Source: Sulfuracidifex tepidarius (lineage in GTDB: Archaea > Thermoproteota > Thermoprotei_A > Sulfolobales > Sulfolobaceae). Taken from it: DNA of 64,000 nt. The DNA lies in assembly GCF_008326425.1 (NCBI RefSeq), contig NZ_AP018929.1, positions 1,378,875 through 1,442,874 on the forward strand, given 5' to 3'. Below the pieces are notes generated by a model that was given only the letters and a program-made list of their open reading frames with translations, did not search any database and was not told the DNA's origin. Position numbers and translations under genes: made by a program. Positions 1 through 64,000 of this stretch are shown one piece after another (positions within the stretch are counted from its first letter, which is position 1; every line of letters starts with the position of its first letter).

Positions 1-256
1 CGGGAGTCTCTATGACTACCTTATGAAAGTTCATTGCTCCTCCACCTATTCCACCACCGAAACTTAGTCTCCTTTCGAAAATAACCGTCTTCTTGCCTGC
101 CTTCGCCAAGTAATACGCAGCGGTCATCCCCGAAGGACCGGCTCCTACTATTACTACGTCTGAATCGACAATACTCATCCAATCTTCCATTGTGTACTTT
201 ATGATGTATTGACTTATCTTTTTCTCATCAACCTGCTTTATCCTAATCTGTTCCAT
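1..256 (-). CDS. thi4: Thiamine thiazole synthase Thi4, 5' part only
   Basis: The gene runs off the left edge; about 85 N-terminal residues are present, starting at ATG 254-256. They show a Rossmann dinucleotide-binding segment ([21 protein letters not shown]) followed by [15 protein letters not shown], the signature of the Thi4 family. Archaeal Thi4 makes the adenylated thiazole carboxylate precursor of thiamine from NAD and glycine, with sulfide as sulfur source or with its own Cys as donor; the deciding residue lies outside the window. It shares a promoter-proximal element with thiC (46741), which supports a thiamine role. A generic FAD-dependent oxidoreductase is the alternative. Confidence 0.88.
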
Positions 257-270
257 AAGGAGAAGTCTTC

Positions 271-296
271 ATAACTAAGTTATAAAGTAACTTATA
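271..296 (-). promoter_or_regulatory. Thi-box: probable thiamine operator before thi4
   Basis: A 26-bp AT-rich element, 14 bases upstream of the thi4 start codon. It matches 24 of 26 positions of the element before thiC at 46704-46729. Its core is an inverted repeat TAAGTTA-N5-TAACTTA at 276-294. It overlaps the likely TATA and transcription start region, as expected for a repressor site. A thiamine-responsive repressor, ThiR (HTH joined to a ThiN domain), is known in archaea; linking it to this site is inference. Confidence 0.6.
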
Positions 297-345
297 AAAA
301 AGTAATCATTAATTAGTTTATTAATTACAATTACGAGTTATCTGC

Positions 346-555
346 ATGCCGTTAAGTATAGATTACGAAGCCAAATCAATAAAGTGCGACTGGTGTAAAA
401 ACGTAATTAAAGGAAAACCTTTAACTGTAAAGACGTGTTGCAACAATAAACCGTGGGTTTTCTGTAGTGAAAGGTGCTATAGACAATGGATGACGGAATG
501 GCTAAAGAGACAGGAACAAATAAAGGGAGGGAGAAAGGCAACGAAGTTACTGTAG
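346..555 (+). CDS. Small TRASH-like zinc-finger protein
   Basis: A 69-residue protein. Cysteines 14 and 17 (CDWC) and a later FCSERC pair (C-x3-C) give the C-x2-C...C-x3-C layout of TRASH/MYM-type treble-clef zinc fingers, which bind metal and often occur in metal-responsive proteins. A basic C-terminal tail follows. A TATA-like stretch near 311-323 sits about 26 bases before the ATG, so the mRNA is probably leaderless. The 3' end overlaps the start of ubiX by about 58 bases, so the two are probably one transcript. The specific function is unknown. Confidence 0.6.
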   Translation: MPLSIDYEAKSIKCDWCKNVIKGKPLTVKTCCNNKPWVFCSERCYRQWMTEWLKRQEQIKGGRKATKLL

Positions 556-1112
556 CTATAACGGGAGCTAGCGGAATAATATATGGTCTGAGAACAGTAG
601 AGGAGCTTGTAAAGTTAGGATACAGGCCCATGGTAATTTTATCGAGGGAAGCAGAGAAGGTGGCTAGAATAGAGAACGGTTTCGATTTGAGGCAGAAAAT
701 AGGTGAACTCGCTTCCTTCTTCATGGAGGAAGAGATTGACGCACCCATGTCGAGCTCAAGCTACACTGTCTGGACTTTAGGGATGGCTATAATACCCTGT
801 AGCGTTAAAAGCATGGCTGAGATAGCGAACGGAATAGCATCAAACTTGGTCTCCCGTGCTGCTCTAAATTACGTAAGGACAGGAGGAAAGCTAGTTCTAG
901 TAGTTAGGGAGACGCCCCTCGGTGCGATAGAGCTTGAAAATGCACTGAAGCTCGCCAGACTCGGCGTGATTTTCTTACCTGCTTCACCGGGTTTTTACAC
1001 CATGCCTAAGAGCATTGATGACATGGTCAACTTCGTTGTAGGAAAAACTTTAGATATGTTAGGAATAAAACATGAAATTTATAATAAATGGAAAGGAACA
1101 AGAGTTTTATAA
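498..1112 (+). CDS. ubiX: Flavin prenyltransferase UbiX
   Basis: UbiX attaches a dimethylallyl group to FMN to make prenylated FMN, the cofactor of UbiD-type decarboxylases. The sequence has the N-terminal ITGASG flavoprotein motif, an SSSSYTVWTLGMAIIPCS segment, and a late VRETPLGAIELENALKLA that matches the family's phosphate-binding RETPL motif. Length, about 204 residues, is normal. The start is uncertain: ATG at 486 or 498 both precede the conserved region by about 20 residues and lie inside the upstream zinc-finger gene. No ubiD lies in the window, so its partner is encoded elsewhere. Confidence 0.87.
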   Translation: MAKETGTNKGREKGNEVTVAITGASGIIYGLRTVEELVKLGYRPMVILSREAEKVARIENGFDLRQKIGELASFFMEEEIDAPMSSSSYTVWTLGMAIIPCSVKSMAEIANGIASNLVSRAALNYVRTGGKLVLVVRETPLGAIELENALKLARLGVIFLPASPGFYTMPKSIDDMVNFVVGKTLDMLGIKHEIYNKWKGTRVL

Positions 1113-1496
1113 AATGTCTATGTCCTTCTTTCCGAACTTCTTAGAGATTATGTCCTTGACTTTGTCTACCTCATCGTCTCCGGTTAAGTCTTTCTCTATG
1201 TCGTCATCAGTCTTCCTTGCGTTAGCATAGGCGCAACGATTTCCAGGGAGAAGTGCTCTCTTCTCACAGTAAGCGTATTGGCAGTCTCCTGTGATACAAG
1301 TATCTCCTACCCACCTGCACCAGCCAACTTTTTGAGGATTTCCCTTATTGTATTTCTGCTGTATTAGTAGGGCTTTCTTGTTACACCTAAAATAGGGACA
1401 TAGATAGTTACACTTTCCGCCTAACGGTAGAGGTTTTGGCTCTCCCTGAAGGGAAGCCTTATCATTAAAGCGAACTTTATTTGGCTGATCTCTCAA
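1107..1496 (-). CDS. Cysteine-rich conserved hypothetical protein
   Basis: A 129-residue protein I do not recognise by name. Eight cysteines lie between residues 29 and 88 (29, 33, 38, 60, 67, 72, 77, 88), interspersed with aromatic residues, and the C-terminal 40 residues are charged and likely helical. This pattern suggests metal binding, either zinc or an iron-sulfur cluster. It converges on ubiX with a 6-base overlap of coding ends and lies 33 bases beyond the endA stop, so it may be the last gene of the glyS-endA transcript. Confidence 0.6.
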   Translation of the reverse strand: MRDQPNKVRFNDKASLQGEPKPLPLGGKCNYLCPYFRCNKKALLIQQKYNKGNPQKVGWCRWVGDTCITGDCQYAYCEKRALLPGNRCAYANARKTDDDIEKDLTGDDEVDKVKDIISKKFGKKDIDIL

Positions 1497-1529
1497 GTAG
1501 ACTAACCCCCGTTTAACCTTTATATCAAG

Positions 1530-2075
1530 TTACATTTTTACCCATTTAAACATTGTGTACTTTATGAGTTCCTTTTTGAGATCTACCATAGCTAGAACCA
1601 AGGTCTTCCTAGTGCTATGAGATACCCTGCCGAAACTCATGAGTTCTAAAGGAGATATCTCGTTGTTTATATCCAACGCTATGACTACGAAAGGAGCATG
1701 CTCTATGCCCGGACCCATCGTGTAAACAGCGAAGTCTGCTCCGAACTTGATTCCAGACCTAACGATGAACTTCTTTTTCCTTAAATCCGAGTACACAGCG
1801 TAAAGCACATTGAACCTATCTACAGTAGCCAAAGCATGTTTAGTCAGCTCATCCTTAGTCACTTTCTTCCCATCTAAGTTGACTATCTCTAACCCAAAGT
1901 TTTCCATTAGGTATAAGGATTCCACAAAGGATAACTCTAAAGGCCTGTCGACCTCCTCAGGTCCCTTTGGCTTAGGAACTCCCAGAGGCTTACCGAAGAA
2001 ACCTTTCTTATAAATCTCTCTTGCATCTTCTATGTTAACTACCACAACTCTGTTCTCCAGCAATATACCTTGCAT
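1530..2075 (-). CDS. endA: tRNA-splicing endonuclease catalytic subunit EndA
   Basis: EndA cuts introns from pre-tRNA (and rRNA) at bulge-helix-bulge sites. The 181-residue length matches crenarchaeal catalytic subunits. The catalytic triad is visible in order: Tyr118 (AVYTMGPG), His126 (IEHAPFVV) and Lys157 (SHSTRKTLVLA). Crenarchaeal enzymes work as a heterotetramer with a second, non-catalytic subunit, not seen here. The ATG follows the stop of the preceding gene without a gap, so it is translated from the glyS operon. Confidence 0.9.
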   Translation of the reverse strand: MQGILLENRVVVVNIEDAREIYKKGFFGKPLGVPKPKGPEEVDRPLELSFVESLYLMENFGLEIVNLDGKKVTKDELTKHALATVDRFNVLYAVYSDLRKKKFIVRSGIKFGADFAVYTMGPGIEHAPFVVIALDINNEISPLELMSFGRVSHSTRKTLVLAMVDLKKELIKYTMFKWVKM

Positions 2076-2720
2076 TCAGCTCCTCTCAAAGGCCAGATAC
2101 GTCAAAGTGTCAGACGATACCTTTAACAAGTCCTCCGAGTCTTCTAACCTATCCGCAACGTCCTTAGCTAACATGATATAGACCAGATCATTTCCGCTCT
2201 TCTCATACAGCTTAAGCTCGAAGCTTCTATAAAGCTCGTCTACTTCCTCTTCCATCTTCACTATCGCCTTAGAGCTCTCCAAGCTTTTGGAAGGATTTAC
2301 CGACAATAGCCTAATGGATTCACTAAGCTGAGTTATGCTAGCCATCAACTTCTCCACCATGACTACAAGCAATCTATAAGTCACTCCGTCCATCTTGTTC
2401 CCTCTTGAGAGGATAACACTGTATCTGTATCCTGCTGCATCTATGTTCTGAGCGCTCTTCTCAAGGTTATTGAGAATCTCCAAGTAAAGATCTCCGTCCT
2501 GAATTGCTTCCCTTACTCTTATGATATATTCACCGAGCTTATACTTAGAAATCTCTACGTCGTCTTTCACGCTACTTATCTTTGAGTAAACTTGGAGAGG
2601 ATTAACGCTTAAGTTTTCGTTTGTCATCAGCTCGTAAAGAATTCTCATCTCATCGAGTACCTTAGTGCATATCTGTTGCAGTTGTTCCTCTATTGTGAGG
2701 TTAGCTAATCCACTACCCAT
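2076..2720 (-). CDS. DUF47/PhoU-like helical protein
   Basis: A 214-residue, nearly all-helical acidic protein. Length, heptad-like charge pattern and the repeated EEVDELYRSFELKLYE-type helix resemble the DUF47 family (PhoU relatives, often paired with phosphate transporters). No phosphate transporter is adjacent here; the gene sits between endA and two Sulfolobales-specific genes in the glyS operon. The assignment rests on overall resemblance, not a diagnostic motif. Confidence 0.5.
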   Translation of the reverse strand: MGSGLANLTIEEQLQQICTKVLDEMRILYELMTNENLSVNPLQVYSKISSVKDDVEISKYKLGEYIIRVREAIQDGDLYLEILNNLEKSAQNIDAAGYRYSVILSRGNKMDGVTYRLLVVMVEKLMASITQLSESIRLLSVNPSKSLESSKAIVKMEEEVDELYRSFELKLYEKSGNDLVYIMLAKDVADRLEDSEDLLKVSSDTLTYLAFERS

Positions 2721-2743
2721 CGCTATAATTCGTGATAAAGGGT

Positions 2744-3142
2744 TTAAAAACTAAATCTTGAAATGCTGTTTAAAATTCTTTGTAATTGATCTAAATCTTT
2801 TTCCAAATCGTTAGTTATTCCCCTCCTGTTCATGTTCTCCTTCAATTGATTTATTGTATCTTTTTCCTCCTTAAGTCCAACTACCATCAGGTAGTTAAGT
2901 ATTCCCAAAGCTTCCTCCTTAGTCTGCTTCTCGTTCATAAAATCAACGTTCTGAGTTATCACTGTGATACCCCTCTCAAGGTCCCTTCTGAGCCTTCGCA
3001 TCCTCTTTATTACCCTCTCAGCTTTATCTACATCGAAGTCAGGTATGCTGACCATGTTCTCCAGTTCCTCGAGATAGAAGGAATGATCCTTTATTATGGT
3101 CTCGAACTCAAAGAGGACTCTGCTGACCTTAATGTCGCTCAT
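2744..3142 (-). CDS. Conserved hypothetical coiled-coil protein
   Basis: A 132-residue protein with no recognised domain. It is rich in Glu, Lys and Arg with long predicted helices (for example around RVIKRMRRLRRDLERG) and no cysteines, signal peptide or membrane segment. It overlaps the upstream gene (3139-3486) by 4 bases, so the two are translationally coupled. With the DUF47-like gene it forms a pair of helical proteins of unknown role inside an aminoacyl-tRNA synthetase/tRNA splicing operon. Confidence 0.6.
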   Translation of the reverse strand: MSDIKVSRVLFEFETIIKDHSFYLEELENMVSIPDFDVDKAERVIKRMRRLRRDLERGITVITQNVDFMNEKQTKEEALGILNYLMVVGLKEEKDTINQLKENMNRRGITNDLEKDLDQLQRILNSISRFSF

Positions 3143-3486
3143 TGAGCTGCCCTCACTGTCACCGTGCTGTTATCCACCAGCCCTAGCTCTATCATATCGG
3201 GAGAACTCGCCCATATCTCATAGTCGACTATTCCGTCTTGAACCACTGCCTTGAATTTCTCCCTCCTTCCTTTGACAGATATTTCCAACTCTCCCTTTAT
3301 TGAAAGCTCATTAGCCAGCTTGGTAGATAAGAGTATAGTTCCCTTTCCCACATCTGCCCTCTTTCTAATTTTAACTCTCTTCTCTTTCGGACCTTGCTTG
3401 GTGTTTCCTTTCAACGCTGATGCAGGAGGTATCACGTTCACGAGAGACTTGACGTCTACCTTCTTCTCCTCTTTGTCCTCACTCAT
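3139..3486 (-). CDS. Conserved hypothetical protein, beta-rich C-terminal domain
   Basis: A 115-residue protein. Residues 1-45 are charged and probably disordered (EDKEEKK, then [10 protein letters not shown]). Residues 46-115 look like a small beta barrel ([41 protein letters not shown]), reminiscent of double-psi or AbrB-like barrels, but I cannot assign a family. It overlaps the glyS stop by 8 bases and the next gene by 4, so it is firmly part of the operon. Confidence 0.6.
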
Positions 3487-5194
3487 TACTACTCGCCTTT
3501 TCCCCTAACGTACTTAGCTCTATTCCGTTAAATAGCTTTTCTAAAGAGTCGACCAAGGAGTCCATTTTAACTCTGACTTGATCCCAGGAGTCCCTGTCAC
3601 GTATCGTGACTGTTGAGTCATCTATTGATTGAGGGTCCACTGTGATGTCGAAGGGAACCCCTATCTCGTCTGCCCTAGCATATCTCTTACCTATGCTTCC
3701 ACCCTCGTCGTAAAGTACATCGAATCTCTTGGAAAGGTTAAGGTATATGTCCTTTGCCTTGTTCACTATCTCTCCTTTCTCTAGGAGGGGAAAGACAGCT
3801 ACGTCGTACGGAGCGAGGTCTTTAGGTAATGACAGTATCACCCTATCCTTCCTTTCCCTGTAGGAATTGACCACGACTAGATAAAGGGATCTCTCGACTC
3901 CAAATGAGGGTTCCACCACATGAGGGAAGAACTTCTCCCCGCTAACTTTCTCCTCTCTTTCTATTATGGAGACTACCGATGAAATGGGTACCGACCCAAC
4001 TGTTACGTTCTTCTTGAGCATCTCCTCTACCTCTTCCACTGTAGCGTTGCTTATCCTCTTCATGATATCTTTTGCCTCAGGCAAGGAAGAAATCTTCTGT
4101 CTGTTCACTATGACGCTCTTCTTCTTCACAACCATTGGCTTATCATATTTCTTGAACACGGAAAGATCCTGTCCGCTTACCCTTGAATGACCAGAAAGGT
4201 CGTAGTCTCCCCTGTAAGCATGACCCGATATCTCCACCTTCTCACCTCCTACTATAGCTATCTGATCGAAAGTTTGCTTCGAATAGTGAGCTCTTTCTTG
4301 AGGTAATTTCTCTTCAAAGTAGAACTCGTTTATACCTAGATCACTCACGAATTGGGACGCTCTGGCCATCCAATATGCCATCCAAGGGTGAATTACTATC
4401 TTCTCGTCCACAAGTTCCCTTATCGTGAAGGAGTCCAGATCTTGTCTTCCCTGCTCCTTGGTTTGAGCTTTCAGTACGTTTACCTTAACGTTCTCTATGC
4501 CTTCTAATGGTACGCTCTCGTCTTTAGGGTCCATAAAGAACTCTACTTCCATGATGGAGAATTCCCTCATTCTCACGAGACCTTGCCTCGGTGATATTTC
4601 GTTCCTAGCGACCCGTCCTATTTGCGCTATCCCTACGGGTAACCTCTGTCTGTAACTTTCATATACTCTCTTGAAGGCTGTGAACATTCCTTGGGCCGTC
4701 TCAGGTCTCAAGAAGCCCCTTTCTCCTGTGTATGGACCTATAGTAGTCTCGAACAGGAGGTTGAAGTACCTCACGTCTCCGAGATCTCCACTACAACTGG
4801 GACATTTGATCCCGTTTTCCTTAATTACCGAATTGAGTTGGTCTGCAGTGAAAGACTCAAAGCTCTTGTGTAGTATCTCCTCAACTAGGTGATCTGCACG
4901 GTAAACTTTGTGACACTTATTGCATTGAACTACTGGATCAGTGAAGTTCTTCAGGTGTCCGCTAGCCTCAAATACCTTCTCTGGAGTGATCATAGGAGTT
5001 TCAACTTCGACTACCATTCCCGCAGTAGAGCCTATGAAGTGCTTCCTCCATAGCTTAACTATCTTGTTCTTTATTATTGTACCGACAGGACCTATGTCGT
5101 AAAGCCCTGCTATACCCCCATATATCTCATAAGAGGGCCAGAAAATTCCTCGCCTTTTTGCAAGTTCTACCGCTTTATTGTATACGTCACTCAC
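3479..5194 (-). CDS. glyS: Glycyl-tRNA synthetase
   Basis: A class II synthetase of the eukaryal/archaeal alpha2 type that charges tRNA-Gly. Visible features: N-terminal [21 protein letters not shown], an inserted zinc-binding segment with CNKC and CPSC pairs, motif 2 ([18 protein letters not shown]), and a C-terminal anticodon-binding domain. I place the start at GTG 5192-5194 (571 residues) because a palindromic TATA box at 5216-5223 is centred 25.5 bases upstream, as for a leaderless transcript. An ATG at 5233 would add 13 residues but lies upstream of that TATA box. It is the first gene of the reverse-strand operon to endA. Confidence 0.95.
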
Positions 5195-5215
5195 AAGAGT
5201 TAGACCTACAGAGAG

Positions 5216-5223
5216 TTTATAAA
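5216..5223. promoter_or_regulatory. Shared bidirectional TATA box, glyS / agmatinase
   Basis: TTTATAAA, a perfect palindrome centred at 5219.5. The agmatinase ATG (5245) lies 25.5 bases to the right and the glyS GTG (5194) 25.5 bases to the left. That equals the usual TATA-to-start distance of leaderless Sulfolobales genes in both directions, so one TATA box may serve both genes. Confidence 0.6.
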
Positions 5224-5244
5224 GTTCCTTCATTAAAACCTTCT

Positions 5245-6147
5245 ATGAGCGATTCTAGGCTTCTTTACCTAAATGAGAACGCTAGAAAGTTTGCCGGGTT
5301 CGAGAAGAGAGACTCTAGGTTTGTGATCCTTGGACTACCAATGGACATCACAAGTAGCTATAGACCTGGAAGTAGATTCGCCCCGTCTTATATAAGGGAA
5401 GCTACCCAATACATAGAGTTCTTCTCGCTCAGGTCTAACGTCGACATGGGAGAAATAGGATTTTACGATGCGGGAGACGTGATAATGCATCCGTCCTCTG
5501 TGGAAGAGAACATAAAGAGGATCTCGGAAGTCGTAAGTTACTATCAATCGCAGGGTAGAATCACTGTTTCGATCGGAGGAGAACACACGGTAACTGCAGG
5601 GATAATGAAGGGCGTTGTCAAGGAAAAGAGGAGCGGGATTTGCGTACTGAGCTTCGACGCTCATCTGGACTTGAGAGACGATTACATGGGATATAAATAC
5701 GATCACGCCTGCGTAATGAGGAGAGTATCCGAAATGGGAGTGAAGATTATTGAAGTTGCAAATAGAGCAGTAAGTAGGGAAGAAATTGAATATGCTAACA
5801 AAGAAGGCATACCTTTCATAACCTCCAAAGAGGTCAAATTGCTAGGTTATAGGGAGGTAGCAAAGAAGGTAAGCAAGTCCCTCGAGGAATGCTCTGCTAT
5901 ATACATCTCATACGACATGGATGGAATAGATCCGAGCTTTGCCCCTGGAGTCGCAACACCTGAGCCTGAAGGAATAGATCCTACAACTGTAATGGACATA
6001 ATGTCACTAGTGGTAGACGATAGGGTAGTAGGATATGACGTTGTAGAAGTTTCACCTCCTTTCGATCCATCTGGAATAACATCTGTACTTGGATCAAAAC
6101 TCATACTAGAGACTGCAGCAGCGATAGTTAAGGCTTCTAAAAAATGA
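5245..6147 (+). CDS. speB: Agmatinase / arginase-family ureohydrolase
   Basis: A 300-residue manganese ureohydrolase, probably converting agmatine to putrescine and urea. Metal-binding motifs are in order: [21 protein letters not shown] and [14 protein letters not shown]. The ATG at 5245 lies 25.5 bases from the TATA box centre; the reading frame is open further upstream but that part overlaps glyS. Archaeal members act in polyamine synthesis. Arginase or another guanidino hydrolase cannot be excluded from sequence alone. Confidence 0.87.
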
Positions 6148-6313
6148 CTTATCTTTCCCTATTAGGAGAAGTTGAGCCAATGATGCATAAGAGAAATTAA
6201 GAGAAAAGAAAGAGAGAAAATTTTTGTTAGTTGGGATCTTAAAGGCTCTATGTTAAGTGCGAGACCAAAATGATCGTCTTTTAGAGGACTTAAAGAATGA
6301 AGAAGAAAAATGT

Positions 6314-6460
6314 CTAGATTGCCTTCACAGTTTTTATGCCAGACTTTCTTACCATGTAAATTATCTTGTAACCACAGTAAGGGCACCTGATACCAGGCAG
6401 GACTTTAAGCTGGTCGTCACCAAAGGTCTTCCAACACTTCCCACATCTATAAGTTGCCAT
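6314..6460 (-). CDS. rpoP: DNA-directed RNA polymerase subunit P (Rpo12)
   Basis: A 48-residue zinc-ribbon subunit of archaeal RNA polymerase, homologous to eukaryotic Rpb12. The translation begins [19 protein letters not shown], continues with [15 protein letters not shown] and ends KTVKAI. The two CxxC pairs bind zinc; the [14 protein letters not shown] and VRK signature is diagnostic. The TATA-like TTAAAAATATA at 6481-6490 (reverse strand) is about 26 bases before the ATG, so the mRNA is likely leaderless. A T-rich tract follows the stop. Confidence 0.93.
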
Positions 6461-6555
6461 GGGGTAAAGAGTAGAACGTCTATATTTTTAAGCTTTTCAT
6501 CTGATCAGGAACGGAAAAGTTAAAAATAGAGGATCACTTAACTTCATATTTGAGA

Positions 6556-6858
6556 ATGGCAGATAATCTGTGCGGAGGTTTACCCGCAGATATATGTGAA
6601 CAACTAAATAAAGAAGAACAATTTATAAAAATTAAATTAGAGAAAAGAAGGTATGGAAAAGAAGTTACTATAATAGAAGGTCTAGCTGATTCTGAAGACG
6701 AACTTAGAAAGAAAGCATCCGAGCTTAAATCTAAGTTGGCTGCTGGAGGAACAGTTAAAGACGGAAAGATAATAATTCAAGGGGATCACAGGGATAAGGC
6801 AAGAGAGATTCTAATAAAAATGGGGTATCCTGAATCTAATATTCTAACGATAGAGTAG
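6556..6858 (+). CDS. Translation initiation factor SUI1/eIF1 (aIF1)
   Basis: A 100-residue SUI1-domain protein that acts at the small ribosomal subunit in start-codon selection. The family core [14 protein letters not shown], the [22 protein letters not shown] block and a C-terminal [15 protein letters not shown] are clear. The TATA-like TAAAAATA at 6521-6528 is centred about 31 bases before ATG 6556. A TTG at 6550, in frame, is at exactly 25.5 bases but is a less likely start. It diverges from rpoP. Confidence 0.92.
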
Positions 6859-7044
6859 ATAATTTTGGTATATTATTAATGATTACTAGTTTATCATCAA
6901 AGATAATGTTTCTTTAAATATATCTCGTGATATCACTTAGCTTCTTTTTTCATCCAAGCCCGTGAAGGAGGGATAAAGAAACAGAAAGAACTGAGAGTAA
7001 AATTTTCTTATAAAGAAAAATAGTAATAGAAAAAAAAGAAATAT

Positions 7045-7977
7045 TTATTGAGTGGGAATTTGTATCTTTAGTTCATTAATTAACTCCTTATATCTATTCC
7101 TTACTGTCACTTCCGTAACTCCAGCGACTTGAGCTATTTCCTTCTGTGTCCTTCTATCGTCGTTCTGAAGTGCAGCTATGTAGATTGCGGCTGCAGCCAG
7201 ACCTGCAGGGTCCTTCCCTGCAGTGAGTCCTACGTTTTTAGCCTTATCAAGAATTTCAGCCGCAGTCTTCATTACAGCTCCGCTCAATCTAAGAAGTGAG
7301 CCTATCCTAGTGACATAATCTTTTGAATCGCTTACAGGAACTTCAACGTCAAGTTCTCTCAATAGCAGCCTATAGCACCTTGCTACTTCCTTCCTATTTG
7401 CCTTAGTAAATTGAGATATCTCATCTAGTGTTCTGGCTATCTTCATTCTTCTGCATGCAGCATAGATAGCTGCTGCAACAACGCTCTCTATGCTCCTTCC
7501 TCTTACTAAACCCTTCTCTACTGCCTTCCTGTAAATCAGTGCAGCCTCGTCCTTAACTGATTTAGGTAAATTGAGAAGATTTCCAATACGCTCTAGCTCA
7601 TTCATTGCTTGGGCTAAGTTACGATCTATTGAGCTCTGAATCCTAGCCCTTATCTGCCATTTTCTCCATCTAAGAGCTTCAAGTCTCCTACGTGGGTCTA
7701 AAGTCCTACCCATTGCGTCCTTATCCTTCCAATCTATTAGGGTTGAAAGACCCCTATCATGTATAGTTTGATTTAAAGGACCTCCAACTCTGCTTCTCTT
7801 CTCTTTCTCTTCTGGAGTGAAAGCCCTCCACTCTGGGCCTTGATCTATAGCCCTCTCTTCTATTACCTCGCCCGTTTCAGTACATATATATTCTCCCCTT
7901 TCCGCATCGAAAACTATTTTATCTTGAGGACAAATAGAGGAAGCAGACTGAGAATCCTTTTCTGAATCTTGAGACAT
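7045..7977 (-). CDS. tfb: Transcription initiation factor B (TFB)
   Basis: The archaeal TFIIB homologue that bridges TBP-DNA and RNA polymerase. The 310 residues include an N-terminal ribbon, the B-reader/linker ([38 protein letters not shown]), and two cyclin repeats ending in the BRE-contacting helix-turn-helix ([19 protein letters not shown]). The ribbon keeps only two cysteines (SSICPQDK and YICTETGE); this is also the state of Sulfolobus TFB1, so it is not a broken gene. I choose ATG 7975-7977, which is preceded by AGGTGGTC, over an upstream ATG at 8061. Confidence 0.95.
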
Positions 7978-7996
7978 GTGTTGACCACCTAGAGGA

Positions 7997-8013
7997 TTGC
8001 GGAACACCCGCAA
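7997..8013. promoter_or_regulatory. Perfect inverted repeat in the tfb promoter/leader
   Basis: TTGCGG-N5-CCGCAA, unusually GC-rich for an intergenic region here. It lies 20 bases upstream of the tfb ATG and directly beside a TATA-like AAGTTTAAAAGG (8015-8026, reverse strand). If that TATA box is used, the repeat lies between TATA and transcription start, an operator position. If the more distal TTTAAATATT (about 8036-8046) is used, it would form an RNA hairpin before the ribosome site. Confidence 0.45.
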
Positions 8014-8163
8014 ACCTTTTAAACTTATGTATTCATAATATTTAAAGGTTTCGGTATTCATTTATATTGTTCTTTATGCTGTCACTTCACGTTAACTTGA
8101 CGTAATTTAGGACATAACAAATTGAGAAAAAGTTTTAAATGTTGTTACAGCGAGTATCAGTTT

Positions 8164-8236
8164 AGCCGGGTAGTCTAGCGGCCAAGGATCTAGGGCTTTG
8201 GCCCCTGGGACCAGGGTTCGAATCCCTGCCCGGCTA
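8164..8236 (+). tRNA. tRNA-Gln (TTG)
   Basis: A 73-nt cloverleaf. The acceptor stem AGCCGGG pairs with CCCGGCT (8229-8235). The T arm is CAGGG-TTCGAAT-CCCTG. The anticodon loop CTTTGGC (8196-8202) gives anticodon TTG at 8198-8200, which reads CAA and by modification or wobble CAG. The CCA end is not encoded and no intron is seen. A TATA-like AGTTTTAAATG lies about 30 bases upstream. Confidence 0.95.
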
Positions 8237-8245
8237 TTATGTCCC

Positions 8246-8260
8246 GCGAGGATCCCTCGC
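8246..8260 (+). terminator. Stem-loop and T-run after tRNA-Gln
   Basis: GCGAGG-ATC-CCTCGC, a perfect 6-bp stem beginning 10 bases after the tRNA, followed at 8271-8276 by ATTTTT. Archaeal termination relies mostly on the T-run; the hairpin may instead guide 3' processing of the tRNA. Confidence 0.45.
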
Positions 8261-8299
8261 CTTGGCCTCTATTTTTAAGGTAGGTCTCTATAATCTTCT

Positions 8300-8416
8300 C
8301 TAAGGGTTCTCCTTAATGGTACCTCCGCTTACCGCTAGACATATTCTGTGTAATGTAAACATGATAACGCCCTTAACCTCTTTAACATAGAATTTAGAAT
8401 CGATATAGATAGGCAT
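8300..8416 (-). CDS. Possible 38-residue small protein
   Basis: An ATG-initiated frame (ATG 8414-8416) translating as MPIYIDSKFYVKEVKGV... and ending GGTIKENP. A TATA-like CATAAAAACTT lies about 30 bases upstream on the reverse strand. I do not recognise the product. A frame this short could easily be chance, so this is only a candidate, listed because it is the sole coding-like feature in the gap. Confidence 0.2.
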   Translation of the reverse strand: MPIYIDSKFYVKEVKGVIMFTLHRICLAVSGGTIKENP

Positions 8417-8633
8417 TTCAGACGTGTTAATTTACGCAAGTTTTTATGCTTGTTGTAATAGAACCCTCACAATATATTAAATCAAATAGATATATGACTC
8501 TTTGAGTTATTTCAATTTGAAATAAAGATATCTACATATTGCATAAAATTAAATGAGAGCGAATGATAATTCAAATGGAGAAGCATAGAAAAGGACGGCT
8601 GAAGTGTATCACGGGAAATGAGCCAGGGTGTGG

Positions 8634-8710
<77 letters not shown>

Positions 8711-8716
8711 AGTAAG

Positions 8717-8741
8717 ATAAGATTTACTTCGCTAATAAGAT

Positions 8742-8746
<5 letters not shown>
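8717..8746. repeat. Tandem 12-bp repeat between tfs and tRNA-Arg
   Basis: ATAAGATTTACT occurs at 8717-8728 and 8735-8746, period 18 bases. The second copy contains the tfs stop codon. It probably arose by local duplication and separates the last protein gene of the operon from the tRNA. Confidence 0.6.
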
Positions 8747-9074
<328 letters not shown>

Positions 9075-9098
9075 AACGACCACCAGAATAGAGACCAT

Positions 9099-9356
9099 TT
9101 ATTGTTTTATAGTATTTAACTTTTCTGATATCCTAGAAACAATCGTAAGACACACACGTTCTAAACTTCCCTCATAAGGACTTCCATATCCGAAATTTGA
9201 TTCCACAACTTCTTCCTTTACGGAATCAGCAAGAAATTTTGATACCACGTCTCCTTTGCTTAACATGAGGTCTTCTAGAAAGCTCCCTCTAAACACACAT
9301 ATTCCTTCAAGAAACTTGTGCCTTACCTTGATTGCAACTCTTCTCTCTTCCTTCAT
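9099..9356 (-). CDS. Conserved hypothetical protein in the rpoL-tfs operon
   Basis: An 85-residue protein of unrecognised family, beginning MKEERRVAIKVRHKFLEG with alternating strands and helices and two cysteines. It starts with an ATGA overlap on the rpoL stop and ends 24 bases before tfs, so it is co-transcribed with RNA polymerase subunit L and TFS. Context suggests an information-processing role but no motif supports a specific one. Confidence 0.6.
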   Translation of the reverse strand: MKEERRVAIKVRHKFLEGICVFRGSFLEDLMLSKGDVVSKFLADSVKEEVVESNFGYGSPYEGSLERVCLTIVSRISEKLNTIKQ

Positions 9357-9628
9357 GATAATGACTTTATCTCCTTTAAATACTGCTCACTGTATTCTTT
9401 TCCTATCTTAATCGCTTCCTTTAATGCCTCAATTGGGGTTAAAGATCCATCAGTCATTATCTTTATGATTATCTTGTCCACTAAAGGATGAGGTTTATAG
9501 TACGACGCGAACGTGACCCCCTTTACTCTTTGGAGCATTCCAGCTATCAAATTGCCTAGAGTATGCTCCTCTCCCTGAATCTCTAATTCCATGTAATTAT
9601 CATTCTTTTTGAGAAGTCTTACGTCCAT
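9353..9628 (-). CDS. rpoL: DNA-directed RNA polymerase subunit L (Rpo11)
   Basis: A 91-residue subunit that pairs with Rpo3 (subunit D) in the polymerase assembly platform, homologous to Rpb11. The signature GEEHTLGNLIAGMLQRVKGVTFASYYKPHPL is present from residue 19. The start overlaps the csl4 end by 29 bases, and the stop overlaps the next ATG by 4. The operon order csl4-rpoL-tfs links transcription and RNA decay. Confidence 0.96.
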   Translation of the reverse strand: MDVRLLKKNDNYMELEIQGEEHTLGNLIAGMLQRVKGVTFASYYKPHPLVDKIIIKIMTDGSLTPIEALKEAIKIGKEYSEQYLKEIKSLS

Positions 9629-10187
9629 TCTTCTTCACCGCATATAGTCCTATTTTTCTAGTTTCTATGTTATTGCAATAAGGACACCTTAAATGTTCTT
9701 CGTCCTCCCTTGTCATCAAAGTTCCGCAGATAGAGCACTTCGCTAAAATCACACCGCAATCGTTCGGTTTCGTAGTGAGGGAGATTGGTATCCTTGAAGT
9801 TATCGGCTTAGCCCTTATTATGTCTCCTGGTTTCAAGTAAGAGGAAATTGAGCTTATCCTCTTGTTGGCTATCTGTGACACATGGAGGATAGCAGATATC
9901 GAATCGCCTACGTTCTTCTCCTCCACAGCGTAAACTGATACCCTAGCGTTCTCGCCAGTTATTGAGTCCACAACCCCTATCATGTACTTTGCTTTCCTCA
10001 GGTTTATCAAAGGGGATTTCTTCACAACTATTACGTTGCTCTTTCTATTTAACATATCGTAAAATATCTTGCCCGTTATTGCTGACCTTATTTTACCTTC
10101 GTCCTCGTATGTTCCATCACCTGGCATAAACTCCTCTATTACAGCCAACTCTTCCCCGGGCAAGGCGAGCTCTCCTTGTTTTCTCAT
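9600..10187 (-). CDS. csl4: Exosome RNA-binding subunit Csl4
   Basis: A 195-residue cap subunit of the archaeal exosome. The N-terminal beta domain begins ALPGEELAVIEEFMPGDGTYEDEG, typical of Csl4. A central S1 domain covers about residues 70-150, and the C-terminal zinc ribbon shows CSICG and CPYCN pairs. Csl4 recruits substrates and partner proteins to the Rrp41-Rrp42 ring. It starts one base after the dph2 stop and overlaps rpoL. Confidence 0.93.
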   Translation of the reverse strand: MRKQGELALPGEELAVIEEFMPGDGTYEDEGKIRSAITGKIFYDMLNRKSNVIVVKKSPLINLRKAKYMIGVVDSITGENARVSVYAVEEKNVGDSISAILHVSQIANKRISSISSYLKPGDIIRAKPITSRIPISLTTKPNDCGVILAKCSICGTLMTREDEEHLRCPYCNNIETRKIGLYAVKKNGRKTSQKE

Positions 10188-10188
10188 T

Positions 10189-11211
10189 TTACCACGGGAA
10201 AATGTAAGGGTCTAGCTTATTATTAATAACCATTTTAGCCTCCCCTGGAGTCAACACTGGCTTCTCGTAACCGTAAAGGTCATCCGTGGGAAGTCTGGGA
10301 CAAGATGTAACTATGAAAGCGTCTATGCTAGGTCTGTCTAAGTTTCTGAGGACTTCCACGTTAAGCACTCTAGAGGAAACTATCATAACTTCAAATCCCT
10401 TTCTCTTCAACTCTGAGTTCAGGAACTTCACCATCATTGGTCTGTCCTGCCCCGTCATTGTACCACGAATTATAACCCAACTTTTAGCAGACATAGCCTG
10501 CATTATCTTCCCGTACCTGATTTTGAGGAACTTGTACACCTCCTTTGTTATGTCCTCAGCTGAATCACTGTAAGGGTCGGCTTTTATGACGGGTTTCCCA
10601 GTTGCCAAGCCTAGACCCAAGGAATGGAAGAGCCCTCCAGAAATATTAACGTAAAGGTCTGCATCAACGTTTAGCCCTGCTTTGTAGTCACAGCCTAGTA
10701 CCTGACCATCATGCATGAATGGGTTAGAAGGCTTTCCGACCTCTACTTGGAATCCCTCTTTCTCAAGCCTCTCTTTAACGTAAGGTATGGATGACACATG
10801 CTGAACCGTAGCTGTAAGTCCGACTTTCCTCGGCTTATATTTTAAGAGGAGGTCTAAGGTCTCCTTGATCAACTTTTCTCCTAAAGAGAGAGTACTCTTG
10901 GTCTCCACAAATATCGTAGGGAACTTTGGATAATACCAAGTATATGGTGAATGACCATAATGGACTATTAAGTCAGCCCCTAGTTGTCTAGCCTCATGTT
11001 CCGCTACATCACATGCGCCCCAGCTTGAGTCTCCAGAGACTATGATTTCAACATTAGGTAGGGCGCTACTTATATCCTTCACTATATCACTCGAAAAATA
11101 TCTTAGACCCTCTGGGAATTGAAGAAGAATTCTTTTAGCTCCGCGCTTCTTTATTTCCTGAATCACATAATTTTCCTGAAAATCATATGGCAAAAGAAAA
11201 TAACCTCTCAC
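10189..11211 (-). CDS. dph2: Diphthamide synthase Dph2 (radical SAM-like, 4Fe-4S)
   Basis: Dph2 transfers the 3-amino-3-carboxypropyl group of SAM to a histidine of elongation factor 2, the first step of diphthamide synthesis. Three widely spaced cluster cysteines are visible: [23 protein letters not shown] and [11 protein letters not shown]. The 340-residue length is usual for archaeal Dph2. The start is GTG 11209-11211, overlapping the rpl10e stop (GTGA), so the two are translationally coupled. Confidence 0.93.
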
Positions 11212-11723
11212 TTCTTTAATGGAGAGTACTCTACCCTAACATCTAGGGGGACCTTTGATGAGGCTATCCTCAACGCTTCCTTGGCGAACTCCAAGTGGTC
11301 CTTTTTGACTTTCAGCAGCATTATAGGCTCTCCCAGTTTCTCTATTCTCGCTGCAGTACCTATTGGCTTACCAAAGGATAGGCGCATCCCATCCTGAAGC
11401 CTATCTGCTCCTGCGAAGGCCATCATTTTGTTCTCTCTGATTACGTGATGGGGGTATTTCAAGACCCATAAATAGAACCCAGTTTCGGAACCTAATTTCT
11501 TGGTCATATACTTCAACGCCATCTGCCTAGCTGCTTCGAGAGCATTATGACGAATCTGGCCCGTCTGCGTGGCGACTAGCTTTACCTCGAAGTCATAGTC
11601 GGCCTTAGCGTCACCCATAGTGAACTTCGTGATCTTTGGCATCGGAATTCCGGGTATGTATTCCTTCCTAGTATACGCTGGTCCAGAGAACTCTCTGTAA
11701 CACCTTCCTGGTCTTAGTCCCAT
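11208..11723 (-). CDS. rpl10e: Ribosomal protein L10e (uL16)
   Basis: A 171-residue large-subunit protein of the uL16 family. It begins [20 protein letters not shown] and contains the family blocks [19 protein letters not shown] and [24 protein letters not shown]. It sits near the peptidyl transferase and tRNA-binding region of the 50S subunit. It is followed by dph2 with a 4-base overlap and preceded by pcc1 after 29 bases. Confidence 0.96.
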
Positions 11724-11752
11724 TTTTATCAGATACCTTTCTCTTGTTAACC

Positions 11753-12001
11753 CTATATATTTAACCCTCTCATAGTCCTGACTACGACATCCACATGACG
11801 CATTATCTCGTCTGCTGTATTCCTCATAGTCATAAGCTCCTTAGGTTCCTTGACGTCCATTTCGATCATGATAATCGCCTTGTTTGCGTCCTCCTTAGAT
11901 GAGATTCTCATGCCCTCAGGAACGTCTACGTTATCCACCTCAATGGATCTTACTATCTCCTCTGGCTTATCGTAATCCACTTCTATCTTAATCGATACCA
12001 T
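11753..12001 (-). CDS. pcc1: KEOPS complex subunit Pcc1
   Basis: An 82-residue Pcc1/CTAG-family protein; Pcc1 dimerises and activates Kae1 in the complex that makes the t6A37 tRNA modification. The family pattern is seen: an N-terminal strand pair, then [20 protein letters not shown] with the conserved RNT helix, then a hydrophobic C-terminal helix. ATG 11999-12001 is used; the preceding codon is TTG. It overlaps the upstream Cdc45/RecJ-like gene by 14 bases. Confidence 0.82.
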
Positions 12002-13010
12002 CAACTTGAATCAACCCTTTCCCATCCAGTTTTGGAAAGAAAAACTTGCTAGAGAAATTTTTATTATCTTGAACTATGACGACTGGTTTGCTCTTCATTT
12101 TCTGTTGAAGGATAACTAAATGTGCTAGCTGAGGAGATGTGAGGGAAGTTTCTACCTTATACACGTTCTTTCCCTCCTTGATGTTGAAAGAGAATCCCCT
12201 TATTGCGTTAGATCTAAACTCGTCGATCATGACCTCGACGAAGGAAGGGTTAAAGACCATTTCTACGATCCTGTCTGCGCCATGAACGTCTAGCTCGTAA
12301 AGAGAAACGAAAGCCATCTCCAGGAGGTCGTATTCCATGTAAAATATTCTACTAGCTATGACATCATCCCTTGTAGCTTGGCTGTATTTAGACATGGAAC
12401 CTATAATCCTGAACAATAGAGTATTCAGTTGGGTCTCATTCAGTTCCTCCAACTTTAACGTTTCACCGCCACCCAGTTCCTTGACTAATTTCATAGCGTT
12501 CACCCTGTTCCCTGTTATCTCAGGAAGGTAAGGGTCAAGAGAAAGCATTAATGAAATTGAAAGGGGGAGTTGCTTGTAGTTAGGTATCTTGAGATTGTTC
12601 TCTATGGTGACTCCTAAGGACTGTGAGTTCATAACCAAGTTTTTCTCTATCTCTGAAAGTTGCCTTCTCTCCTGCACAGCTGACGTCATAATCCCCGTAA
12701 GAATAGAGAGGATATCGTTCACGGATAGAGAGAAGAACGAGGAAAACGACGTCTTCCCTATGAAGTACTTCTTCGACTGGACTTCTATCCACCTTCCTGC
12801 AGTCTCGTTCCTGAGAAACAGATCGCATTGCTCTGATGGCGAGAAAGAAATGAACGCATAACCTGAGGAGTATTTCATGATTAGGGACGAAAGAATCAAC
12901 GAGTCAACATCGAAGGAGTTAGCACATATCAATGTATTTTCTTTCTGGGTTAAAGCAATAATACCGTTCCTTATCTCGTTATAGTCAGGCTCACTCAAGA
13001 AGTTTTCCAT
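11988..13010 (-). CDS. DHH/RecJ-like protein, possible Cdc45 homologue
   Basis: A 340-residue protein. Around residues 28-55 the pattern TLICANSFDVDSLILSSLIMKYSSG resembles the first DHH motif, but the metal-binding HxDxD residues are replaced, so nuclease activity is unlikely. Crenarchaea carry such inactive RecJ-like proteins (RecJdbh), identified as Cdc45 counterparts in the MCM-GINS helicase. The rest is helical and poorly conserved. It sits between a membrane protein and pcc1 with overlaps on both sides. The Cdc45 identity is inference from the degenerate motif and size. Confidence 0.5.
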   Translation of the reverse strand: MENFLSEPDYNEIRNGIIALTQKENTLICANSFDVDSLILSSLIMKYSSGYAFISFSPSEQCDLFLRNETAGRWIEVQSKKYFIGKTSFSSFFSLSVNDILSILTGIMTSAVQERRQLSEIEKNLVMNSQSLGVTIENNLKIPNYKQLPLSISLMLSLDPYLPEITGNRVNAMKLVKELGGGETLKLEELNETQLNTLLFRIIGSMSKYSQATRDDVIASRIFYMEYDLLEMAFVSLYELDVHGADRIVEMVFNPSFVEVMIDEFRSNAIRGFSFNIKEGKNVYKVETSLTSPQLAHLVILQQKMKSKPVVIVQDNKNFSSKFFFPKLDGKGLIQVDGID

Positions 13011-13920
13011 CTTTCTCCTTAGTTACTAGTGCTATGCCATTTTTAACTTCCTTGAAGCTCACATCACGTGAAAGAAGGAAACCTACAGCGTTGGAAACCA
13101 AGTAGGACATCCTGGTTATTACAACGTTTTGAGGCGATAGGAATAAGGACAGAATTAGTTCTCCTATTCCAGCCTCTGATGGAATTGGGATGAGTGCTCC
13201 TACCATGTATATCCCGATCAGAAACGAGGAAACAAGAAGGTTGTGGGTTATCAAGAAAAAGAACAAGCCCTGAACCCAGAAACTCAAGAAAGATATTCCA
13301 AAGAGGAGAGGGAACTTTCCCTCTATTCCGACCCTCATATAGGACTTGAACTCTCTGTATTTCTCGGTGAAACTTTTCAACCTTAACAAGTTTATTAATG
13401 AGTTCTCTATCCTGCCCACTCTATCGTGGGTATAATAAACGAAGGAGATCCCGGCACCCCATCCTAGAATGTTACCTAGGGCTACAAACACGAAGAAGAT
13501 CTGGACAGGGGAAAAGAAGAAAGGCAAGAAAACCAAGTACAGCGAACATATAGCTATCGTGTCTATGAAACCCTCCACTATGGAAAACCCTAAACCCTTC
13601 TTCATGTTATCTAATTTAGGGTTGTATACCAGCGCCCTAACTAGCTCTTGTCCCATCCACCCGGGGAGAATAAGACCGTATGCGTTTCCCGTTAGCCTAG
13701 CCTTCAAGACCGTGAGGTATGGTAGTCCCGTAAGGAGTTTATCCCTCACCGCATCTATACCGTTTTGAATCACATAGAAAACGAAGAAAGCCAGGAAAAG
13801 GAGGGGGTCTGAGACGAACAGTTTGAACGGATTAACGTGATAAAGGAAGGAGTATATCCCTATTACTATTATAGGCAGAAGTCCGTAAAGTAACGTCTTC
13901 AGGGATTTCGTTATTTTCAT
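12991..13920 (-). CDS. Membrane protein, UPF0104/LPG synthase-type flippase family
   Basis: A 309-residue protein with about eight membrane segments and the family features GLPYLTVLKARLTGNAYGLILPGWMGQE and the later GALIPIPSEAGIGEL loop. Members of this group (archaeal AglD/AglR neighbours, bacterial LPG synthase membrane domain) are thought to move or modify lipid-linked intermediates. The substrate cannot be told. Its end overlaps the start of the Cdc45-like gene by 20 bases, and it starts 10 bases after the ThiF-like gene ends. Confidence 0.7.
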   Translation of the reverse strand: MKITKSLKTLLYGLLPIIVIGIYSFLYHVNPFKLFVSDPLLFLAFFVFYVIQNGIDAVRDKLLTGLPYLTVLKARLTGNAYGLILPGWMGQELVRALVYNPKLDNMKKGLGFSIVEGFIDTIAICSLYLVFLPFFFSPVQIFFVFVALGNILGWGAGISFVYYTHDRVGRIENSLINLLRLKSFTEKYREFKSYMRVGIEGKFPLLFGISFLSFWVQGLFFFLITHNLLVSSFLIGIYMVGALIPIPSEAGIGELILSLFLSPQNVVITRMSYLVSNAVGFLLSRDVSFKEVKNGIALVTKEKDGKLLE

Positions 13921-13930
13921 TAAATGAGAT

Positions 13931-14779
13931 TCAACCTTTCAGCTTCTTAAAGCATTTCCCATTTTCATGGCATATAATTGTCTCTGAATTTCCTAAAACG
14001 GTAAAATTCCCGTCTCCTTTCTCACTTATTCTTACAATCCCACAGGTAGGGGTGAACTTATGCTTGAGATAAGGGAATTCCCTCTTGGAGCAGGTGGGGC
14101 AGTCTGCCCTCCTCTCTATCTTGAAAGCTTTCACTTGAAGGTCTTTCCCATCCACGTAGAACAAACGGTCGTCAGGACTCTCCAGAGCTTTCAACATTAG
14201 ACCTACTTGAATCGAAGTGACCATTGAAACTATTATACCTAGAGTACCGGTAACTTCACAAACGTCCTCTTGAGATTCCGAGTTCATGAAACAGGAAAGG
14301 CAGGATCCAGAACTCGTTACCAGCTTAGCGGAACCATACCACGAGTTCACCCCTCCATAGATCATTGGTATTCCCAGCTTAACACATGCGTCGTTCAGGA
14401 TTAGCCTATACAGAGGTGAGTCTAGCGCATCGAATACGAAGTCCGACCCCTTTATCATTTCCTCTACGTTTCCTTGGTCTATAACGTCGAGAACGTAATC
14501 CAAGTTAATTTGTTTGTTTATCTTTTTAGCCTTCTCGACGCATACCTTAGCCTTCGGTTTTCCAACGTCGTCCTCGTCGAAGAGCGATACCCTATGCAAG
14601 TTGGAAAGTTCAACTATGTCAGCGTCAATCACCTTGACGTTTCCTACTCCTAAGCGGACTAGCTCTTCCACCAGCTTACTTCCTAAAGCCCCGCAGCCAA
14701 CTACAGTAACTTTCAAAGTTGATAACTTCTCTTGAACTCCAAACCCTAACACTAGTAGTTGTCTAGAAAACCTCTCCAT
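13931..14779 (-). CDS. E1-like adenylyltransferase (ThiF/MoeB/UbaA family)
   Basis: A 282-residue enzyme that adenylates the C-terminus of a ubiquitin-like sulfur carrier (molybdopterin, tRNA thiolation or urm/SAMP systems). Seen: nucleotide loop GCGALG (28-33), LSNLHR, catalytic-cysteine region with Cys174 (DVCEVTGTLGII), and zinc pairs C160/C163 and C227/C230. About 45 residues after the zinc pair form an extra tail. The ATG is 25.5 bases from the centre of the palindrome at 14798-14811, so the mRNA is probably leaderless. Which pathway it serves is not shown. Confidence 0.85.
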   Translation of the reverse strand: MERFSRQLLVLGFGVQEKLSTLKVTVVGCGALGSKLVEELVRLGVGNVKVIDADIVELSNLHRVSLFDEDDVGKPKAKVCVEKAKKINKQINLDYVLDVIDQGNVEEMIKGSDFVFDALDSPLYRLILNDACVKLGIPMIYGGVNSWYGSAKLVTSSGSCLSCFMNSESQEDVCEVTGTLGIIVSMVTSIQVGLMLKALESPDDRLFYVDGKDLQVKAFKIERRADCPTCSKREFPYLKHKFTPTCGIVRISEKGDGNFTVLGNSETIICHENGKCFKKLKG

Positions 14780-14797
14780 GATTTCATTAATAAAAAT

Positions 14798-14811
14798 ACT
14801 TAAAAATAAGT
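14798..14811. promoter_or_regulatory. Palindromic TATA region between E1 enzyme and transketolase
   Basis: ACTTA-AAAA-TAAGT, centred at 14804.5 inside a 46-base divergent gap. It is 25.5 bases from the E1 enzyme ATG and 21.5 from the transketolase GTG. It contains TATA-like TTAAAAATA on one strand and TATTTTTAA on the other, so it probably directs transcription both ways. Confidence 0.45.
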
Positions 14812-14825
14812 GTTAGTTAGATCTA

Positions 14826-15663
<838 letters not shown>

Positions 15664-15671
<8 letters not shown>

Positions 15672-16578
15672 TACACTGGCTCAAGTCCTTGTTGAGCTAG
15701 GAGAGAAAGACAAGGACTTAGTAGTCATGACAGCTGACGTTGGTGACTCAACCAGAGCTTCCAAATTTAAAGAGAAGTTTAATGACAGGTATTTCAATGT
15801 AGGGATATCCGAACAAGATCTAGTCAACTTCGCCGCTGGACTGTCAGCAGTAGGAAAGAAGCCAGTAGTGGTCAACTTCGCCATGTTTCTCATGAGGGCT
15901 TGGGAACAGATAAGGAACTCCATCTCTAGGATGAACTTAGACGTCAAGTTGATAGTTACACATTCAGGCTACAGCGACAGCGGCGATGGTTCGAGCCATC
16001 AGGCTCTTGAAGACATAGCGTTAATGCGAACTTTGCCTAACTTCTCCGTTGTCATACCTGCAGACTCAGCTGACATAAAAAGAGGGCTACCCAAGATAAT
16101 CAGTCATAAAGGTCCAGTCTACTACAGAGTCGGAAGGGAATATTCTCCGCAAATTACTGATAAAATGGATTATGAATTCGAGATAGGCAAGTCCTACGTC
16201 CTGAAGGAGGGGTCAGATTTGACTATCATAGGTGCCGGAGTCCTCCTCTGGGACGCCATGAAGGCAGCTGAGGAGTTAGAAAGGAAAGGCATAAGCGCAG
16301 CGGTAATAAACCTCTCCTCCGTCAAACCGATAGACGAACAGACCATAGAGTATTATGCTAGGAAAACCGGTAGGATAGTCACTATAGAGGAGCACAGCGT
16401 ATACGGAGGAGTAGGTTCGGCTGTAGCAGAAGTGGTAGTCAGAAAGTACCCAGTTCCTATGAGGTTCGTAGGTGCTACAACTTTCGGAAGATCCGCAAGG
16501 AGTCAAAGAGATCTGATAGATTACTACAAGGTGAACTATGAAACTGTAATTAAGGAGTCTTTAGAATTGATGAAGTGA
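15664..16578 (+). CDS. Transketolase, C-terminal subunit
   Basis: A 304-residue partner of the preceding gene, carrying the pyrimidine-binding domain (the catalytic Glu region [42 protein letters not shown]) and the C-terminal domain ([15 protein letters not shown]). The ATG at 15664 overlaps the upstream stop by 8 bases, giving coupled translation and equal subunit amounts. Split transketolases are usual in archaea. Confidence 0.94.
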
Positions 16579-17622
16579 ATGACCGACATTTCTTCCTTAA
16601 GATCGGAAATTGATAAGGTAGATGAACAGATTTTATCTCTTCTTTCTTTAAGGTTTAAATTAGTTAAGGAAGTAGGAAAGTTAAAGCGAAAGGATGGGAA
16701 ACCTCTGACGGACAAGTCTAGGGAAGAAGAAGTAGTAGAGAAATGGGTGGCTAGATCTAGGTCTCTCGGAATTCCCGAGTCCTTCATTAGGTCAATCCTT
16801 CCCTTGTTTTTCTCATATTCTAAGATGCTTGAACTTAACCCTGACGAAAAAAGGAGAGTAGTGATAATAGGATACGGAGGTATGTCTAGGAGCCTCACGT
16901 CCCTTCTTTCCCTGGTCGGACATGAAGTAGTGATAACTGGAAGGAACCTGAGCAAGGCTTCATCCCTTGCGTCCGAGTTCAGGGCAGTAACCATGAAGAT
17001 GAATGAGGCAATAAAGTGGGGAGAGATTATAATAATTACAATACCTCCAGATCCGATAGAGTCCGGATTTATAGATGAAACTTTCCCCATGATGAAGGAA
17101 AAGACAGTGATGGACATAACCTCGTCCAAGGCCAGGGTTTTCACTTACTTAGAAAGGAAGTCTATTGAACATTCATTTAGGTTCGTTTCCACCCATCCGT
17201 TGTTTGGTCCTTTCCTCTTTCCCGTGGGCGAGAAAATAGCTATCATGAGATCACGAACGTCAGGAGACATAGACGATTTAGTCAGTTTTTGGAGTAAGGC
17301 CGGATTATCACCTGTATTGACTGATCCAGAAACACACGAGAAGGCTATGTCGATAGTCCAAGTTCTAGTACATTTCTACATGATGGGCATGGACGAATCA
17401 ATAAGAGAAGCATCGTCAATCATGGGGATTAATCCTAATCTGTTTGAGACGACTAACTTCAGGGAAATATCGAAGTCGTTAGAGAGAGTTAGGTCTCTCT
17501 CCAGCGTGATACTGGAGATACAGAGCAATAACCCATATGCAGAGGAGATCAGAGAGATATCCATTAATGCTCTTAAGAAAGTACATGAAGAGTTATTGTC
17601 TGACAAGAAAATGAATAGGTGA
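16579..17622 (+). CDS. tyrA: Chorismate mutase-prephenate dehydrogenase fusion (TyrA)
   Basis: A 347-residue bifunctional protein. Residues 1-80 are an AroQ-type chorismate mutase (LRSEIDKVDEQILSLLSLRFKLVKEVGKLK). Residues 92-347 are a prephenate dehydrogenase with nucleotide loop VVIIGYGGMSRSL and the conserved STHPLFGP. It diverts chorismate to 4-hydroxyphenylpyruvate for tyrosine. It starts directly after the transketolase stop. It is the only post-chorismate gene in the operon; no phenylalanine or tryptophan gene is in the window. Confidence 0.92.
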   Translation: MTDISSLRSEIDKVDEQILSLLSLRFKLVKEVGKLKRKDGKPLTDKSREEEVVEKWVARSRSLGIPESFIRSILPLFFSYSKMLELNPDEKRRVVIIGYGGMSRSLTSLLSLVGHEVVITGRNLSKASSLASEFRAVTMKMNEAIKWGEIIIITIPPDPIESGFIDETFPMMKEKTVMDITSSKARVFTYLERKSIEHSFRFVSTHPLFGPFLFPVGEKIAIMRSRTSGDIDDLVSFWSKAGLSPVLTDPETHEKAMSIVQVLVHFYMMGMDESIREASSIMGINPNLFETTNFREISKSLERVRSLSSVILEIQSNNPYAEEIREISINALKKVHEELLSDKKMNR

Positions 17623-17630
17623 GAAAAGAA

Positions 17631-18623
17631 ATGTACATGTTCGTACTGAAAAGCGGAGCAGATACTTCCACTCTCATGGAGAAACTTAAGTCAAGCTCTG
17701 CATCGTATAAGACGGTCGATATTTACGGAAAGAAAGTGGTCATAGTGTGGCCTGACTCTGAGGCTGAAAAGATAAATGACGACTCAATAGAGATTTCAAC
17801 TAAGGTGAAGAGACCTTTCCCGCTGGCTAGCAACGAATGGAAGAAAGAACCCACTAAGATCAAAGTTAAGGACGTGGAAATAGGAGGAGAGAAAGTAGTC
17901 GTAGCTGCTGGCCCGTGCGCTGTAGAGAACGAGGAACAAACCCTTACAGTAGCGAAAGCTGTGAAAAGGGCGGGAGCGTCACTTTTGAGAGGGGGAGCGT
18001 ATAAACCTAGGACCAACCCTTACTCATTCCAGGGGTTAGGAGAGCAAGGAGTAAAGATACTGAAGAAAGCAAGCGATGAAACTGGAATGCCAGTAGTGAC
18101 TGAAATCATGGATACAAGAGACATAGACGTTTTTAAAACAGTGGACATGGTTCAGATAGGAGCTAGGAACGCACAGAACTTCAATCTCCTCAGGGAAGTG
18201 GGTAAATTAGGTAAACCAGTTCTCTTGAAGAGGGGAATGGCTAACACTGTGGAAGAGTGGCTTCAAGCTTCAGAGTACATCCTTTCGGAGAGTAACGGAA
18301 ATGTTGTCCTCTGCGAGAGGGGAATAAGGACTTTCGAAAAGTCTACTAGGTTCACCCTTGATATAGGAGGAATGATAGCAGCTAAGACTATGACTCACCT
18401 TCCCGTCTGTGCCGATCCCAGTCACCCGGCGGGGAAGAGGGAACTGGTTCATTCCCTAGCCCTTGCGTCAGTAGCTGCAGGAGCTGACATGCTTATAATA
18501 GAAGTACATCCTCACCCCGAGGTTGCCTTGAGCGACTCTGAACAGCAATTAACTCCTGAGTCGTTCGAGGTGTTGATGAACAGGATCAAGGCTGTTGTCA
18601 GTGCTTTAGGTAGAAAAGTATGA
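17631..18623 (+). CDS. aroG: DAHP synthase (AroG/AroF type Ibeta)
   Basis: It condenses phosphoenolpyruvate and erythrose 4-phosphate, the entry step to chorismate. The N-terminal ferredoxin-like regulatory domain (about residues 1-65) is followed by the barrel with VVAAGPCAVENEEQ, LLRGGAYKPRTNPYSFQGLG, IQIGARNAQNF-type and PVCADPSHPAGKRE motifs. I choose ATG 17631 because GGTGA at 17618-17622 is a well-placed ribosome site; the GTG at 17619 is part of that site. The result matches the N-terminus of Thermotoga-type enzymes, and the extra domain suggests feedback control by aromatic amino acids. Confidence 0.93.
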   Translation: MYMFVLKSGADTSTLMEKLKSSSASYKTVDIYGKKVVIVWPDSEAEKINDDSIEISTKVKRPFPLASNEWKKEPTKIKVKDVEIGGEKVVVAAGPCAVENEEQTLTVAKAVKRAGASLLRGGAYKPRTNPYSFQGLGEQGVKILKKASDETGMPVVTEIMDTRDIDVFKTVDMVQIGARNAQNFNLLREVGKLGKPVLLKRGMANTVEEWLQASEYILSESNGNVVLCERGIRTFEKSTRFTLDIGGMIAAKTMTHLPVCADPSHPAGKRELVHSLALASVAAGADMLIIEVHPHPEVALSDSEQQLTPESFEVLMNRIKAVVSALGRKV

Positions 18624-19678
18624 AAGAGTTCCTAACTGAGATAGGAGGTAAAGAAGTTAGAACTATAGTGGGAAAAGGGATACTCGGCGAAGCTCTCTCC
18701 TCTTTGAAAGGGAAGACTCTCCTTGTGTACCCTACGTCGTTGAAGGACAAAGTGAAAGGAGTAAACAACGAGTTCTTGAGATACGAAATTCAAGACGGTG
18801 AACAAGCCAAGGATTTGGAGAGAGCAATGGAGATAGTGGATTTCATGTTCTCTCAGGGTTTCGACAGAGGAGATAATGTGGTAGCGATAGGAGGAGGGAC
18901 TATATCAGATGTAGTAGGATTCATTTCTTCAATTTACATGAGGGGATTGAACTTAGTGATAGCACCTACCACTCTCCTGGGCATGGTAGATGCGGCAATA
19001 GGAGGAAAGAACGGGGTCAACTTCAAGAACGTTAAGAACGTATTGGGGACTTTCTACCAGCCTTCCTTGATCGTGGCTGACACGGATTTCCTCTCAACTT
19101 TACCGCAACAGGAAATAACGAGAGGAATGGCAGAAGTCATAAAATATTCCATCGTGCTCGATAAGGAATTCTATGACTTTCTCGCGATGAACCAGGAGGA
19201 AATACTCAAAGAGAGAAACCACGGGGTAATTGAGGAAGTAATTACCAGATCCATCAGGGACAAGCTGAACGTGGTCTCTCAAGACGAAAGAGAAACTAAA
19301 GGAATAAGAATAGTGTTGAACTTTGGTCACACTATAGGACACGCAATAGAAGCCGGATCTTCTTTCTCCGTCCATCACGGTCTTGCCATTTCCGTAGGTA
19401 TGACCTGTGAGGCAAAGATATCAGAGGAAATGGGGTACTCGGAGGAAGGAATTGTGGAGGACGTCACTTGGATCCTCTCGAGTTATGGATTACCCATCTC
19501 TTCGGAGAAACTCGAAACTAAAATAGACATAGAGAAAGCTGTAGCGTCACTTTCTAAGGATAAGAAAGTGAGATCTAACTACGTTATGATGCCATTGCCT
19601 ACTAGGTTAGGAGAATGGAGAAGAGTAGACATGCCTTTAGAAACTCTTAATGGCTTTACAAGACAGTGTCTCTCATGA
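18620..19678 (+). CDS. aroB: 3-dehydroquinate synthase
   Basis: A 352-residue NAD- and metal-dependent enzyme converting DAHP to 3-dehydroquinate. Motifs: VVAIGGGTISDVVGFISSIYMRG, the glycine-rich MVDAAIGGKNGVNF, and metal-ligand histidines in LNFGHTIGHAIE and SVHHGLAISVGM. ATG overlaps the aroG stop (ATGA). Confidence 0.95.
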   Translation: MKEFLTEIGGKEVRTIVGKGILGEALSSLKGKTLLVYPTSLKDKVKGVNNEFLRYEIQDGEQAKDLERAMEIVDFMFSQGFDRGDNVVAIGGGTISDVVGFISSIYMRGLNLVIAPTTLLGMVDAAIGGKNGVNFKNVKNVLGTFYQPSLIVADTDFLSTLPQQEITRGMAEVIKYSIVLDKEFYDFLAMNQEEILKERNHGVIEEVITRSIRDKLNVVSQDERETKGIRIVLNFGHTIGHAIEAGSSFSVHHGLAISVGMTCEAKISEEMGYSEEGIVEDVTWILSSYGLPISSEKLETKIDIEKAVASLSKDKKVRSNYVMMPLPTRLGEWRRVDMPLETLNGFTRQCLS

Positions 19679-20457
19679 TAGACCAGCAAACTAAGTTACT
19701 AGGAGTGGTAGGCCAGAACATAGGGTATACCTTATCCCCTGCAATACACAACTTCTCTTTCTCATCCATAAACATTAACGCGGTTTACCTCTCGTTTGAT
19801 ATAAAAGAAGACAAGTTTAAGAAGGCTATAGATGGCCTTCTCGAAGTGTCTTTAGGGCTAAACTTCACTATCCCTTACAAGGAAAGGATCATAGAGTTCT
19901 TGGACAGCATAGACGACAGAGCGGAGAAGCTGGGGGCCGTGAACACTACAGTAGGGAGAAGAGGATTTAACACAGACTTCGAAGCCGTCAAGACATTGGT
20001 GAAGGAAAGAATAGACAGCTTGGAAGGAAGGAAATGTCTCATATACGGTGCAGGAGGAGCTGCAAGAGCAGCCTCGTTTGCGTTGGCTGAATTAGGTTGC
20101 ACGATCCTCCTCGTCAACAGAACTAAGGAGAGAGCTGAAGAACTGGCTGACAGAATCAGAGGTTACGGTTACGAGGCGAAGGTGACAGAAGACTGTCACG
20201 AAGCTGACGTTACTGTGAACACTACACCAGACCCTGAGAAGTTACCTTGTCACGGATCTAAGTTAGTTATAGAATTCGTCTATAGACCAGTAGAGACAAC
20301 TCTGATAAAATCAGCAAAAAGTCTAGGAATAGACTCCATCAATGGAATTCAAATACTGGTTAGACAAGCTCTTTACGCTGAAAGACTATGGTTTAATAAC
20401 TCAGTTCCAGACATGAAAGTGTTGGAGTATCTCTATGCCAGGAAGCTCGTTTGGTAA
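19675..20457 (+). CDS. aroE: Shikimate dehydrogenase
   Basis: A 260-residue NADP-dependent reductase converting 3-dehydroshikimate to shikimate. Seen: [12 protein letters not shown] (substrate Ser), NFTIPYKER (catalytic Lys), NTDFEA (catalytic Asp region), the dinucleotide loop [11 protein letters not shown] and [11 protein letters not shown] choose ATG 19675, which overlaps the aroB stop (ATGA); a GTG 9 bases earlier is the alternative. Confidence 0.94.
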
Positions 20458-21604
20458 GGCTTTCAAGGTAACAACTTTCGGTGAAAGCCACGGCCCTGCA
20501 GTGGGAGTCGTAATTGACGGAGTCCCCGCTGGGATACCTCTATCTAAAGAGGACATAGAATTCGAGCTGTCTTTCAGGAGACCCGGAAGACTTTTCGTCT
20601 CCGGAAGGAGAGAGAAAGATGAACCAGAGATCCTTAGCGGAGTGTTTAATGGTAGAACTACCGGTTCGCCTGTAGCCATCCTTGTGAGGAACACAGACGT
20701 GATATCTTCCCTTTATGAGGAAATAAGAGTAAACCCAAGACCTGGACATGCGGACCTGCCCTTCATTTTCAAGTACGGCTATGAGAATTGGGATTATAGA
20801 GGAGGAGGAAGATCTAGCGCGAGAGAGACCGTAGGCAGAGTTGCGGCTGGAGCTATAGCGAAGAAATTAATCATGCATCAAGGGACCGTGATCGCGGGAT
20901 ATTTGAAATCTCTAGGCCCAGTCTTCAGTGAAACGAAGGACTTTCGTTCTGCTCTATGCTCAAAGTATAGCCCCGTGAGGGCCCCAGACAAGGAGACTGA
21001 GGAAGCTTACGAGAAGCTAGTTAAGGAGGCTACAGTTGAGGGAGATAGTTACGGAGGTATCGCAGAGGTCATCGTGGAGAACGTTCCTAAAGGACTTGGA
21101 GAACCGGTTTTCGACAAGATCAAGGCGGATCTAGCTAAAGCTATAATGTCCATTCCAGCGACAATGGGTTTCGAGTACGGCCTAGGGTTCCGTGCATCCT
21201 CGATGAAGGGGAGCGAAACCAATGACGAAATAATCAAAAGTGACGGTAAAGTAAGGTGGGCTAAGAACTTGGCAGGCGGAATTTTAGGAGGGATAACGAA
21301 CGGTGAGAGAATAGTTTTTAGATGTGCCTTTAAACCGACTAGTTCGATCAGAAAACCTCAAAATACAATAAACGTGAAGACGGGTGAGAAAAGCACTGTT
21401 TCCGTCAAGGGTAGACATGACCCGGCAGTAGCTATAAGAGGAGTCACTGTGGCTGAGTCCATGACTGCTATAGTACTAGCTGATCATATGTTGAGGAACG
21501 GAAACATCAACCCTGCCAAGATAAGTCAGGAAGAAGCCGATACGATACAGAAGAACTGGGAGAGGTACTTGAGGGAATGCACGCGTATGCAGGAATCTCA
21601 ATAG
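20435..21604 (+). CDS. aroC: Chorismate synthase
   Basis: A 389-residue FMN-dependent enzyme making chorismate from EPSP. Diagnostic segments: [17 protein letters not shown] near the N-terminus, [14 protein letters not shown] and [20 protein letters not shown] in the middle, and [17 protein letters not shown] near the C-terminus. It overlaps the aroE end by 23 bases. Confidence 0.96.
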
Positions 21605-22368
21605 TAAATGCCATCCCCTCATGGTATGGGTCCTCTGGGGCTGTAGGCCTTAAGGTGAAAGCTGAAATCGAGGAAACAAAGGAGAGAGAGAAAGAGAAAG
21701 AGTCGTCACTCATCAGAGAAATCCTAGACTTCTTCGAATCTAAATGGGATATCCCCCACCTTAGGGTAAACGTTGAGAGTGAGGTTCCCCAAGGAAGCGG
21801 TCTCAAGAGTAGTAGCGCGGTTTCTGTTGCTATCATCGAAGAGATATACAGAAGGTATAACATAGAGTACTTAGACCCTCCCAAGCTCTCAGCAATCCTC
21901 TCCATAAAAGCAGGTGTCTCGTTCACCGGAGCTTTAGACGATGCTTCCTCGTCTTATTATGGAGGGATTTCTTTCACCAACAACAAGAGGTTCGAGATCA
22001 TCGAAATGAGGGAACCGCCAGATGGAGTGTCTATTGTAATACTCCGCAAGGGTAATAGAACCAACGTTAACTTGAAATTACTGACTAAGTTCTCTTTGAC
22101 ATTCAGCGAGATATTTAAAATAGCCAGGTCTTGTCCATTGAAGGCTATGAGCCTGAACGGTTTCCTAGTAGCCGAAGTCCTTGGCTACCCTAAGGAACCG
22201 ATAGAAATGGCTATGAAGAAAGGAGCACTGGCAGCGGGAATAAGTGGAAATGGACCGTCTTACTTTGCCGTGACCAAGGAAGGTGATGAAGGACCTATCT
22301 ATGACTTATTTAAAAAATTTGGAGAACCTATAATAACAAGGTTTGTGAAGGTTGAAGGCCATAATTGA
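21577..22368 (+). CDS. aroK: Archaeal shikimate kinase (GHMP family)
   Basis: A 263-residue kinase of the GHMP superfamily, unrelated to bacterial AroK. The phosphate loop is [18 protein letters not shown]; the N-terminus [15 protein letters not shown] and the C-terminal [14 protein letters not shown] glycine motif are typical. It phosphorylates shikimate with ATP. ATG 21577 overlaps aroC by 28 bases. Its place between aroC and aroA confirms the substrate. Confidence 0.93.
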
Positions 22369-23599
22369 GAGGTCCAGGGTACAAGGAGAAACTAATGCGC
22401 CCCCTTCAAAAAGCCAATCGATTAGACTAATATTTGCGTCCCTGAAGACCCCCATTGAGCTGATCGAACTTCCTCAATCTGACGATATAATGGATGCCAT
22501 TGACGCCGTTACTCTCCTAGGCGTGAGGAGAGAGAGGAAGGAAAGGGAAAGATTACTTCCTCCTGAGAAGATGGAGCTGAAGGATAACTTCATCAAGTTC
22601 AGAGGATCTGCTACCACTCTTAGGTTTTTCATTCCTATTGTAGCCTCGATTGGAGGCAAGATCACAATTGACGCAGACCCTCCGTTGAAGTATAGACCAA
22701 TAAGAAGGATAGTGGAGTCCCTTTCAGATAAGGGGGTACGCTTCTCTTCTTCTACTCTTCCTACAGAAATCGAAGGTAAACTATCCGTTGATGAGGTCGA
22801 AATCTCAGGAGACGAAAGTAGCCAATACATTTCTGGCCTGATCTATGGTATGCTATTGCGAGGGGGAGGAAAGATTAAGGTCAAACCACCAACTTCTTCT
22901 TTATCATATATAAAAATGACAATTTCCTTGATGAATAGATTGGGAGCAAAAGCAGAGATGAAGGGTAACGTAATCGAAGTTAATGAGAGCGGAGAACTTT
23001 CTCCCTTTGTTGGTAAAGTCCCTGGCGATTACGCTTTATCATCTTTTCTAGCTGCAGCGTCTATAATCTCTGGAGGTACCTTGGTTGTACATGATCTAGA
23101 TAGACCCGAGGAGTACTTCGGTGATCACTCAATAGTCAACTTGTTTAGGGACATGGGTGCAGAAAGCAGATGGGTGAATAACACATGGGAAGTTAAATCT
23201 GGTGAAATTAGAGGGATAACAGTCGACGTTAACGATGCGCCAGACCTAGCAGTTTCCATATCTACGTTAGCTATGGCGTCAGACAAGGAAACTATCATTA
23301 CCGGAGTTGAAAGGTTGAAGATAAAGGAAAGCGATAGAATTAAGACTATAACAGATACAGTCTCCGCATTCGGTGGAGAGGCAGACTATGAGAATAATAA
23401 ATTAGTTATAAGAGGAGGGAAGATAAAGAGAGGGAAGATTTCATGTCCTTCGGATCACAGAATTGCTATGATGGCTGCAGCCCTGTCCTCAGTTGATGGA
23501 GGTGAGATAGATGACGCCTGCTGTGTAAACAAGAGCAACCCTAAGTTCTGGGAGCAATATTCATCCATAGGAGGAAAGGTGAGGATAGTCAATGGTTAA
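22352..23599 (+). CDS. aroA: EPSP synthase (3-phosphoshikimate 1-carboxyvinyltransferase)
   Basis: A 415-residue enzyme joining phosphoenolpyruvate to shikimate 3-phosphate. It shows APPSKSQSIRLIFAS, KFRGSATTLRFFIPI, DESSQYISGLIYG, KESDRIKTI and SDHRIAMMAAA motifs. The start is TTG 22352; a TTG start with a 17-base overlap of aroK is unusual but no ATG is available before the conserved SKSQS motif. Confidence 0.94.
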   Translation: MKAIIERSRVQGETNAPPSKSQSIRLIFASLKTPIELIELPQSDDIMDAIDAVTLLGVRRERKERERLLPPEKMELKDNFIKFRGSATTLRFFIPIVASIGGKITIDADPPLKYRPIRRIVESLSDKGVRFSSSTLPTEIEGKLSVDEVEISGDESSQYISGLIYGMLLRGGGKIKVKPPTSSLSYIKMTISLMNRLGAKAEMKGNVIEVNESGELSPFVGKVPGDYALSSFLAAASIISGGTLVVHDLDRPEEYFGDHSIVNLFRDMGAESRWVNNTWEVKSGEIRGITVDVNDAPDLAVSISTLAMASDKETIITGVERLKIKESDRIKTITDTVSAFGGEADYENNKLVIRGGKIKRGKISCPSDHRIAMMAAALSSVDGGEIDDACCVNKSNPKFWEQYSSIGGKVRIVNG

Positions 23600-24224
23600 A
23601 GTTGTTGCTTCCTTACCTATCAAGGGAAAACAAGATCTTTCTAAAGTTAAAGACATAAGTTCCGATATGATGGAACTTAGGTTGGACTACGTTGAAGACC
23701 CATCGTTCATACTTGAGGAGCTTGACTACCTACGTTCCTTTAGAGATAGAGTAATATTCACTATAAGGAGTATACAGGAAGGAGGAGTGAAACACGTAAA
23801 CGAAGAGGTGAAAGCGAAAATCTATGAACACCTTCATGACTTGAATTTCATCGTAGACGTTGAGGCTGAATTTGCATCTAGACATAAAACGCATGTGGAC
23901 GAGAACACTATAGTTTCATGTCACTACTTTAACAGAATTCCAGATGTAAAGGAGATAATTCAAAAATTCTCACCTTTTGAGCCTAGTAACCCTTTATTCA
24001 AGGTAGCGGTGATCGGAAAACAAGGTTACAAAGGTTTACTCTCTTCCCTTCTCGACATTTATCCTAAGATAGCTGTAATGCCGATGGGAGTAAACCCAAT
24101 GGAAAGGATAGCTTTCTCGATCTTGGGCTCACAGCTCATTTACTCTTCAGTTGACGAACCAACAGCCCCAGGACAGATGAAATACATAGAGGTTCGTCAC
24201 ATACTTAACTGTATGGGGTTATAG
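23592..24224 (+). CDS. aroD: 3-dehydroquinate dehydratase, type I
   Basis: A 210-residue class I enzyme that dehydrates 3-dehydroquinate through a Schiff-base lysine. The likely catalytic His lies in TIVSCHYFNRIP and the Lys in PLFKVAVIGK; MELRLDYVED near the N-terminus contacts substrate. It overlaps aroA by 8 bases and is the last gene of the operon; about 100 bases without a gene follow. Confidence 0.92.
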   Translation: MVKVVASLPIKGKQDLSKVKDISSDMMELRLDYVEDPSFILEELDYLRSFRDRVIFTIRSIQEGGVKHVNEEVKAKIYEHLHDLNFIVDVEAEFASRHKTHVDENTIVSCHYFNRIPDVKEIIQKFSPFEPSNPLFKVAVIGKQGYKGLLSSLLDIYPKIAVMPMGVNPMERIAFSILGSQLIYSSVDEPTAPGQMKYIEVRHILNCMGL

Positions 24225-24325
24225 AGAACTCCCTTTAATCGCTATCACCCTTAGTTGAGACTCTGAATTTTTAAATTTGGAAAAAAGCTTATAAATAGAG
24301 GACAAACATAAAGCTCAGGTAAAAT

Positions 24326-25555
24326 ATGGCTGATGTAAAAACTATAGGCTTAGGAGTTGTAATTCTAATTCTAGTGATAATAGCCGCGGTAGGATTTTTT
24401 GAGTATAATTCAATAAACTCTAATTACATGTCACTAAATTCGTCTTATTCTTCTATATCATCCTCATATTCTAACATCTCCGCTAAATATGCCAGCCTAA
24501 ACGCGAGCTATAATAGCCTTGAGAAGAATTATACCACTCTACAATCAGAGATTAAACCTAAGGTACCAATGTTCATTGAGAGCGGTATTGACACGGTTAC
24601 GGTCAACTCTTCGTCCGCAACACCTTACATACTTAAGGTAGGATCTATAGAGGTTACAGTTAGGCCTGGAACGATGGTACAGTTCCAGAACGGGACAGTA
24701 TCGAGACAGTTCAGTTTCTCATTGGTCACTTTCAGCATCAGCGGAGTGTCCTCGCCTTCTAAGGGATTAACTCCCACTTATGCGTTCGCTTTCATGATAA
24801 ATGGACAAATAGGGACTTTCGCTACGTTGGTACACAATATAAGTGGAAAGATGGTTCCTTATGCTCCTATAACTGTAGTTAAGACAAGCGATAACACCAC
24901 TTCATGGACGTGGATAGGAGGAAAGCTATACAGCAACGGAACCTACGTTGGAGGGAAATATGCATTTGCCGACAAATGGATCTACGGAGATAACATGATC
25001 GCCAACGTACAGTTTGTCAAACCCGTAATCTGGGTATTCGAAACAACTAATTCAGCGGGACAAGCACCTAAGATGGTGAACTTAACTCAGAGCACAGCCT
25101 TCGGCTTGACTCCAATAACTTCCTATACATACCAGGTGAACGGAACTACCGGAGCTTTAGTCAGCGCTGGGAACATCGTAGTCTTGATACAGCCTAACAC
25201 TGAAATAGACACTGGTACCTCGAATCTCACAACATTCGACTTCTCTGTAGTGTATTATGCAGTGTATAATGTAACTGAACCAGGAAACGGATACGTACCC
25301 TTTGAAGTGTTCGCCTTCGCTATTAACGGCAACGTATCTTTCAATTATGAAAGCATCAACCAAGCTACAGGAAAGCCTCAGCCATTCCTCACTATAATGA
25401 ATGTGCCAACATCTAGTCCCGTGGAAATGCTTACTTGGGGTGGTCCAGCTGGAAATTACCATTACGTTCTCCATGATCCGATAGCCGTATACGATGGTAC
25501 TTTAGTGAACTTCTCTTTCGTGAAACCTGTCCCTTGGGTTGTAGCAATAGAGTGA
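24326..25555 (+). CDS. Membrane-anchored surface protein with duplicated beta domain
   Basis: A 409-residue protein of unknown function. Residues 7-25 are one N-terminal membrane segment; 28-78 are a Ser/Asn/Tyr-rich probable coiled coil with repeated LNSSYSS-type units. Then come two similar extracellular domains, about 85-238 and 260-409: compare YAFAFMINGQIGTF with VFAFAINGNVSFN, and FVKPVIWVFE with FVKPVPWVVA. Many N-x-S/T sites suggest N-glycosylation, as on Sulfolobales surface proteins. TTATAAAT at 24290-24297 is the likely TATA box. It may be a stalked envelope or S-layer-associated protein. Confidence 0.6.
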   Translation: MADVKTIGLGVVILILVIIAAVGFFEYNSINSNYMSLNSSYSSISSSYSNISAKYASLNASYNSLEKNYTTLQSEIKPKVPMFIESGIDTVTVNSSSATPYILKVGSIEVTVRPGTMVQFQNGTVSRQFSFSLVTFSISGVSSPSKGLTPTYAFAFMINGQIGTFATLVHNISGKMVPYAPITVVKTSDNTTSWTWIGGKLYSNGTYVGGKYAFADKWIYGDNMIANVQFVKPVIWVFETTNSAGQAPKMVNLTQSTAFGLTPITSYTYQVNGTTGALVSAGNIVVLIQPNTEIDTGTSNLTTFDFSVVYYAVYNVTEPGNGYVPFEVFAFAINGNVSFNYESINQATGKPQPFLTIMNVPTSSPVEMLTWGGPAGNYHYVLHDPIAVYDGTLVNFSFVKPVPWVVAIE

Positions 25556-25642
25556 GACCAATCAATTTTTCGTGTTTTCTTTTTTATGTAACATAACTGT
25601 AATTTTTCATGTGTTCTATATATACTTCACAGTCCGTGTTAC

Positions 25643-25855
25643 TCACGACTTTAATACACCCTCTCCCTTTAGCCTCATGAATCTAAGGTATAACTTTACA
25701 GCATGTTTACACATTTTCTCTCCACATTCACATTCCGATTGAACTATCTTTCCATTGTCTATTTTTATCTTCACTCTGTAGTAACCCATTGCACACTTCG
25801 AAGCTACTTCCCCCTCTACTTCTTGTTTATCTAACTTCAGAATTCTAACACTCAT
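25643..25855 (-). CDS. Small SWIM zinc-finger protein
   Basis: A 70-residue protein whose residues 42-51 (CECGEKMCKH) fit the SWIM zinc-finger pattern CxC-x(n)-CxH with C42, C44, C49 and H51. SWIM domains bind DNA or proteins and occur in Sws1/Shu-type recombination mediators, transposases and helicase-associated proteins. Here the domain stands almost alone after a short beta segment. The ATG lies inside a perfect 10-bp inverted repeat (25851-25879), which suggests tight control, perhaps autoregulation. Confidence 0.65.
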   Translation of the reverse strand: MSVRILKLDKQEVEGEVASKCAMGYYRVKIKIDNGKIVQSECECGEKMCKHAVKLYLRFMRLKGEGVLKS

Positions 25856-25879
25856 AACTTACTTTCTCCAAGTTATGAG
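25851..25879. promoter_or_regulatory. Perfect 10-bp inverted repeat over the SWIM gene start
   Basis: CTCATAACTT (25851-25860) and AAGTTATGAG (25870-25879) with a 9-base spacer. The left arm contains the SWIM gene start codon, and TATA-like ATATTTAA lies just beyond the right arm, about 28 bases before the ATG. A protein bound here would cover the transcription start. Confidence 0.5.
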
Positions 25880-26016
25880 TTAAATATTCTTTAGAAGAGT
25901 CGGGGATCAAGACTTCTGGATAGGAATTCAGAGGAAAGATGAAAAAAGATGAAAAAGCAAAAAGTAAAAGAGAATTAAAAGGAATGTAAATTCAGCACTC
26001 ACACGAAAGGCATCAT

Positions 26017-27066
26017 TCATTCAGTCCGGGGTTCTCTCATCAATTTCGTGAAATTATCCAGTGCTAATCTAGCTTCTTCAAAGGAATTATATTTGTCGGT
26101 AGTGTTCTTGAAGTAATAACTGCACACTTCTTTCGTAGCACCGCCCATTTTCTTATCCTTAAGCAACTTAGCATATCTAATTAGGTCCACTAGCGGAGAT
26201 ACAGCGTTTGGTGCATCCATAGTCTTCAATGAAATGTCAACCCTAATTGGGATTCCCACTGAATATGTCCCCTCTATTACCATATAGCTAACCCTCCTAT
26301 CCCTAAGGAACTCAACGTAATCAGAAGTACCTGCTACCACATCTGCGTCTGAATGAGACGATAGGAATGACGATTTAATGCCCTTCTTCAGGTCCTTCCT
26401 CTTATCCTCTAGGGTAACCATGGCCTCTGTAGTACCTGCTATGTCTATTTGGTAAGACCTATTTACCTTAACCCCCCTTGACTTAAGGAAATCTATGAGA
26501 CCCGCATGAAAGGCCGTCCCTCCTATTTGGCTAAGGAGGTCATCGCCGAAAACTGGAATTCCTGATTCTGCGAATTTATCCCCGAGTAACCTGGTTACCG
26601 GAGAGGGAGTCGCATTAATGAATGAACAGCCTGCCTCTAGAGAGGCCCTAGCGTAATATAAAGACGCCTTGTCCGCTCCAGTGGGAAGCAGGTTTAGCAC
26701 TACTTCAGCGTTAGAGCTCCTCAACTCATCCCTAACTTCTACGGGTTTAGCATCGGATTCCTCTATTATTTCTTCTAGAACGCCCTCCCTTCCATCTAGA
26801 GTGGGACCTCTCATGACCGTCACGTCAAAGCCCTCTATTTCTGTCATGGGCTCTACAACGTTAGGTCTTTCAAATATGGCTTTTGATAAAGGCATTCCCA
26901 CTTTCCTTTTGTCTATGTCGAACGCAGAAACTATCTCTATCTCAGAAGGGGAGATGTGTAAGTCCTCCCTGATACCCTGTATGGTATGCCCTTTTCTCAC
27001 CATAGATAGGCCTTGAACTAACGCTGAAGCTACGTTTCCCACTCCTACTATCGCAACTTTAACCAA
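26017..27066 (-). CDS. ino1: Myo-inositol-1-phosphate synthase
   Basis: An approximately 349-residue NAD-dependent enzyme converting glucose 6-phosphate to inositol 1-phosphate, which feeds archaeal inositol lipids. The N-terminal nucleotide loop VAIVGVGNVASALVQGL, the NLLPTGADKASLYYARA block, CSFINATPSP, and VFGDDLLSQIGGT are typical. The start is TTG 27066, with GGTGTCAC just upstream, inside the last codons of nuoN (8-base overlap). It is therefore probably the last gene of the complex I operon. Confidence 0.9.
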   Translation of the reverse strand: MVKVAIVGVGNVASALVQGLSMVRKGHTIQGIREDLHISPSEIEIVSAFDIDKRKVGMPLSKAIFERPNVVEPMTEIEGFDVTVMRGPTLDGREGVLEEIIEESDAKPVEVRDELRSSNAEVVLNLLPTGADKASLYYARASLEAGCSFINATPSPVTRLLGDKFAESGIPVFGDDLLSQIGGTAFHAGLIDFLKSRGVKVNRSYQIDIAGTTEAMVTLEDKRKDLKKGIKSSFLSSHSDADVVAGTSDYVEFLRDRRVSYMVIEGTYSVGIPIRVDISLKTMDAPNAVSPLVDLIRYAKLLKDKKMGGATKEVCSYYFKNTTDKYNSFEEARLALDNFTKLMREPRTE

Positions 27067-28459
27067 GCTGTGACACCAATACTCCAAATAGCACTGGAGC
27101 TAAAATTCCCAACGCTATGCTAAGGAAGGCGGAAGATATAACTGTATCCCTAGATGCAGACTTCACTAGTGAGAACTCCCCCTCTCTGAACATTTCCCTG
27201 ATTATTGGAATGTAATAACCAGCAGATATCGCACTATTTATGACAGCGATTATAGTCAACCATGGGTACGCGAATGAAGACTCGAAAATGAATAGCTTCC
27301 CCCAAAATCCTACTATAGGAGGGATACCTAGAAGACTAAGAACCAGTATGGTCGCTGCAAAGGCGAACCACTTATCTCCTTTAGCTATTCCCCTAAGTCC
27401 TGATAGGTCAGGAGTACCTGAGACCCTCTCGAAATGATCTACGAAATGGAACAGACCAGCTTGTGCTATAACGTAAGCTAGGGACTGTATAAGGATAGCC
27501 ACTATTGCAACGTTCAGGTCAGAGAACAACATGGCGAACGCAACTAAGAAGAATCCCATCTGAGATACAGAGGAGAAAGCGAGTATCGAGGAGACGTCTT
27601 GCCTTGAGAAGGCTATGAAGTTACCCACGAATAGGCTTGCTATTGCTAACAGGGAATAGATTACGAGCTCGTAACCGTTAGGGTCACTGTAAATCAGGAC
27701 CTTTGTGAGAGGAACTATACCTATAAGCTTGCCTACGCTTGATATAATCGAAATTGAAGTCCTATCCGACATGGAGTATACATCAGGTAACCAAGCCTGG
27801 AAAGGGAATGATCCTATCTTGAACAGAAATGAAACTGAAAGAAGTGCAATTGAAAGAAGGAATAGAGGCTCATAGATTACATGTTGAGTGAAAAACAGGG
27901 AGCCCGTTGATGAAACGTAGAGAGCGAAACCCATGATCATTAGAGATGAGGATATCAGACCCATGACTAGATACTTTATTCCAGCCTTTGTAGATCTGAA
28001 GTCCTTTCTCGCCATCGCTATGACATATGTTGCAGCAGAAGACACAGCCCATGAAACTAAAATCATGATAACGCTGAAAGAGAAAGACATGAATAGCAGT
28101 CCAAGGACTAAAAGCATGGTAAGAGATACTAGAGACGCCCTAGCCTTCCAATTTACTACATTATCATATCCACCCAAGAGGCCTATTATTCCCCCGACCA
28201 GAGATGCGATCGAGAAGAGGTATCCCTCCACGTCCATGTAGACATTCTTGGAGAACAGATAGTACCCGTAATAACCTAGAGTCCAAAATATAATCTCAAC
28301 AGCCAGAGAGAGCAACATAGATAAAACGGCAAGATTGAAAGCTATGTTAAACCTGCCTTTCGATCCGTTATCTATGTAAAGGACAGCTATTGACGAGAAT
28401 ACTAGGATCACTGATGGAATTACTATAGGGAGGTAAACAGCGAAATCTGCCGACATCAT
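27059..28459 (-). CDS. nuoN: Complex I subunit NuoN
   Basis: A 466-residue antiporter-type membrane subunit with about 14 membrane segments. The channel signature FKIGSFPFQAWLPDVYSMSD and later ASILAFSSVSQMGFFLVAFA carry the lysine and histidine positions of proton-pumping subunits. ATG 28457-28459 overlaps the stop of the upstream fused gene and has a GGTGG ribosome site; a second ATG follows immediately. Confidence 0.92.
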   Translation of the reverse strand: MMSADFAVYLPIVIPSVILVFSSIAVLYIDNGSKGRFNIAFNLAVLSMLLSLAVEIIFWTLGYYGYYLFSKNVYMDVEGYLFSIASLVGGIIGLLGGYDNVVNWKARASLVSLTMLLVLGLLFMSFSFSVIMILVSWAVSSAATYVIAMARKDFRSTKAGIKYLVMGLISSSLMIMGFALYVSSTGSLFFTQHVIYEPLFLLSIALLSVSFLFKIGSFPFQAWLPDVYSMSDRTSISIISSVGKLIGIVPLTKVLIYSDPNGYELVIYSLLAIASLFVGNFIAFSRQDVSSILAFSSVSQMGFFLVAFAMLFSDLNVAIVAILIQSLAYVIAQAGLFHFVDHFERVSGTPDLSGLRGIAKGDKWFAFAATILVLSLLGIPPIVGFWGKLFIFESSFAYPWLTIIAVINSAISAGYYIPIIREMFREGEFSLVKSASRDTVISSAFLSIALGILAPVLFGVLVSQLG

Positions 28460-31400
28460 CCTACCACCCCTAGATAAAGAAGAAGTAAAACTAAAAGCAC
28501 TGCTATTCCCCAAGTGTATAATGAAACATAGTTTGATAGTACACCGTTCTGAACTCCCTTATACACTCTAGATCCAAGGCCTACAACAAGAGATGGAATC
28601 ATCTCATTTATGCCTCTATCGAGTACTCCCTTCTCTACGTATCTATAAACTCCGCTGGCGAAGGAGGAATATCCATATCCTATCAAGTCAAAAATTGGGT
28701 AAACCATCCAGCCATAGTATGCGAAGTCTATTAGGGGAGAGATAAATCTAGTAGAGAACTCCCTTACGTAAACAGTTGACAATGCTATTCCCAACAAAGA
28801 GATTCCCAGACCTATAAAATCTATGTAGGTATAGCTCTGAACGTTGGTTACACTACTGAAGTAAGACACAACGTTGGAAACTCCGAGACCTAGGATTATT
28901 GAACCTAAGACTAGGAATGCTGGAGCTATTATCATTAGGGAGTTAACCTTATGACCATGAGCTTCGTGTTCAGAACCCTTCCAGAAGAACGTCTTTATAA
29001 TGTACCTAAGTATATACAATGAGCCTAGGAATTCTATAATAACGTAAAATCCAAAGAAGGTAGAGCTTGACGCCAGATTACCTATGAAGTCATGTGCCCA
29101 GAACCCTGCCAAAGGAGGAATGTTAGCTAAGTTGAGGGCAGCTATTAACTGGAGCACGAAGACTGGGGTAAGTACCTTATACAGCTGTGGATAAGATTGT
29201 ATGTATCTGTTCTCTGTGAAATGAATAACAGATCCAGCGTTCATGAATAGTGAAGCCTTATAGAGACCGTGAGCGAACATCTGAATTAGGCCTACCACTA
29301 TCCCCACTGTTGGGACTCCTAATACGACTCCAACAGAAGATGAGAACAACATCAAGGAAATCTGGTCTGCAGTTGAGTTAGCTAGTATCACTTTCTGTTC
29401 CCTGCTAACCAATGCATTCACACTGGTGTATATCGCAGTGAAGATGGCTAGAGATGCCACTATGTAAAAGAAAGGCGAAGAGTAAACCGTAAACTTCATG
29501 TAAGGAAATAGCAGGAAGGAGAGTATTGCTCCTAAATTTACCATGGTAGCAGCATGGATGAGCGAGCTCACTGGCGTTGGACCTGTCATTGCGGTAAGGA
29601 GCCACTGCGTGAACGGAAACTGTGCGCTCTTTGAGAGACCTCCTAGGAACAGAACAAGGAATATCACCCATACGTAGGGCATTGACGAGATGGTTGTTAT
29701 GGCTTCGGTTATACTCCTCCCGTCAAAGGAATTGAAAAGAAGGGAAATTCCTCCGTTCTGATTCCCTGTGGCAACGTACATTAGGTAACCCAAGCCCATC
29801 AGGAAGCCTACGTCTGCAGCCCTAGTAAATATGAGAGCTCTAATTCCGCTCACCGTAGGACGGGAAAGGAAGGGTATGCCTAAAACCTTCCTTCCGAAGT
29901 CGCCCACTACGTTCTTGTCGTTATCGTCTAGCCAATAGCTTATTAGCCCATACGATGCAAGGCTCGTACCTTCCCATCCTGCTACAAGCGTGAACACGTT
30001 ATCAGATAGAACTGCCATTAACATGAACGATACGAATATGCCGAAGAAACCCCAGTATCTCCTTAGAACCGAATCTTCCTTCATGTAACCTACACTGTAT
30101 ATTGAAATGAAGAAAGACAGTCCAGCCACAAAGATAGCGAGGATAGATTGCAGAAGCGTTGTACTGAATTGAAGGTATCCTAAAGAGAATGTGAATGATG
30201 GTGAGTAGAACAGAGGGTTTCCAAGGTTACGGACTAGGAAGTAAAGTGAAAACACCATTGAGAGACCTATGGTAACGACGTTTATTGCTCCTCTAATGTC
30301 CTGGTTCAAAGACCTTGGCGTTGAAAGAGCTATCAGTGAACCTAACGCTGGCATGAAAACTACAAGAGGCAAAAGAACGGAGTTGGATCCTATCCCTTGA
30401 ATAAAGTTATAGAATGAAAGGTCTGTCAGCTGTGGGAAGAAGAACAGTAAAACGCTTATGAAAGCTATAACGAACATAGGTATGGAATACTCCTTCGCTC
30501 CATCTATCTCCTTAGCGCGTTTGATCCCTGAGTAGACTTTTTTGAACAATAATCCTCCGTACGCAGACGATATTGCAATTGCTATGAAAAGAAGTAAGAG
30601 AAGGGTCACGAACCAACCCACTCCTATCACGTTGTAAGTCTCCCCAGCTGCAAATATGAGGAGGGCTTCACTAATGAGCCCTACAGAAGGAGGAAGCCCT
30701 AGGATGTTGAGTATCCCTATGAAAGACAGTGTAGTATGCAGAGGAGAAGTCTTGAACAGCCCTCCGAGTTCATTAATGTTCCTATTCTCTATCTCAGTGA
30801 TTGAAGCGCCCGCACTCATGAAGAGGAGAGCCTTTCCTAATCCATGTGATACGTAGATCAGTACAGACGCTAAAATTCCTATTGGAAGGAAGGAGACATT
30901 GTTGGACAATCCTAACAAGAAAGAAATCGACGCACCCAGTAACATGTAACCCATCTGAGATACGCTAGAGTAAGCCAGAAACCTCTTGAAGTCTGATTGA
31001 GAAATTGCGTTAATCCCACCGTAAATCATTGTTATTAAAGCCCATCCTATGAAGACTGGCGCAAGAAGTGACATGGAAGGGAAGAGGTAGTAATAAATTA
31101 TTACGACGAATACGCCTAATCCTACCATATTGGGGCTTAACAAGACAGACACGGGTGTAGGGGCCTCGCCGTGAGCGTACGGTAACCATACGTTGAAGCC
31201 GGCCATGGCTCCCTTCACGAACATTCCTACTACAGCTATCACGAATAAGAGGTACGCGAAATTCACAGACGAGTAGCTATAGAGCGTGTCATAAGAAGAG
31301 TATATGTCCATCCTCCCGCTCTCCAGTCCAATTATGATTATAGATGCAAGAAGGAGGATCGTTCCCACATGCGTCCAGATGAAGTACATCAAGCTTATTC

Positions 31401-31848
31401 TCTTCCTGTCGCCGTACCCGTAAACCGCTATTAAGACGAAGGAAGTAACTAGAGCCACTTCAAGGAAGATATACAGTTCCAATAAGTTAGTCGATAACAC
31501 TACGTAAAGCATTGATACCGCGAATAGAGTGAACATGCCGTAATAGAGTCCCCAACTTTCACTCCCTTCGAACTTGTGCTTCATGTACCTTAGAGAGTAA
31601 GGTACGGTAGCTAGGGTAACTACCAGGATTGTGACTATGAAGGGAAAGTTGAGGTCGTTCACTACTAGTCCAAAATTTCCTATGTAAGAACCCACGGAGA
31701 AGGTCTCAAATAGACCGTACTTGAAAAGGAAATACACGTTTAACGCTATTGATACTCCCGATACTATTGAGGCTATTTTCTTGTCTTTGACTAAGAGGAT
31801 CGAAGAAGCCAACACGAGACTTATAATTAAAATGATAAATCCTAACAT
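28456..31848 (-). CDS. Fused complex I antiporter subunits NuoM + NuoL
   Basis: A single 1130-residue frame with two antiporter modules. Residues 1 to about 480 resemble NuoM (GAMAGFNVWLPYAHGEAPTP, DFKRFLAYSSVSQMGYMLLG, HGLGKALLFMSAG). Residues about 490-1130 resemble NuoL, including its N-terminal half, the signature SAQFPFTQWLLTAMTGPTP, SSLIHAATMVNLGAI, FAHGLYKASLFMNAG and a long C-terminal region for the lateral helix. These are normally separate genes. No stop or frame change separates the modules. It sits between nuoK and nuoN in order. Confidence 0.88.
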   Translation of the reverse strand: MLGFIILIISLVLASSILLVKDKKIASIVSGVSIALNVYFLFKYGLFETFSVGSYIGNFGLVVNDLNFPFIVTILVVTLATVPYSLRYMKHKFEGSESWGLYYGMFTLFAVSMLYVVLSTNLLELYIFLEVALVTSFVLIAVYGYGDRKRISLMYFIWTHVGTILLLASIIIIGLESGRMDIYSSYDTLYSYSSVNFAYLLFVIAVVGMFVKGAMAGFNVWLPYAHGEAPTPVSVLLSPNMVGLGVFVVIIYYYLFPSMSLLAPVFIGWALITMIYGGINAISQSDFKRFLAYSSVSQMGYMLLGASISFLLGLSNNVSFLPIGILASVLIYVSHGLGKALLFMSAGASITEIENRNINELGGLFKTSPLHTTLSFIGILNILGLPPSVGLISEALLIFAAGETYNVIGVGWFVTLLLLLFIAIAISSAYGGLLFKKVYSGIKRAKEIDGAKEYSIPMFVIAFISVLLFFFPQLTDLSFYNFIQGIGSNSVLLPLVVFMPALGSLIALSTPRSLNQDIRGAINVVTIGLSMVFSLYFLVRNLGNPLFYSPSFTFSLGYLQFSTTLLQSILAIFVAGLSFFISIYSVGYMKEDSVLRRYWGFFGIFVSFMLMAVLSDNVFTLVAGWEGTSLASYGLISYWLDDNDKNVVGDFGRKVLGIPFLSRPTVSGIRALIFTRAADVGFLMGLGYLMYVATGNQNGGISLLFNSFDGRSITEAITTISSMPYVWVIFLVLFLGGLSKSAQFPFTQWLLTAMTGPTPVSSLIHAATMVNLGAILSFLLFPYMKFTVYSSPFFYIVASLAIFTAIYTSVNALVSREQKVILANSTADQISLMLFSSSVGVVLGVPTVGIVVGLIQMFAHGLYKASLFMNAGSVIHFTENRYIQSYPQLYKVLTPVFVLQLIAALNLANIPPLAGFWAHDFIGNLASSSTFFGFYVIIEFLGSLYILRYIIKTFFWKGSEHEAHGHKVNSLMIIAPAFLVLGSIILGLGVSNVVSYFSSVTNVQSYTYIDFIGLGISLLGIALSTVYVREFSTRFISPLIDFAYYGWMVYPIFDLIGYGYSSFASGVYRYVEKGVLDRGINEMIPSLVVGLGSRVYKGVQNGVLSNYVSLYTWGIAVLLVLLLLYLGVVG

Positions 31849-31852
31849 TTTT

Positions 31853-32140
31853 TCAATCCACCTCGAGAGAACCCTTTTGTCTATAATAGAGGATTATGGC
31901 CGCGAAAGCGACCACTACTTCTGTTAATGCCATCCCAATGGCAAATATAGAAAAAATTATAGGCTTATAAAGCAAACCTACAATGAGAGAAACTGAAAAA
32001 AGAAACAGGAGTGATGCATTTAATATAATCTCAGAAGATAACAAAACTCTAATCACGTTCTTGCTGACTATTATCCCGTATAGACCTACAGCCACCAGGA
32101 CTATTGAGAGAGATAAACTCATGTATCCTATCAGTATCAT
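31853..32140 (-). CDS. nuoK: Complex I subunit NuoK
   Basis: A 95-residue subunit with three membrane segments. The second helix has [17 protein letters not shown], containing the conserved buried Glu of NuoK, and the third has [18 protein letters not shown] with a second conserved Glu. It is 1 base from nuoJ and 4 bases from the fused M-L gene. Confidence 0.93.
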
Positions 32141-32141
32141 T

Positions 32142-32642
32142 TTAATCCCTCCTGGCTAAAGTTATGGCTTCTATCAGGGTTGTAAGCAGAGCTATCACTA
32201 ACACCACTGCGGGAAACCAAAAGCCACTTAGAAGGTCGTCTGCAAGCTGTTGGAGAGAGACTGGAGATATTTCAGGGCTCGAAGACGATGATAGACCTAA
32301 TATAACAGAAAGGAATAGGACTACAGCGGAAACTGCGACAGCAATTCCAGAAGGAGTTACTTGCTCCTGTTTGGCGTATAAATCCTTGAATATGACCATG
32401 GATACCGACAAGAAGACTACTGTAGCTCCAACGTAAAGGAGTATATGGAAAGCTGAATAGATGGAGTAAGACGCAGGAGCTAGATCAGCTATTAAAACTG
32501 CTATGGATATGCCTAAGAAGGCTAACGCTACTGCAGAATAGAATACATTCTTAGAGTTTAATATAAATATAGCAGAAATAATAGACACTATAGAGAATAT
32601 TCCAAATATCACAACCTGAAGTATATCACTCGTCAGGAACAT
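32142..32642 (-). CDS. nuoJ: Complex I subunit NuoJ
   Basis: A 166-residue membrane subunit with five predicted helices. The third helix region [21 protein letters not shown] carries the flexible glycine-containing segment typical of NuoJ. It overlaps nuoI by 17 bases. Confidence 0.9.
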
Positions 32643-33339
32643 ATTTTATCCCCTTCTTCTCATCTATTACAGTTTTCATCTTCTTAACAGGTCTTTCTAG
32701 TGAAAGAGGCTGGTCGAAGTTTCTATTGAATTTGTCAGGCGAGAACACTAGATCTCTCCTATTGGAGAAAGCAGCGTCGTGAACCCTGGTCTCCTTTAAA
32801 GCGTCAACAGGACATACATCGACACAGAACCCACAAAAGACACATCTACCATAGTTTATAATTGGAATCTTCTTTCCTTCATCAGTGGTCATCTTCATCG
32901 CATCAGCAGGACATATGAGAGCACACAAAGTACATCCTATGCATACGTCCTTATAGAGTCTGATCATTCCGCGGTATCCCGTTGGAAGGGAAAGGGCTTC
33001 CTCAGGGTAGAACAGGGTTATTCTCTGTGGCTTCACCAAGTATTTCATCCCAGTACCTATGCTTTTCACATGATCTGCGAATAGTTTAGCCGGATTAGTT
33101 CTGGAATATTCCTTGAAAACCGGTTGAACCTTGCCTTGCTTTTGCGTCTTTGTAGCAGGCGCGCCGGGCTGATTTCCTTGCTTTTGTGCCTGCCCTACAG
33201 GAGCATTCTGATTTCCAGGAGCGCTAGCAGGAGGTTTGCTGGCCGCTTGAGGTTGATTGCCCTGCTGTTGGCTTCCCTGATTCTGATTTCCCTGTGAACT
33301 TTTATTTTCCTTCTTTTCCTCATCCTTCTTTACAGCCAT
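32626..33339 (-). CDS. nuoI: Complex I ferredoxin subunit NuoI with Q/N/G/P-rich N-terminus
   Basis: A 237-residue subunit. Two 4Fe-4S motifs are intact: C133, C136, C139, C143 and C166, C169, C172, C176, the N6a/N6b clusters linking the electron entry to the quinone module. Residues 1 to about 72 are a low-complexity tail of Gln, Asn, Gly, Pro, Ala and Lys (for example [18 protein letters not shown]), with no counterpart in ordinary NuoI of about 160 residues. It overlaps nuoH by 10 bases. Confidence 0.92.
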
Positions 33340-34403
33340 AAGTAACCCACCACCATTCCTATTACGAGAGAAAATAACGAAAGGGGAAATAAATACTTCC
33401 AGCCACCCCTTAAAGCTTGATCTATTCTGTACCTAGCGTAAACTGACCTGAGAAACACCGCAAAAAGCACAACTAATGCTGCTTTGAACACAGTGAATAC
33501 CAGACCAGGAAAGCCAGAGAATGGTAACCATCCACCCAAGAATAGATCTACAAATAAAAGTGCATACACTAGGTTCACTATATAGGAACCCGCCATATTA
33601 AGGACGAATAGGAACCCGCTGTATTCTGTATAAGGACCTATCACCACTTCTGTCTCGGCCTCAACTATATCGAAGGGGAACCTAGAGCTTCCTATTAACA
33701 TTGCAACAAGGAAGACGAACGCTGCCACTGGATTCGCTACGAACCCTGGAATACCGCTTTCAACTATCCTTGCTATGTCCAGAGTGTGATATTCAAGAGC
33801 TAAGGACAGAGTAGACATAAGAATAAGGACGTCATAAGATACCGAGAGAAACGTCTCCCTAAGTGCTCCGACTATTGCAAACCTATTGTTAGTTACCCAT
33901 CCAAGGAAAACTACGAAAACTGGGTAAATTGCTTCAAGACCGAGGATAATTATCAGATTATACGAAGTGAAATAGCCAGCTACAACTCCTAGATCAAGCC
34001 TTTTGTCGAGGAAAGAGAAATAGTAAGGCGAGAAGATGGATCCAGTCCTAGGTATTACTGAAACTGGTATTAACACTATCGGGAGGAACGAAACTACTAG
34101 GACTAGGATAGGACTGAGTATGTAAAGAGTTTTATTGACCGTATTTGGTATTATCATTTCAGAGAACACGAACTTAAGAGCGTCGGCAAAGAGCTGAAGG
34201 AAACCTCCTATTCTCTTCGAGGCGTAGTAAGGACCGACCCTCATCTGAACCCTCGCTGCTGCCTTTCTTTCGAACCAGATTACAAAGAGTAGGAAGACTA
34301 ACGCGAAGATTGCCCCTGGGAATATAACTGTAACAAAAAACGAAGGATAGAATATGTAAAATTTGAGGATAGATAAAATTGATAAGAAGTTCACGTCTTT
34401 CAC
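33330..34403 (-). CDS. nuoH: Complex I subunit NuoH
   Basis: A 357-residue membrane subunit forming part of the quinone chamber. It shows [35 protein letters not shown], the diagnostic RxGP motif, and the acidic loop [21 protein letters not shown]. It begins with a 4-base overlap on the nuoD stop. Confidence 0.94.
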
Positions 34404-35605
34404 CTGTCTGCCTCTGGCGGGAAGTAATCGAAGCTTCCATAGACCGAGACCAAGTCTGCGAACCTTGAGCCTTTAAGCAGCTGCTTGAAAGCGTATATCA
34501 TCCTATAGGAGGGAGTTATCATCCTCAGCCTGAATGGTTTTGGAGAACCGTCACTTACCAAGTAGTAGAATAGCTCACCGCGTGCAGCTTCTACCCTTGA
34601 GGAAGCCTCTCCCTTCGGTGGCCTAAAAGACGCATAATACCCAGGCAGGACTATCCTGTGCTGTCCTTCCCAGTACTTCTTGAGCCTTATCGGGGGTATT
34701 TGCTTGAAGAACCTGTCCGACAAGATGTTCCCCTCTGGTAAGTCCTTCATTATCTGCTCAAGGATCCTCATGCTCTGTTCCATTTCGTCTAGCCTCACTA
34801 AACCTCTGGCTAACCCGTCACCTTCCTTATATACTGGAATTTCGAAATCCAGGCTTGAGTATGCCGCATAAGGCTCATCCTTTCTAACGTCAAAAGGTAC
34901 TCCTGAGGCTCTAAGGTTAGGTCCTACAGCCCCCCACTCTATAGCTTTCTCCTTAGTCATTACACCAACATTCTCTAGCCTAGCTCTTATCGTAGGATTA
35001 TAGAAGAATATCTTTCTCCAGTCCTCCAGTTTCCTTCTTGTGTAATCTATAGCTTTCTTGGTCATCTCCATTATCGCAGGCGATATATCCCTTCTGACGC
35101 CTCCTGGTATTATATATGAATTAGTTACTCTAGCTCCAGTTAACGCCTCGAGGATAGTGACCCATACCTCCCTATCTCCGAAACCCCACATGAATGCTGT
35201 TGAATGTCCTAGAAAGATCCCAAGAATACCTAAACCGTAGAGGTGGCTCGCTATCCTGTTAACTTCAGCTGCGAAGCTTCTCAGGTACTGCGCCCTTTCT
35301 GGAACGTCAGTCGCTATTATTTTCTCGACTGCCATGACGTAGCCTAAATTCATGTGAATCGAATCAAGGATAGCAGGCCTTTCTACTAAAGGTATTAAGT
35401 GCATATAATTTCTGTTCTCTGAAAGTTTCTCAACGGCTCTATGGACATATCCCACGTCGAGCTCAGCATCTTCAATTATGTCACCGTTGAGCTTCACGTA
35501 GATCCTCATGTGCCCAGAGCCAGGGTGTTGGGGCCCTACATTAAGTTCACCCTCTACTGGAACTATATCTATTTCCATCCCAGAGGAGGAAAGTATTTTA
35601 TCCAT
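34400..35605 (-). CDS. nuoD: Complex I 49-kDa subunit NuoD
   Basis: A 401-residue hydrophilic subunit at the quinone site, related to NiFe-hydrogenase large subunits but lacking the metal-binding cysteines. Seen: [20 protein letters not shown], the [25 protein letters not shown] block, and [35 protein letters not shown] 35603-35605 lies one base after the nuoC stop; the frame is open slightly further upstream, within nuoC. Confidence 0.94.
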
Positions 35606-35606
35606 A

Positions 35607-36086
35607 TCAGACTGGCTTGTCAACGAAAACACCTTCTAACTTAATCTTGAATGATTTCCTCAAGGGGTAGACTCCCTCGAAGTCTTCCGGGAGGAACATC
35701 CTCCTCATGTCCGGGTTTCCTTCAAAAAATATTCCTAACATTTCGTAAGTTTCTCTTTCTCCAGTCCAAGCACTCTCATACACTGAATAAAGTGAAGGTA
35801 TCTGTGGGTCTTCGTATTTCGTGGAAGTCCTCAGAGCCACGATAGCGCTCGTTAAGTCCTTGTCTGAATAAGAGGACAAGTGATAAACGACCTCAAATCT
35901 GGATTCCTCTGCATAATCCATTCCCGTCACTGATATGACGTGATCTAGTCCCTTGCTTTTCAAAATAGATGCTACTTCCCTCAGTTTCTCCTTTTCCACA
36001 GTAATTCCGAGTCTGTTCTGTGATTCCATCTTTACCTGAATTTTTGAGGCTTGAATTTCTTTCATTAAATCGTTTAGGTTAGTCAT
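35607..36086 (-). CDS. nuoC: Complex I 30-kDa subunit NuoC
   Basis: A 159-residue peripheral subunit. The C-terminal signature [42 protein letters not shown] is typical. It starts with a 4-base overlap on the nuoA stop. A nuoB gene would normally stand between nuoA and nuoC, but here there is none. Confidence 0.93.
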
Positions 36087-36472
36087 CTTCTCAACTCCCA
36101 GTTGACTATGATGTTTATCTGCTTTATGGCGTAATTAAGCATTGGATAGAGAACTACTATGAAGGTCCCAACTATAGCCGTGAGATCCCTGAACAATATC
36201 AAGTTGGAAGTGTAAGCAGCTGAAGCTACCAAGAACAGAAACACTATCAATGGCTCAAGGGTAGTGTAAATCAGCAAGTATCCATAGTATTGAAGAGGAA
36301 ACCATAGCCTACCTTCTCCTGTAGGTATGTTTCCAGCCTCGAATCTACTCACTTTCACCGGATTAGGCTCGGAAGGCACTATGAGGGATATTATCCTGTA
36401 CCCCCCATATCCCGCTCCGAAGAATATCAGTATAGGAAGACCGAAGGCTAGAAACGCCTGCGTTAGAGCCAT
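36083..36472 (-). CDS. nuoA: Complex I subunit NuoA
   Basis: A 129-residue membrane subunit with three helices. [39 protein letters not shown] contains the loop and the conserved acidic helix. It is the first gene of the operon; TATA-like CTTTTTAAACA lies about 60 bases upstream, so this transcript may have a leader. Confidence 0.9.
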
Positions 36473-36565
36473 AGCTCTTCTACTACACGTTAAAGAAGAA
36501 AAAAAGAGTGTGTTTCAAAAGTTTGTTTAAAAAGTTTAGATACCTACAAACATGTATCGGTGTAA

Positions 36566-37327
36566 CTAGAAGTGTTTCGAATTTGAAATGCACTTTACTA
36601 TACCGTCTCTAGGCACGCCTTCAATACAACGTTGAGATATAAACTCTTGTTCAACACTTAAGTTGTCTAGTGTGACTGGGGTATTTCTAATGAAATTTTC
36701 GTGGATGATACAGGACGGACCAGCATACTTGAAGAGACGTGGGTGGACTCTCTTGACCTCTTCGAGCATAGACCACGCTATCTTCCTGATCTCCCATTGC
36801 GCCCGTGAACAGAGACGGAGGGAGAAGAAGTTGTAAAGTTCGCGTGCATTCATGGTTATCACGATGTTAGTGTTGACCCCGTTTGGCAGAACGTATCTGG
36901 CGTCTTCCTCCGGGACACCTTGAGAAAGGAGAGAGTAGTATTCCTTATAAACCTCTCTGTACGCCTCGTCATATGCCTTCCTTACGTTCTCTCTCTTCTC
37001 TGCAGATGGCGGCATCACAGGATCATAGTACTCATCAACGGGCTTAGCGAAGCGGTGTGACATCTGAGTGTAAGACGCTACACGATGCCTAACAAGCTGG
37101 TGAGAGGCTACACGTGAAATACCCTCTACGGAGAACGTATAAACGCTATGCTCTAGGGGAGACCAGTAGCCGTGCAGGACGGCGTCCTCAATCCAAGTGT
37201 CAACTTCCTCATCTGTCATGCTCTTCTCGTGATGCTCCCATCCTTTTCTGCTCCTACTCATCTTTGACGCTATCGCAACTACCCGTTCCCCGTCTTGAGT
37301 ATAAGATACGAGTTTTACAAAGAACAT
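36566..37327 (-). CDS. thyX: Flavin-dependent thymidylate synthase ThyX
   Basis: A 253-residue FAD enzyme that methylates dUMP with methylene-tetrahydrofolate (or its archaeal equivalent) and NADPH. The ThyX motif RHR-x7-S-x-R is read as [15 protein letters not shown]. Near the C-terminus, [17 protein letters not shown] is the conserved substrate-binding helix. It is a single gene between the nuo operon and a DUF2175 gene. Confidence 0.94.
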
Positions 37328-37521
37328 TTTATACAGATATGAAATTTGATGAGTTAGGGCTTTAAGGTATTTTGCTTCTAAACGAGTACTCTTCTTCCTC
37401 TAAACGATAATGATTGCGTTAAATAAGTGTCGTTTTCATATAGGAGGATATAACCTTAAAAACAGGATTGTGCTACATTCCTTTCTGTTTTATCATAGTA
37501 AAATAGAGCAAAATAAAAAAA

Positions 37522-37854
37522 TTACTCTTCAATTTGACTTAAATTAGAGGCTAATCTGGTGAGAACGCCTGACTGCTTCTCAGCGTCCTTTTCTATTTGA
37601 TCTAAGCTCTTCTTTATTTCCTCATTTGCGATTGACGACATGGTCTTCTTGTATTCGGTAATCCTCAGCAATTCCTTCTCTAGCATATCTAGAACGACCT
37701 TCATTTCCTCTGGAGGAACCTTTGAGGTCTTTATCGCTCTATCCCTGAAACATGTGTAATGGACGACCCCACTTTTCATGAAGGTAAAAAGTTCGTCCCA
37801 GTATATCGTATTCCCACAAAACGCGCAAGCCCACTTTGTTGCTGGTCTGGACAT
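37522..37854 (-). CDS. DUF2175 zinc-binding protein
   Basis: A 110-residue protein. The N-terminal half has CAFCGN and a later HYTCFRDRA, a small zinc-binding fold of the DUF2175 family found in Sulfolobales and related archaea; the second half is helical. Function is unknown, though members have been annotated near metal-handling genes. It diverges from the next gene with only 46 bases between start codons. Confidence 0.7.
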
Positions 37855-37900
37855 CAGAAGAAGTAGAAATTAAATACAAATAAGTGTTACGCTTTACCTA

Positions 37901-39043
37901 ATGATAAACAGTAAGATTTTAGAGGACTCTAAGTTTTACGATAAACTGATTGCAGTCGAGTTTGAAACTGACCGAAATGAAAAGGTAGACGAAGCCATTG
38001 ACTCCTTCAATGATAAACTGATAAAAGTCAAGATTGATGCCGGGGAATATCTTCAGTATGCTTTGAGACTGACCGGAGGAAGATACCCCACTATAGCTAT
38101 ACTGTCGCCTGAGATGAACGTCATTTCAATAATAGATAAAATAGAAGACGACTTAACCAGAATAATAAGGAACAGCATAGATGCGTATAAGTTCAAGGGT
38201 TATAAGGGTATACCACTCACGGATTTCGTACCAATTCCCGTGGATCCAGACCCGTCACTTTTCTTCAACTCGATAAACGCTATGCTGAGGGGGTACAAGG
38301 TAGACTTGAGGGGAATGGAAGTATTCAATACCTATTGTAATGTCTACCCAGAATATAACAAAATGAAGGAAAAAATTAATGTCGATTCAGACGTTATGGT
38401 ACTCCTCGGGAAAGGAGATCTAAAGGAATCACCGTACACCGCGCAATTGTCTTTACAAGTCTACTACGGACTGAGGAAAGTAGACGATATACTGGATCTG
38501 ATAAGTCCTGACGGTGAGGTTTTCAGGAGCAAAAGGAAGGAAAACAAGGGACTCCTAATAGATGAAGCGTACGCAGGCAATGCGCTCATTAACGAATATG
38601 AAAGAACGGGCAGGGAAGAGTTCCTCAACAAGTCCCTGAAAATAGAGAATTTCATCATGAGTAACCTCAGACATGAGAAAGGCTTCATGGACGTCGTCAA
38701 ATCGGATAAGATCACCGAGCACGTAGTTCTAGAGCCTTTAGCAAACGCAGAGGCTTCGATCTTCTTCGCTAAGCTTTTCAACGTATTAGGGGATCAGAAG
38801 TACGCAGAGGCTTCAAGACTCTCCATGGCTTGTGCTAACGGAGGTGCGCCAAATAGCGTAGAAGTGCAGGAAAGGATAATGTCAGCCTACATGAAGTTGA
38901 ATGAAGGAATCAAGAGCAACGACCCCTCTTTGCTAGGAAAGGATTGCAGAATAGAGATACCCAAAGAGAAACCCGATTGCAGACTTAAACAAGACGATAA
39001 GTGCTACGATGACCTGTCATCGATTCCTTTCAAATCCTTTTAA
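37901..39043 (+). CDS. YyaL/DUF255-like protein with degenerate thioredoxin domain
   Basis: A 380-residue protein. Residues 1-75 look like a thioredoxin fold (LIKVKIDAGEYLQYALRL, then GGRYPTIAILSPE with the cis-proline), but the CxxC redox pair is missing. Residues 215-330 (LLIDEAYAGNALINEYERTGREEFLNK) resemble the alpha/alpha-barrel of the YyaL/SPATA20 family. It is half the length of full members (about 650-700). Three cysteines cluster near the C-terminus. Function is unknown. Confidence 0.55.
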   Translation: MINSKILEDSKFYDKLIAVEFETDRNEKVDEAIDSFNDKLIKVKIDAGEYLQYALRLTGGRYPTIAILSPEMNVISIIDKIEDDLTRIIRNSIDAYKFKGYKGIPLTDFVPIPVDPDPSLFFNSINAMLRGYKVDLRGMEVFNTYCNVYPEYNKMKEKINVDSDVMVLLGKGDLKESPYTAQLSLQVYYGLRKVDDILDLISPDGEVFRSKRKENKGLLIDEAYAGNALINEYERTGREEFLNKSLKIENFIMSNLRHEKGFMDVVKSDKITEHVVLEPLANAEASIFFAKLFNVLGDQKYAEASRLSMACANGGAPNSVEVQERIMSAYMKLNEGIKSNDPSLLGKDCRIEIPKEKPDCRLKQDDKCYDDLSSIPFKSF

Positions 39044-39713
39044 AATAACTCTTGATTAACGCCCCCAACTCCGACCTTCCGCCTTCACATACCAGCCTTA
39101 TCCCTTTCCTGGGATCAGTTATTTTAGTTATGCCCAAGATATTGACGCCATGGCTTCTTAAAGAGTGAGGGGCATTTATTGACGAGACCCCAGTCACTGC
39201 TACGTTATCAGCTGATACCATAGAAAGGATTTTGTCGATGCTCCCGTTAACGATCGCAGACCCGTAGATTATCGCGTTAGCACACCTATCTCCCTTGAAC
39301 GAGGAGAAGCTTCTCCTCTTCTCTGCAAGGTTTTCTACATTATAGAAATCGTAAATAACGTAATCCCCTCTTGAGAAAATAGGAGAATATCCAAAGACGC
39401 AAGTCTTACCTTCGTCCAAGGTATCTTCTATTTTGCCTTCCTGGAATCCGTCTACCGAGTTCAAGGCTGTCATTATCGACACCGACAAAGAACGTTGAAG
39501 AGGTTCTTCTAAGTTCTTTGATACCACGTCCATAGCACTAGCACCTACCAGAGACCCCACACCGTTTACCTTTCCTTCGGCTATAGTGTGAGAAATCCCC
39601 ACTTCTCCATTATCCAACATTGTTGAAGTGAAAGAGTGACCCACACAGACGTTGAGTATACTTCTCTTTTTAAGTTCCGGCTTTAACTCCTCTACGATCT
39701 CCTCAACTATCAT
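39030..39713 (-). CDS. DUF364 domain protein (putative heavy-metal chelation)
   Basis: A 227-residue protein. It begins with a helical MIVEEIVEELKPELKKR, then VCVGHSFTSTMLDNGEVGISHTI; the C-terminal half NVAVTGVSSINAPHSLRSHGVNILGITKI matches the Rossmann-like DUF364 domain, proposed to bind metals. ATG 39713 overlaps the nucleotidyltransferase stop (ATGATAG), so I prefer it to an ATG 138 bases upstream. Its 3' end overlaps the converging YyaL-like gene by 14 bases. Confidence 0.65.
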   Translation of the reverse strand: MIVEEIVEELKPELKKRSILNVCVGHSFTSTMLDNGEVGISHTIAEGKVNGVGSLVGASAMDVVSKNLEEPLQRSLSVSIMTALNSVDGFQEGKIEDTLDEGKTCVFGYSPIFSRGDYVIYDFYNVENLAEKRRSFSSFKGDRCANAIIYGSAIVNGSIDKILSMVSADNVAVTGVSSINAPHSLRSHGVNILGITKITDPRKGIRLVCEGGRSELGALIKSYFKRI

Positions 39714-40798
39714 AGAATTATCTTCCCCTTCTCGGTTACAGCTTCTGAAACTTCCTTGTACGGGAGAATTATAGTCTTTAAGTTCAACATGACCCCGTCC
39801 TTTGTGGTCACTTCCTCTCCCAGAATTGAGCCGTCCATGATTCTGTTCCATCTCCCTATCCTGCTATTGTCTGCAACGATAGTGTTGGTCATGTAACTGT
39901 AATCTCCGACTCTCACTCCCTCCATGAGCAGGACTTCTTGTAAATACACGCCCTCTCCTATCTTGCTTTTCTTTCCAATTACGGTGTTGGGGTTCACATA
40001 CGTCCCTCCCCTTATGGAAACGTCGTCTCCGATGTAATAGGGAGGATTTAACGTAGCGTTTTCGCTTACTTTAGCTGAAGGTGAAATATAGCCCTTTGGA
40101 TACCTTCTGACCAGAAGCTCAAAGTTCAACTTCAAGTAGTCCGATGGAAGACCTATGTCAGCCCATATTCCATTATACTGATAGACTGATACACAACACT
40201 TTTTAAGAACTTTAGGCATAAAATCTTTACTTATAGAATAAGGGAACTTACTTATCTCCTTGAATAGATCTTTTCTAAACACGTACATACCTGCATTGAT
40301 CAGGTTGGAGATAGGGTTCTTGGGTTTCTCTATCAGTTCTACCAATTTATCGTTCTCCTGATACAATACACCGTATCTCCTTGGGTCGTTAACCTTGGTT
40401 CCAACTATAGTTGCACTACATCCTTTATTTACATGAAAGGAAATTAGGTCCTTGAAGTCCATCTCACTGAATATATCACCATATATAACTACAACGTCGT
40501 CGTCTAGTTCAAAGTTATCCACAATGTACTTCAAAGGACCTCCATCTCCTAGAGGCTCCTTCTCAATCACCGGCTTCACGAATGAATTAGCTCCACTGGA
40601 CTCCAGATAGCTGATTAACTTATCAGCCATGACCCTCAGGGAAAGATATGCGTTTGTGACCTTTGCCTTCTCCAAGGATTCCAAAGTATATTCTAGAATG
40701 GGTTTGTCCAAGAGAGGAAAAAGGGATTTGGGTTTAGTGAGGCTAAGCGGTCTCAGTCTTGTTGCATATCCTCCTGCCAATACTATAGCGGAAACCAT
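39710..40798 (-). CDS. Sugar-1-phosphate nucleotidyltransferase
   Basis: A 362-residue enzyme. The N-terminal catalytic domain has VLAGGYATRLRPLSLTKPKSLFPL and a later VVIYGDIFSEMD (metal Asp). Residues about 235-345 form a left-handed beta helix of hexapeptide repeats (GDDVSIRGGTYVNPNTVIG). It activates a sugar phosphate as NDP- or GDP-sugar, probably for glycosylation; mannose-1-phosphate guanylyltransferase is likely but not proven. Confidence 0.85.
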   Translation of the reverse strand: MVSAIVLAGGYATRLRPLSLTKPKSLFPLLDKPILEYTLESLEKAKVTNAYLSLRVMADKLISYLESSGANSFVKPVIEKEPLGDGGPLKYIVDNFELDDDVVVIYGDIFSEMDFKDLISFHVNKGCSATIVGTKVNDPRRYGVLYQENDKLVELIEKPKNPISNLINAGMYVFRKDLFKEISKFPYSISKDFMPKVLKKCCVSVYQYNGIWADIGLPSDYLKLNFELLVRRYPKGYISPSAKVSENATLNPPYYIGDDVSIRGGTYVNPNTVIGKKSKIGEGVYLQEVLLMEGVRVGDYSYMTNTIVADNSRIGRWNRIMDGSILGEEVTTKDGVMLNLKTIILPYKEVSEAVTEKGKIIL

Positions 40799-40830
40799 AA
40801 ATTATTATAAAAGAACTAGTAGAAAAAGTT

Positions 40831-41466
40831 TTAGCTCTTTAGATATTTTTGCAACTTCTTCTCAGCTTCGTCCCAGTTAGCTAGGTTCCACCAAGCGTTT
40901 ATGTAATCTGTTCTCTTGTTCTTGTATTGTAGATAGTAGGCGTGTTCGAACTCATCAACTATCATTACAATCGGGAGTTCAGCTATGTGGTTCTGGAAGT
41001 GATTCTCGAATGTCATGATTTGTAGGTTGCTATTCTCCTGATCATAATAAAGCACAGTCCAACCAGTTCCGGGTAAGGAATTAGCAGCATCATTGAACAC
41101 TTGCTTAAACTTGTCAAAGCTACCGTATTGCTTATCGATCAAGTCTGCCAATGCTCCTCCAGGCTTTCCTCCTCCTTTTCCGTTAGGAGCCATCATCTGC
41201 CAGTACATTGCGTGCAGCTTGTGACCGTTTATGTTGAACACTAGTCCTCTCATCAGACCCATCATGTCGTATTGTCCGGCGGCCAGTTCACCTTTTACTA
41301 ACTTATTCATCCTATCCAAGAACGAGTTAGCACCGTTAACATACCCCTTATGATGACCGTTATAATGAACATCTATTATATCTTTACTAATGTATGGTTC
41401 TAATGCATCTAGCTTGTATGGAAGTGGAGGTAATTCGTATTTTTTGAACTCTACTTGAACAGCCAT
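40831..41466 (-). CDS. sod: Superoxide dismutase (Fe type)
   Basis: A 211-residue enzyme that dismutates superoxide. Metal ligands are visible: [10 protein letters not shown] (first His), [12 protein letters not shown], and near the C-terminus [17 protein letters not shown] (Asp and His). The sequence closely follows the Sulfolobus iron SOD pattern ([15 protein letters not shown]). Single gene with its own promoter. Confidence 0.95.
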
Positions 41467-41505
41467 GATTTCAATGGGGCTCTATCATTTATATCTTTTA
41501 TGTTA

Positions 41506-41582
41506 ATAGAGTTTATGTACGAAGTAAATTAATATAAACATGAAAGTAAGATACCGTCGTGAGTTTCTTATGTAAACTCTAT
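41506..41582. repeat. Inverted 10-bp arms between sod and membrane protein gene
   Basis: ATAGAGTTTA at 41506-41515 and TAAACTCTAT at 41573-41582, perfect complements separated by 57 bases, in the divergent intergenic region. They could be paired binding sites for a regulator of either gene, or a chance match in AT-rich DNA. Confidence 0.35.
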
Positions 41583-41621
41583 ATTTATGAGACAGTAAAG
41601 TCTATTTATTAGTCTTTGCAA

Positions 41622-43538
41622 ATGAAAGATGTAATGACTATTAGATTCCCAACTATAGATAAATTATATAACTATATTGACAGAGTAATAATTGGAATAT
41701 TAACAGGTTTCATTTCCTTCAATTTATTGAAAGGAATTTCCTTGCCTTATGGTGTTAATTATTTTGTTACTGCGTTGATAGTTGTCGCATCTGTACTGCT
41801 GGCAGGGCTAATGCCAGCATTATTAATGATTGGAGCAGTTACCTTAGAGTTTCTAAAGACCTACTCTATTCTAGGCACAGATCTGTTTGGGAAACCTGAT
41901 ATAGAGTTTTTAGCCTTATCTTCTGTATCTTTAATATTATTAATAATAATTCCTATTATAAGCTATGCAAAATACCTCGATTTGAGCTCTTATGTAATTT
42001 CCTTAGCCATAATATCGTCGTTGATAGGTCCTACAGTCAATTACTTGTTATTGGATATCCCTTTATTAATTATTGCAGGTTTCTTTGCAATTACACAAAA
42101 GAAAACTGATATTGGAGCTTCAATACTTTCGCCTCTTCCCTTCTTCTCTGTTTTCTTACTAAACTTTACTTCTGCAGATAAAGCACTTTTACTGATTGCT
42201 GCTATCCTTATCGAAATATCAAGCATACTATCTTTCTATTTAAAGAACGGAATAGCGATCGTAGCTGGGGTTCCTCCAATTATCTCTTCGATTATACTAT
42301 CAGTCTCTCTTCCGTCCGTGAATAAGGAAATCATACTGCTATCATCCATAATGTCCTTGGCGGGCATTTCAACGTATGTAGGGTATTCCTATTTAGTCTC
42401 AGTTTCAGTTTACAAAAACGAAATAACGCTTAAGAAGAAAAGTCTGACAGAAGACCTACAGGAGGCAATAAAGGGTCTCAAGGATCTAGATGCAATGAAG
42501 AGCGAGAATTTCCCAGTAACCAATAGCGTACAGCTTGCCCTAATGAAAATGGATGAAATAAACAAGAAAATAGGGGAGTGTAACTCTCCAAAATGTTTGG
42601 ATCAACTGAGGGAAGAAATGGAGGCTGCATTATCAAGTGTCTCTAGGTATGTTAATGACATCATATTTGAAAAAATAATCACTTTCAATAACGTGATAGA
42701 TGAGCTAAAGAACAAGGGACTAGTAATAGACAAAATAGAAATACCTAAAGATGAGCTTAAAATAGATTCCAATACTTCCTATACGATTGCTAGGATACTT
42801 TCTAAGATAGAAAGTGAGTACACACTTGCCACGCAGACTGTGTTAAAGATTGCCGATAAACTCAATGAAACCACAGGAATAGAGCTCACACATGACGTAA
42901 GAGTAATACCAGACATAGAGAAGTTGCCTTCCTTCTATGACAAGCTAGTTGATCCTGTAATAATGGAAAAGATAAACAATTGCCTTGACAATCTCCTTTT
43001 GTTATTACAAAACATAAATGAGATGAAAGAAGAAAAAGATAGAAATGTGGAGATATTTAAATCTATAATAGATGCCAAACAGTTGAAAGGAATAAACAAG
43101 ATTGATTATTCCTATGATACGATAAAAAGAGGATTAAATTACGTCTATAACTTCGTCAATGGTCTAATAGATGAGAGCTCTGCTATTATATCAGTATATC
43201 CTTTTCTGACTAACATAACAAAATTGGATGTCCTTCAGAGAATAAAACAAACATTGACAAGCGAAGGCGTTCCTATGTGTAGGAAAATAAATGTCCTATC
43301 GTCTTCCGTAAAAATGCTAGAAGACACTTCATCAGTCCTGAAATATAAGGACTATCTGAAGGACATTGACAGCATAGTTTTAGGCATAAAAGGAGAATTA
43401 CAGTCAGATGGAAAACAGTGTATATCTTTAGAGGAGCTCGGGATTAAGAAGGATTTAGTTCCTTTCATTGATGCTAAGATAAAAGACGAGAAGGACGGAA
43501 TATTGATAATAGATGGCAACTTATGTAGAAGTAACTAA
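41622..43538 (+). CDS. Large membrane protein with helical cytoplasmic domain
   Basis: A 638-residue protein I do not recognise. Residues about 25-265 hold some eight hydrophobic segments (IIGILTGFISFNLL, LLIIIPIISYAKYL, and others). Residues 270-638 are hydrophilic and mostly helical, with coiled-coil-like runs and a few cysteines (ECNSPKC near 325, one near the C-terminus). The layout, membrane half plus long helical half, recalls FUSC-like or sensor proteins, but no motif supports a function. Starts at TTG 41616, ATG 41622 and ATG 41634 are possible. Confidence 0.65.
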   Translation: MKDVMTIRFPTIDKLYNYIDRVIIGILTGFISFNLLKGISLPYGVNYFVTALIVVASVLLAGLMPALLMIGAVTLEFLKTYSILGTDLFGKPDIEFLALSSVSLILLIIIPIISYAKYLDLSSYVISLAIISSLIGPTVNYLLLDIPLLIIAGFFAITQKKTDIGASILSPLPFFSVFLLNFTSADKALLLIAAILIEISSILSFYLKNGIAIVAGVPPIISSIILSVSLPSVNKEIILLSSIMSLAGISTYVGYSYLVSVSVYKNEITLKKKSLTEDLQEAIKGLKDLDAMKSENFPVTNSVQLALMKMDEINKKIGECNSPKCLDQLREEMEAALSSVSRYVNDIIFEKIITFNNVIDELKNKGLVIDKIEIPKDELKIDSNTSYTIARILSKIESEYTLATQTVLKIADKLNETTGIELTHDVRVIPDIEKLPSFYDKLVDPVIMEKINNCLDNLLLLLQNINEMKEEKDRNVEIFKSIIDAKQLKGINKIDYSYDTIKRGLNYVYNFVNGLIDESSAIISVYPFLTNITKLDVLQRIKQTLTSEGVPMCRKINVLSSSVKMLEDTSSVLKYKDYLKDIDSIVLGIKGELQSDGKQCISLEELGIKKDLVPFIDAKIKDEKDGILIIDGNLCRSN

Positions 43539-43585
43539 CACTATTTCTTTCCTTATTCCCTAATTTGTTATGGTCATTATCTAGT

Positions 43586-43804
43586 TTATCTCATTCTCTT
43601 TATTGTTATTTCTGCATGGTCCTCTATTGTATCAGCCTTGAAAATGAAACGCGGAGCGTTTCTAAGTAACTGATGTGTGCATATTATTCTGTCTTGATCG
43701 GTTATTACTTTTAAGCTTTCCCCTACTTTTAGATTTACTAGGTACTTTGAGATTTCAAGTATAAATTCCTCACATGGTTTTCCGCGTAAATCTAACGATT
43801 CCAT
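43586..43804 (-). CDS. TusA/SirA-like sulfur carrier family protein
   Basis: A 72-residue protein with the TusA fold pattern: [19 protein letters not shown] near the N-terminus and [10 protein letters not shown] later. TusA proteins carry persulfide on the Cys of a CPxP motif for tRNA thiolation, molybdenum cofactor or sulfur oxidation. Here Cys11 is kept but CPxP reads CEEF. It lies alone, converging with the large membrane protein gene. Confidence 0.75.
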
Positions 43805-43911
43805 AGAGGAAACAAGTAATTGACAGTTTTATATTTATCCTATTAACTCAATAAAAAAGATAATAGTTATTTATATAAAATGAAAGCTAGAATTTTAGGT
43901 TGATAGAGAAA

Positions 43912-44676
43912 TCAGGAAGTTAGGTTTTCTAATTTTCTCTGCTCTTTAACAACTTTTTCCCATAGAGAATCATAGTTATTAAATAAATATAAATAAGCTT
44001 CTGATATCCTACTAATTACTGTTTTATCACTCAAAGGATAGATTCTAAGGCCAACTCTTCCAACTGCTCCTCCTCTAACCATTAACCAGTGAGAGAATAC
44101 CTCCAGAGGATATGTTTTAGCGATGTCCTCTTTGTCCAATTTGCGCTCATAAAGCCAATAGAGTTCCCTGACGAAGTTAGAAGCTATGTTTCTCATCATT
44201 CTTTCCTTCCACTCCTCCAATAGCATGTCTTCTTTTTCCTTGACATCTTTTAGAATCCTAAGGTAGAGCTGTTCTCTTCTATCATCTATAGCTATTCCAG
44301 TTACTGCCATGACGAAGTCCTTCTGCTCAACGAATAGCGAAAGGTCTCTATTCACGTAAATCCATGCAGTGGCAGCGAAGGAATCTACAATACCTTCCAT
44401 CAGTTTCTCTAGAAGCTGATCTTCTAGAATAGCAGATTCAACCTTATTCCCCTTTAGTATGTCGTCCAACTTATCGAAATCGACCTTTCCTGCAAAAATT
44501 AGATTTCCATCTACAAAAACTGAAGGAGTAGATATAACTCCTCTCTCGAAAGCTAGAAACGGGTATTTCTCTGTATCTATTATCTCTACTTTCTCGATTA
44601 GTCCCTTTTCCTTTAGGTAGTCGAGAAGAATATGGCACTCAGTGCAGTTCCTGTGAGTAAAGACCTCTATCTTCAT
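43912..44676 (-). CDS. Thioredoxin/glutaredoxin-fold protein with novel C-terminal domain
   Basis: A 254-residue protein. Residues 1-75 are a redox fold with active site CTEC (residues 11-14), a cis-proline in VISTPSVFVDG and a final GKVDFDKLDDIL. Residues 85-254 are a mainly helical domain I do not recognise, with one WLMVRGGAVGRVGLRIY stretch. It begins one base after the xpd gene ends, so it is in the same transcript. A redox link to the iron-sulfur helicase is possible but is inference. Confidence 0.65.
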   Translation of the reverse strand: MKIEVFTHRNCTECHILLDYLKEKGLIEKVEIIDTEKYPFLAFERGVISTPSVFVDGNLIFAGKVDFDKLDDILKGNKVESAILEDQLLEKLMEGIVDSFAATAWIYVNRDLSLFVEQKDFVMAVTGIAIDDRREQLYLRILKDVKEKEDMLLEEWKERMMRNIASNFVRELYWLYERKLDKEDIAKTYPLEVFSHWLMVRGGAVGRVGLRIYPLSDKTVISRISEAYLYLFNNYDSLWEKVVKEQRKLENLTS

Positions 44677-44677
44677 C

Positions 44678-46330
44678 CTAGAGACGGATTACTTTAGGGT
44701 TGAAGCATTTAATATTTTTCTTCCACCATAGATTGTTAAACCTTCTGTCAAGTAACCAAACATTGCTTTTGTCTTCTGGACTTCTTATACTCCTCCCTAT
44801 AGCTTGCCTTACGGAAATGTAAGCTGGCATTTGCATCAGCTCCTCCAAGTAATTCTTTTTAGAAATCTTGGATACCTCTTCAGCTCTTGCCTTCATGTAG
44901 TCGTCCAAAGGAGGATAAGGAACCCCGACTATTGCGACATCACTTATCAAGCTCCTTCCGTCCTCGGATACCTCCACTCCTTCCGAAAGTTTACCCCTAG
45001 CAGTTGCCATTATCAATACCTTAGGCGTATGCTTTACATGCTCAATAAGGTCGTCTATTTTAGTCCTCGGCGTTTCAGGAAAAGTGTTTATTGACCTTAT
45101 GAATGAGGAGATCTTCTCTATCATCTCGTAACTGGGGAAAACTGATAAAACGTGCCTAGCAGACTGATAATATATTCTCAGGAGATATGACGCATATCGC
45201 TTGCTCATCTCCTCTCCCCTCAACGCGTAAGATGAAGTAACGTCAAGCGCAATGAAACACTCGTATTGACCACCTACTCTTCCTACTTCCTTCTCCACAT
45301 CAACATATACTGCGTCTTTTCTCAGCCCTAAAACAGAGGAAAAGTATTCTTTGCTTTGCAGTGTGCCGGACATAAATATTCCCTTCACGTCATCGTCATT
45401 GAAGAATTCTAAGTATTTCATAGACGAGACCGGTTTAGCCACAAGATTATTATTTGACGAGAAAACCTTAATTTCGCTGTCTTCTAATGACTCGAAGAAC
45501 TTAACTATAGAAAGAAGGTGATTAGCTGTTATCTTCCTCTGAGCTATCATCTTTTGAGAGAGATGAGAAGCTTCATCCGCTATCACGGATAGCTCTTCCT
45601 TCTCTAAGAGGGAGCTTACACGACCTTTATCTAATAGTATATACTTCTTTTCATTGAAAACTAAGCTCGTCATTTTTGATCTGAGTTTGTCTAAAATTAG
45701 TCTGGTCTCTTCGTTTTCAGCTTGCTTTAAGGCAAGATTTATCGAAGCCTGAGAGATCCGCCTTTCCTCCAGATCTAGAAGACTGTCCAAGTTGTGGGCT
45801 TCATCTACAACTACTGTATAGTCGCTCAAAGATATGCCTAAGGAGTCCCTAAGCGACGGTATGAAGAGGTAAGGATATGTAATTAAAACAACGTCAGCCT
45901 CCTCCACCGAATTCATTATTGAATGATATGGACAGAAACCCTCTCTTTTTCCCTCTTCTTTGAGCTTAGCAAGGTACTCGAAAGGTGAACCTTGGAAGAC
46001 GACATCCCTCCAAGAAAGATAAACGCAACCAGAGCAAGATATGTCCTCAGGTTTTGCCTTCTCGTCTGCCAATAAGCAGGAATTTGTTCTACCTACAACG
46101 GAAACGTACCTTTTGTCTTGGAAATGCGTCTTTATTTCCCTGTAAAAGGGATAAAACTCATTATGAGTCCGTACGGTAATCAATACCTTGTTTGACACTG
46201 AGAAAGCAACATCCAATGCAAAGAAAGTCTTGCCACTTCCAGTTGGAGCTTGTAAAAGAACTACTTTATCCCGCTTTAAACTAAAAATTACTTTATCCCT
46301 TAACGATCTTTGCCATTCCCTATATTTCAA
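44678..46330 (-). CDS. xpd: XPD/Rad3-type iron-sulfur DNA helicase
   Basis: A 550-residue superfamily 2 helicase, 5'-3' polarity, used in DNA repair. Walker A is APTGSGKT (about residues 28-35), the DEAH box is VVVDEAHN, and motif VI is RQAIGRSIRSPED. Four cluster cysteines C85, C99, C102 and C133 match the 4Fe-4S domain of archaeal XPD. The length is as expected. It is co-transcribed with a 96-residue gene upstream and a thioredoxin-fold gene downstream. Confidence 0.95.
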   Translation of the reverse strand: MKYREWQRSLRDKVIFSLKRDKVVLLQAPTGSGKTFFALDVAFSVSNKVLITVRTHNEFYPFYREIKTHFQDKRYVSVVGRTNSCLLADEKAKPEDISCSGCVYLSWRDVVFQGSPFEYLAKLKEEGKREGFCPYHSIMNSVEEADVVLITYPYLFIPSLRDSLGISLSDYTVVVDEAHNLDSLLDLEERRISQASINLALKQAENEETRLILDKLRSKMTSLVFNEKKYILLDKGRVSSLLEKEELSVIADEASHLSQKMIAQRKITANHLLSIVKFFESLEDSEIKVFSSNNNLVAKPVSSMKYLEFFNDDDVKGIFMSGTLQSKEYFSSVLGLRKDAVYVDVEKEVGRVGGQYECFIALDVTSSYALRGEEMSKRYASYLLRIYYQSARHVLSVFPSYEMIEKISSFIRSINTFPETPRTKIDDLIEHVKHTPKVLIMATARGKLSEGVEVSEDGRSLISDVAIVGVPYPPLDDYMKARAEEVSKISKKNYLEELMQMPAYISVRQAIGRSIRSPEDKSNVWLLDRRFNNLWWKKNIKCFNPKVIRL

Positions 46331-46331
46331 T

Positions 46332-46622
46332 TCAATACTCAGCCAATGTGTTTATCACTATTTCCTCTAACATTATGTACTTCACATAGTCCTTCTGTGC
46401 TAAGGAAGCGACATCTTTAGCTTTCCCTTCAATTTTTATTACAGACATAAAATTATAAACCTTATTAACCTTAGCGGAGGAAGATACGTCCTTAACTACG
46501 TCCTCTGACGGAGGAACTTTAGTTAAGACTATAGCCTTTACATCTGTCGAAGGTGAACTCTTTGCTACTTCTACTATCCTATAGTCCACCTTGGACCTTA
46601 TAGCGTCCTCTAAACTTATCAT
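46332..46622 (-). CDS. Small conserved protein upstream of xpd
   Basis: A 96-residue protein, one base before xpd. The beta-alpha-beta pattern KVYNFMSVIKIEGKAKDVASLAQKDYVKYIMLEE recalls ferredoxin-like folds such as inhibitor-I9 propeptides, but no specific family is clear. Being first in the xpd operon it may be a helicase partner; this is inference. Confidence 0.6.
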   Translation of the reverse strand: MISLEDAIRSKVDYRIVEVAKSSPSTDVKAIVLTKVPPSEDVVKDVSSSAKVNKVYNFMSVIKIEGKAKDVASLAQKDYVKYIMLEEIVINTLAEY

Positions 46623-46703
46623 TTCTCTCTACCTCTTAATTGCTTATATAGAGTTCTGACATTATAAATTAAACCCCCAAACACTCTTTAAGAAGGAACC
46701 TAT

Positions 46704-46729
46704 ATAATTAAGTTATAAAGTAAGTTATA
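46704..46729 (+). promoter_or_regulatory. Thi-box: probable thiamine operator before thiC
   Basis: A 26-bp element 11 bases before the thiC ATG, 24/26 identical to 271-296 before thi4. Here the two half-sites TAAGTTA (46709-46715 and 46721-46727) form a direct repeat with a 12-base period, because one base differs from the thi4 copy. It overlaps the TATA-like TATATAAT (46701-46708). Confidence 0.6.
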
Positions 46730-46740
46730 CTAGGAGAGAA

Positions 46741-48037
<1,297 letters not shown>

Positions 48038-48057
<20 letters not shown>

Positions 48058-48343
48058 ATCTGAGTTCAAAACAGGGGAGAAGAAAGTAGTCAAAAACGGA
48101 GACACAGAAATTCTGGTAATTTACCTAGGAGGAAGCAGTTTTTATGCGGTAAATAACAAGTGCCCACACCTTGGGTGCAAGTTGGACAAGACAGGAGTAG
48201 TCATAAGAGAGGAACTCGTATGCCAGTGTCATTTCACTCATTTCTCTTTAAAGACAGGAGAGCCCAGAAGGGGAGCTACAAGAAGACCATTACCTATCTA
48301 TAAGGTTATTGACAAAGGAGACGAAATAGAAATAGAGACATAA
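48038..48343 (+). CDS. Rieske [2Fe-2S] ferredoxin
   Basis: A 101-residue soluble Rieske domain. Ligands are C42, H44 (KCPHLGC) and C62, H65 (CQCH). C47 and C64 match the disulfide pair of high-potential bc1-type Rieske proteins, absent from most Rieske ferredoxins. No signal peptide or membrane segment is seen. ATG lies 20 bases before the thiC stop, so it is translated from the thiC mRNA; it might pass electrons to ThiC or a related step, which is inference. Confidence 0.87.
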
Positions 48344-48420
48344 GAAAAATAGTACAAGTAAAAATAGCTGTACTGCCTCGTTTAAGCAACGTTTTTATCT
48401 TTCAAATTCTAACACTCTTG

Positions 48421-49131
48421 ATGAAATTAGAAGTAATATCTCTCGACTTAGGAGATACGCTGGTGCATAACGAGCCGTGGGGATATCAAATAATTTCTGA
48501 TCTGCTCAAAGATTTGGGCTATTCTGTATCTTCTAAACAAATATTTAGAACTTCAGCGAAATTAAGAGGCAAGAAATTAAAACCGAACCCAAATGGAAAT
48601 AATACACCTTCGTTAAGGGAGGTTTTCTCAGAGCTTAACATTAATATTTCTGATGACGAAATAAAAATAATAGAAGACGCAAACAAACAAGCTGAGAAGG
48701 AGGTTTTCCTCTACGATGACGTGATAGATTTCCTGGAGACAGTTAGATCCATGGACATAAAGACTGTTTTGGTAAGTAATGCAGCGTATAACGGAAAGGC
48801 AAAGAAACACCTTGAAACTTTCGGGTTGAGGAAGTACTTTGACAAGGTAGTTTTTTCGTTTGAGGTTGGTAAAGTAAAGCCTGATCCTGAAATTTTTAAA
48901 ATAGCTATAGCTAACCCTAGAGAAAACGCAATTCACCTAGGAGACATATACGAAGTAGACGTTCTGGGAGCTGTTAACGCATGTCTTCAAGGTGCTCTTA
49001 TAGACAGAAGGCAAGCATATGAAGAAATTGATGATAAGTATCTTAATCTAAGAGATTTCCTAAGAAACATGGAAAAAGCGGAAAATAAAATTATAGAAAA
49101 AGAGTGTATAAAGGAAAGGGATCAAAACTAG
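48421..49131 (+). CDS. HAD-superfamily hydrolase
   Basis: A 236-residue phosphatase-like protein. HAD motif I is SLDLGDTL (nucleophile Asp), motif II VLVSNAAYN, motif III KVKPDPEIFKIA and motif IV HLGDIYEVDVLGA. A helical cap lies between motifs I and II. TATA-like GTTTTTATC around 48391-48399 is centred about 26 bases before the ATG. The substrate is unknown; being next to thiC, a thiamine-phosphate role is conceivable but unsupported. Confidence 0.82.
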   Translation: MKLEVISLDLGDTLVHNEPWGYQIISDLLKDLGYSVSSKQIFRTSAKLRGKKLKPNPNGNNTPSLREVFSELNINISDDEIKIIEDANKQAEKEVFLYDDVIDFLETVRSMDIKTVLVSNAAYNGKAKKHLETFGLRKYFDKVVFSFEVGKVKPDPEIFKIAIANPRENAIHLGDIYEVDVLGAVNACLQGALIDRRQAYEEIDDKYLNLRDFLRNMEKAENKIIEKECIKERDQN

Positions 49132-49155
49132 CTTTAATACGCTCTAACAGCTAAT

Positions 49156-49317
49156 TCAAAAACCTTTAGTATCGAATACCTTAATTGTTACCTCGTTCTT
49201 ACCTTCCTCGAATGTTATCTTTACTAGATCCCCTTCCTTTATCTGAAACTTCTGTCTTACTTTTGCGGGTATAGTTATTTGATAGTTTCTTGATACTTTT
49301 ACTATCTCCTCTACCAT
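49156..49317 (-). CDS. AbrB/SpoVT-type DNA-binding protein
   Basis: A 53-residue swapped-hairpin DNA-binding domain: MVEEIVKVSRNYQITIPAKV, then RQKFQIKEGDLVKITFEEGK. The NYQITIPAKVR core is the AbrB/MazE signature. Such proteins are antitoxins or transition regulators. No VapC- or MazF-like toxin is adjacent, so it is either an orphan or a free regulator. It converges with the HAD gene; 119 bases separate its start from the OsmC-like gene. Confidence 0.82.
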   Translation of the reverse strand: MVEEIVKVSRNYQITIPAKVRQKFQIKEGDLVKITFEEGKNEVTIKVFDTKGF

Positions 49318-49436
49318 ATTTGATTATATGAAAACTCTTTCTTATAAATCTTTTCTTACCATTTAGATCAAAAGTTGCTCTTTTTTATTTCCTTTTTAAT
49401 ATAACATACATAACAATTTTTGGACTTCCCGTCCAG

Positions 49437-49820
49437 TTATGAGTGTGGAACTATCTCAATTTTTTCTGGAAAAGAGTTATAGACTGGGCAATCCTCCTTT
49501 ACTTCATCTACAACCTTCTTAGTTTGATCTAAAGAAAGCCCTTGAAGCTCAATTGAAACAACTACTTTCTGTATGACCGTCTTACCTTCATTTCTCTTCT
49601 TCTCATCGTCTATCACGAAAGTAGATTCTACTTTAACTAAGGAAGGTTTCAAGTCGTTCATGAAACACACTTGTTTCGTCATCACGAACATACAATGCGG
49701 TATTGAAACCATGAAGGCGAAAAGTGGCCCTTGTTGGTACATATCCATGAGGGATCTAATAACTCCACCGAAATCTACCTCAGGTTCTTTATCTCCCTTT
49801 AAAACTAAAGTTAATTTCAT
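49437..49820 (-). CDS. OsmC-like protein
   Basis: A 127-residue protein resembling OsmC/YhfA peroxidase-fold proteins: central helix with a Cys pair (SIPHCMFVMTKQVCFMND), strand-rich middle, and C-terminal VVDEVKEDCPVYNSFPEKIEI, the usual site of the second Cys. OsmC proteins reduce organic peroxides, but the exact Cys spacing here is not fully typical. I use ATG 49820; an ATG 78 bases upstream is in an AT-rich, promoter-like stretch. Confidence 0.6.
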   Translation of the reverse strand: MKLTLVLKGDKEPEVDFGGVIRSLMDMYQQGPLFAFMVSIPHCMFVMTKQVCFMNDLKPSLVKVESTFVIDDEKKRNEGKTVIQKVVVSIELQGLSLDQTKKVVDEVKEDCPVYNSFPEKIEIVPHS

Positions 49821-49912
49821 ATGAAAAATTAAAAAATATTTATTTAAAAGTTTACCATAAGCTTCTCCATTGAATATTACATCAGTTTTTATAAACAATA
49901 AACAGATGATTC

Positions 49913-51094
49913 CTAACGTTTTATTGCCTGAGACTCCGACCTAGGTTTCCTTAGTAGCGTGAGGTAGAGTATTCCACTTATAGCTTGTATTACCCCTCCA
50001 AGAAACAACGGGTAAAACGTACTCATTTCCATTAATTCTCCGCTTAGTCCGGAGCTCATCTGAGCTCCGCGAGTCGCTATTCCCTCAATACTTGAGGCTG
50101 CACCGAAGTCCTCTGAACGCACTCCTCTCACATTGATAGCAACCCTATTAGGTGCGCCTATTCCAGCGTTCATACCTCTCACAAGATAAAGGGCAGAAGC
50201 TAAGGCAAACCAAGGAGAGATCGCCATTAAAATGAGAAATATTCCATTCATTGTCCTTGTAAACGACGCGATTTTCAGGATATCCAAGTGAATTCTTGTA
50301 GCTAGAAAAGACCCTACGGATGTGAAGAGATAGGATAGAGTAAATACTATACCTATTTCAGATGAATCGACACCGTAACGTATCTTAAACCACAAAGGGA
50401 GCAAAGGTATGGCCAGACCTATTCCAAATCCAGCTAAAGCGTTAGTTACCATTACTTTGTAAACGTAGCTGAAGCTACTCCTTGTCATTACCTTAGATGT
50501 CTTCCTCGGTCTGGCCTTCTCTTCTACCTTCAAAATTGACAGAAGTGAACTCAATAGAAAGAATGACGACACCAGGAAAAGGATTCTGTAGTTTTCTACA
50601 TTGCTAAACGGAAGATAATTATGAATTATCAACATAGAGCTACCGATTATTGAAGCTAACGAAGCTGAGGAAGTTAAAATCCCCATTTTCTTAACTCGTT
50701 CCCTCTCGTCTGGCCAGTTGCTCACTACTAAAGCGGAGAGCCCAGGAGAATAGACACCCCTCATACCACCAGCAGCACCGCCTATTCCAGCTACTATGAG
50801 GGAAGCGGCAATCAGATAGAAGTTACTTGAAAGTGAGAAAATGAATGCCCCCAAGGTAGAGATGGAATCCCCTATGATGAGAGATTTCTTATAGCCGTAC
50901 CTATCTCCTATTAAACCTAATGTAATTGAAAGCAAGGAACTAAATCCCACCACGCCCAGAAACACTACTCCGATGATTACTACAGATACGTGAATTAATG
51001 ACAAGTAAAGCGAAGATGAAAGTGTTATAAATATAATCCCTATACTTCTCATTATTCTAGAAAATACCAGCCATCTAAATCCCATCTCACTCAT
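49913..51094 (-). CDS. Major facilitator superfamily transporter
   Basis: A 393-residue protein with about 12 hydrophobic segments and the loop 2-3 motif [17 protein letters not shown] typical of MFS proteins. No substrate signature is recognised. It resembles the MFS gene at 58973-60073 (compare [20 protein letters not shown] with GLGAGMVIPLMSLWFYLKFG), so the two are probably paralogues. Confidence 0.85.
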
Positions 51095-51167
51095 GGATGA
51101 GATTTAGTACGACTATTAACTTAAAAATTATCTTAAGGAAGATCAAAGAAGTTTTTCATAACCAAAA

Positions 51168-51191
51168 TAGTGTTTTAATAATACAACACTA
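51168..51191. promoter_or_regulatory. Inverted repeat upstream of the Rieske oxygenase
   Basis: TAGTGTT (51168-51174) and AACACTA (51185-51191), 10-base spacer, just before TATA-like TATTTAA (51195-51201) of the Rieske oxygenase gene. The position suits a regulator site; a chance repeat is possible. Confidence 0.35.
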
Positions 51192-51223
51192 CATTATTTA
51201 ACCATAAAAAGTTGAATAGCCAT

Positions 51224-52111
51224 ATGTGGTACGTTGCAGGGCGGAATTTAGAAGAGATCCAAAGGGTTAGAGTGAAAGGAATAGACTTAGTTATATGGAA
51301 AGGAAGTACATGGGCTGCATTCGATGATAGGTGCGCCCATAGAGGAGCTAGACTTTCCCAAGGTAGCATCAAAGAAAAACATCTTGTGTGCCCATATCAC
51401 GGGTGGGAATACTCTGATGACGGGAGCGTAGTGTTTGTACCCGCCCACACCATGAAAGGACCGGGGAAGGCAAGAAAGTACGAGGTTATGTCACAATACG
51501 ATTTACTCTGGGTGAAACTAGACGATCTGTCCGGAGAAATACCCAAGTTCCAGGAATATGGAGATCCTTCCTTCATGAAGGTCCACTGCGGACCCTACCT
51601 CTTTAACGCTTCCCCCTTCAAGGTCGTAGAGAACTTCCTTGATGTAAGTCATTTCCCGTTCGTCCATGAAGGACTATTAGGAGACAAAAATAACCCGTCA
51701 ATACCACATTATAACGTGGAAAGTGAAGGGGATATCATAGTAGCTAAAGACATAAGGGTTTTCCAGCCCAATCCTGATGGTAGCGGAAATGGAGGCTGGG
51801 AAAACTACACTTATAAGATCCTATCCCCCTATTCAGCATATTTCATTAAGGAAGGAGATGGGGAGAGAAAGTTCTCGATCTTCATGACTGTCACTCCCAT
51901 GGAAGAGAAGAAAACGATGATGTGGATGATAATTGCCAGCAACTATCCTGGGGATCCTAACGAAATGAGGAAGTTTCAAGACACTTTAGCGGAGCAGGAT
52001 AGAGCAATAGTTGAGGGCCTTGTAGACGGACCCGAAACGTACGTGAGCTCCGATGCTACTGTAGTTGCATATAGGAAATTACTAAAGAAAGCTGGCCTTA
52101 TGGACTTTTAG
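51224..52111 (+). CDS. Rieske non-heme iron oxygenase alpha subunit
   Basis: A 295-residue enzyme. Rieske ligands: RCAHRGARLSQG and CPYHGWEYSDDG. Catalytic iron motif: VENFLDVSHFPFVHEG, with the Asp bridge and two His. The C-terminal domain has the START-like oxygenase fold. It resembles vanillate demethylase/pheophorbide oxygenase-type enzymes, which hydroxylate or demethylate aromatic or porphyrin-like substrates. No reductase gene is adjacent, so electrons come from elsewhere. ATG 51224 (TATA-like TATTTAA about 26 bases before) is preferred to TTG 51212. Confidence 0.85.
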   Translation: MWYVAGRNLEEIQRVRVKGIDLVIWKGSTWAAFDDRCAHRGARLSQGSIKEKHLVCPYHGWEYSDDGSVVFVPAHTMKGPGKARKYEVMSQYDLLWVKLDDLSGEIPKFQEYGDPSFMKVHCGPYLFNASPFKVVENFLDVSHFPFVHEGLLGDKNNPSIPHYNVESEGDIIVAKDIRVFQPNPDGSGNGGWENYTYKILSPYSAYFIKEGDGERKFSIFMTVTPMEEKKTMMWMIIASNYPGDPNEMRKFQDTLAEQDRAIVEGLVDGPETYVSSDATVVAYRKLLKKAGLMDF

Positions 52112-52181
52112 ATGACAGAAATGATTTTTCTATAGAGTTTAAGACATGTATTTAATAGTGATTTACAAGACTACCTAATTG

Positions 52182-52736
52182 ATGAAGAGTATTGTTAACC
52201 CTTTAACGTTGAGGCTACCAAAGAAAATTCAGCTATACGACGGAGAAACAGTCTCTTTAAATGACAATGATATAAAGAACGAAAGAAATTTTTGTCTCAA
52301 GGTCCCTCCTACCTACGTTAACTCTGTAGCGTCGTCCCTGATTAAGATCGGTTTTAAGAAGCCATCTTTGGCGTTCAAGATGGGAGAAAAATATTCCCTC
52401 TCAAAAGTTGTCCTCTTTCCCTGGGAACTACACATTAGAATATATGATAACGGATGTATTTATTCTCACATAGAGATATACAGAAAATATATTCAGCACT
52501 TGCTTGGTTATACCTTTCCCTACCTAGAAGGTACCTTCTCTTTGATATCGAATATCCACGAAGCTGAACTGACATATAAGAACATCAAGCTCAAGAAAAT
52601 CTTGGAATACAAAACTTTCAGCCTCAAAAGTCCCAGACTCCTTCTGCCATGGAAACCGTTATTCATGCTCTCCGCTGTCATAGCAGGGGTAAGTTTAGGA
52701 AAACATATACAAAGGAAATTTTCCGGATGGACTTGA
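52182..52736 (+). CDS. Hypothetical protein
   Basis: A 184-residue basic protein without a recognised family. It begins MKSIVNPLTLRLPKKIQLYDG and ends with a short hydrophobic helix (LFMLSAVIAGVSLG) and basic tail, perhaps a membrane anchor. It follows the Rieske oxygenase after 70 bases on the same strand and may be transcribed with it. Confidence 0.55.
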   Translation: MKSIVNPLTLRLPKKIQLYDGETVSLNDNDIKNERNFCLKVPPTYVNSVASSLIKIGFKKPSLAFKMGEKYSLSKVVLFPWELHIRIYDNGCIYSHIEIYRKYIQHLLGYTFPYLEGTFSLISNIHEAELTYKNIKLKKILEYKTFSLKSPRLLLPWKPLFMLSAVIAGVSLGKHIQRKFSGWT

Positions 52737-52959
52737 CATATTTTCGATTATGAATTATAAATTAAAGAACACTACAGGACAGTTAAGCTATCCGTCTTGT
52801 CGTTCATCATCCACACACGTTTCATGACACTATATAGTAAATTTAGTGCTATATACTCTATATAGATGGCAACACCTTAATAATAGATTTAACTTATATT
52901 AAATAGCTATTAAATGAAAAGCTTAAATTTACTCTCGAGAAAATTATAGGGTGGACATC

Positions 52960-53295
52960 ATGAGCAGGGCTATAAGTAATAAGAGGGTAATAGAAATCCC
53001 CGGTGTCTACAGGAGCTGGTTTGAGGTAATGACATGGATAGAGAAAGCCGAGGACTTTGGTCCCGTTGGGGTAATAGAAGGTATGGACGAGATAGAGAGC
53101 CTCTTAAATGAGCTATCCTTCAAGAAAATGGAGTACGATAGAGACACCGACATATATGAAAAGGAATTGCAAGGTGAATTGTACAGAGTTTATGTCATTA
53201 AATCCTCATCTTTCATAGCAGGAGAGCTCTTTTCTAAAGGAATAATTAAGAGATTAAAGGAATTTTTAACAAGGAAATCATCCAAACAAAAATAA
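52960..53295 (+). CDS. Hypothetical protein
   Basis: A 111-residue protein, unrecognised: an N-terminal PGVYRSWFEVMTWIEKAEDFGPVGVIEGMDEIES region, then helices and a basic C-terminus. ATG 52960 is chosen because GGGTGGACATC places a GGTGG ribosome site 5-6 bases before it. It is upstream of tricorn with a 108-base gap and probably has its own terminator (T-rich run after the stop). Confidence 0.55.
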   Translation: MSRAISNKRVIEIPGVYRSWFEVMTWIEKAEDFGPVGVIEGMDEIESLLNELSFKKMEYDRDTDIYEKELQGELYRVYVIKSSSFIAGELFSKGIIKRLKEFLTRKSSKQK

Positions 53296-53403
53296 AATAC
53301 TATTTTTACTTTAATAACAACCGTTATTGAACTAATCAAAAGCCTCACCTCCTAGGTGAATCCATATTTTTAATCTACTCAGCTTGACGTTTCAGAGATC
53401 AAT

Positions 53404-56400
53404 ATGGCTTATTTAATGTACCCGGATATTCATGGAGAAAAAATAGCGTTCGCAAGCGAGGATGACTTATGGGTAATGAAACTAGGAGAAAGCAAACCGA
53501 CTAGGCTTACTTCAGGCTTCGGCGCAATCACTAAAATAAAGTTCTCCCCAAAAGGAGATCTAATAGCGTTTACAAGGCTTCAGATTTCAGGAAATTCCGC
53601 AGCTGAGGTTTACGTTATACCTACAGAGGGTGGAAACGTAAAGAGAGTTACGTTCTTCGGAAGTCCAACTACAACGGTGGTTGGGTGGACACCCGAGGGA
53701 AAGCTTCTAGTTTCTTCAGACTTCCAGACTCCTTTCGCTGCATGGAGAGATCTCTTTGAGGTAGATCCCAATGGAGGCGAACCGAAGAGACTTAACTTAG
53801 GCCCGGTCACAGCTATAGCTTACGGCGAGAAAGCGTTCGTGATAGGAAGGAACAACTACGACCTCACTTATTGGAAGAGGTACAAGGGAGGAACAAGAGG
53901 AGTGTTCTGGATAGACAGAGGATACAAGGGCGAGTTCGTCAAGTTCCTCGAGCTTGATGGAAACTTGAACTCGCCTATGTGGGTCGACGGTCGTTTCTAC
54001 TTCGTCTCTGACCACGAGGGAATAGGAAACTTGTATTCAGTTGACATAGAAGGAAAGGACTTGAGGAAGCACACAGACATGAAGGACTTCTACGTAAGAA
54101 ACGCTAACACAGACGGGAAGAGAATAGTGTTCCAAAGCGGAGGAGAGATATATCTGTATCAAGAAGGGAAAGCCCTGAAACTTGACATCAATGTTCCAAT
54201 AAGCGGAAAACAGAAGCAGGAATTCTTCGATGAGGGTAAGAGCTTCAATACGTTCTCACCGTTCTCTTCAGACCAAATAGCGGTAATTAATAGAGGGAGG
54301 GCATATCTATTAAGTTGGGACTCGGCTCCAATCCCGATAGGAGATATAAGCGGAAATAGCAGATATAAAATAGTTTCTTCCGACGGAGAATCTATACTTC
54401 TCGTTAGGTACGACGACGTCATTGAAGTATACGACAAGGACGGAGAGAAGAAGGCTGAGCTGAAACCAAAAGTAGGTATGATAACTGGAGCTAAAATATC
54501 AAAATCTAGAATAGTTCTATCTAACAAAAGAGGAGACCTCTATCTTCTTTCCGATGGAATGAAGTTAATCGATCACAGCGACTACGGCGAAATCACGGAC
54601 TTCACGATAAACCAGAACGGATGGATTACATATTCTAAGCAGGAGGATCTGGAGACCTTCTCTATCTGGACCATAATAGACGACAAGAAGTTCAGGGTTA
54701 CGAACGCAACCGGGAGGGACTTCTGCCCTACCTTCAGTAACGATGGAAAATATCTTTTCTTCCTCTCTGTTAGACATTTCGATCCAGTAATGGACGAAAT
54801 GGTCTTTGCCTACGACTTCCCCGCTGCAACTAAACCTTTCGTTGCGGTGATGAAAAAGGGTGTTCCCTCTCCTTTCCTGAGTATGGAAGGGGACGGGGAG
54901 TTAAACCCTGAAGGGGCTATAAGGAGAGTTGAGGCTTTCCCAATAGATGCCGGAATATTCAGCAAGATAAGACACCTCAAGGGTAGCAAAGTAGTCCTCC
55001 TGAAGTTTCCAATAGAGGGGAGAGCGAAATATTGGCTTTACTCTTCACTTGAAAGGGTGGGTTCACTGATAGTCTACGACATGCAGACCGGGAAACAGGA
55101 AGAAATTCTCAACGACGTGATAGATTTCGAGATAGCAGGAGACAAAGTAACAGTCAGGCAAAAGGGCAACGTGTTGAGGATAGTAGACATGGAGAAGAAG
55201 CCAGACCTAACGTCAAAGGAACCGGGTAGGAGCAGCGGAGTGCTGGATCTAGGCAGGATCAGAACTAGGGTAAACCCCGTGGTGGAATGGAAGCAAATGG
55301 TCAAAGAAACGTGGTATCTCATGAAGCAAAACTACTGGAAGGAAGTTGACGGCTCATGGGAAGGGGTACTCGAGAAATATCTGAACCTCACGGAGAAGGT
55401 CAGCACTAGATACGAACTGATGGACTTGATAAACGAAATGCAAGGAGAAATGGGTACATCTCATTCTTACCAAATAGTCAATGACCTAAAGGTGGAGAAA
55501 CCCTACATGATAGGCGGTTTAGGAGTCCAAGTCAAGTTCAACGGCGAGTGTTACGAGATCACCAGAATATTTCACGGAGATCTCTCAGCTGAAGGAGAGA
55601 AAAGCCCCCTTTTATCTTCTGGGATAGACGTGAAGGAGGGAGACTGCATCGTTTCCATAGACGGAGTAAGGCTTTCTGAGGAGGTCACTCCACAGGAGGT
55701 CCTCGTCGACAAGCAGGAAATCCCTGTATTGATAACCCTAAAGCATGATGGAAAAGAGACAAAGGTGAACGTAAAGACGACCAGAAACGAGAGTTATCTG
55801 GTCTACAGGGACTGGGTGAGAAGAAACAGGGAATACGTCGCTGAGAGAACCTCAGGTAAGGTAGGTTACGTTCACATACCAGACATGGGTCCTATGGGAT
55901 ATTCAGAGTTCATCAAAGACTTCATTCACCAGATGGACAAAAAGGCTTTGATAATAGACGTGAGGTACAACAGAGGTGGCCATGTGTCTCCTCTCATAAT
56001 AGACTTCCTTTCTAGAAAGAGAATCGGTGCTGATTTACCCAAGTATAGGAAAGCGTCACCTTACATGCCGTTCTCTCCACCTCCTTCAATGGTATGTTTA
56101 ACTGATGAACACGCTGGATCTGATGGCGACATATTTACCCACGTTTTCAAAAGATTAGGTCTTGGCAAAGTCATAGGTGTTCGCACTTGGGGAGGAGTAG
56201 TTGGGATAAACCCCAAAACTAGGTTAGTCGATGGAACTACAGTGACACAACCTGAATTCGCGACTTGGTTCGACGACGTCAAATTCGGAATAGAGAACTA
56301 CGGAGTAGATCCAGACATTAAGGTAGAGTACCCACCTCAGGACTATAACAAAGGGGTAGACCCCCAACTTGATGAGGGAATAAGAGAAGTGTTAAAGGAG

Positions 56401-56472
56401 ATGGAAGGAAAGGACGACATGTTAGAAAAAGCTGAAAAGGATCGCGAAGAAATAGAGAAAAATGGGAATTAA
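53404..56472 (+). CDS. tri: Tricorn protease
   Basis: A 1022-residue giant protease that trims peptides released by the proteasome. Residues about 1-590 form two beta propellers with WD-like blades (SPKGDLIAFTR). A PDZ-like domain follows around 690-780, then the tail-specific protease fold. Catalytic residues S686, H687, S906 and E964 have exactly the spacing of Thermoplasma tricorn S745, H746, S965 and E1023. Proteasome and amino-peptidase cofactors are not in this window. Confidence 0.95.
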   Translation: MAYLMYPDIHGEKIAFASEDDLWVMKLGESKPTRLTSGFGAITKIKFSPKGDLIAFTRLQISGNSAAEVYVIPTEGGNVKRVTFFGSPTTTVVGWTPEGKLLVSSDFQTPFAAWRDLFEVDPNGGEPKRLNLGPVTAIAYGEKAFVIGRNNYDLTYWKRYKGGTRGVFWIDRGYKGEFVKFLELDGNLNSPMWVDGRFYFVSDHEGIGNLYSVDIEGKDLRKHTDMKDFYVRNANTDGKRIVFQSGGEIYLYQEGKALKLDINVPISGKQKQEFFDEGKSFNTFSPFSSDQIAVINRGRAYLLSWDSAPIPIGDISGNSRYKIVSSDGESILLVRYDDVIEVYDKDGEKKAELKPKVGMITGAKISKSRIVLSNKRGDLYLLSDGMKLIDHSDYGEITDFTINQNGWITYSKQEDLETFSIWTIIDDKKFRVTNATGRDFCPTFSNDGKYLFFLSVRHFDPVMDEMVFAYDFPAATKPFVAVMKKGVPSPFLSMEGDGELNPEGAIRRVEAFPIDAGIFSKIRHLKGSKVVLLKFPIEGRAKYWLYSSLERVGSLIVYDMQTGKQEEILNDVIDFEIAGDKVTVRQKGNVLRIVDMEKKPDLTSKEPGRSSGVLDLGRIRTRVNPVVEWKQMVKETWYLMKQNYWKEVDGSWEGVLEKYLNLTEKVSTRYELMDLINEMQGEMGTSHSYQIVNDLKVEKPYMIGGLGVQVKFNGECYEITRIFHGDLSAEGEKSPLLSSGIDVKEGDCIVSIDGVRLSEEVTPQEVLVDKQEIPVLITLKHDGKETKVNVKTTRNESYLVYRDWVRRNREYVAERTSGKVGYVHIPDMGPMGYSEFIKDFIHQMDKKALIIDVRYNRGGHVSPLIIDFLSRKRIGADLPKYRKASPYMPFSPPPSMVCLTDEHAGSDGDIFTHVFKRLGLGKVIGVRTWGGVVGINPKTRLVDGTTVTQPEFATWFDDVKFGIENYGVDPDIKVEYPPQDYNKGVDPQLDEGIREVLKEMEGKDDMLEKAEKDREEIEKNGN

Positions 56473-56613
56473 CAAAAAAGAATATACAATAATAATGTGT
56501 TTCTATACATGATTATTTTTTATAAAAACTATAGTTTCCGTTTTTCCCACCTTACAGCATCGCTATGATCACTTACGTTTCACACTCCCCCATTTTTTAA
56601 TCCGTGGTAAATT

Positions 56614-56820
56614 ATGGGAAGAACACAGCCTTCCCTTACCAAGTCTGTAGATAGGGAGCTTGAAAAGTTAGAACGAGTGGCAAGAAAGCTGAGAGATGAA
56701 AGAATTACAAACAGGATAATCAGAGTAAGGGAAAACGTGAGGTACATAGAAGAAGCTATGCAAGACGAGGTCTCAGATCCACTCGAGGTAATAATGTTAG
56801 CCTTTCTGGTGTCTGAATGA
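56614..56820 (+). CDS. Small helical protein in the dpo2 operon
   Basis: A 68-residue charged helical protein (RELEKLERVARKLRDERITNR, then VRENVRYIEEAMQ). It overlaps the polymerase gene by 4 bases (ATGA), so it is tightly coupled. By position it is a probable accessory subunit of Dpo2, but I know of no domain in it. AGTTTC at 56533-56538 upstream fits the ANTTTC damage-response motif bound by Orc1-2 in Sulfolobus. Confidence 0.6.
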   Translation: MGRTQPSLTKSVDRELEKLERVARKLRDERITNRIIRVRENVRYIEEAMQDEVSDPLEVIMLAFLVSE

Positions 56821-58454
56821 AAGGAGTGATCATAGATATAGTTCCGGAATGGGGAAGGCTCAAGTTATTGCTTGATGGAGGAAGGAAAGCTTACGTCCCG
56901 GTCACCTACCCATTTTACGTCAAGGAGATCGATGCATCAGCATACTCTCATCCAGACGTGGTTTCGGTCGAGAGGGAGACCTGGAGGACATTTGAAGGCA
57001 GATTACCTCTGTTCAGGATAGAGTCCTTCAACCATAAATTGAGGGTCAGGAACCGTGTAAATTCCTTTCCTCCTAGCTGGGTTCAGGCTTACGTAAGGAA
57101 GGGAGCTTTGCCATTAAGGAAAGTAGAGATAGGTAAGAAAGACGTAATCGACCTAGGGGATGGCTTCTATGAGGTTAAAACTCTAGAAGTGAAAAAACAA
57201 CCCTTCTCTAAGCCCAAGGTTCTACTCAACGGTGAGGAGATAGATTACATCCCTACTAACGCGGTGGATATATCGCTGTCCCCGCCATCAGTAAGGGTCT
57301 CGTCCCACTTGTCCTTGAACTCAAACAAGGTAAGAGTCAACGTTGGGTTGAGAGGACTCATGGAGTGGAGCGTGATCTCAAAGATGTCTCTCCTAATGGT
57401 AGTCTCCTCCACAATAGGCAAGATACTTACTACTAATGAAGCATGGACGGCCCTAAGCAGGAAGTTCGTAGTCCCAAACGTCAGGCCTAACGTGGAGAGG
57501 GAAAGGACGATCTCTGAAATAAGGGATGCGGATAAGGGAGGGTTAATACTTTTCCCTAAACCTGGAATTTACGACGACGCAGTCCAAATAGACTTCAACT
57601 CCATGTATCCCTCCTTGATAATAAATAACAACATTTCAGCTGAGACCGTAAACGTTGGGTGCGAAGACGTGAGGACTGAAATAGGACATACTATCTGCAG
57701 GAAAGAGGTGGGGATAGTCCCTGAGTCCTTAGATTACCTGGTCAGGAGAAAGGAGGAAATGAGGAACATGGACAGGGAGAGAATGGAAGCTATAAAGTGG
57801 GTTCTTGTGGCCTCTTTCGGCTACTTGGGATACAGGAACTCGCGTTTCGGAAAGATAGAAGCTTATGAACTAGTGACTTTCTTCTCCAGGAAAACAATGA
57901 GGAGGGCAATAGAAGTAGCCAAGGACCTAGGAATGGAGGTGTTACACGGGTTAATAGATTCCCTAATAGTCAGGGGAAAGAGGGATAAGATACCTACCCT
58001 GATAGAGGAGCTTGAGAGAGCCACGGGGATCAAACTCAAGGTCGATGCCGATTTCTATTGGGTATGTTTCACATCCTCTGACAAAGGAGAGCCTTACCCA
58101 CAGAGATATTTCGGAAAGACTAAGTCAGGAATGAAAGTGAAAGGGGTCGTGAGGAGAAACCAGCCTAAGCTGATACAAGACTTTCTCGAGGAAGTACTTT
58201 TGATTGCGTCTACAGAAGACTCAGCGGACGACGTTAAGAGGAAAGTCGTCGATGCACTACCCCAGCTTACCGAGAGATACCTTTTCAGGGCTCACTTCGG
58301 CTCACCCAGAGACTACGTAATCATGATAAAGGGAAAGCCTTACATCAAGGGAATCAAGTTCTATACAGCTCGGGAATACCTTGGTCATGACCCTTTATAC
58401 TACGAAGAATACGTCAAGAGGACTTCCCTGGAGGTGAAGAGGTGGTTCTCTTGA
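56817..58454 (+). CDS. dpo2: Family B DNA polymerase Dpo2 (PolB2), altered active site
   Basis: A 545-residue, shortened PolB without a recognisable exonuclease domain. Motif A is intact (QIDFNSMYPSLI, D259) and motif B is present (KWVLVASFGYLGY). Motif C reads HGLIDSL (about 377-383) where active polymerases have YGDTDS, so one catalytic Asp is missing. This is the known state of Sulfolobales Dpo2, long thought inactive but induced by DNA damage and linked with lesion bypass. The gene is second in a three-gene operon. Confidence 0.9.
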   Translation: MKGVIIDIVPEWGRLKLLLDGGRKAYVPVTYPFYVKEIDASAYSHPDVVSVERETWRTFEGRLPLFRIESFNHKLRVRNRVNSFPPSWVQAYVRKGALPLRKVEIGKKDVIDLGDGFYEVKTLEVKKQPFSKPKVLLNGEEIDYIPTNAVDISLSPPSVRVSSHLSLNSNKVRVNVGLRGLMEWSVISKMSLLMVVSSTIGKILTTNEAWTALSRKFVVPNVRPNVERERTISEIRDADKGGLILFPKPGIYDDAVQIDFNSMYPSLIINNNISAETVNVGCEDVRTEIGHTICRKEVGIVPESLDYLVRRKEEMRNMDRERMEAIKWVLVASFGYLGYRNSRFGKIEAYELVTFFSRKTMRRAIEVAKDLGMEVLHGLIDSLIVRGKRDKIPTLIEELERATGIKLKVDADFYWVCFTSSDKGEPYPQRYFGKTKSGMKVKGVVRRNQPKLIQDFLEEVLLIASTEDSADDVKRKVVDALPQLTERYLFRAHFGSPRDYVIMIKGKPYIKGIKFYTAREYLGHDPLYYEEYVKRTSLEVKRWFS

Positions 58455-58990
58455 GGACTGGGATCTGGGAAATAGACGAGATAATAGGACTTGACAAAGT
58501 AGTGGGTTTCAAATTCGAAGACGTCGTGCTCATGAGGATCTTCTATCATAGGACTATCGTAGAGTCGGCACCGGTAAGCTTGCTGTTAGTAGGAGACGCT
58601 AGAATAGACCCTTATCTCCTTAACACGTTCTCTAGAATAATGGACAAGGAAGTTGAAGATCAAGTAAAGGTAAGGAGAGCTTTCAAGAAAGAGGACGTCG
58701 TACCTGCAATAGACTCGTTCGCTGGAGATCTTATTATAGTTAATCCTTACTTGTACGGGTGTTCTATCTATTCATCACTTATGAAGAGAAAAGGAAGAAC
58801 ATTTCTCTTCTTCATAGAAGAAAAAACTTACTTAAGGGCAGAGTCCTCTATCATAGAGCTAAAAAGAGAAAGAAAAGGAAATGTGAGTGTAAAGGTAAGG
58901 AAGAGCCCGTTGCGTCCTGACCTCGAAATGAAATTTCCTACCTATCTCTTGTACTGCAAGGAAGAACCGGGATTAGCTAAGTGGCTTTGA
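58451..58990 (+). CDS. RadA/RecA-like paralogue without Walker A (dpo2 operon)
   Basis: A 179-residue protein. TGIWEIDEIIG at the start resembles the entrance of RecA/RadA paralogues, and hydrophobic strands such as VSLLLVGDA and FAGDLIIVNPYLYG match the ATPase core, but no GxxxxGK(S/T) loop is seen, so ATP binding is doubtful. TTG 58451 is chosen: it overlaps the dpo2 stop and GAGGTGGT precedes it by 6 bases. The gene's 3' end overlaps the converging MFS gene by 18 bases. Family assignment is by resemblance. Confidence 0.5.
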   Translation: MRTGIWEIDEIIGLDKVVGFKFEDVVLMRIFYHRTIVESAPVSLLLVGDARIDPYLLNTFSRIMDKEVEDQVKVRRAFKKEDVVPAIDSFAGDLIIVNPYLYGCSIYSSLMKRKGRTFLFFIEEKTYLRAESSIIELKRERKGNVSVKVRKSPLRPDLEMKFPTYLLYCKEEPGLAKWL

Positions 58991-60073
58991 GTCATTGACT
59001 TTCCTGAACATAAAGAAAAACGCTATGCCTGAGATTGAATATAAAGACGCTGTTATCAAGAAGGGTAAAGTCAAATTACCTAGTCCGAAGAACATACCTC
59101 CTATTTCCGGACCCAGAGCTCTGGGAATGGCGTGAAACAGATTCACGAAACCGTTCCCCCTGCTTCTTTCCTCCCTTGGTATGAGGCTCAAGATGAATGC
59201 TTCCCTTATAGGTGAAGTCATGTTCATGAGAGCGTTTCTTACCACGTAAACTAAGGAAGCGTCCAGAAAAGACGAAGTGAATGGAAGATAAACCAGTAAA
59301 AGAATTGAAGCTATTTCTGTAGCGAAAATCGTGTTAACTGTACCGAACCTCTTCGAGAGAATAGGAGATATCATGCTAGAGAAGGCCAAAGTAAGCTCCG
59401 AAATCACATATATCGGAGCCAATTCTTCCCTTCCTATTCCGAACTTCAAGTAGAACCATAAGGACATCAATGGAATCACCATTCCAGCTCCTAGACCAAT
59501 CAGGGAATCCGTGGAGAACTTAAAGATGGTCTTTCCAGACTTGAGCCCAAATGTGAATTTACGTTGCGGTGAAGAAGTCTCTCCTACCGCTATCACCAAA
59601 GCGATGGATATTATGTAGATGATCAACTCTACAGAGAAAACGTAAGGAGGATCTAGAAACCCTACTATGGCAGATCCTAAAACAGAAAAAAGGATTGAGC
59701 CAGAATTGACCCTGCTCAGATCCCTTTCCATATCGTCGCTGAGATCCGATATCATAGCCATCTTTATGGTTCCTCCTCCAAATCCTCCCAAGGTTATATA
59801 GCCAAAAGGAATCCCAACGATCAAAAGGATTATACCAACTATTGACAATAGAGACTGGATTGTTAACGCTCTAATTTTGCCGTAAGCGTCTGCATATGCT
59901 GAAAGAACCAAGGATACAGTAGCTGAAACTAATATGGCTAAAGCAAGAAGCGTTCCTATCTCGAAAGGAGACAGCCCTAATCCCTTGAGGTAAAGAGGAA
60001 TCATTAGGGAATTGGCTCCCCATGTTATTCCAGTCACCATAGAAGAAACAATAAGTAGCGATAGCTTCCTCAT
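58973..60073 (-). CDS. Major facilitator superfamily transporter
   Basis: A 366-residue protein with about 12 hydrophobic segments, GLSPFEIGTLLALAILVSATVSLVLSAYADAYGKIRAL giving the loop 2-3 motif. It is similar to the MFS protein at 49913-51094. The substrate is unknown. It converges on the dpo2 operon. Confidence 0.83.
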   Translation of the reverse strand: MRKLSLLIVSSMVTGITWGANSLMIPLYLKGLGLSPFEIGTLLALAILVSATVSLVLSAYADAYGKIRALTIQSLLSIVGIILLIVGIPFGYITLGGFGGGTIKMAMISDLSDDMERDLSRVNSGSILFSVLGSAIVGFLDPPYVFSVELIIYIISIALVIAVGETSSPQRKFTFGLKSGKTIFKFSTDSLIGLGAGMVIPLMSLWFYLKFGIGREELAPIYVISELTLAFSSMISPILSKRFGTVNTIFATEIASILLLVYLPFTSSFLDASLVYVVRNALMNMTSPIREAFILSLIPREERSRGNGFVNLFHAIPRALGPEIGGMFFGLGNLTLPFLITASLYSISGIAFFFMFRKVNDSKPLS

Positions 60074-60239
60074 TATAACTACTTGTGGTATAATTTCAGC
60101 TTATAGAGCTATCTTTTTATACGTCGCTTTAGGGGACACTCTTTGCTTATTAAAAATTCTAAATTGGATTTAAAATGAACTAGAGGATATAAACACTCCA
60201 GCACTAAAAATAGTTTTTAAAAAAATAAGTTATTTTCCT

Positions 60240-60581
60240 TCACTTATGTGCTACTTCGTGTAGAACCTTAAACGCTTCGTTGAAGTCTGCATTGCTTAAC
60301 TGTACGAAGACCCCGTAGTTCCCTTCTACACATACCGCATATTCGCCAGCTGCGACTGCCCATCCTACAAGAGGAGACCATTTCATTCCAGTCATCTTTG
60401 AGAATCCCTCTGATTGCATCTTAGCCATCATTGTGTTAGCTGCGCACATCATTGCTGCCATCTTTGCAGCGTCCTCTGGCATCTGTCCTTTATAGGCCAC
60501 CAACTCCCCATTTTCCTTGAACTCTCCTGCTGCAACTGCACCTTTTATTTTCATTAAAGTTTCGAGCTTTTCGTGTGTCAT
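60240..60581 (-). CDS. DUF2173 protein
   Basis: A 113-residue protein that looks like the DUF2173 family (roadblock-like fold): MTHEKLETLMKIKGAVAAGEFKENGELVAYKG, then CAANTMMAKMQSEGFSKMTGMKWSPLVGWAVAAGEYAVCVEGNYGVFV. The family occurs in sulfur-oxidising acidophiles, often near sulfur-oxidation genes; no such genes are adjacent here. Function is unknown. Confidence 0.75.
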   Translation of the reverse strand: MTHEKLETLMKIKGAVAAGEFKENGELVAYKGQMPEDAAKMAAMMCAANTMMAKMQSEGFSKMTGMKWSPLVGWAVAAGEYAVCVEGNYGVFVQLSNADFNEAFKVLHEVAHK

Positions 60582-60688
60582 AAAGACTACCTACTTTATA
60601 TCTTTTATTCCATATATATAAGATTTTTGAGTAAACAATGATAAAATGAAAATAAATAATTATTAACATATTCTAGTTACGAATAATC

Positions 60689-60769
60689 TATAATGATAGA
60701 TTTTCACCAATGTCATGCCGAGAGAACGTAAAAATATTTGAAAAAACATAAATAGACATATAATGATAG
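60689..60769. repeat. Two TATAATGATAG copies upstream of the S53 protease
   Basis: TATAATGATAG at 60689-60699 and 60759-60769, exactly 70 bases apart, in an AT-rich 286-base gap. They may be regulator sites for the protease gene, about 100 and 180 bases before its start. The rest of the gap shows only TATA-like runs. Confidence 0.3.
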
Positions 60770-60867
60770 GTAATTTCCAGATACTGATATAATATAATCT
60801 ACAAGTCAAAAGAAAGAGGTTTTATATTTAAATAATTTTTATATATTAGTTCTGTCGCTTACTTTAC

Positions 60868-63800
60868 ATGGGAAAAAGAAGCTTCTTAGGTATAATATTA
60901 ATGCTAGTCATGATAGTCCCAGTTTTAGCCTCTTATGAAACTACGTTAGGATATAGCCAACAAATTCCCAATACCTCCTTACCTAGCTATAACATCCCAG
61001 AGGTGAAGGGTTTCGTTTATGAAGGAACGTTAAACCCTCATACATCGGTTGTAGTTACTTTTCAAATACCGCTGAGAAACCTAAACCTACTCTATTACTA
61101 TGCAGAACAGACATCTGATCCAGGCTCTACACTATACCATCACTTCCTTGCCAAAGAACAAGTCAGGGAATTATTCTATCCAGTTCATAGCTACGAAAAA
61201 CTTCTATCATGGGTAAAAGAAGAAGGGTTAAAGGTGATATCGAGTTCTACGGATTCAGTTATAGTAGTAGAAGGGCAGGCTTATCAGTTTCAGAAGATTG
61301 GTCTTAACTTCTTAGTTTTCAGTAATGGCACTGAGAGTTACTACGCAGCTTCCGGGAACCTAAATGAACCAGTTAGAGCTTTCGTATATTCTAGCAATCT
61401 ATCCAACATTTTCTTCCAACATCCGTCCACACTTTTCACACACATGAACGCTAAAAAGGAGAACGTGAATTCTACCGCTCCGATAGAGGGGTATCCCATA
61501 AAGTCCTTATGGGAGGCGTACAACATAACACCCCTATTCTCCAATGGAATAAAAGGATCTTCTAACTTCAGCATAGGCATACTGGACTTTTACGGTGACC
61601 CTTACATAAAACAGCAATTAGCGTTCTATGACCATGCTTACAACATATCAAGTCCTCCTTACTTCAGCATAGTACCAATAGGACCATATGATCCGAACTT
61701 AGGGATATCTCAAGGTTGGGCTGGGGAAATAAGCCTAGACGTCGAGTCAGCCCACACAATGGCACCAGGAGCTGGAATAACTCTTTACATTGCTAATGGA
61801 AATCTGCCTCTTTATAGCATCATATCCTGCATAGATCAACAAGACAATGTCACAGATCTCTCAGAGAGCTTCAGCATACCAGAAGAAGACTTCTCCACCT
61901 TTAACGGACCGGAGTTCTACAGTTGTGTGGTTCTCACAGACGAATATTACGCAATGGGAACAGCAGAAGGAATAACATTCCTTGCATCTTCAGGCGACGC
62001 TGGAGGAAGCGGATATAGCGCTGGACCTCTTGGAACTGTAGGATATCCTTCAACATCTCCTTGGGTCCTCAGTATGGGAGGGACTACAACTTACATAGAT
62101 TTCGGGAAAGGGATAGTAACCACATCATGGTCTAACTACGGCTTCATTCCCGACGGAATTAACTACGGCGGCAGCACTGGAGGCGTTAGCATAATTGAGC
62201 CAAAACCTTGGTACCAAAACGTTAGTACACCTTCCTCATATCCTCAGGGAAGAGAGATCCCGGATCTTTCAGCCAACGCTAACGCGTACCCAGGTGTATA
62301 CATAATTTGCCCAGGCAACATCACCGAAATCAGTGGAGGTACAAGCGAAGCTTCCCCTCTCATGGCTGGGATGATAGCGTTACTGTCCCAATATGTAGGA
62401 GGAAAGTTAGGAGATTTGAATCCTGTAATATACAAGCTAGCTGAAAACTCCTCAATATACCAAAAAGCATTCGTGCCAATCACATTCGGATATAATATAC
62501 CATGGATTGCCAAGTACGGATATAATCTAGTGAATGGCTGGGGTTCCGTAAACTTAGGCTATCTATCACAGTACTTAAAACAAGAACACGCATTGCCTTC
62601 TCTTTCCGTGTCAATAAGTGTACTTAATGGAACTCCTAACGTTACTCTACCTAGCGAGGTTTTCCTTGGAGAAAAGTTAGAGGTCACCGCAAACGTCACA
62701 TATAACGGCACTCCAGTCATTGGAAACGTCACGCTCCTTGTAAAGGACGTTATGGGGACAGTAGAGGCACTCAAAATGCAAAGGGAAAACGATATGTACG
62801 TGACTTCCTTTAAATTACCTTCAAACGACAGCGGAATAACATCGTTGACAGTCGTAGCGAAAGGAGAAGTTAATGGATCTAACTTAACTGGAGTAGGAAT
62901 GGTAGAAACTTTCGCTGGTTACTATATCTGCTTCCAGAGTCCTCAGCCTATGACGCCTTACTACACCGAAGACAATGTAACCGTCGTAGCTAACGTTGAG
63001 GGGATTTACGGACAACCTTTCAATGAATCTCAAGTAGAAGTAAACGTGTTCTATTACAACTTCACGTCAAACGAATATGAGCTAGAAGGAAGCCTCAATC
63101 TCACATTCGATAACTCTACCGGTGAATGGGTTGGTTATCTAGCGGGTAATTACAGTCCAGGAGTGATCCTCCTTATGGGCGAAAACGCTTATGGGTTCGT
63201 TTCATTCTACAATGGATTTGACCTTCAATCTATTTTCGTTTTACCTCAGGTAGTCTCAGAGCCAGGAAGCGTTTCTGGTGGACAATATATCATGGTATTT
63301 GGTACTATAACCCCGCCCTCGAATCTACCCAATTCAGTCTATTCAGATTCAGTATCTGGAACTACAATCAATGTTACTTTACTAAGTCCTAACAATACAG
63401 AAATAAGTGAGTCTTCACTGTACTATAATTCATCTACACAGGAATACGAGGGAGATCTATACGTACCCCCTACTGTACACCAAGGACTCTATGACGTGAT
63501 ATTCAACGCTCAATACCAATCATATTCTCTAGATCAGAACATTACAGGCTACTTCTACGGTCAGGTCTACGTGACCCCTCAAGGTTCCATTCCTAGGATA
63601 AACGTTTCAGAATATTCGCTACAGGGAAGCATCATGAAGATTTATGCAAACATAAGCTACCCTAACGGTACGCCAGTGGAATATGGAATGTACTCTGCGA
63701 CCATCTTCCCCTACAAGCTATCAGCTGAATATCCGGAGATAAGCAATGTGCTAGAGATACCCTTGTTCTTTAACTACTCCACTGGGTTATGGGAAGGAAA

Positions 63801-64000
63801 TGTGACACTGCCTTCCATATATAATGACGGAAATCTCACTTACCTAGGTTCTGGGATCTCTCAAGGACCTTTCTACATCCTAATCACTGGAGAAAGCTAC
63901 AACGGGGTACCCACCGGAGTAGAACTAAAGTATGCTAAGTCATTCACTATAGAGCCTTACAGCCTTGTCGAGAACCAAAACGTCACACTTCCGTTACCAT
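60868..64000 (+). CDS. Secreted S53 (sedolisin/kumamolisin) protease, truncated by window end
   Basis: At least 1044 residues, open to the right edge. Residues 1-22 are a signal peptide. An S53 propeptide follows (LYHHFLAKEQVRELFYP). The catalytic domain has E287, D291, D377 (SSGDAGG) and S493 (GGTSEASPLMAG); spacing E-D is 4 and D-D is 86, as in sedolisin (80/84/170/287). After about residue 580 the protein is a long Asn/Ser/Thr-rich beta region with many N-x-S/T sites. It is probably an acid-stable surface protease. TTTTATATATTA at 60836-60847 is centred about 26 bases before the ATG. Confidence 0.87.
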   Translation, partial: MGKRSFLGIILMLVMIVPVLASYETTLGYSQQIPNTSLPSYNIPEVKGFVYEGTLNPHTSVVVTFQIPLRNLNLLYYYAEQTSDPGSTLYHHFLAKEQVRELFYPVHSYEKLLSWVKEEGLKVISSSTDSVIVVEGQAYQFQKIGLNFLVFSNGTESYYAASGNLNEPVRAFVYSSNLSNIFFQHPSTLFTHMNAKKENVNSTAPIEGYPIKSLWEAYNITPLFSNGIKGSSNFSIGILDFYGDPYIKQQLAFYDHAYNISSPPYFSIVPIGPYDPNLGISQGWAGEISLDVESAHTMAPGAGITLYIANGNLPLYSIISCIDQQDNVTDLSESFSIPEEDFSTFNGPEFYSCVVLTDEYYAMGTAEGITFLASSGDAGGSGYSAGPLGTVGYPSTSPWVLSMGGTTTYIDFGKGIVTTSWSNYGFIPDGINYGGSTGGVSIIEPKPWYQNVSTPSSYPQGREIPDLSANANAYPGVYIICPGNITEISGGTSEASPLMAGMIALLSQYVGGKLGDLNPVIYKLAENSSIYQKAFVPITFGYNIPWIAKYGYNLVNGWGSVNLGYLSQYLKQEHALPSLSVSISVLNGTPNVTLPSEVFLGEKLEVTANVTYNGTPVIGNVTLLVKDVMGTVEALKMQRENDMYVTSFKLPSNDSGITSLTVVAKGEVNGSNLTGVGMVETFAGYYICFQSPQPMTPYYTEDNVTVVANVEGIYGQPFNESQVEVNVFYYNFTSNEYELEGSLNLTFDNSTGEWVGYLAGNYSPGVILLMGENAYGFVSFYNGFDLQSIFVLPQVVSEPGSVSGGQYIMVFGTITPPSNLPNSVYSDSVSGTTINVTLLSPNNTEISESSLYYNSSTQEYEGDLYVPPTVHQGLYDVIFNAQYQSYSLDQNITGYFYGQVYVTPQGSIPRINVSEYSLQGSIMKIYANISYPNGTPVEYGMYSATIFPYKLSAEYPEISNVLEIPLFFNYSTGLWEGNVTLPSIYNDGNLTYLGSGISQGPFYILITGESYNGVPTGVELKYAKSFTIEPYSLVENQNVTLPLP

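Follow-up and report, generated by a model that had tools for sequence, protein, structure and literature searches.

Two near-identical elements in the 64-kb window (the whole 64,000-nucleotide stretch of Sulfuracidifex tepidarius DNA analysed here) directly precede the thiamine-synthesis genes thi4 and thiC, and they are very probably operators of a thiamine regulon read by ThiR, a dimer of which, with thiamine phosphate bound, would occlude the TATA box.

Paired elements before thi4 and thiC

The genes, operators and promoter cores concerned are listed below, with operator scores from R1, a sequence-only profile of 44 sites from other genera from which the window's whole genus was held out; its E-values, here and further on, are rough because the calibration was shortened.

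1-256, minus strand: 5' part of thi4, sulfide-dependent ADP-thiazole synthase (PF01946, E=7.8e-25 on the partial sequence)
271-297, minus strand: operator of thi4, 27-bp motif, TTATAAGTTACTTTATAACTTAGTTAT on the coding strand (window scan; R1 23.6 bits, rough E=1.6e-4, genome rank 1)
280-286, minus strand: TATA-like core TTTATAA of the thi4 promoter, within the operator (from the sequence; invariant in the family alignment)
46704-46730, no strand assigned: operator of thiC, a near-dyad scoring best on the minus strand (window scan; R1 20.2 bits, rough E=0.002, genome rank 3)
46713-46719, plus strand: TATA-like core TTATAAA of the thiC promoter, within the operator (from the sequence; invariant in the family alignment)
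46741-48057, plus strand: thiC, phosphomethylpyrimidine synthase (PF01964, E=2e-181; TIGR00190 and PRK13352 above cut-off)
48038-48343, plus strand: small Rieske [2Fe-2S] protein, overlapping the 3' end of thiC (PF00355, E=1.6e-14)

A preliminary description of this DNA had matched the elements ATAACTAAGTTATAAAGTAACTTATA (271-296) and ATAATTAAGTTATAAAGTAAGTTATA (46704-46729), at loci 46 kb apart, at 24 of 26 positions, and direct comparison bears this out. The distance of 11-14 bases to the start codons given there also holds, with measured gaps of 14 bases at thi4 (ATG 256-254, minus strand) and 11 bases at thiC (ATG 46741, plus strand), as do the identities of the two genes, which are firmly matched to the thiC and thi4 families and so to the pyrimidine and thiazole branches; the complete thi4 lies at L001:693-1481 and its full protein matches TIGR00292 with E=3e-97. 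The further statement that the two lie on opposite strands is correct for the genes but not for the elements, which both match in the same (+) orientation, so that the orientation of element relative to gene is opposite at thi4 and thiC. Each element forms a degenerate dyad some 27 bp long (ATAA-N5-TTATAA-N5-TTAT), and this near-symmetry makes the shared orientation understandable.

Allowing up to three mismatches, the 21-bp core of the element occurs twice in the window, compared with 0.01 expected per window from dinucleotide shuffles. The same two matches, the thi4 and thiC elements, are the only ones in the 2,560,765-bp genome, throughout which the reversed control pattern of the core gave no match. 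At the centre of the element, TTATAAA is positioned at -25 (thiC) and -27 (thi4) from the ATG, around the distance at which the TATA box of a leaderless Sulfolobales promoter is expected, in agreement with the earlier suggestion that a protein bound there would block such a promoter.

A single motif across the Sulfolobaceae

We searched the upstream regions of thiC, thi4 and a gene for an MFS transporter in 31 Sulfolobaceae genomes with an ungapped Gibbs sampler, which returned a single 27-bp motif, ATATAA-N-T-N-A-S-TTTATAA-N-T-N-A-S-TTAT. The distance from its end to the annotated or aligned start is about 5-28 bp, and in the window's genus TTTATAA falls near -26. The MFS gene, which the preliminary description had not included, had been linked to the element through several matches of the 21-bp pattern in relatives, which sat 20 bp 5' of it. 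The three best R1 matches in the window's 2.56-Mb genome are those of thi4 and thiC (ranks 1 and 3) and, between them at 22.7 bits, the operator at 365586-365611 before the MFS transporter gene (L149, G000:C1:364301-365560), and the fourth-best match falls to 15.7 bits. This transporter is kept in 29 of the 31 genomes and probably carries thiamine or a thiamine precursor.

Across the family (31 genomes, about 74 Mb, with a limited number of first-look candidates scored per genome), all 69 R1 matches at E<=0.01 directly precede five kinds of gene, namely thi4 (24), the MFS transporter (24), thiC (19), one TenA gene and one methyltransferase gene, the last two being absent from the training set. 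In the held-out genus, 8 of 8 matches at this threshold are at thi4, thiC or MFS; in the other genera, training sites are among the true positives, and what is informative there is the absence of other matches. The element had been expected to turn up before thi genes in close relatives and to be rare before unrelated genes, and this is the pattern found, both in the genome ranking and family-wide. At E<=0.05, the scan of the 31 genomes found no R1 match in G003 or G012, and the genomes of genus g9 have sites at thiC and MFS with no clear site at thi4. We rejected the motif's occurrence outside the family, as the other genomes in a 147-genome sample of the order gave four stray matches at E<=0.01, located inside genes or 5' of unrelated genes. 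In this out-of-sample test a single DNA motif thus defines a compact vitamin B1 regulon throughout the family, and the R1 profile is specific enough for predicting new regulon members, such as the methyltransferase.

Sites of thi4 and thiC from one genus are more alike than those from different genera (P=0.01 by permutation), chiefly owing to G012 and the window's genus, and this likeness lends modest support. In G012 both operators are altered alike, reading ATTAACTwGCTAAT at thi4 and thiC.

ThiR and alternative readings

Three proteins with a PF10120 (ThiN) domain are encoded in the window's genome: ThiDN (L005), a stand-alone ThiN-like protein (L003) and ThiR (L004). The presence of an HTH-ThiN gene had been anticipated, and ThiR fits this architecture, with 303 residues (L004:1087-1998; genome 1,509,287-1,510,195), an N-terminal HTH (HTH-like helices at 20-52, where Pfam HTH matches fall below the curated cut-offs) and a C-terminal ThiN domain (PF10120, E=6e-45 at 139-294). 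With this gene encoded and the motif confined to thiamine-type genes, the earlier reading of a ThiR-type repressor gains support from the sequences. Full-length orthologues of ThiR are present in 30 of the 31 family genomes, the exception being G001, which is 71% complete. The mean pairwise identity of the orthologues is 75% in the HTH, 54% in the ThiN domain and 44% in the linker; a better conserved HTH is expected if the operator is itself conserved. The HTH of the G012 orthologue has KNYL in place of KQYL, alongside the altered operators of that genome. Within the ThiN domain, Arg179 (of the GRI motif), His200, Gly271 and Glu276 are invariant across ThiR, ThiDN and the stand-alone ThiN protein. 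The predicted structure of the orthologue from Metallosphaera yellowstonensis MK1 (L273, genome G019) has helices at 5-27, 32-39 and 43-51, after which comes a ThiN fold that matches the solved ThiN domains 2pb9 (TMt 0.83) and 2php. In the window's genome, neither thiR, which shares an overlapping start with a divergent NurA-domain gene, nor ThiDN, which follows a MoaD/MoaE-like gene in an operon, has an operator upstream; the regulon is therefore partial, and autoregulation of thiR was rejected.

According to the proposed mechanism, a ThiR homodimer with thiamine phosphate bound to its ThiN domain would cover the 27 bp at the TATA box and BRE, and bound ThiR would exclude TBP and TFB from the leaderless promoter. 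When thiamine phosphates are low, ThiR would be released and thi4, thiC and the MFS transporter gene would be expressed jointly. The outcome would be end-product repression of the thiazole branch (thi4) and the pyrimidine branch (thiC) as well as of uptake, and an operator placed on the TATA box would make this a simple promoter-occlusion design.

That ThiR is the binding protein in S. tepidarius, that thiamine phosphate is the effector and that the effect is repression rather than activation we infer. As ThiR is linked to the sites only through its co-occurrence with them, the make-up of the regulon and published results for orthologues, and as the family genomes carry motif and ThiR alike, so that presence and absence cannot tie the one to the other, the sites might be thiamine-regulon operators read by another DNA-binding protein, or ThiR might be an activator. 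We consider this unlikely, because the coverage of the TATA box by the operator favours repression and the HTH of ThiR is unusually conserved alongside the operator. Binding of such sites by the ThiR of a species of this family also speaks against it: Rodionov and colleagues reportedly tested ThiR from M. yellowstonensis MK1 by gel shift and found operator binding that depended on thiamine phosphate, which is said to be the co-repressor.

The conserved centre of the elements is a TATA box at -25/-27, and some lower-scoring matches, at an HdrC-like gene (15.7-17 bits) and at trpC in genus g5, resemble ordinary conserved promoters; both elements could on these grounds be strong TATA/BRE core promoters whose likeness comes from the TTTATAA common to Sulfolobales promoters at -26, with no regulator. 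We find this highly improbable. Scored with R1 on their flanks alone, after removal of the seven TATA columns, the two window sites still reach 21.8 and 15.2, far beyond the distribution of the 375 TATA-like cores in the window (mean -23.4, SD 10.1), among which the next-best flank-only score is 0.1, at a core overlapping the thi4 site itself. High scorers in the approximately 74 Mb are, moreover, restricted to thiamine-type genes. A shared TATA box alone was rejected on the flank-only scores. Recent repeat or mobile copies in an accidental position, as two near-identical 26-mers 46 kb apart might suggest, have a negligible chance of being the explanation and were rejected, since other genera have each element at the orthologous position as well and the likeness is confined to about 27 bp, with no wider repeat seen in the flanks.

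The trpC site of g5 was judged an ordinary conserved promoter and rejected as a regulon member. The HdrC-like iron-sulfur gene has its site at G000:C1:751438-751463 (L178), with orthologues at L222, L223, L226-L229, L235 and L236, and its conserved promoter reaches the above scores with the thiamine profile in g1, g3, g4 and g9; it is probably an ordinary promoter, the alternative being a weak thiamine-regulon target.

The ThiR operators of S. tepidarius constitute a well-supported further instance of the known ThiR regulon. As in the archaeal ThiR regulon, an HTH-ThiN regulator is accompanied by near-palindromic operators 5' of thi4, thiC and transporter genes in Sulfolobaceae, and this motif also precedes thi4 and MFS in M. 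yellowstonensis MK1; in contrast to that case, S. tepidarius belongs to a different genus and its ThiR is 51% identical to the MK1 orthologue. The 2017 study of the regulon (Rodionov, Leyn, Li and Rodionova, 2017, J Bacteriol 199:e00743-16) is cited in PMC12029414, and PMC10746257 terms the thiamine operon of Pyrococcus furiosus ThiR-regulated. The HTH-ThiN repressors of Haloferax volcanii share domain architecture and pathway with the S. tepidarius system (Hwang et al., 2017, J Bacteriol 199:e00810-16); they are euryarchaeal, unlike the S. tepidarius system. TPP riboswitches (the Rfam THI element) likewise exert thiamine-phosphate feedback on thi genes, but they are RNA-based, and leaderless genes leave no room for them. 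An Rfam scan of the window yielded two tRNAs only, with no TPP riboswitch or THI-box, and such control of the thi genes in the window was rejected. Possibly new are the MFS transporter and the patchily distributed methyltransferase as candidate members, and the retention of operators in a genus apparently without thiamine synthesis.

Candidate members and neighbouring genes

A class I SAM methyltransferase has an operator directly before its start in G025 (L061:1524-2204), G009 and G021, with further loci at L241, L242, L243 and L244, and weaker operator sites are seen in G022 and G003. Some copies are decayed, with an internal stop in G021 and a heavily degraded remnant in G001. The enzyme is a candidate new thiamine-related enzyme and a candidate, patchy member of the regulon. 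We tentatively suggest, with rather less than even confidence, that the regulon includes enzymes not yet tied to vitamin B1. These would be this methyltransferase, which several genera have directly behind the operator, and possibly also the Rieske protein; either may serve, so far unrecognised, in thiamine salvage or in support of ThiC.

In genus g8 (G009 and G017, the latter a draft of 190 contigs; L094, L150, L144), thiC was not found and thi4 is broken or fragmentary. Both genomes keep ThiR and the MFS operator, and G009 also keeps the operator at the thi4 remnant. The genus gives the appearance of having recently become auxotrophic for thiamine and of depending on uptake.

The Rieske gene at 48038-48343 is probably co-transcribed with thiC. 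It adjoins the 3' end of thiC in five genomes of two genera (g1 and g4) and is unlinked in the other genomes, and G011, G019 and G027 have an operator-like sequence about 50 bp 5' of it. It is tempting to speculate that the Rieske protein supplies electrons to ThiC.

The stand-alone ThiN-domain protein (L003:1432-2022; G000:C1 approximately 1,770,900-1,771,480) is encoded directly behind CobY- and CobS-like genes, neighbours that were named from sequence by eye, which suggests that it acts in cobalamin (alpha-ribazole) and not in thiamine synthesis. Divergent from thi4, at 346-1112, are genes for a small TRASH-domain protein and a UbiX-like flavoprotein, and the thi4 operator lies about 48 bp 5' of the first of this pair; the same divergent arrangement is seen in relatives (L045, L052, L055).
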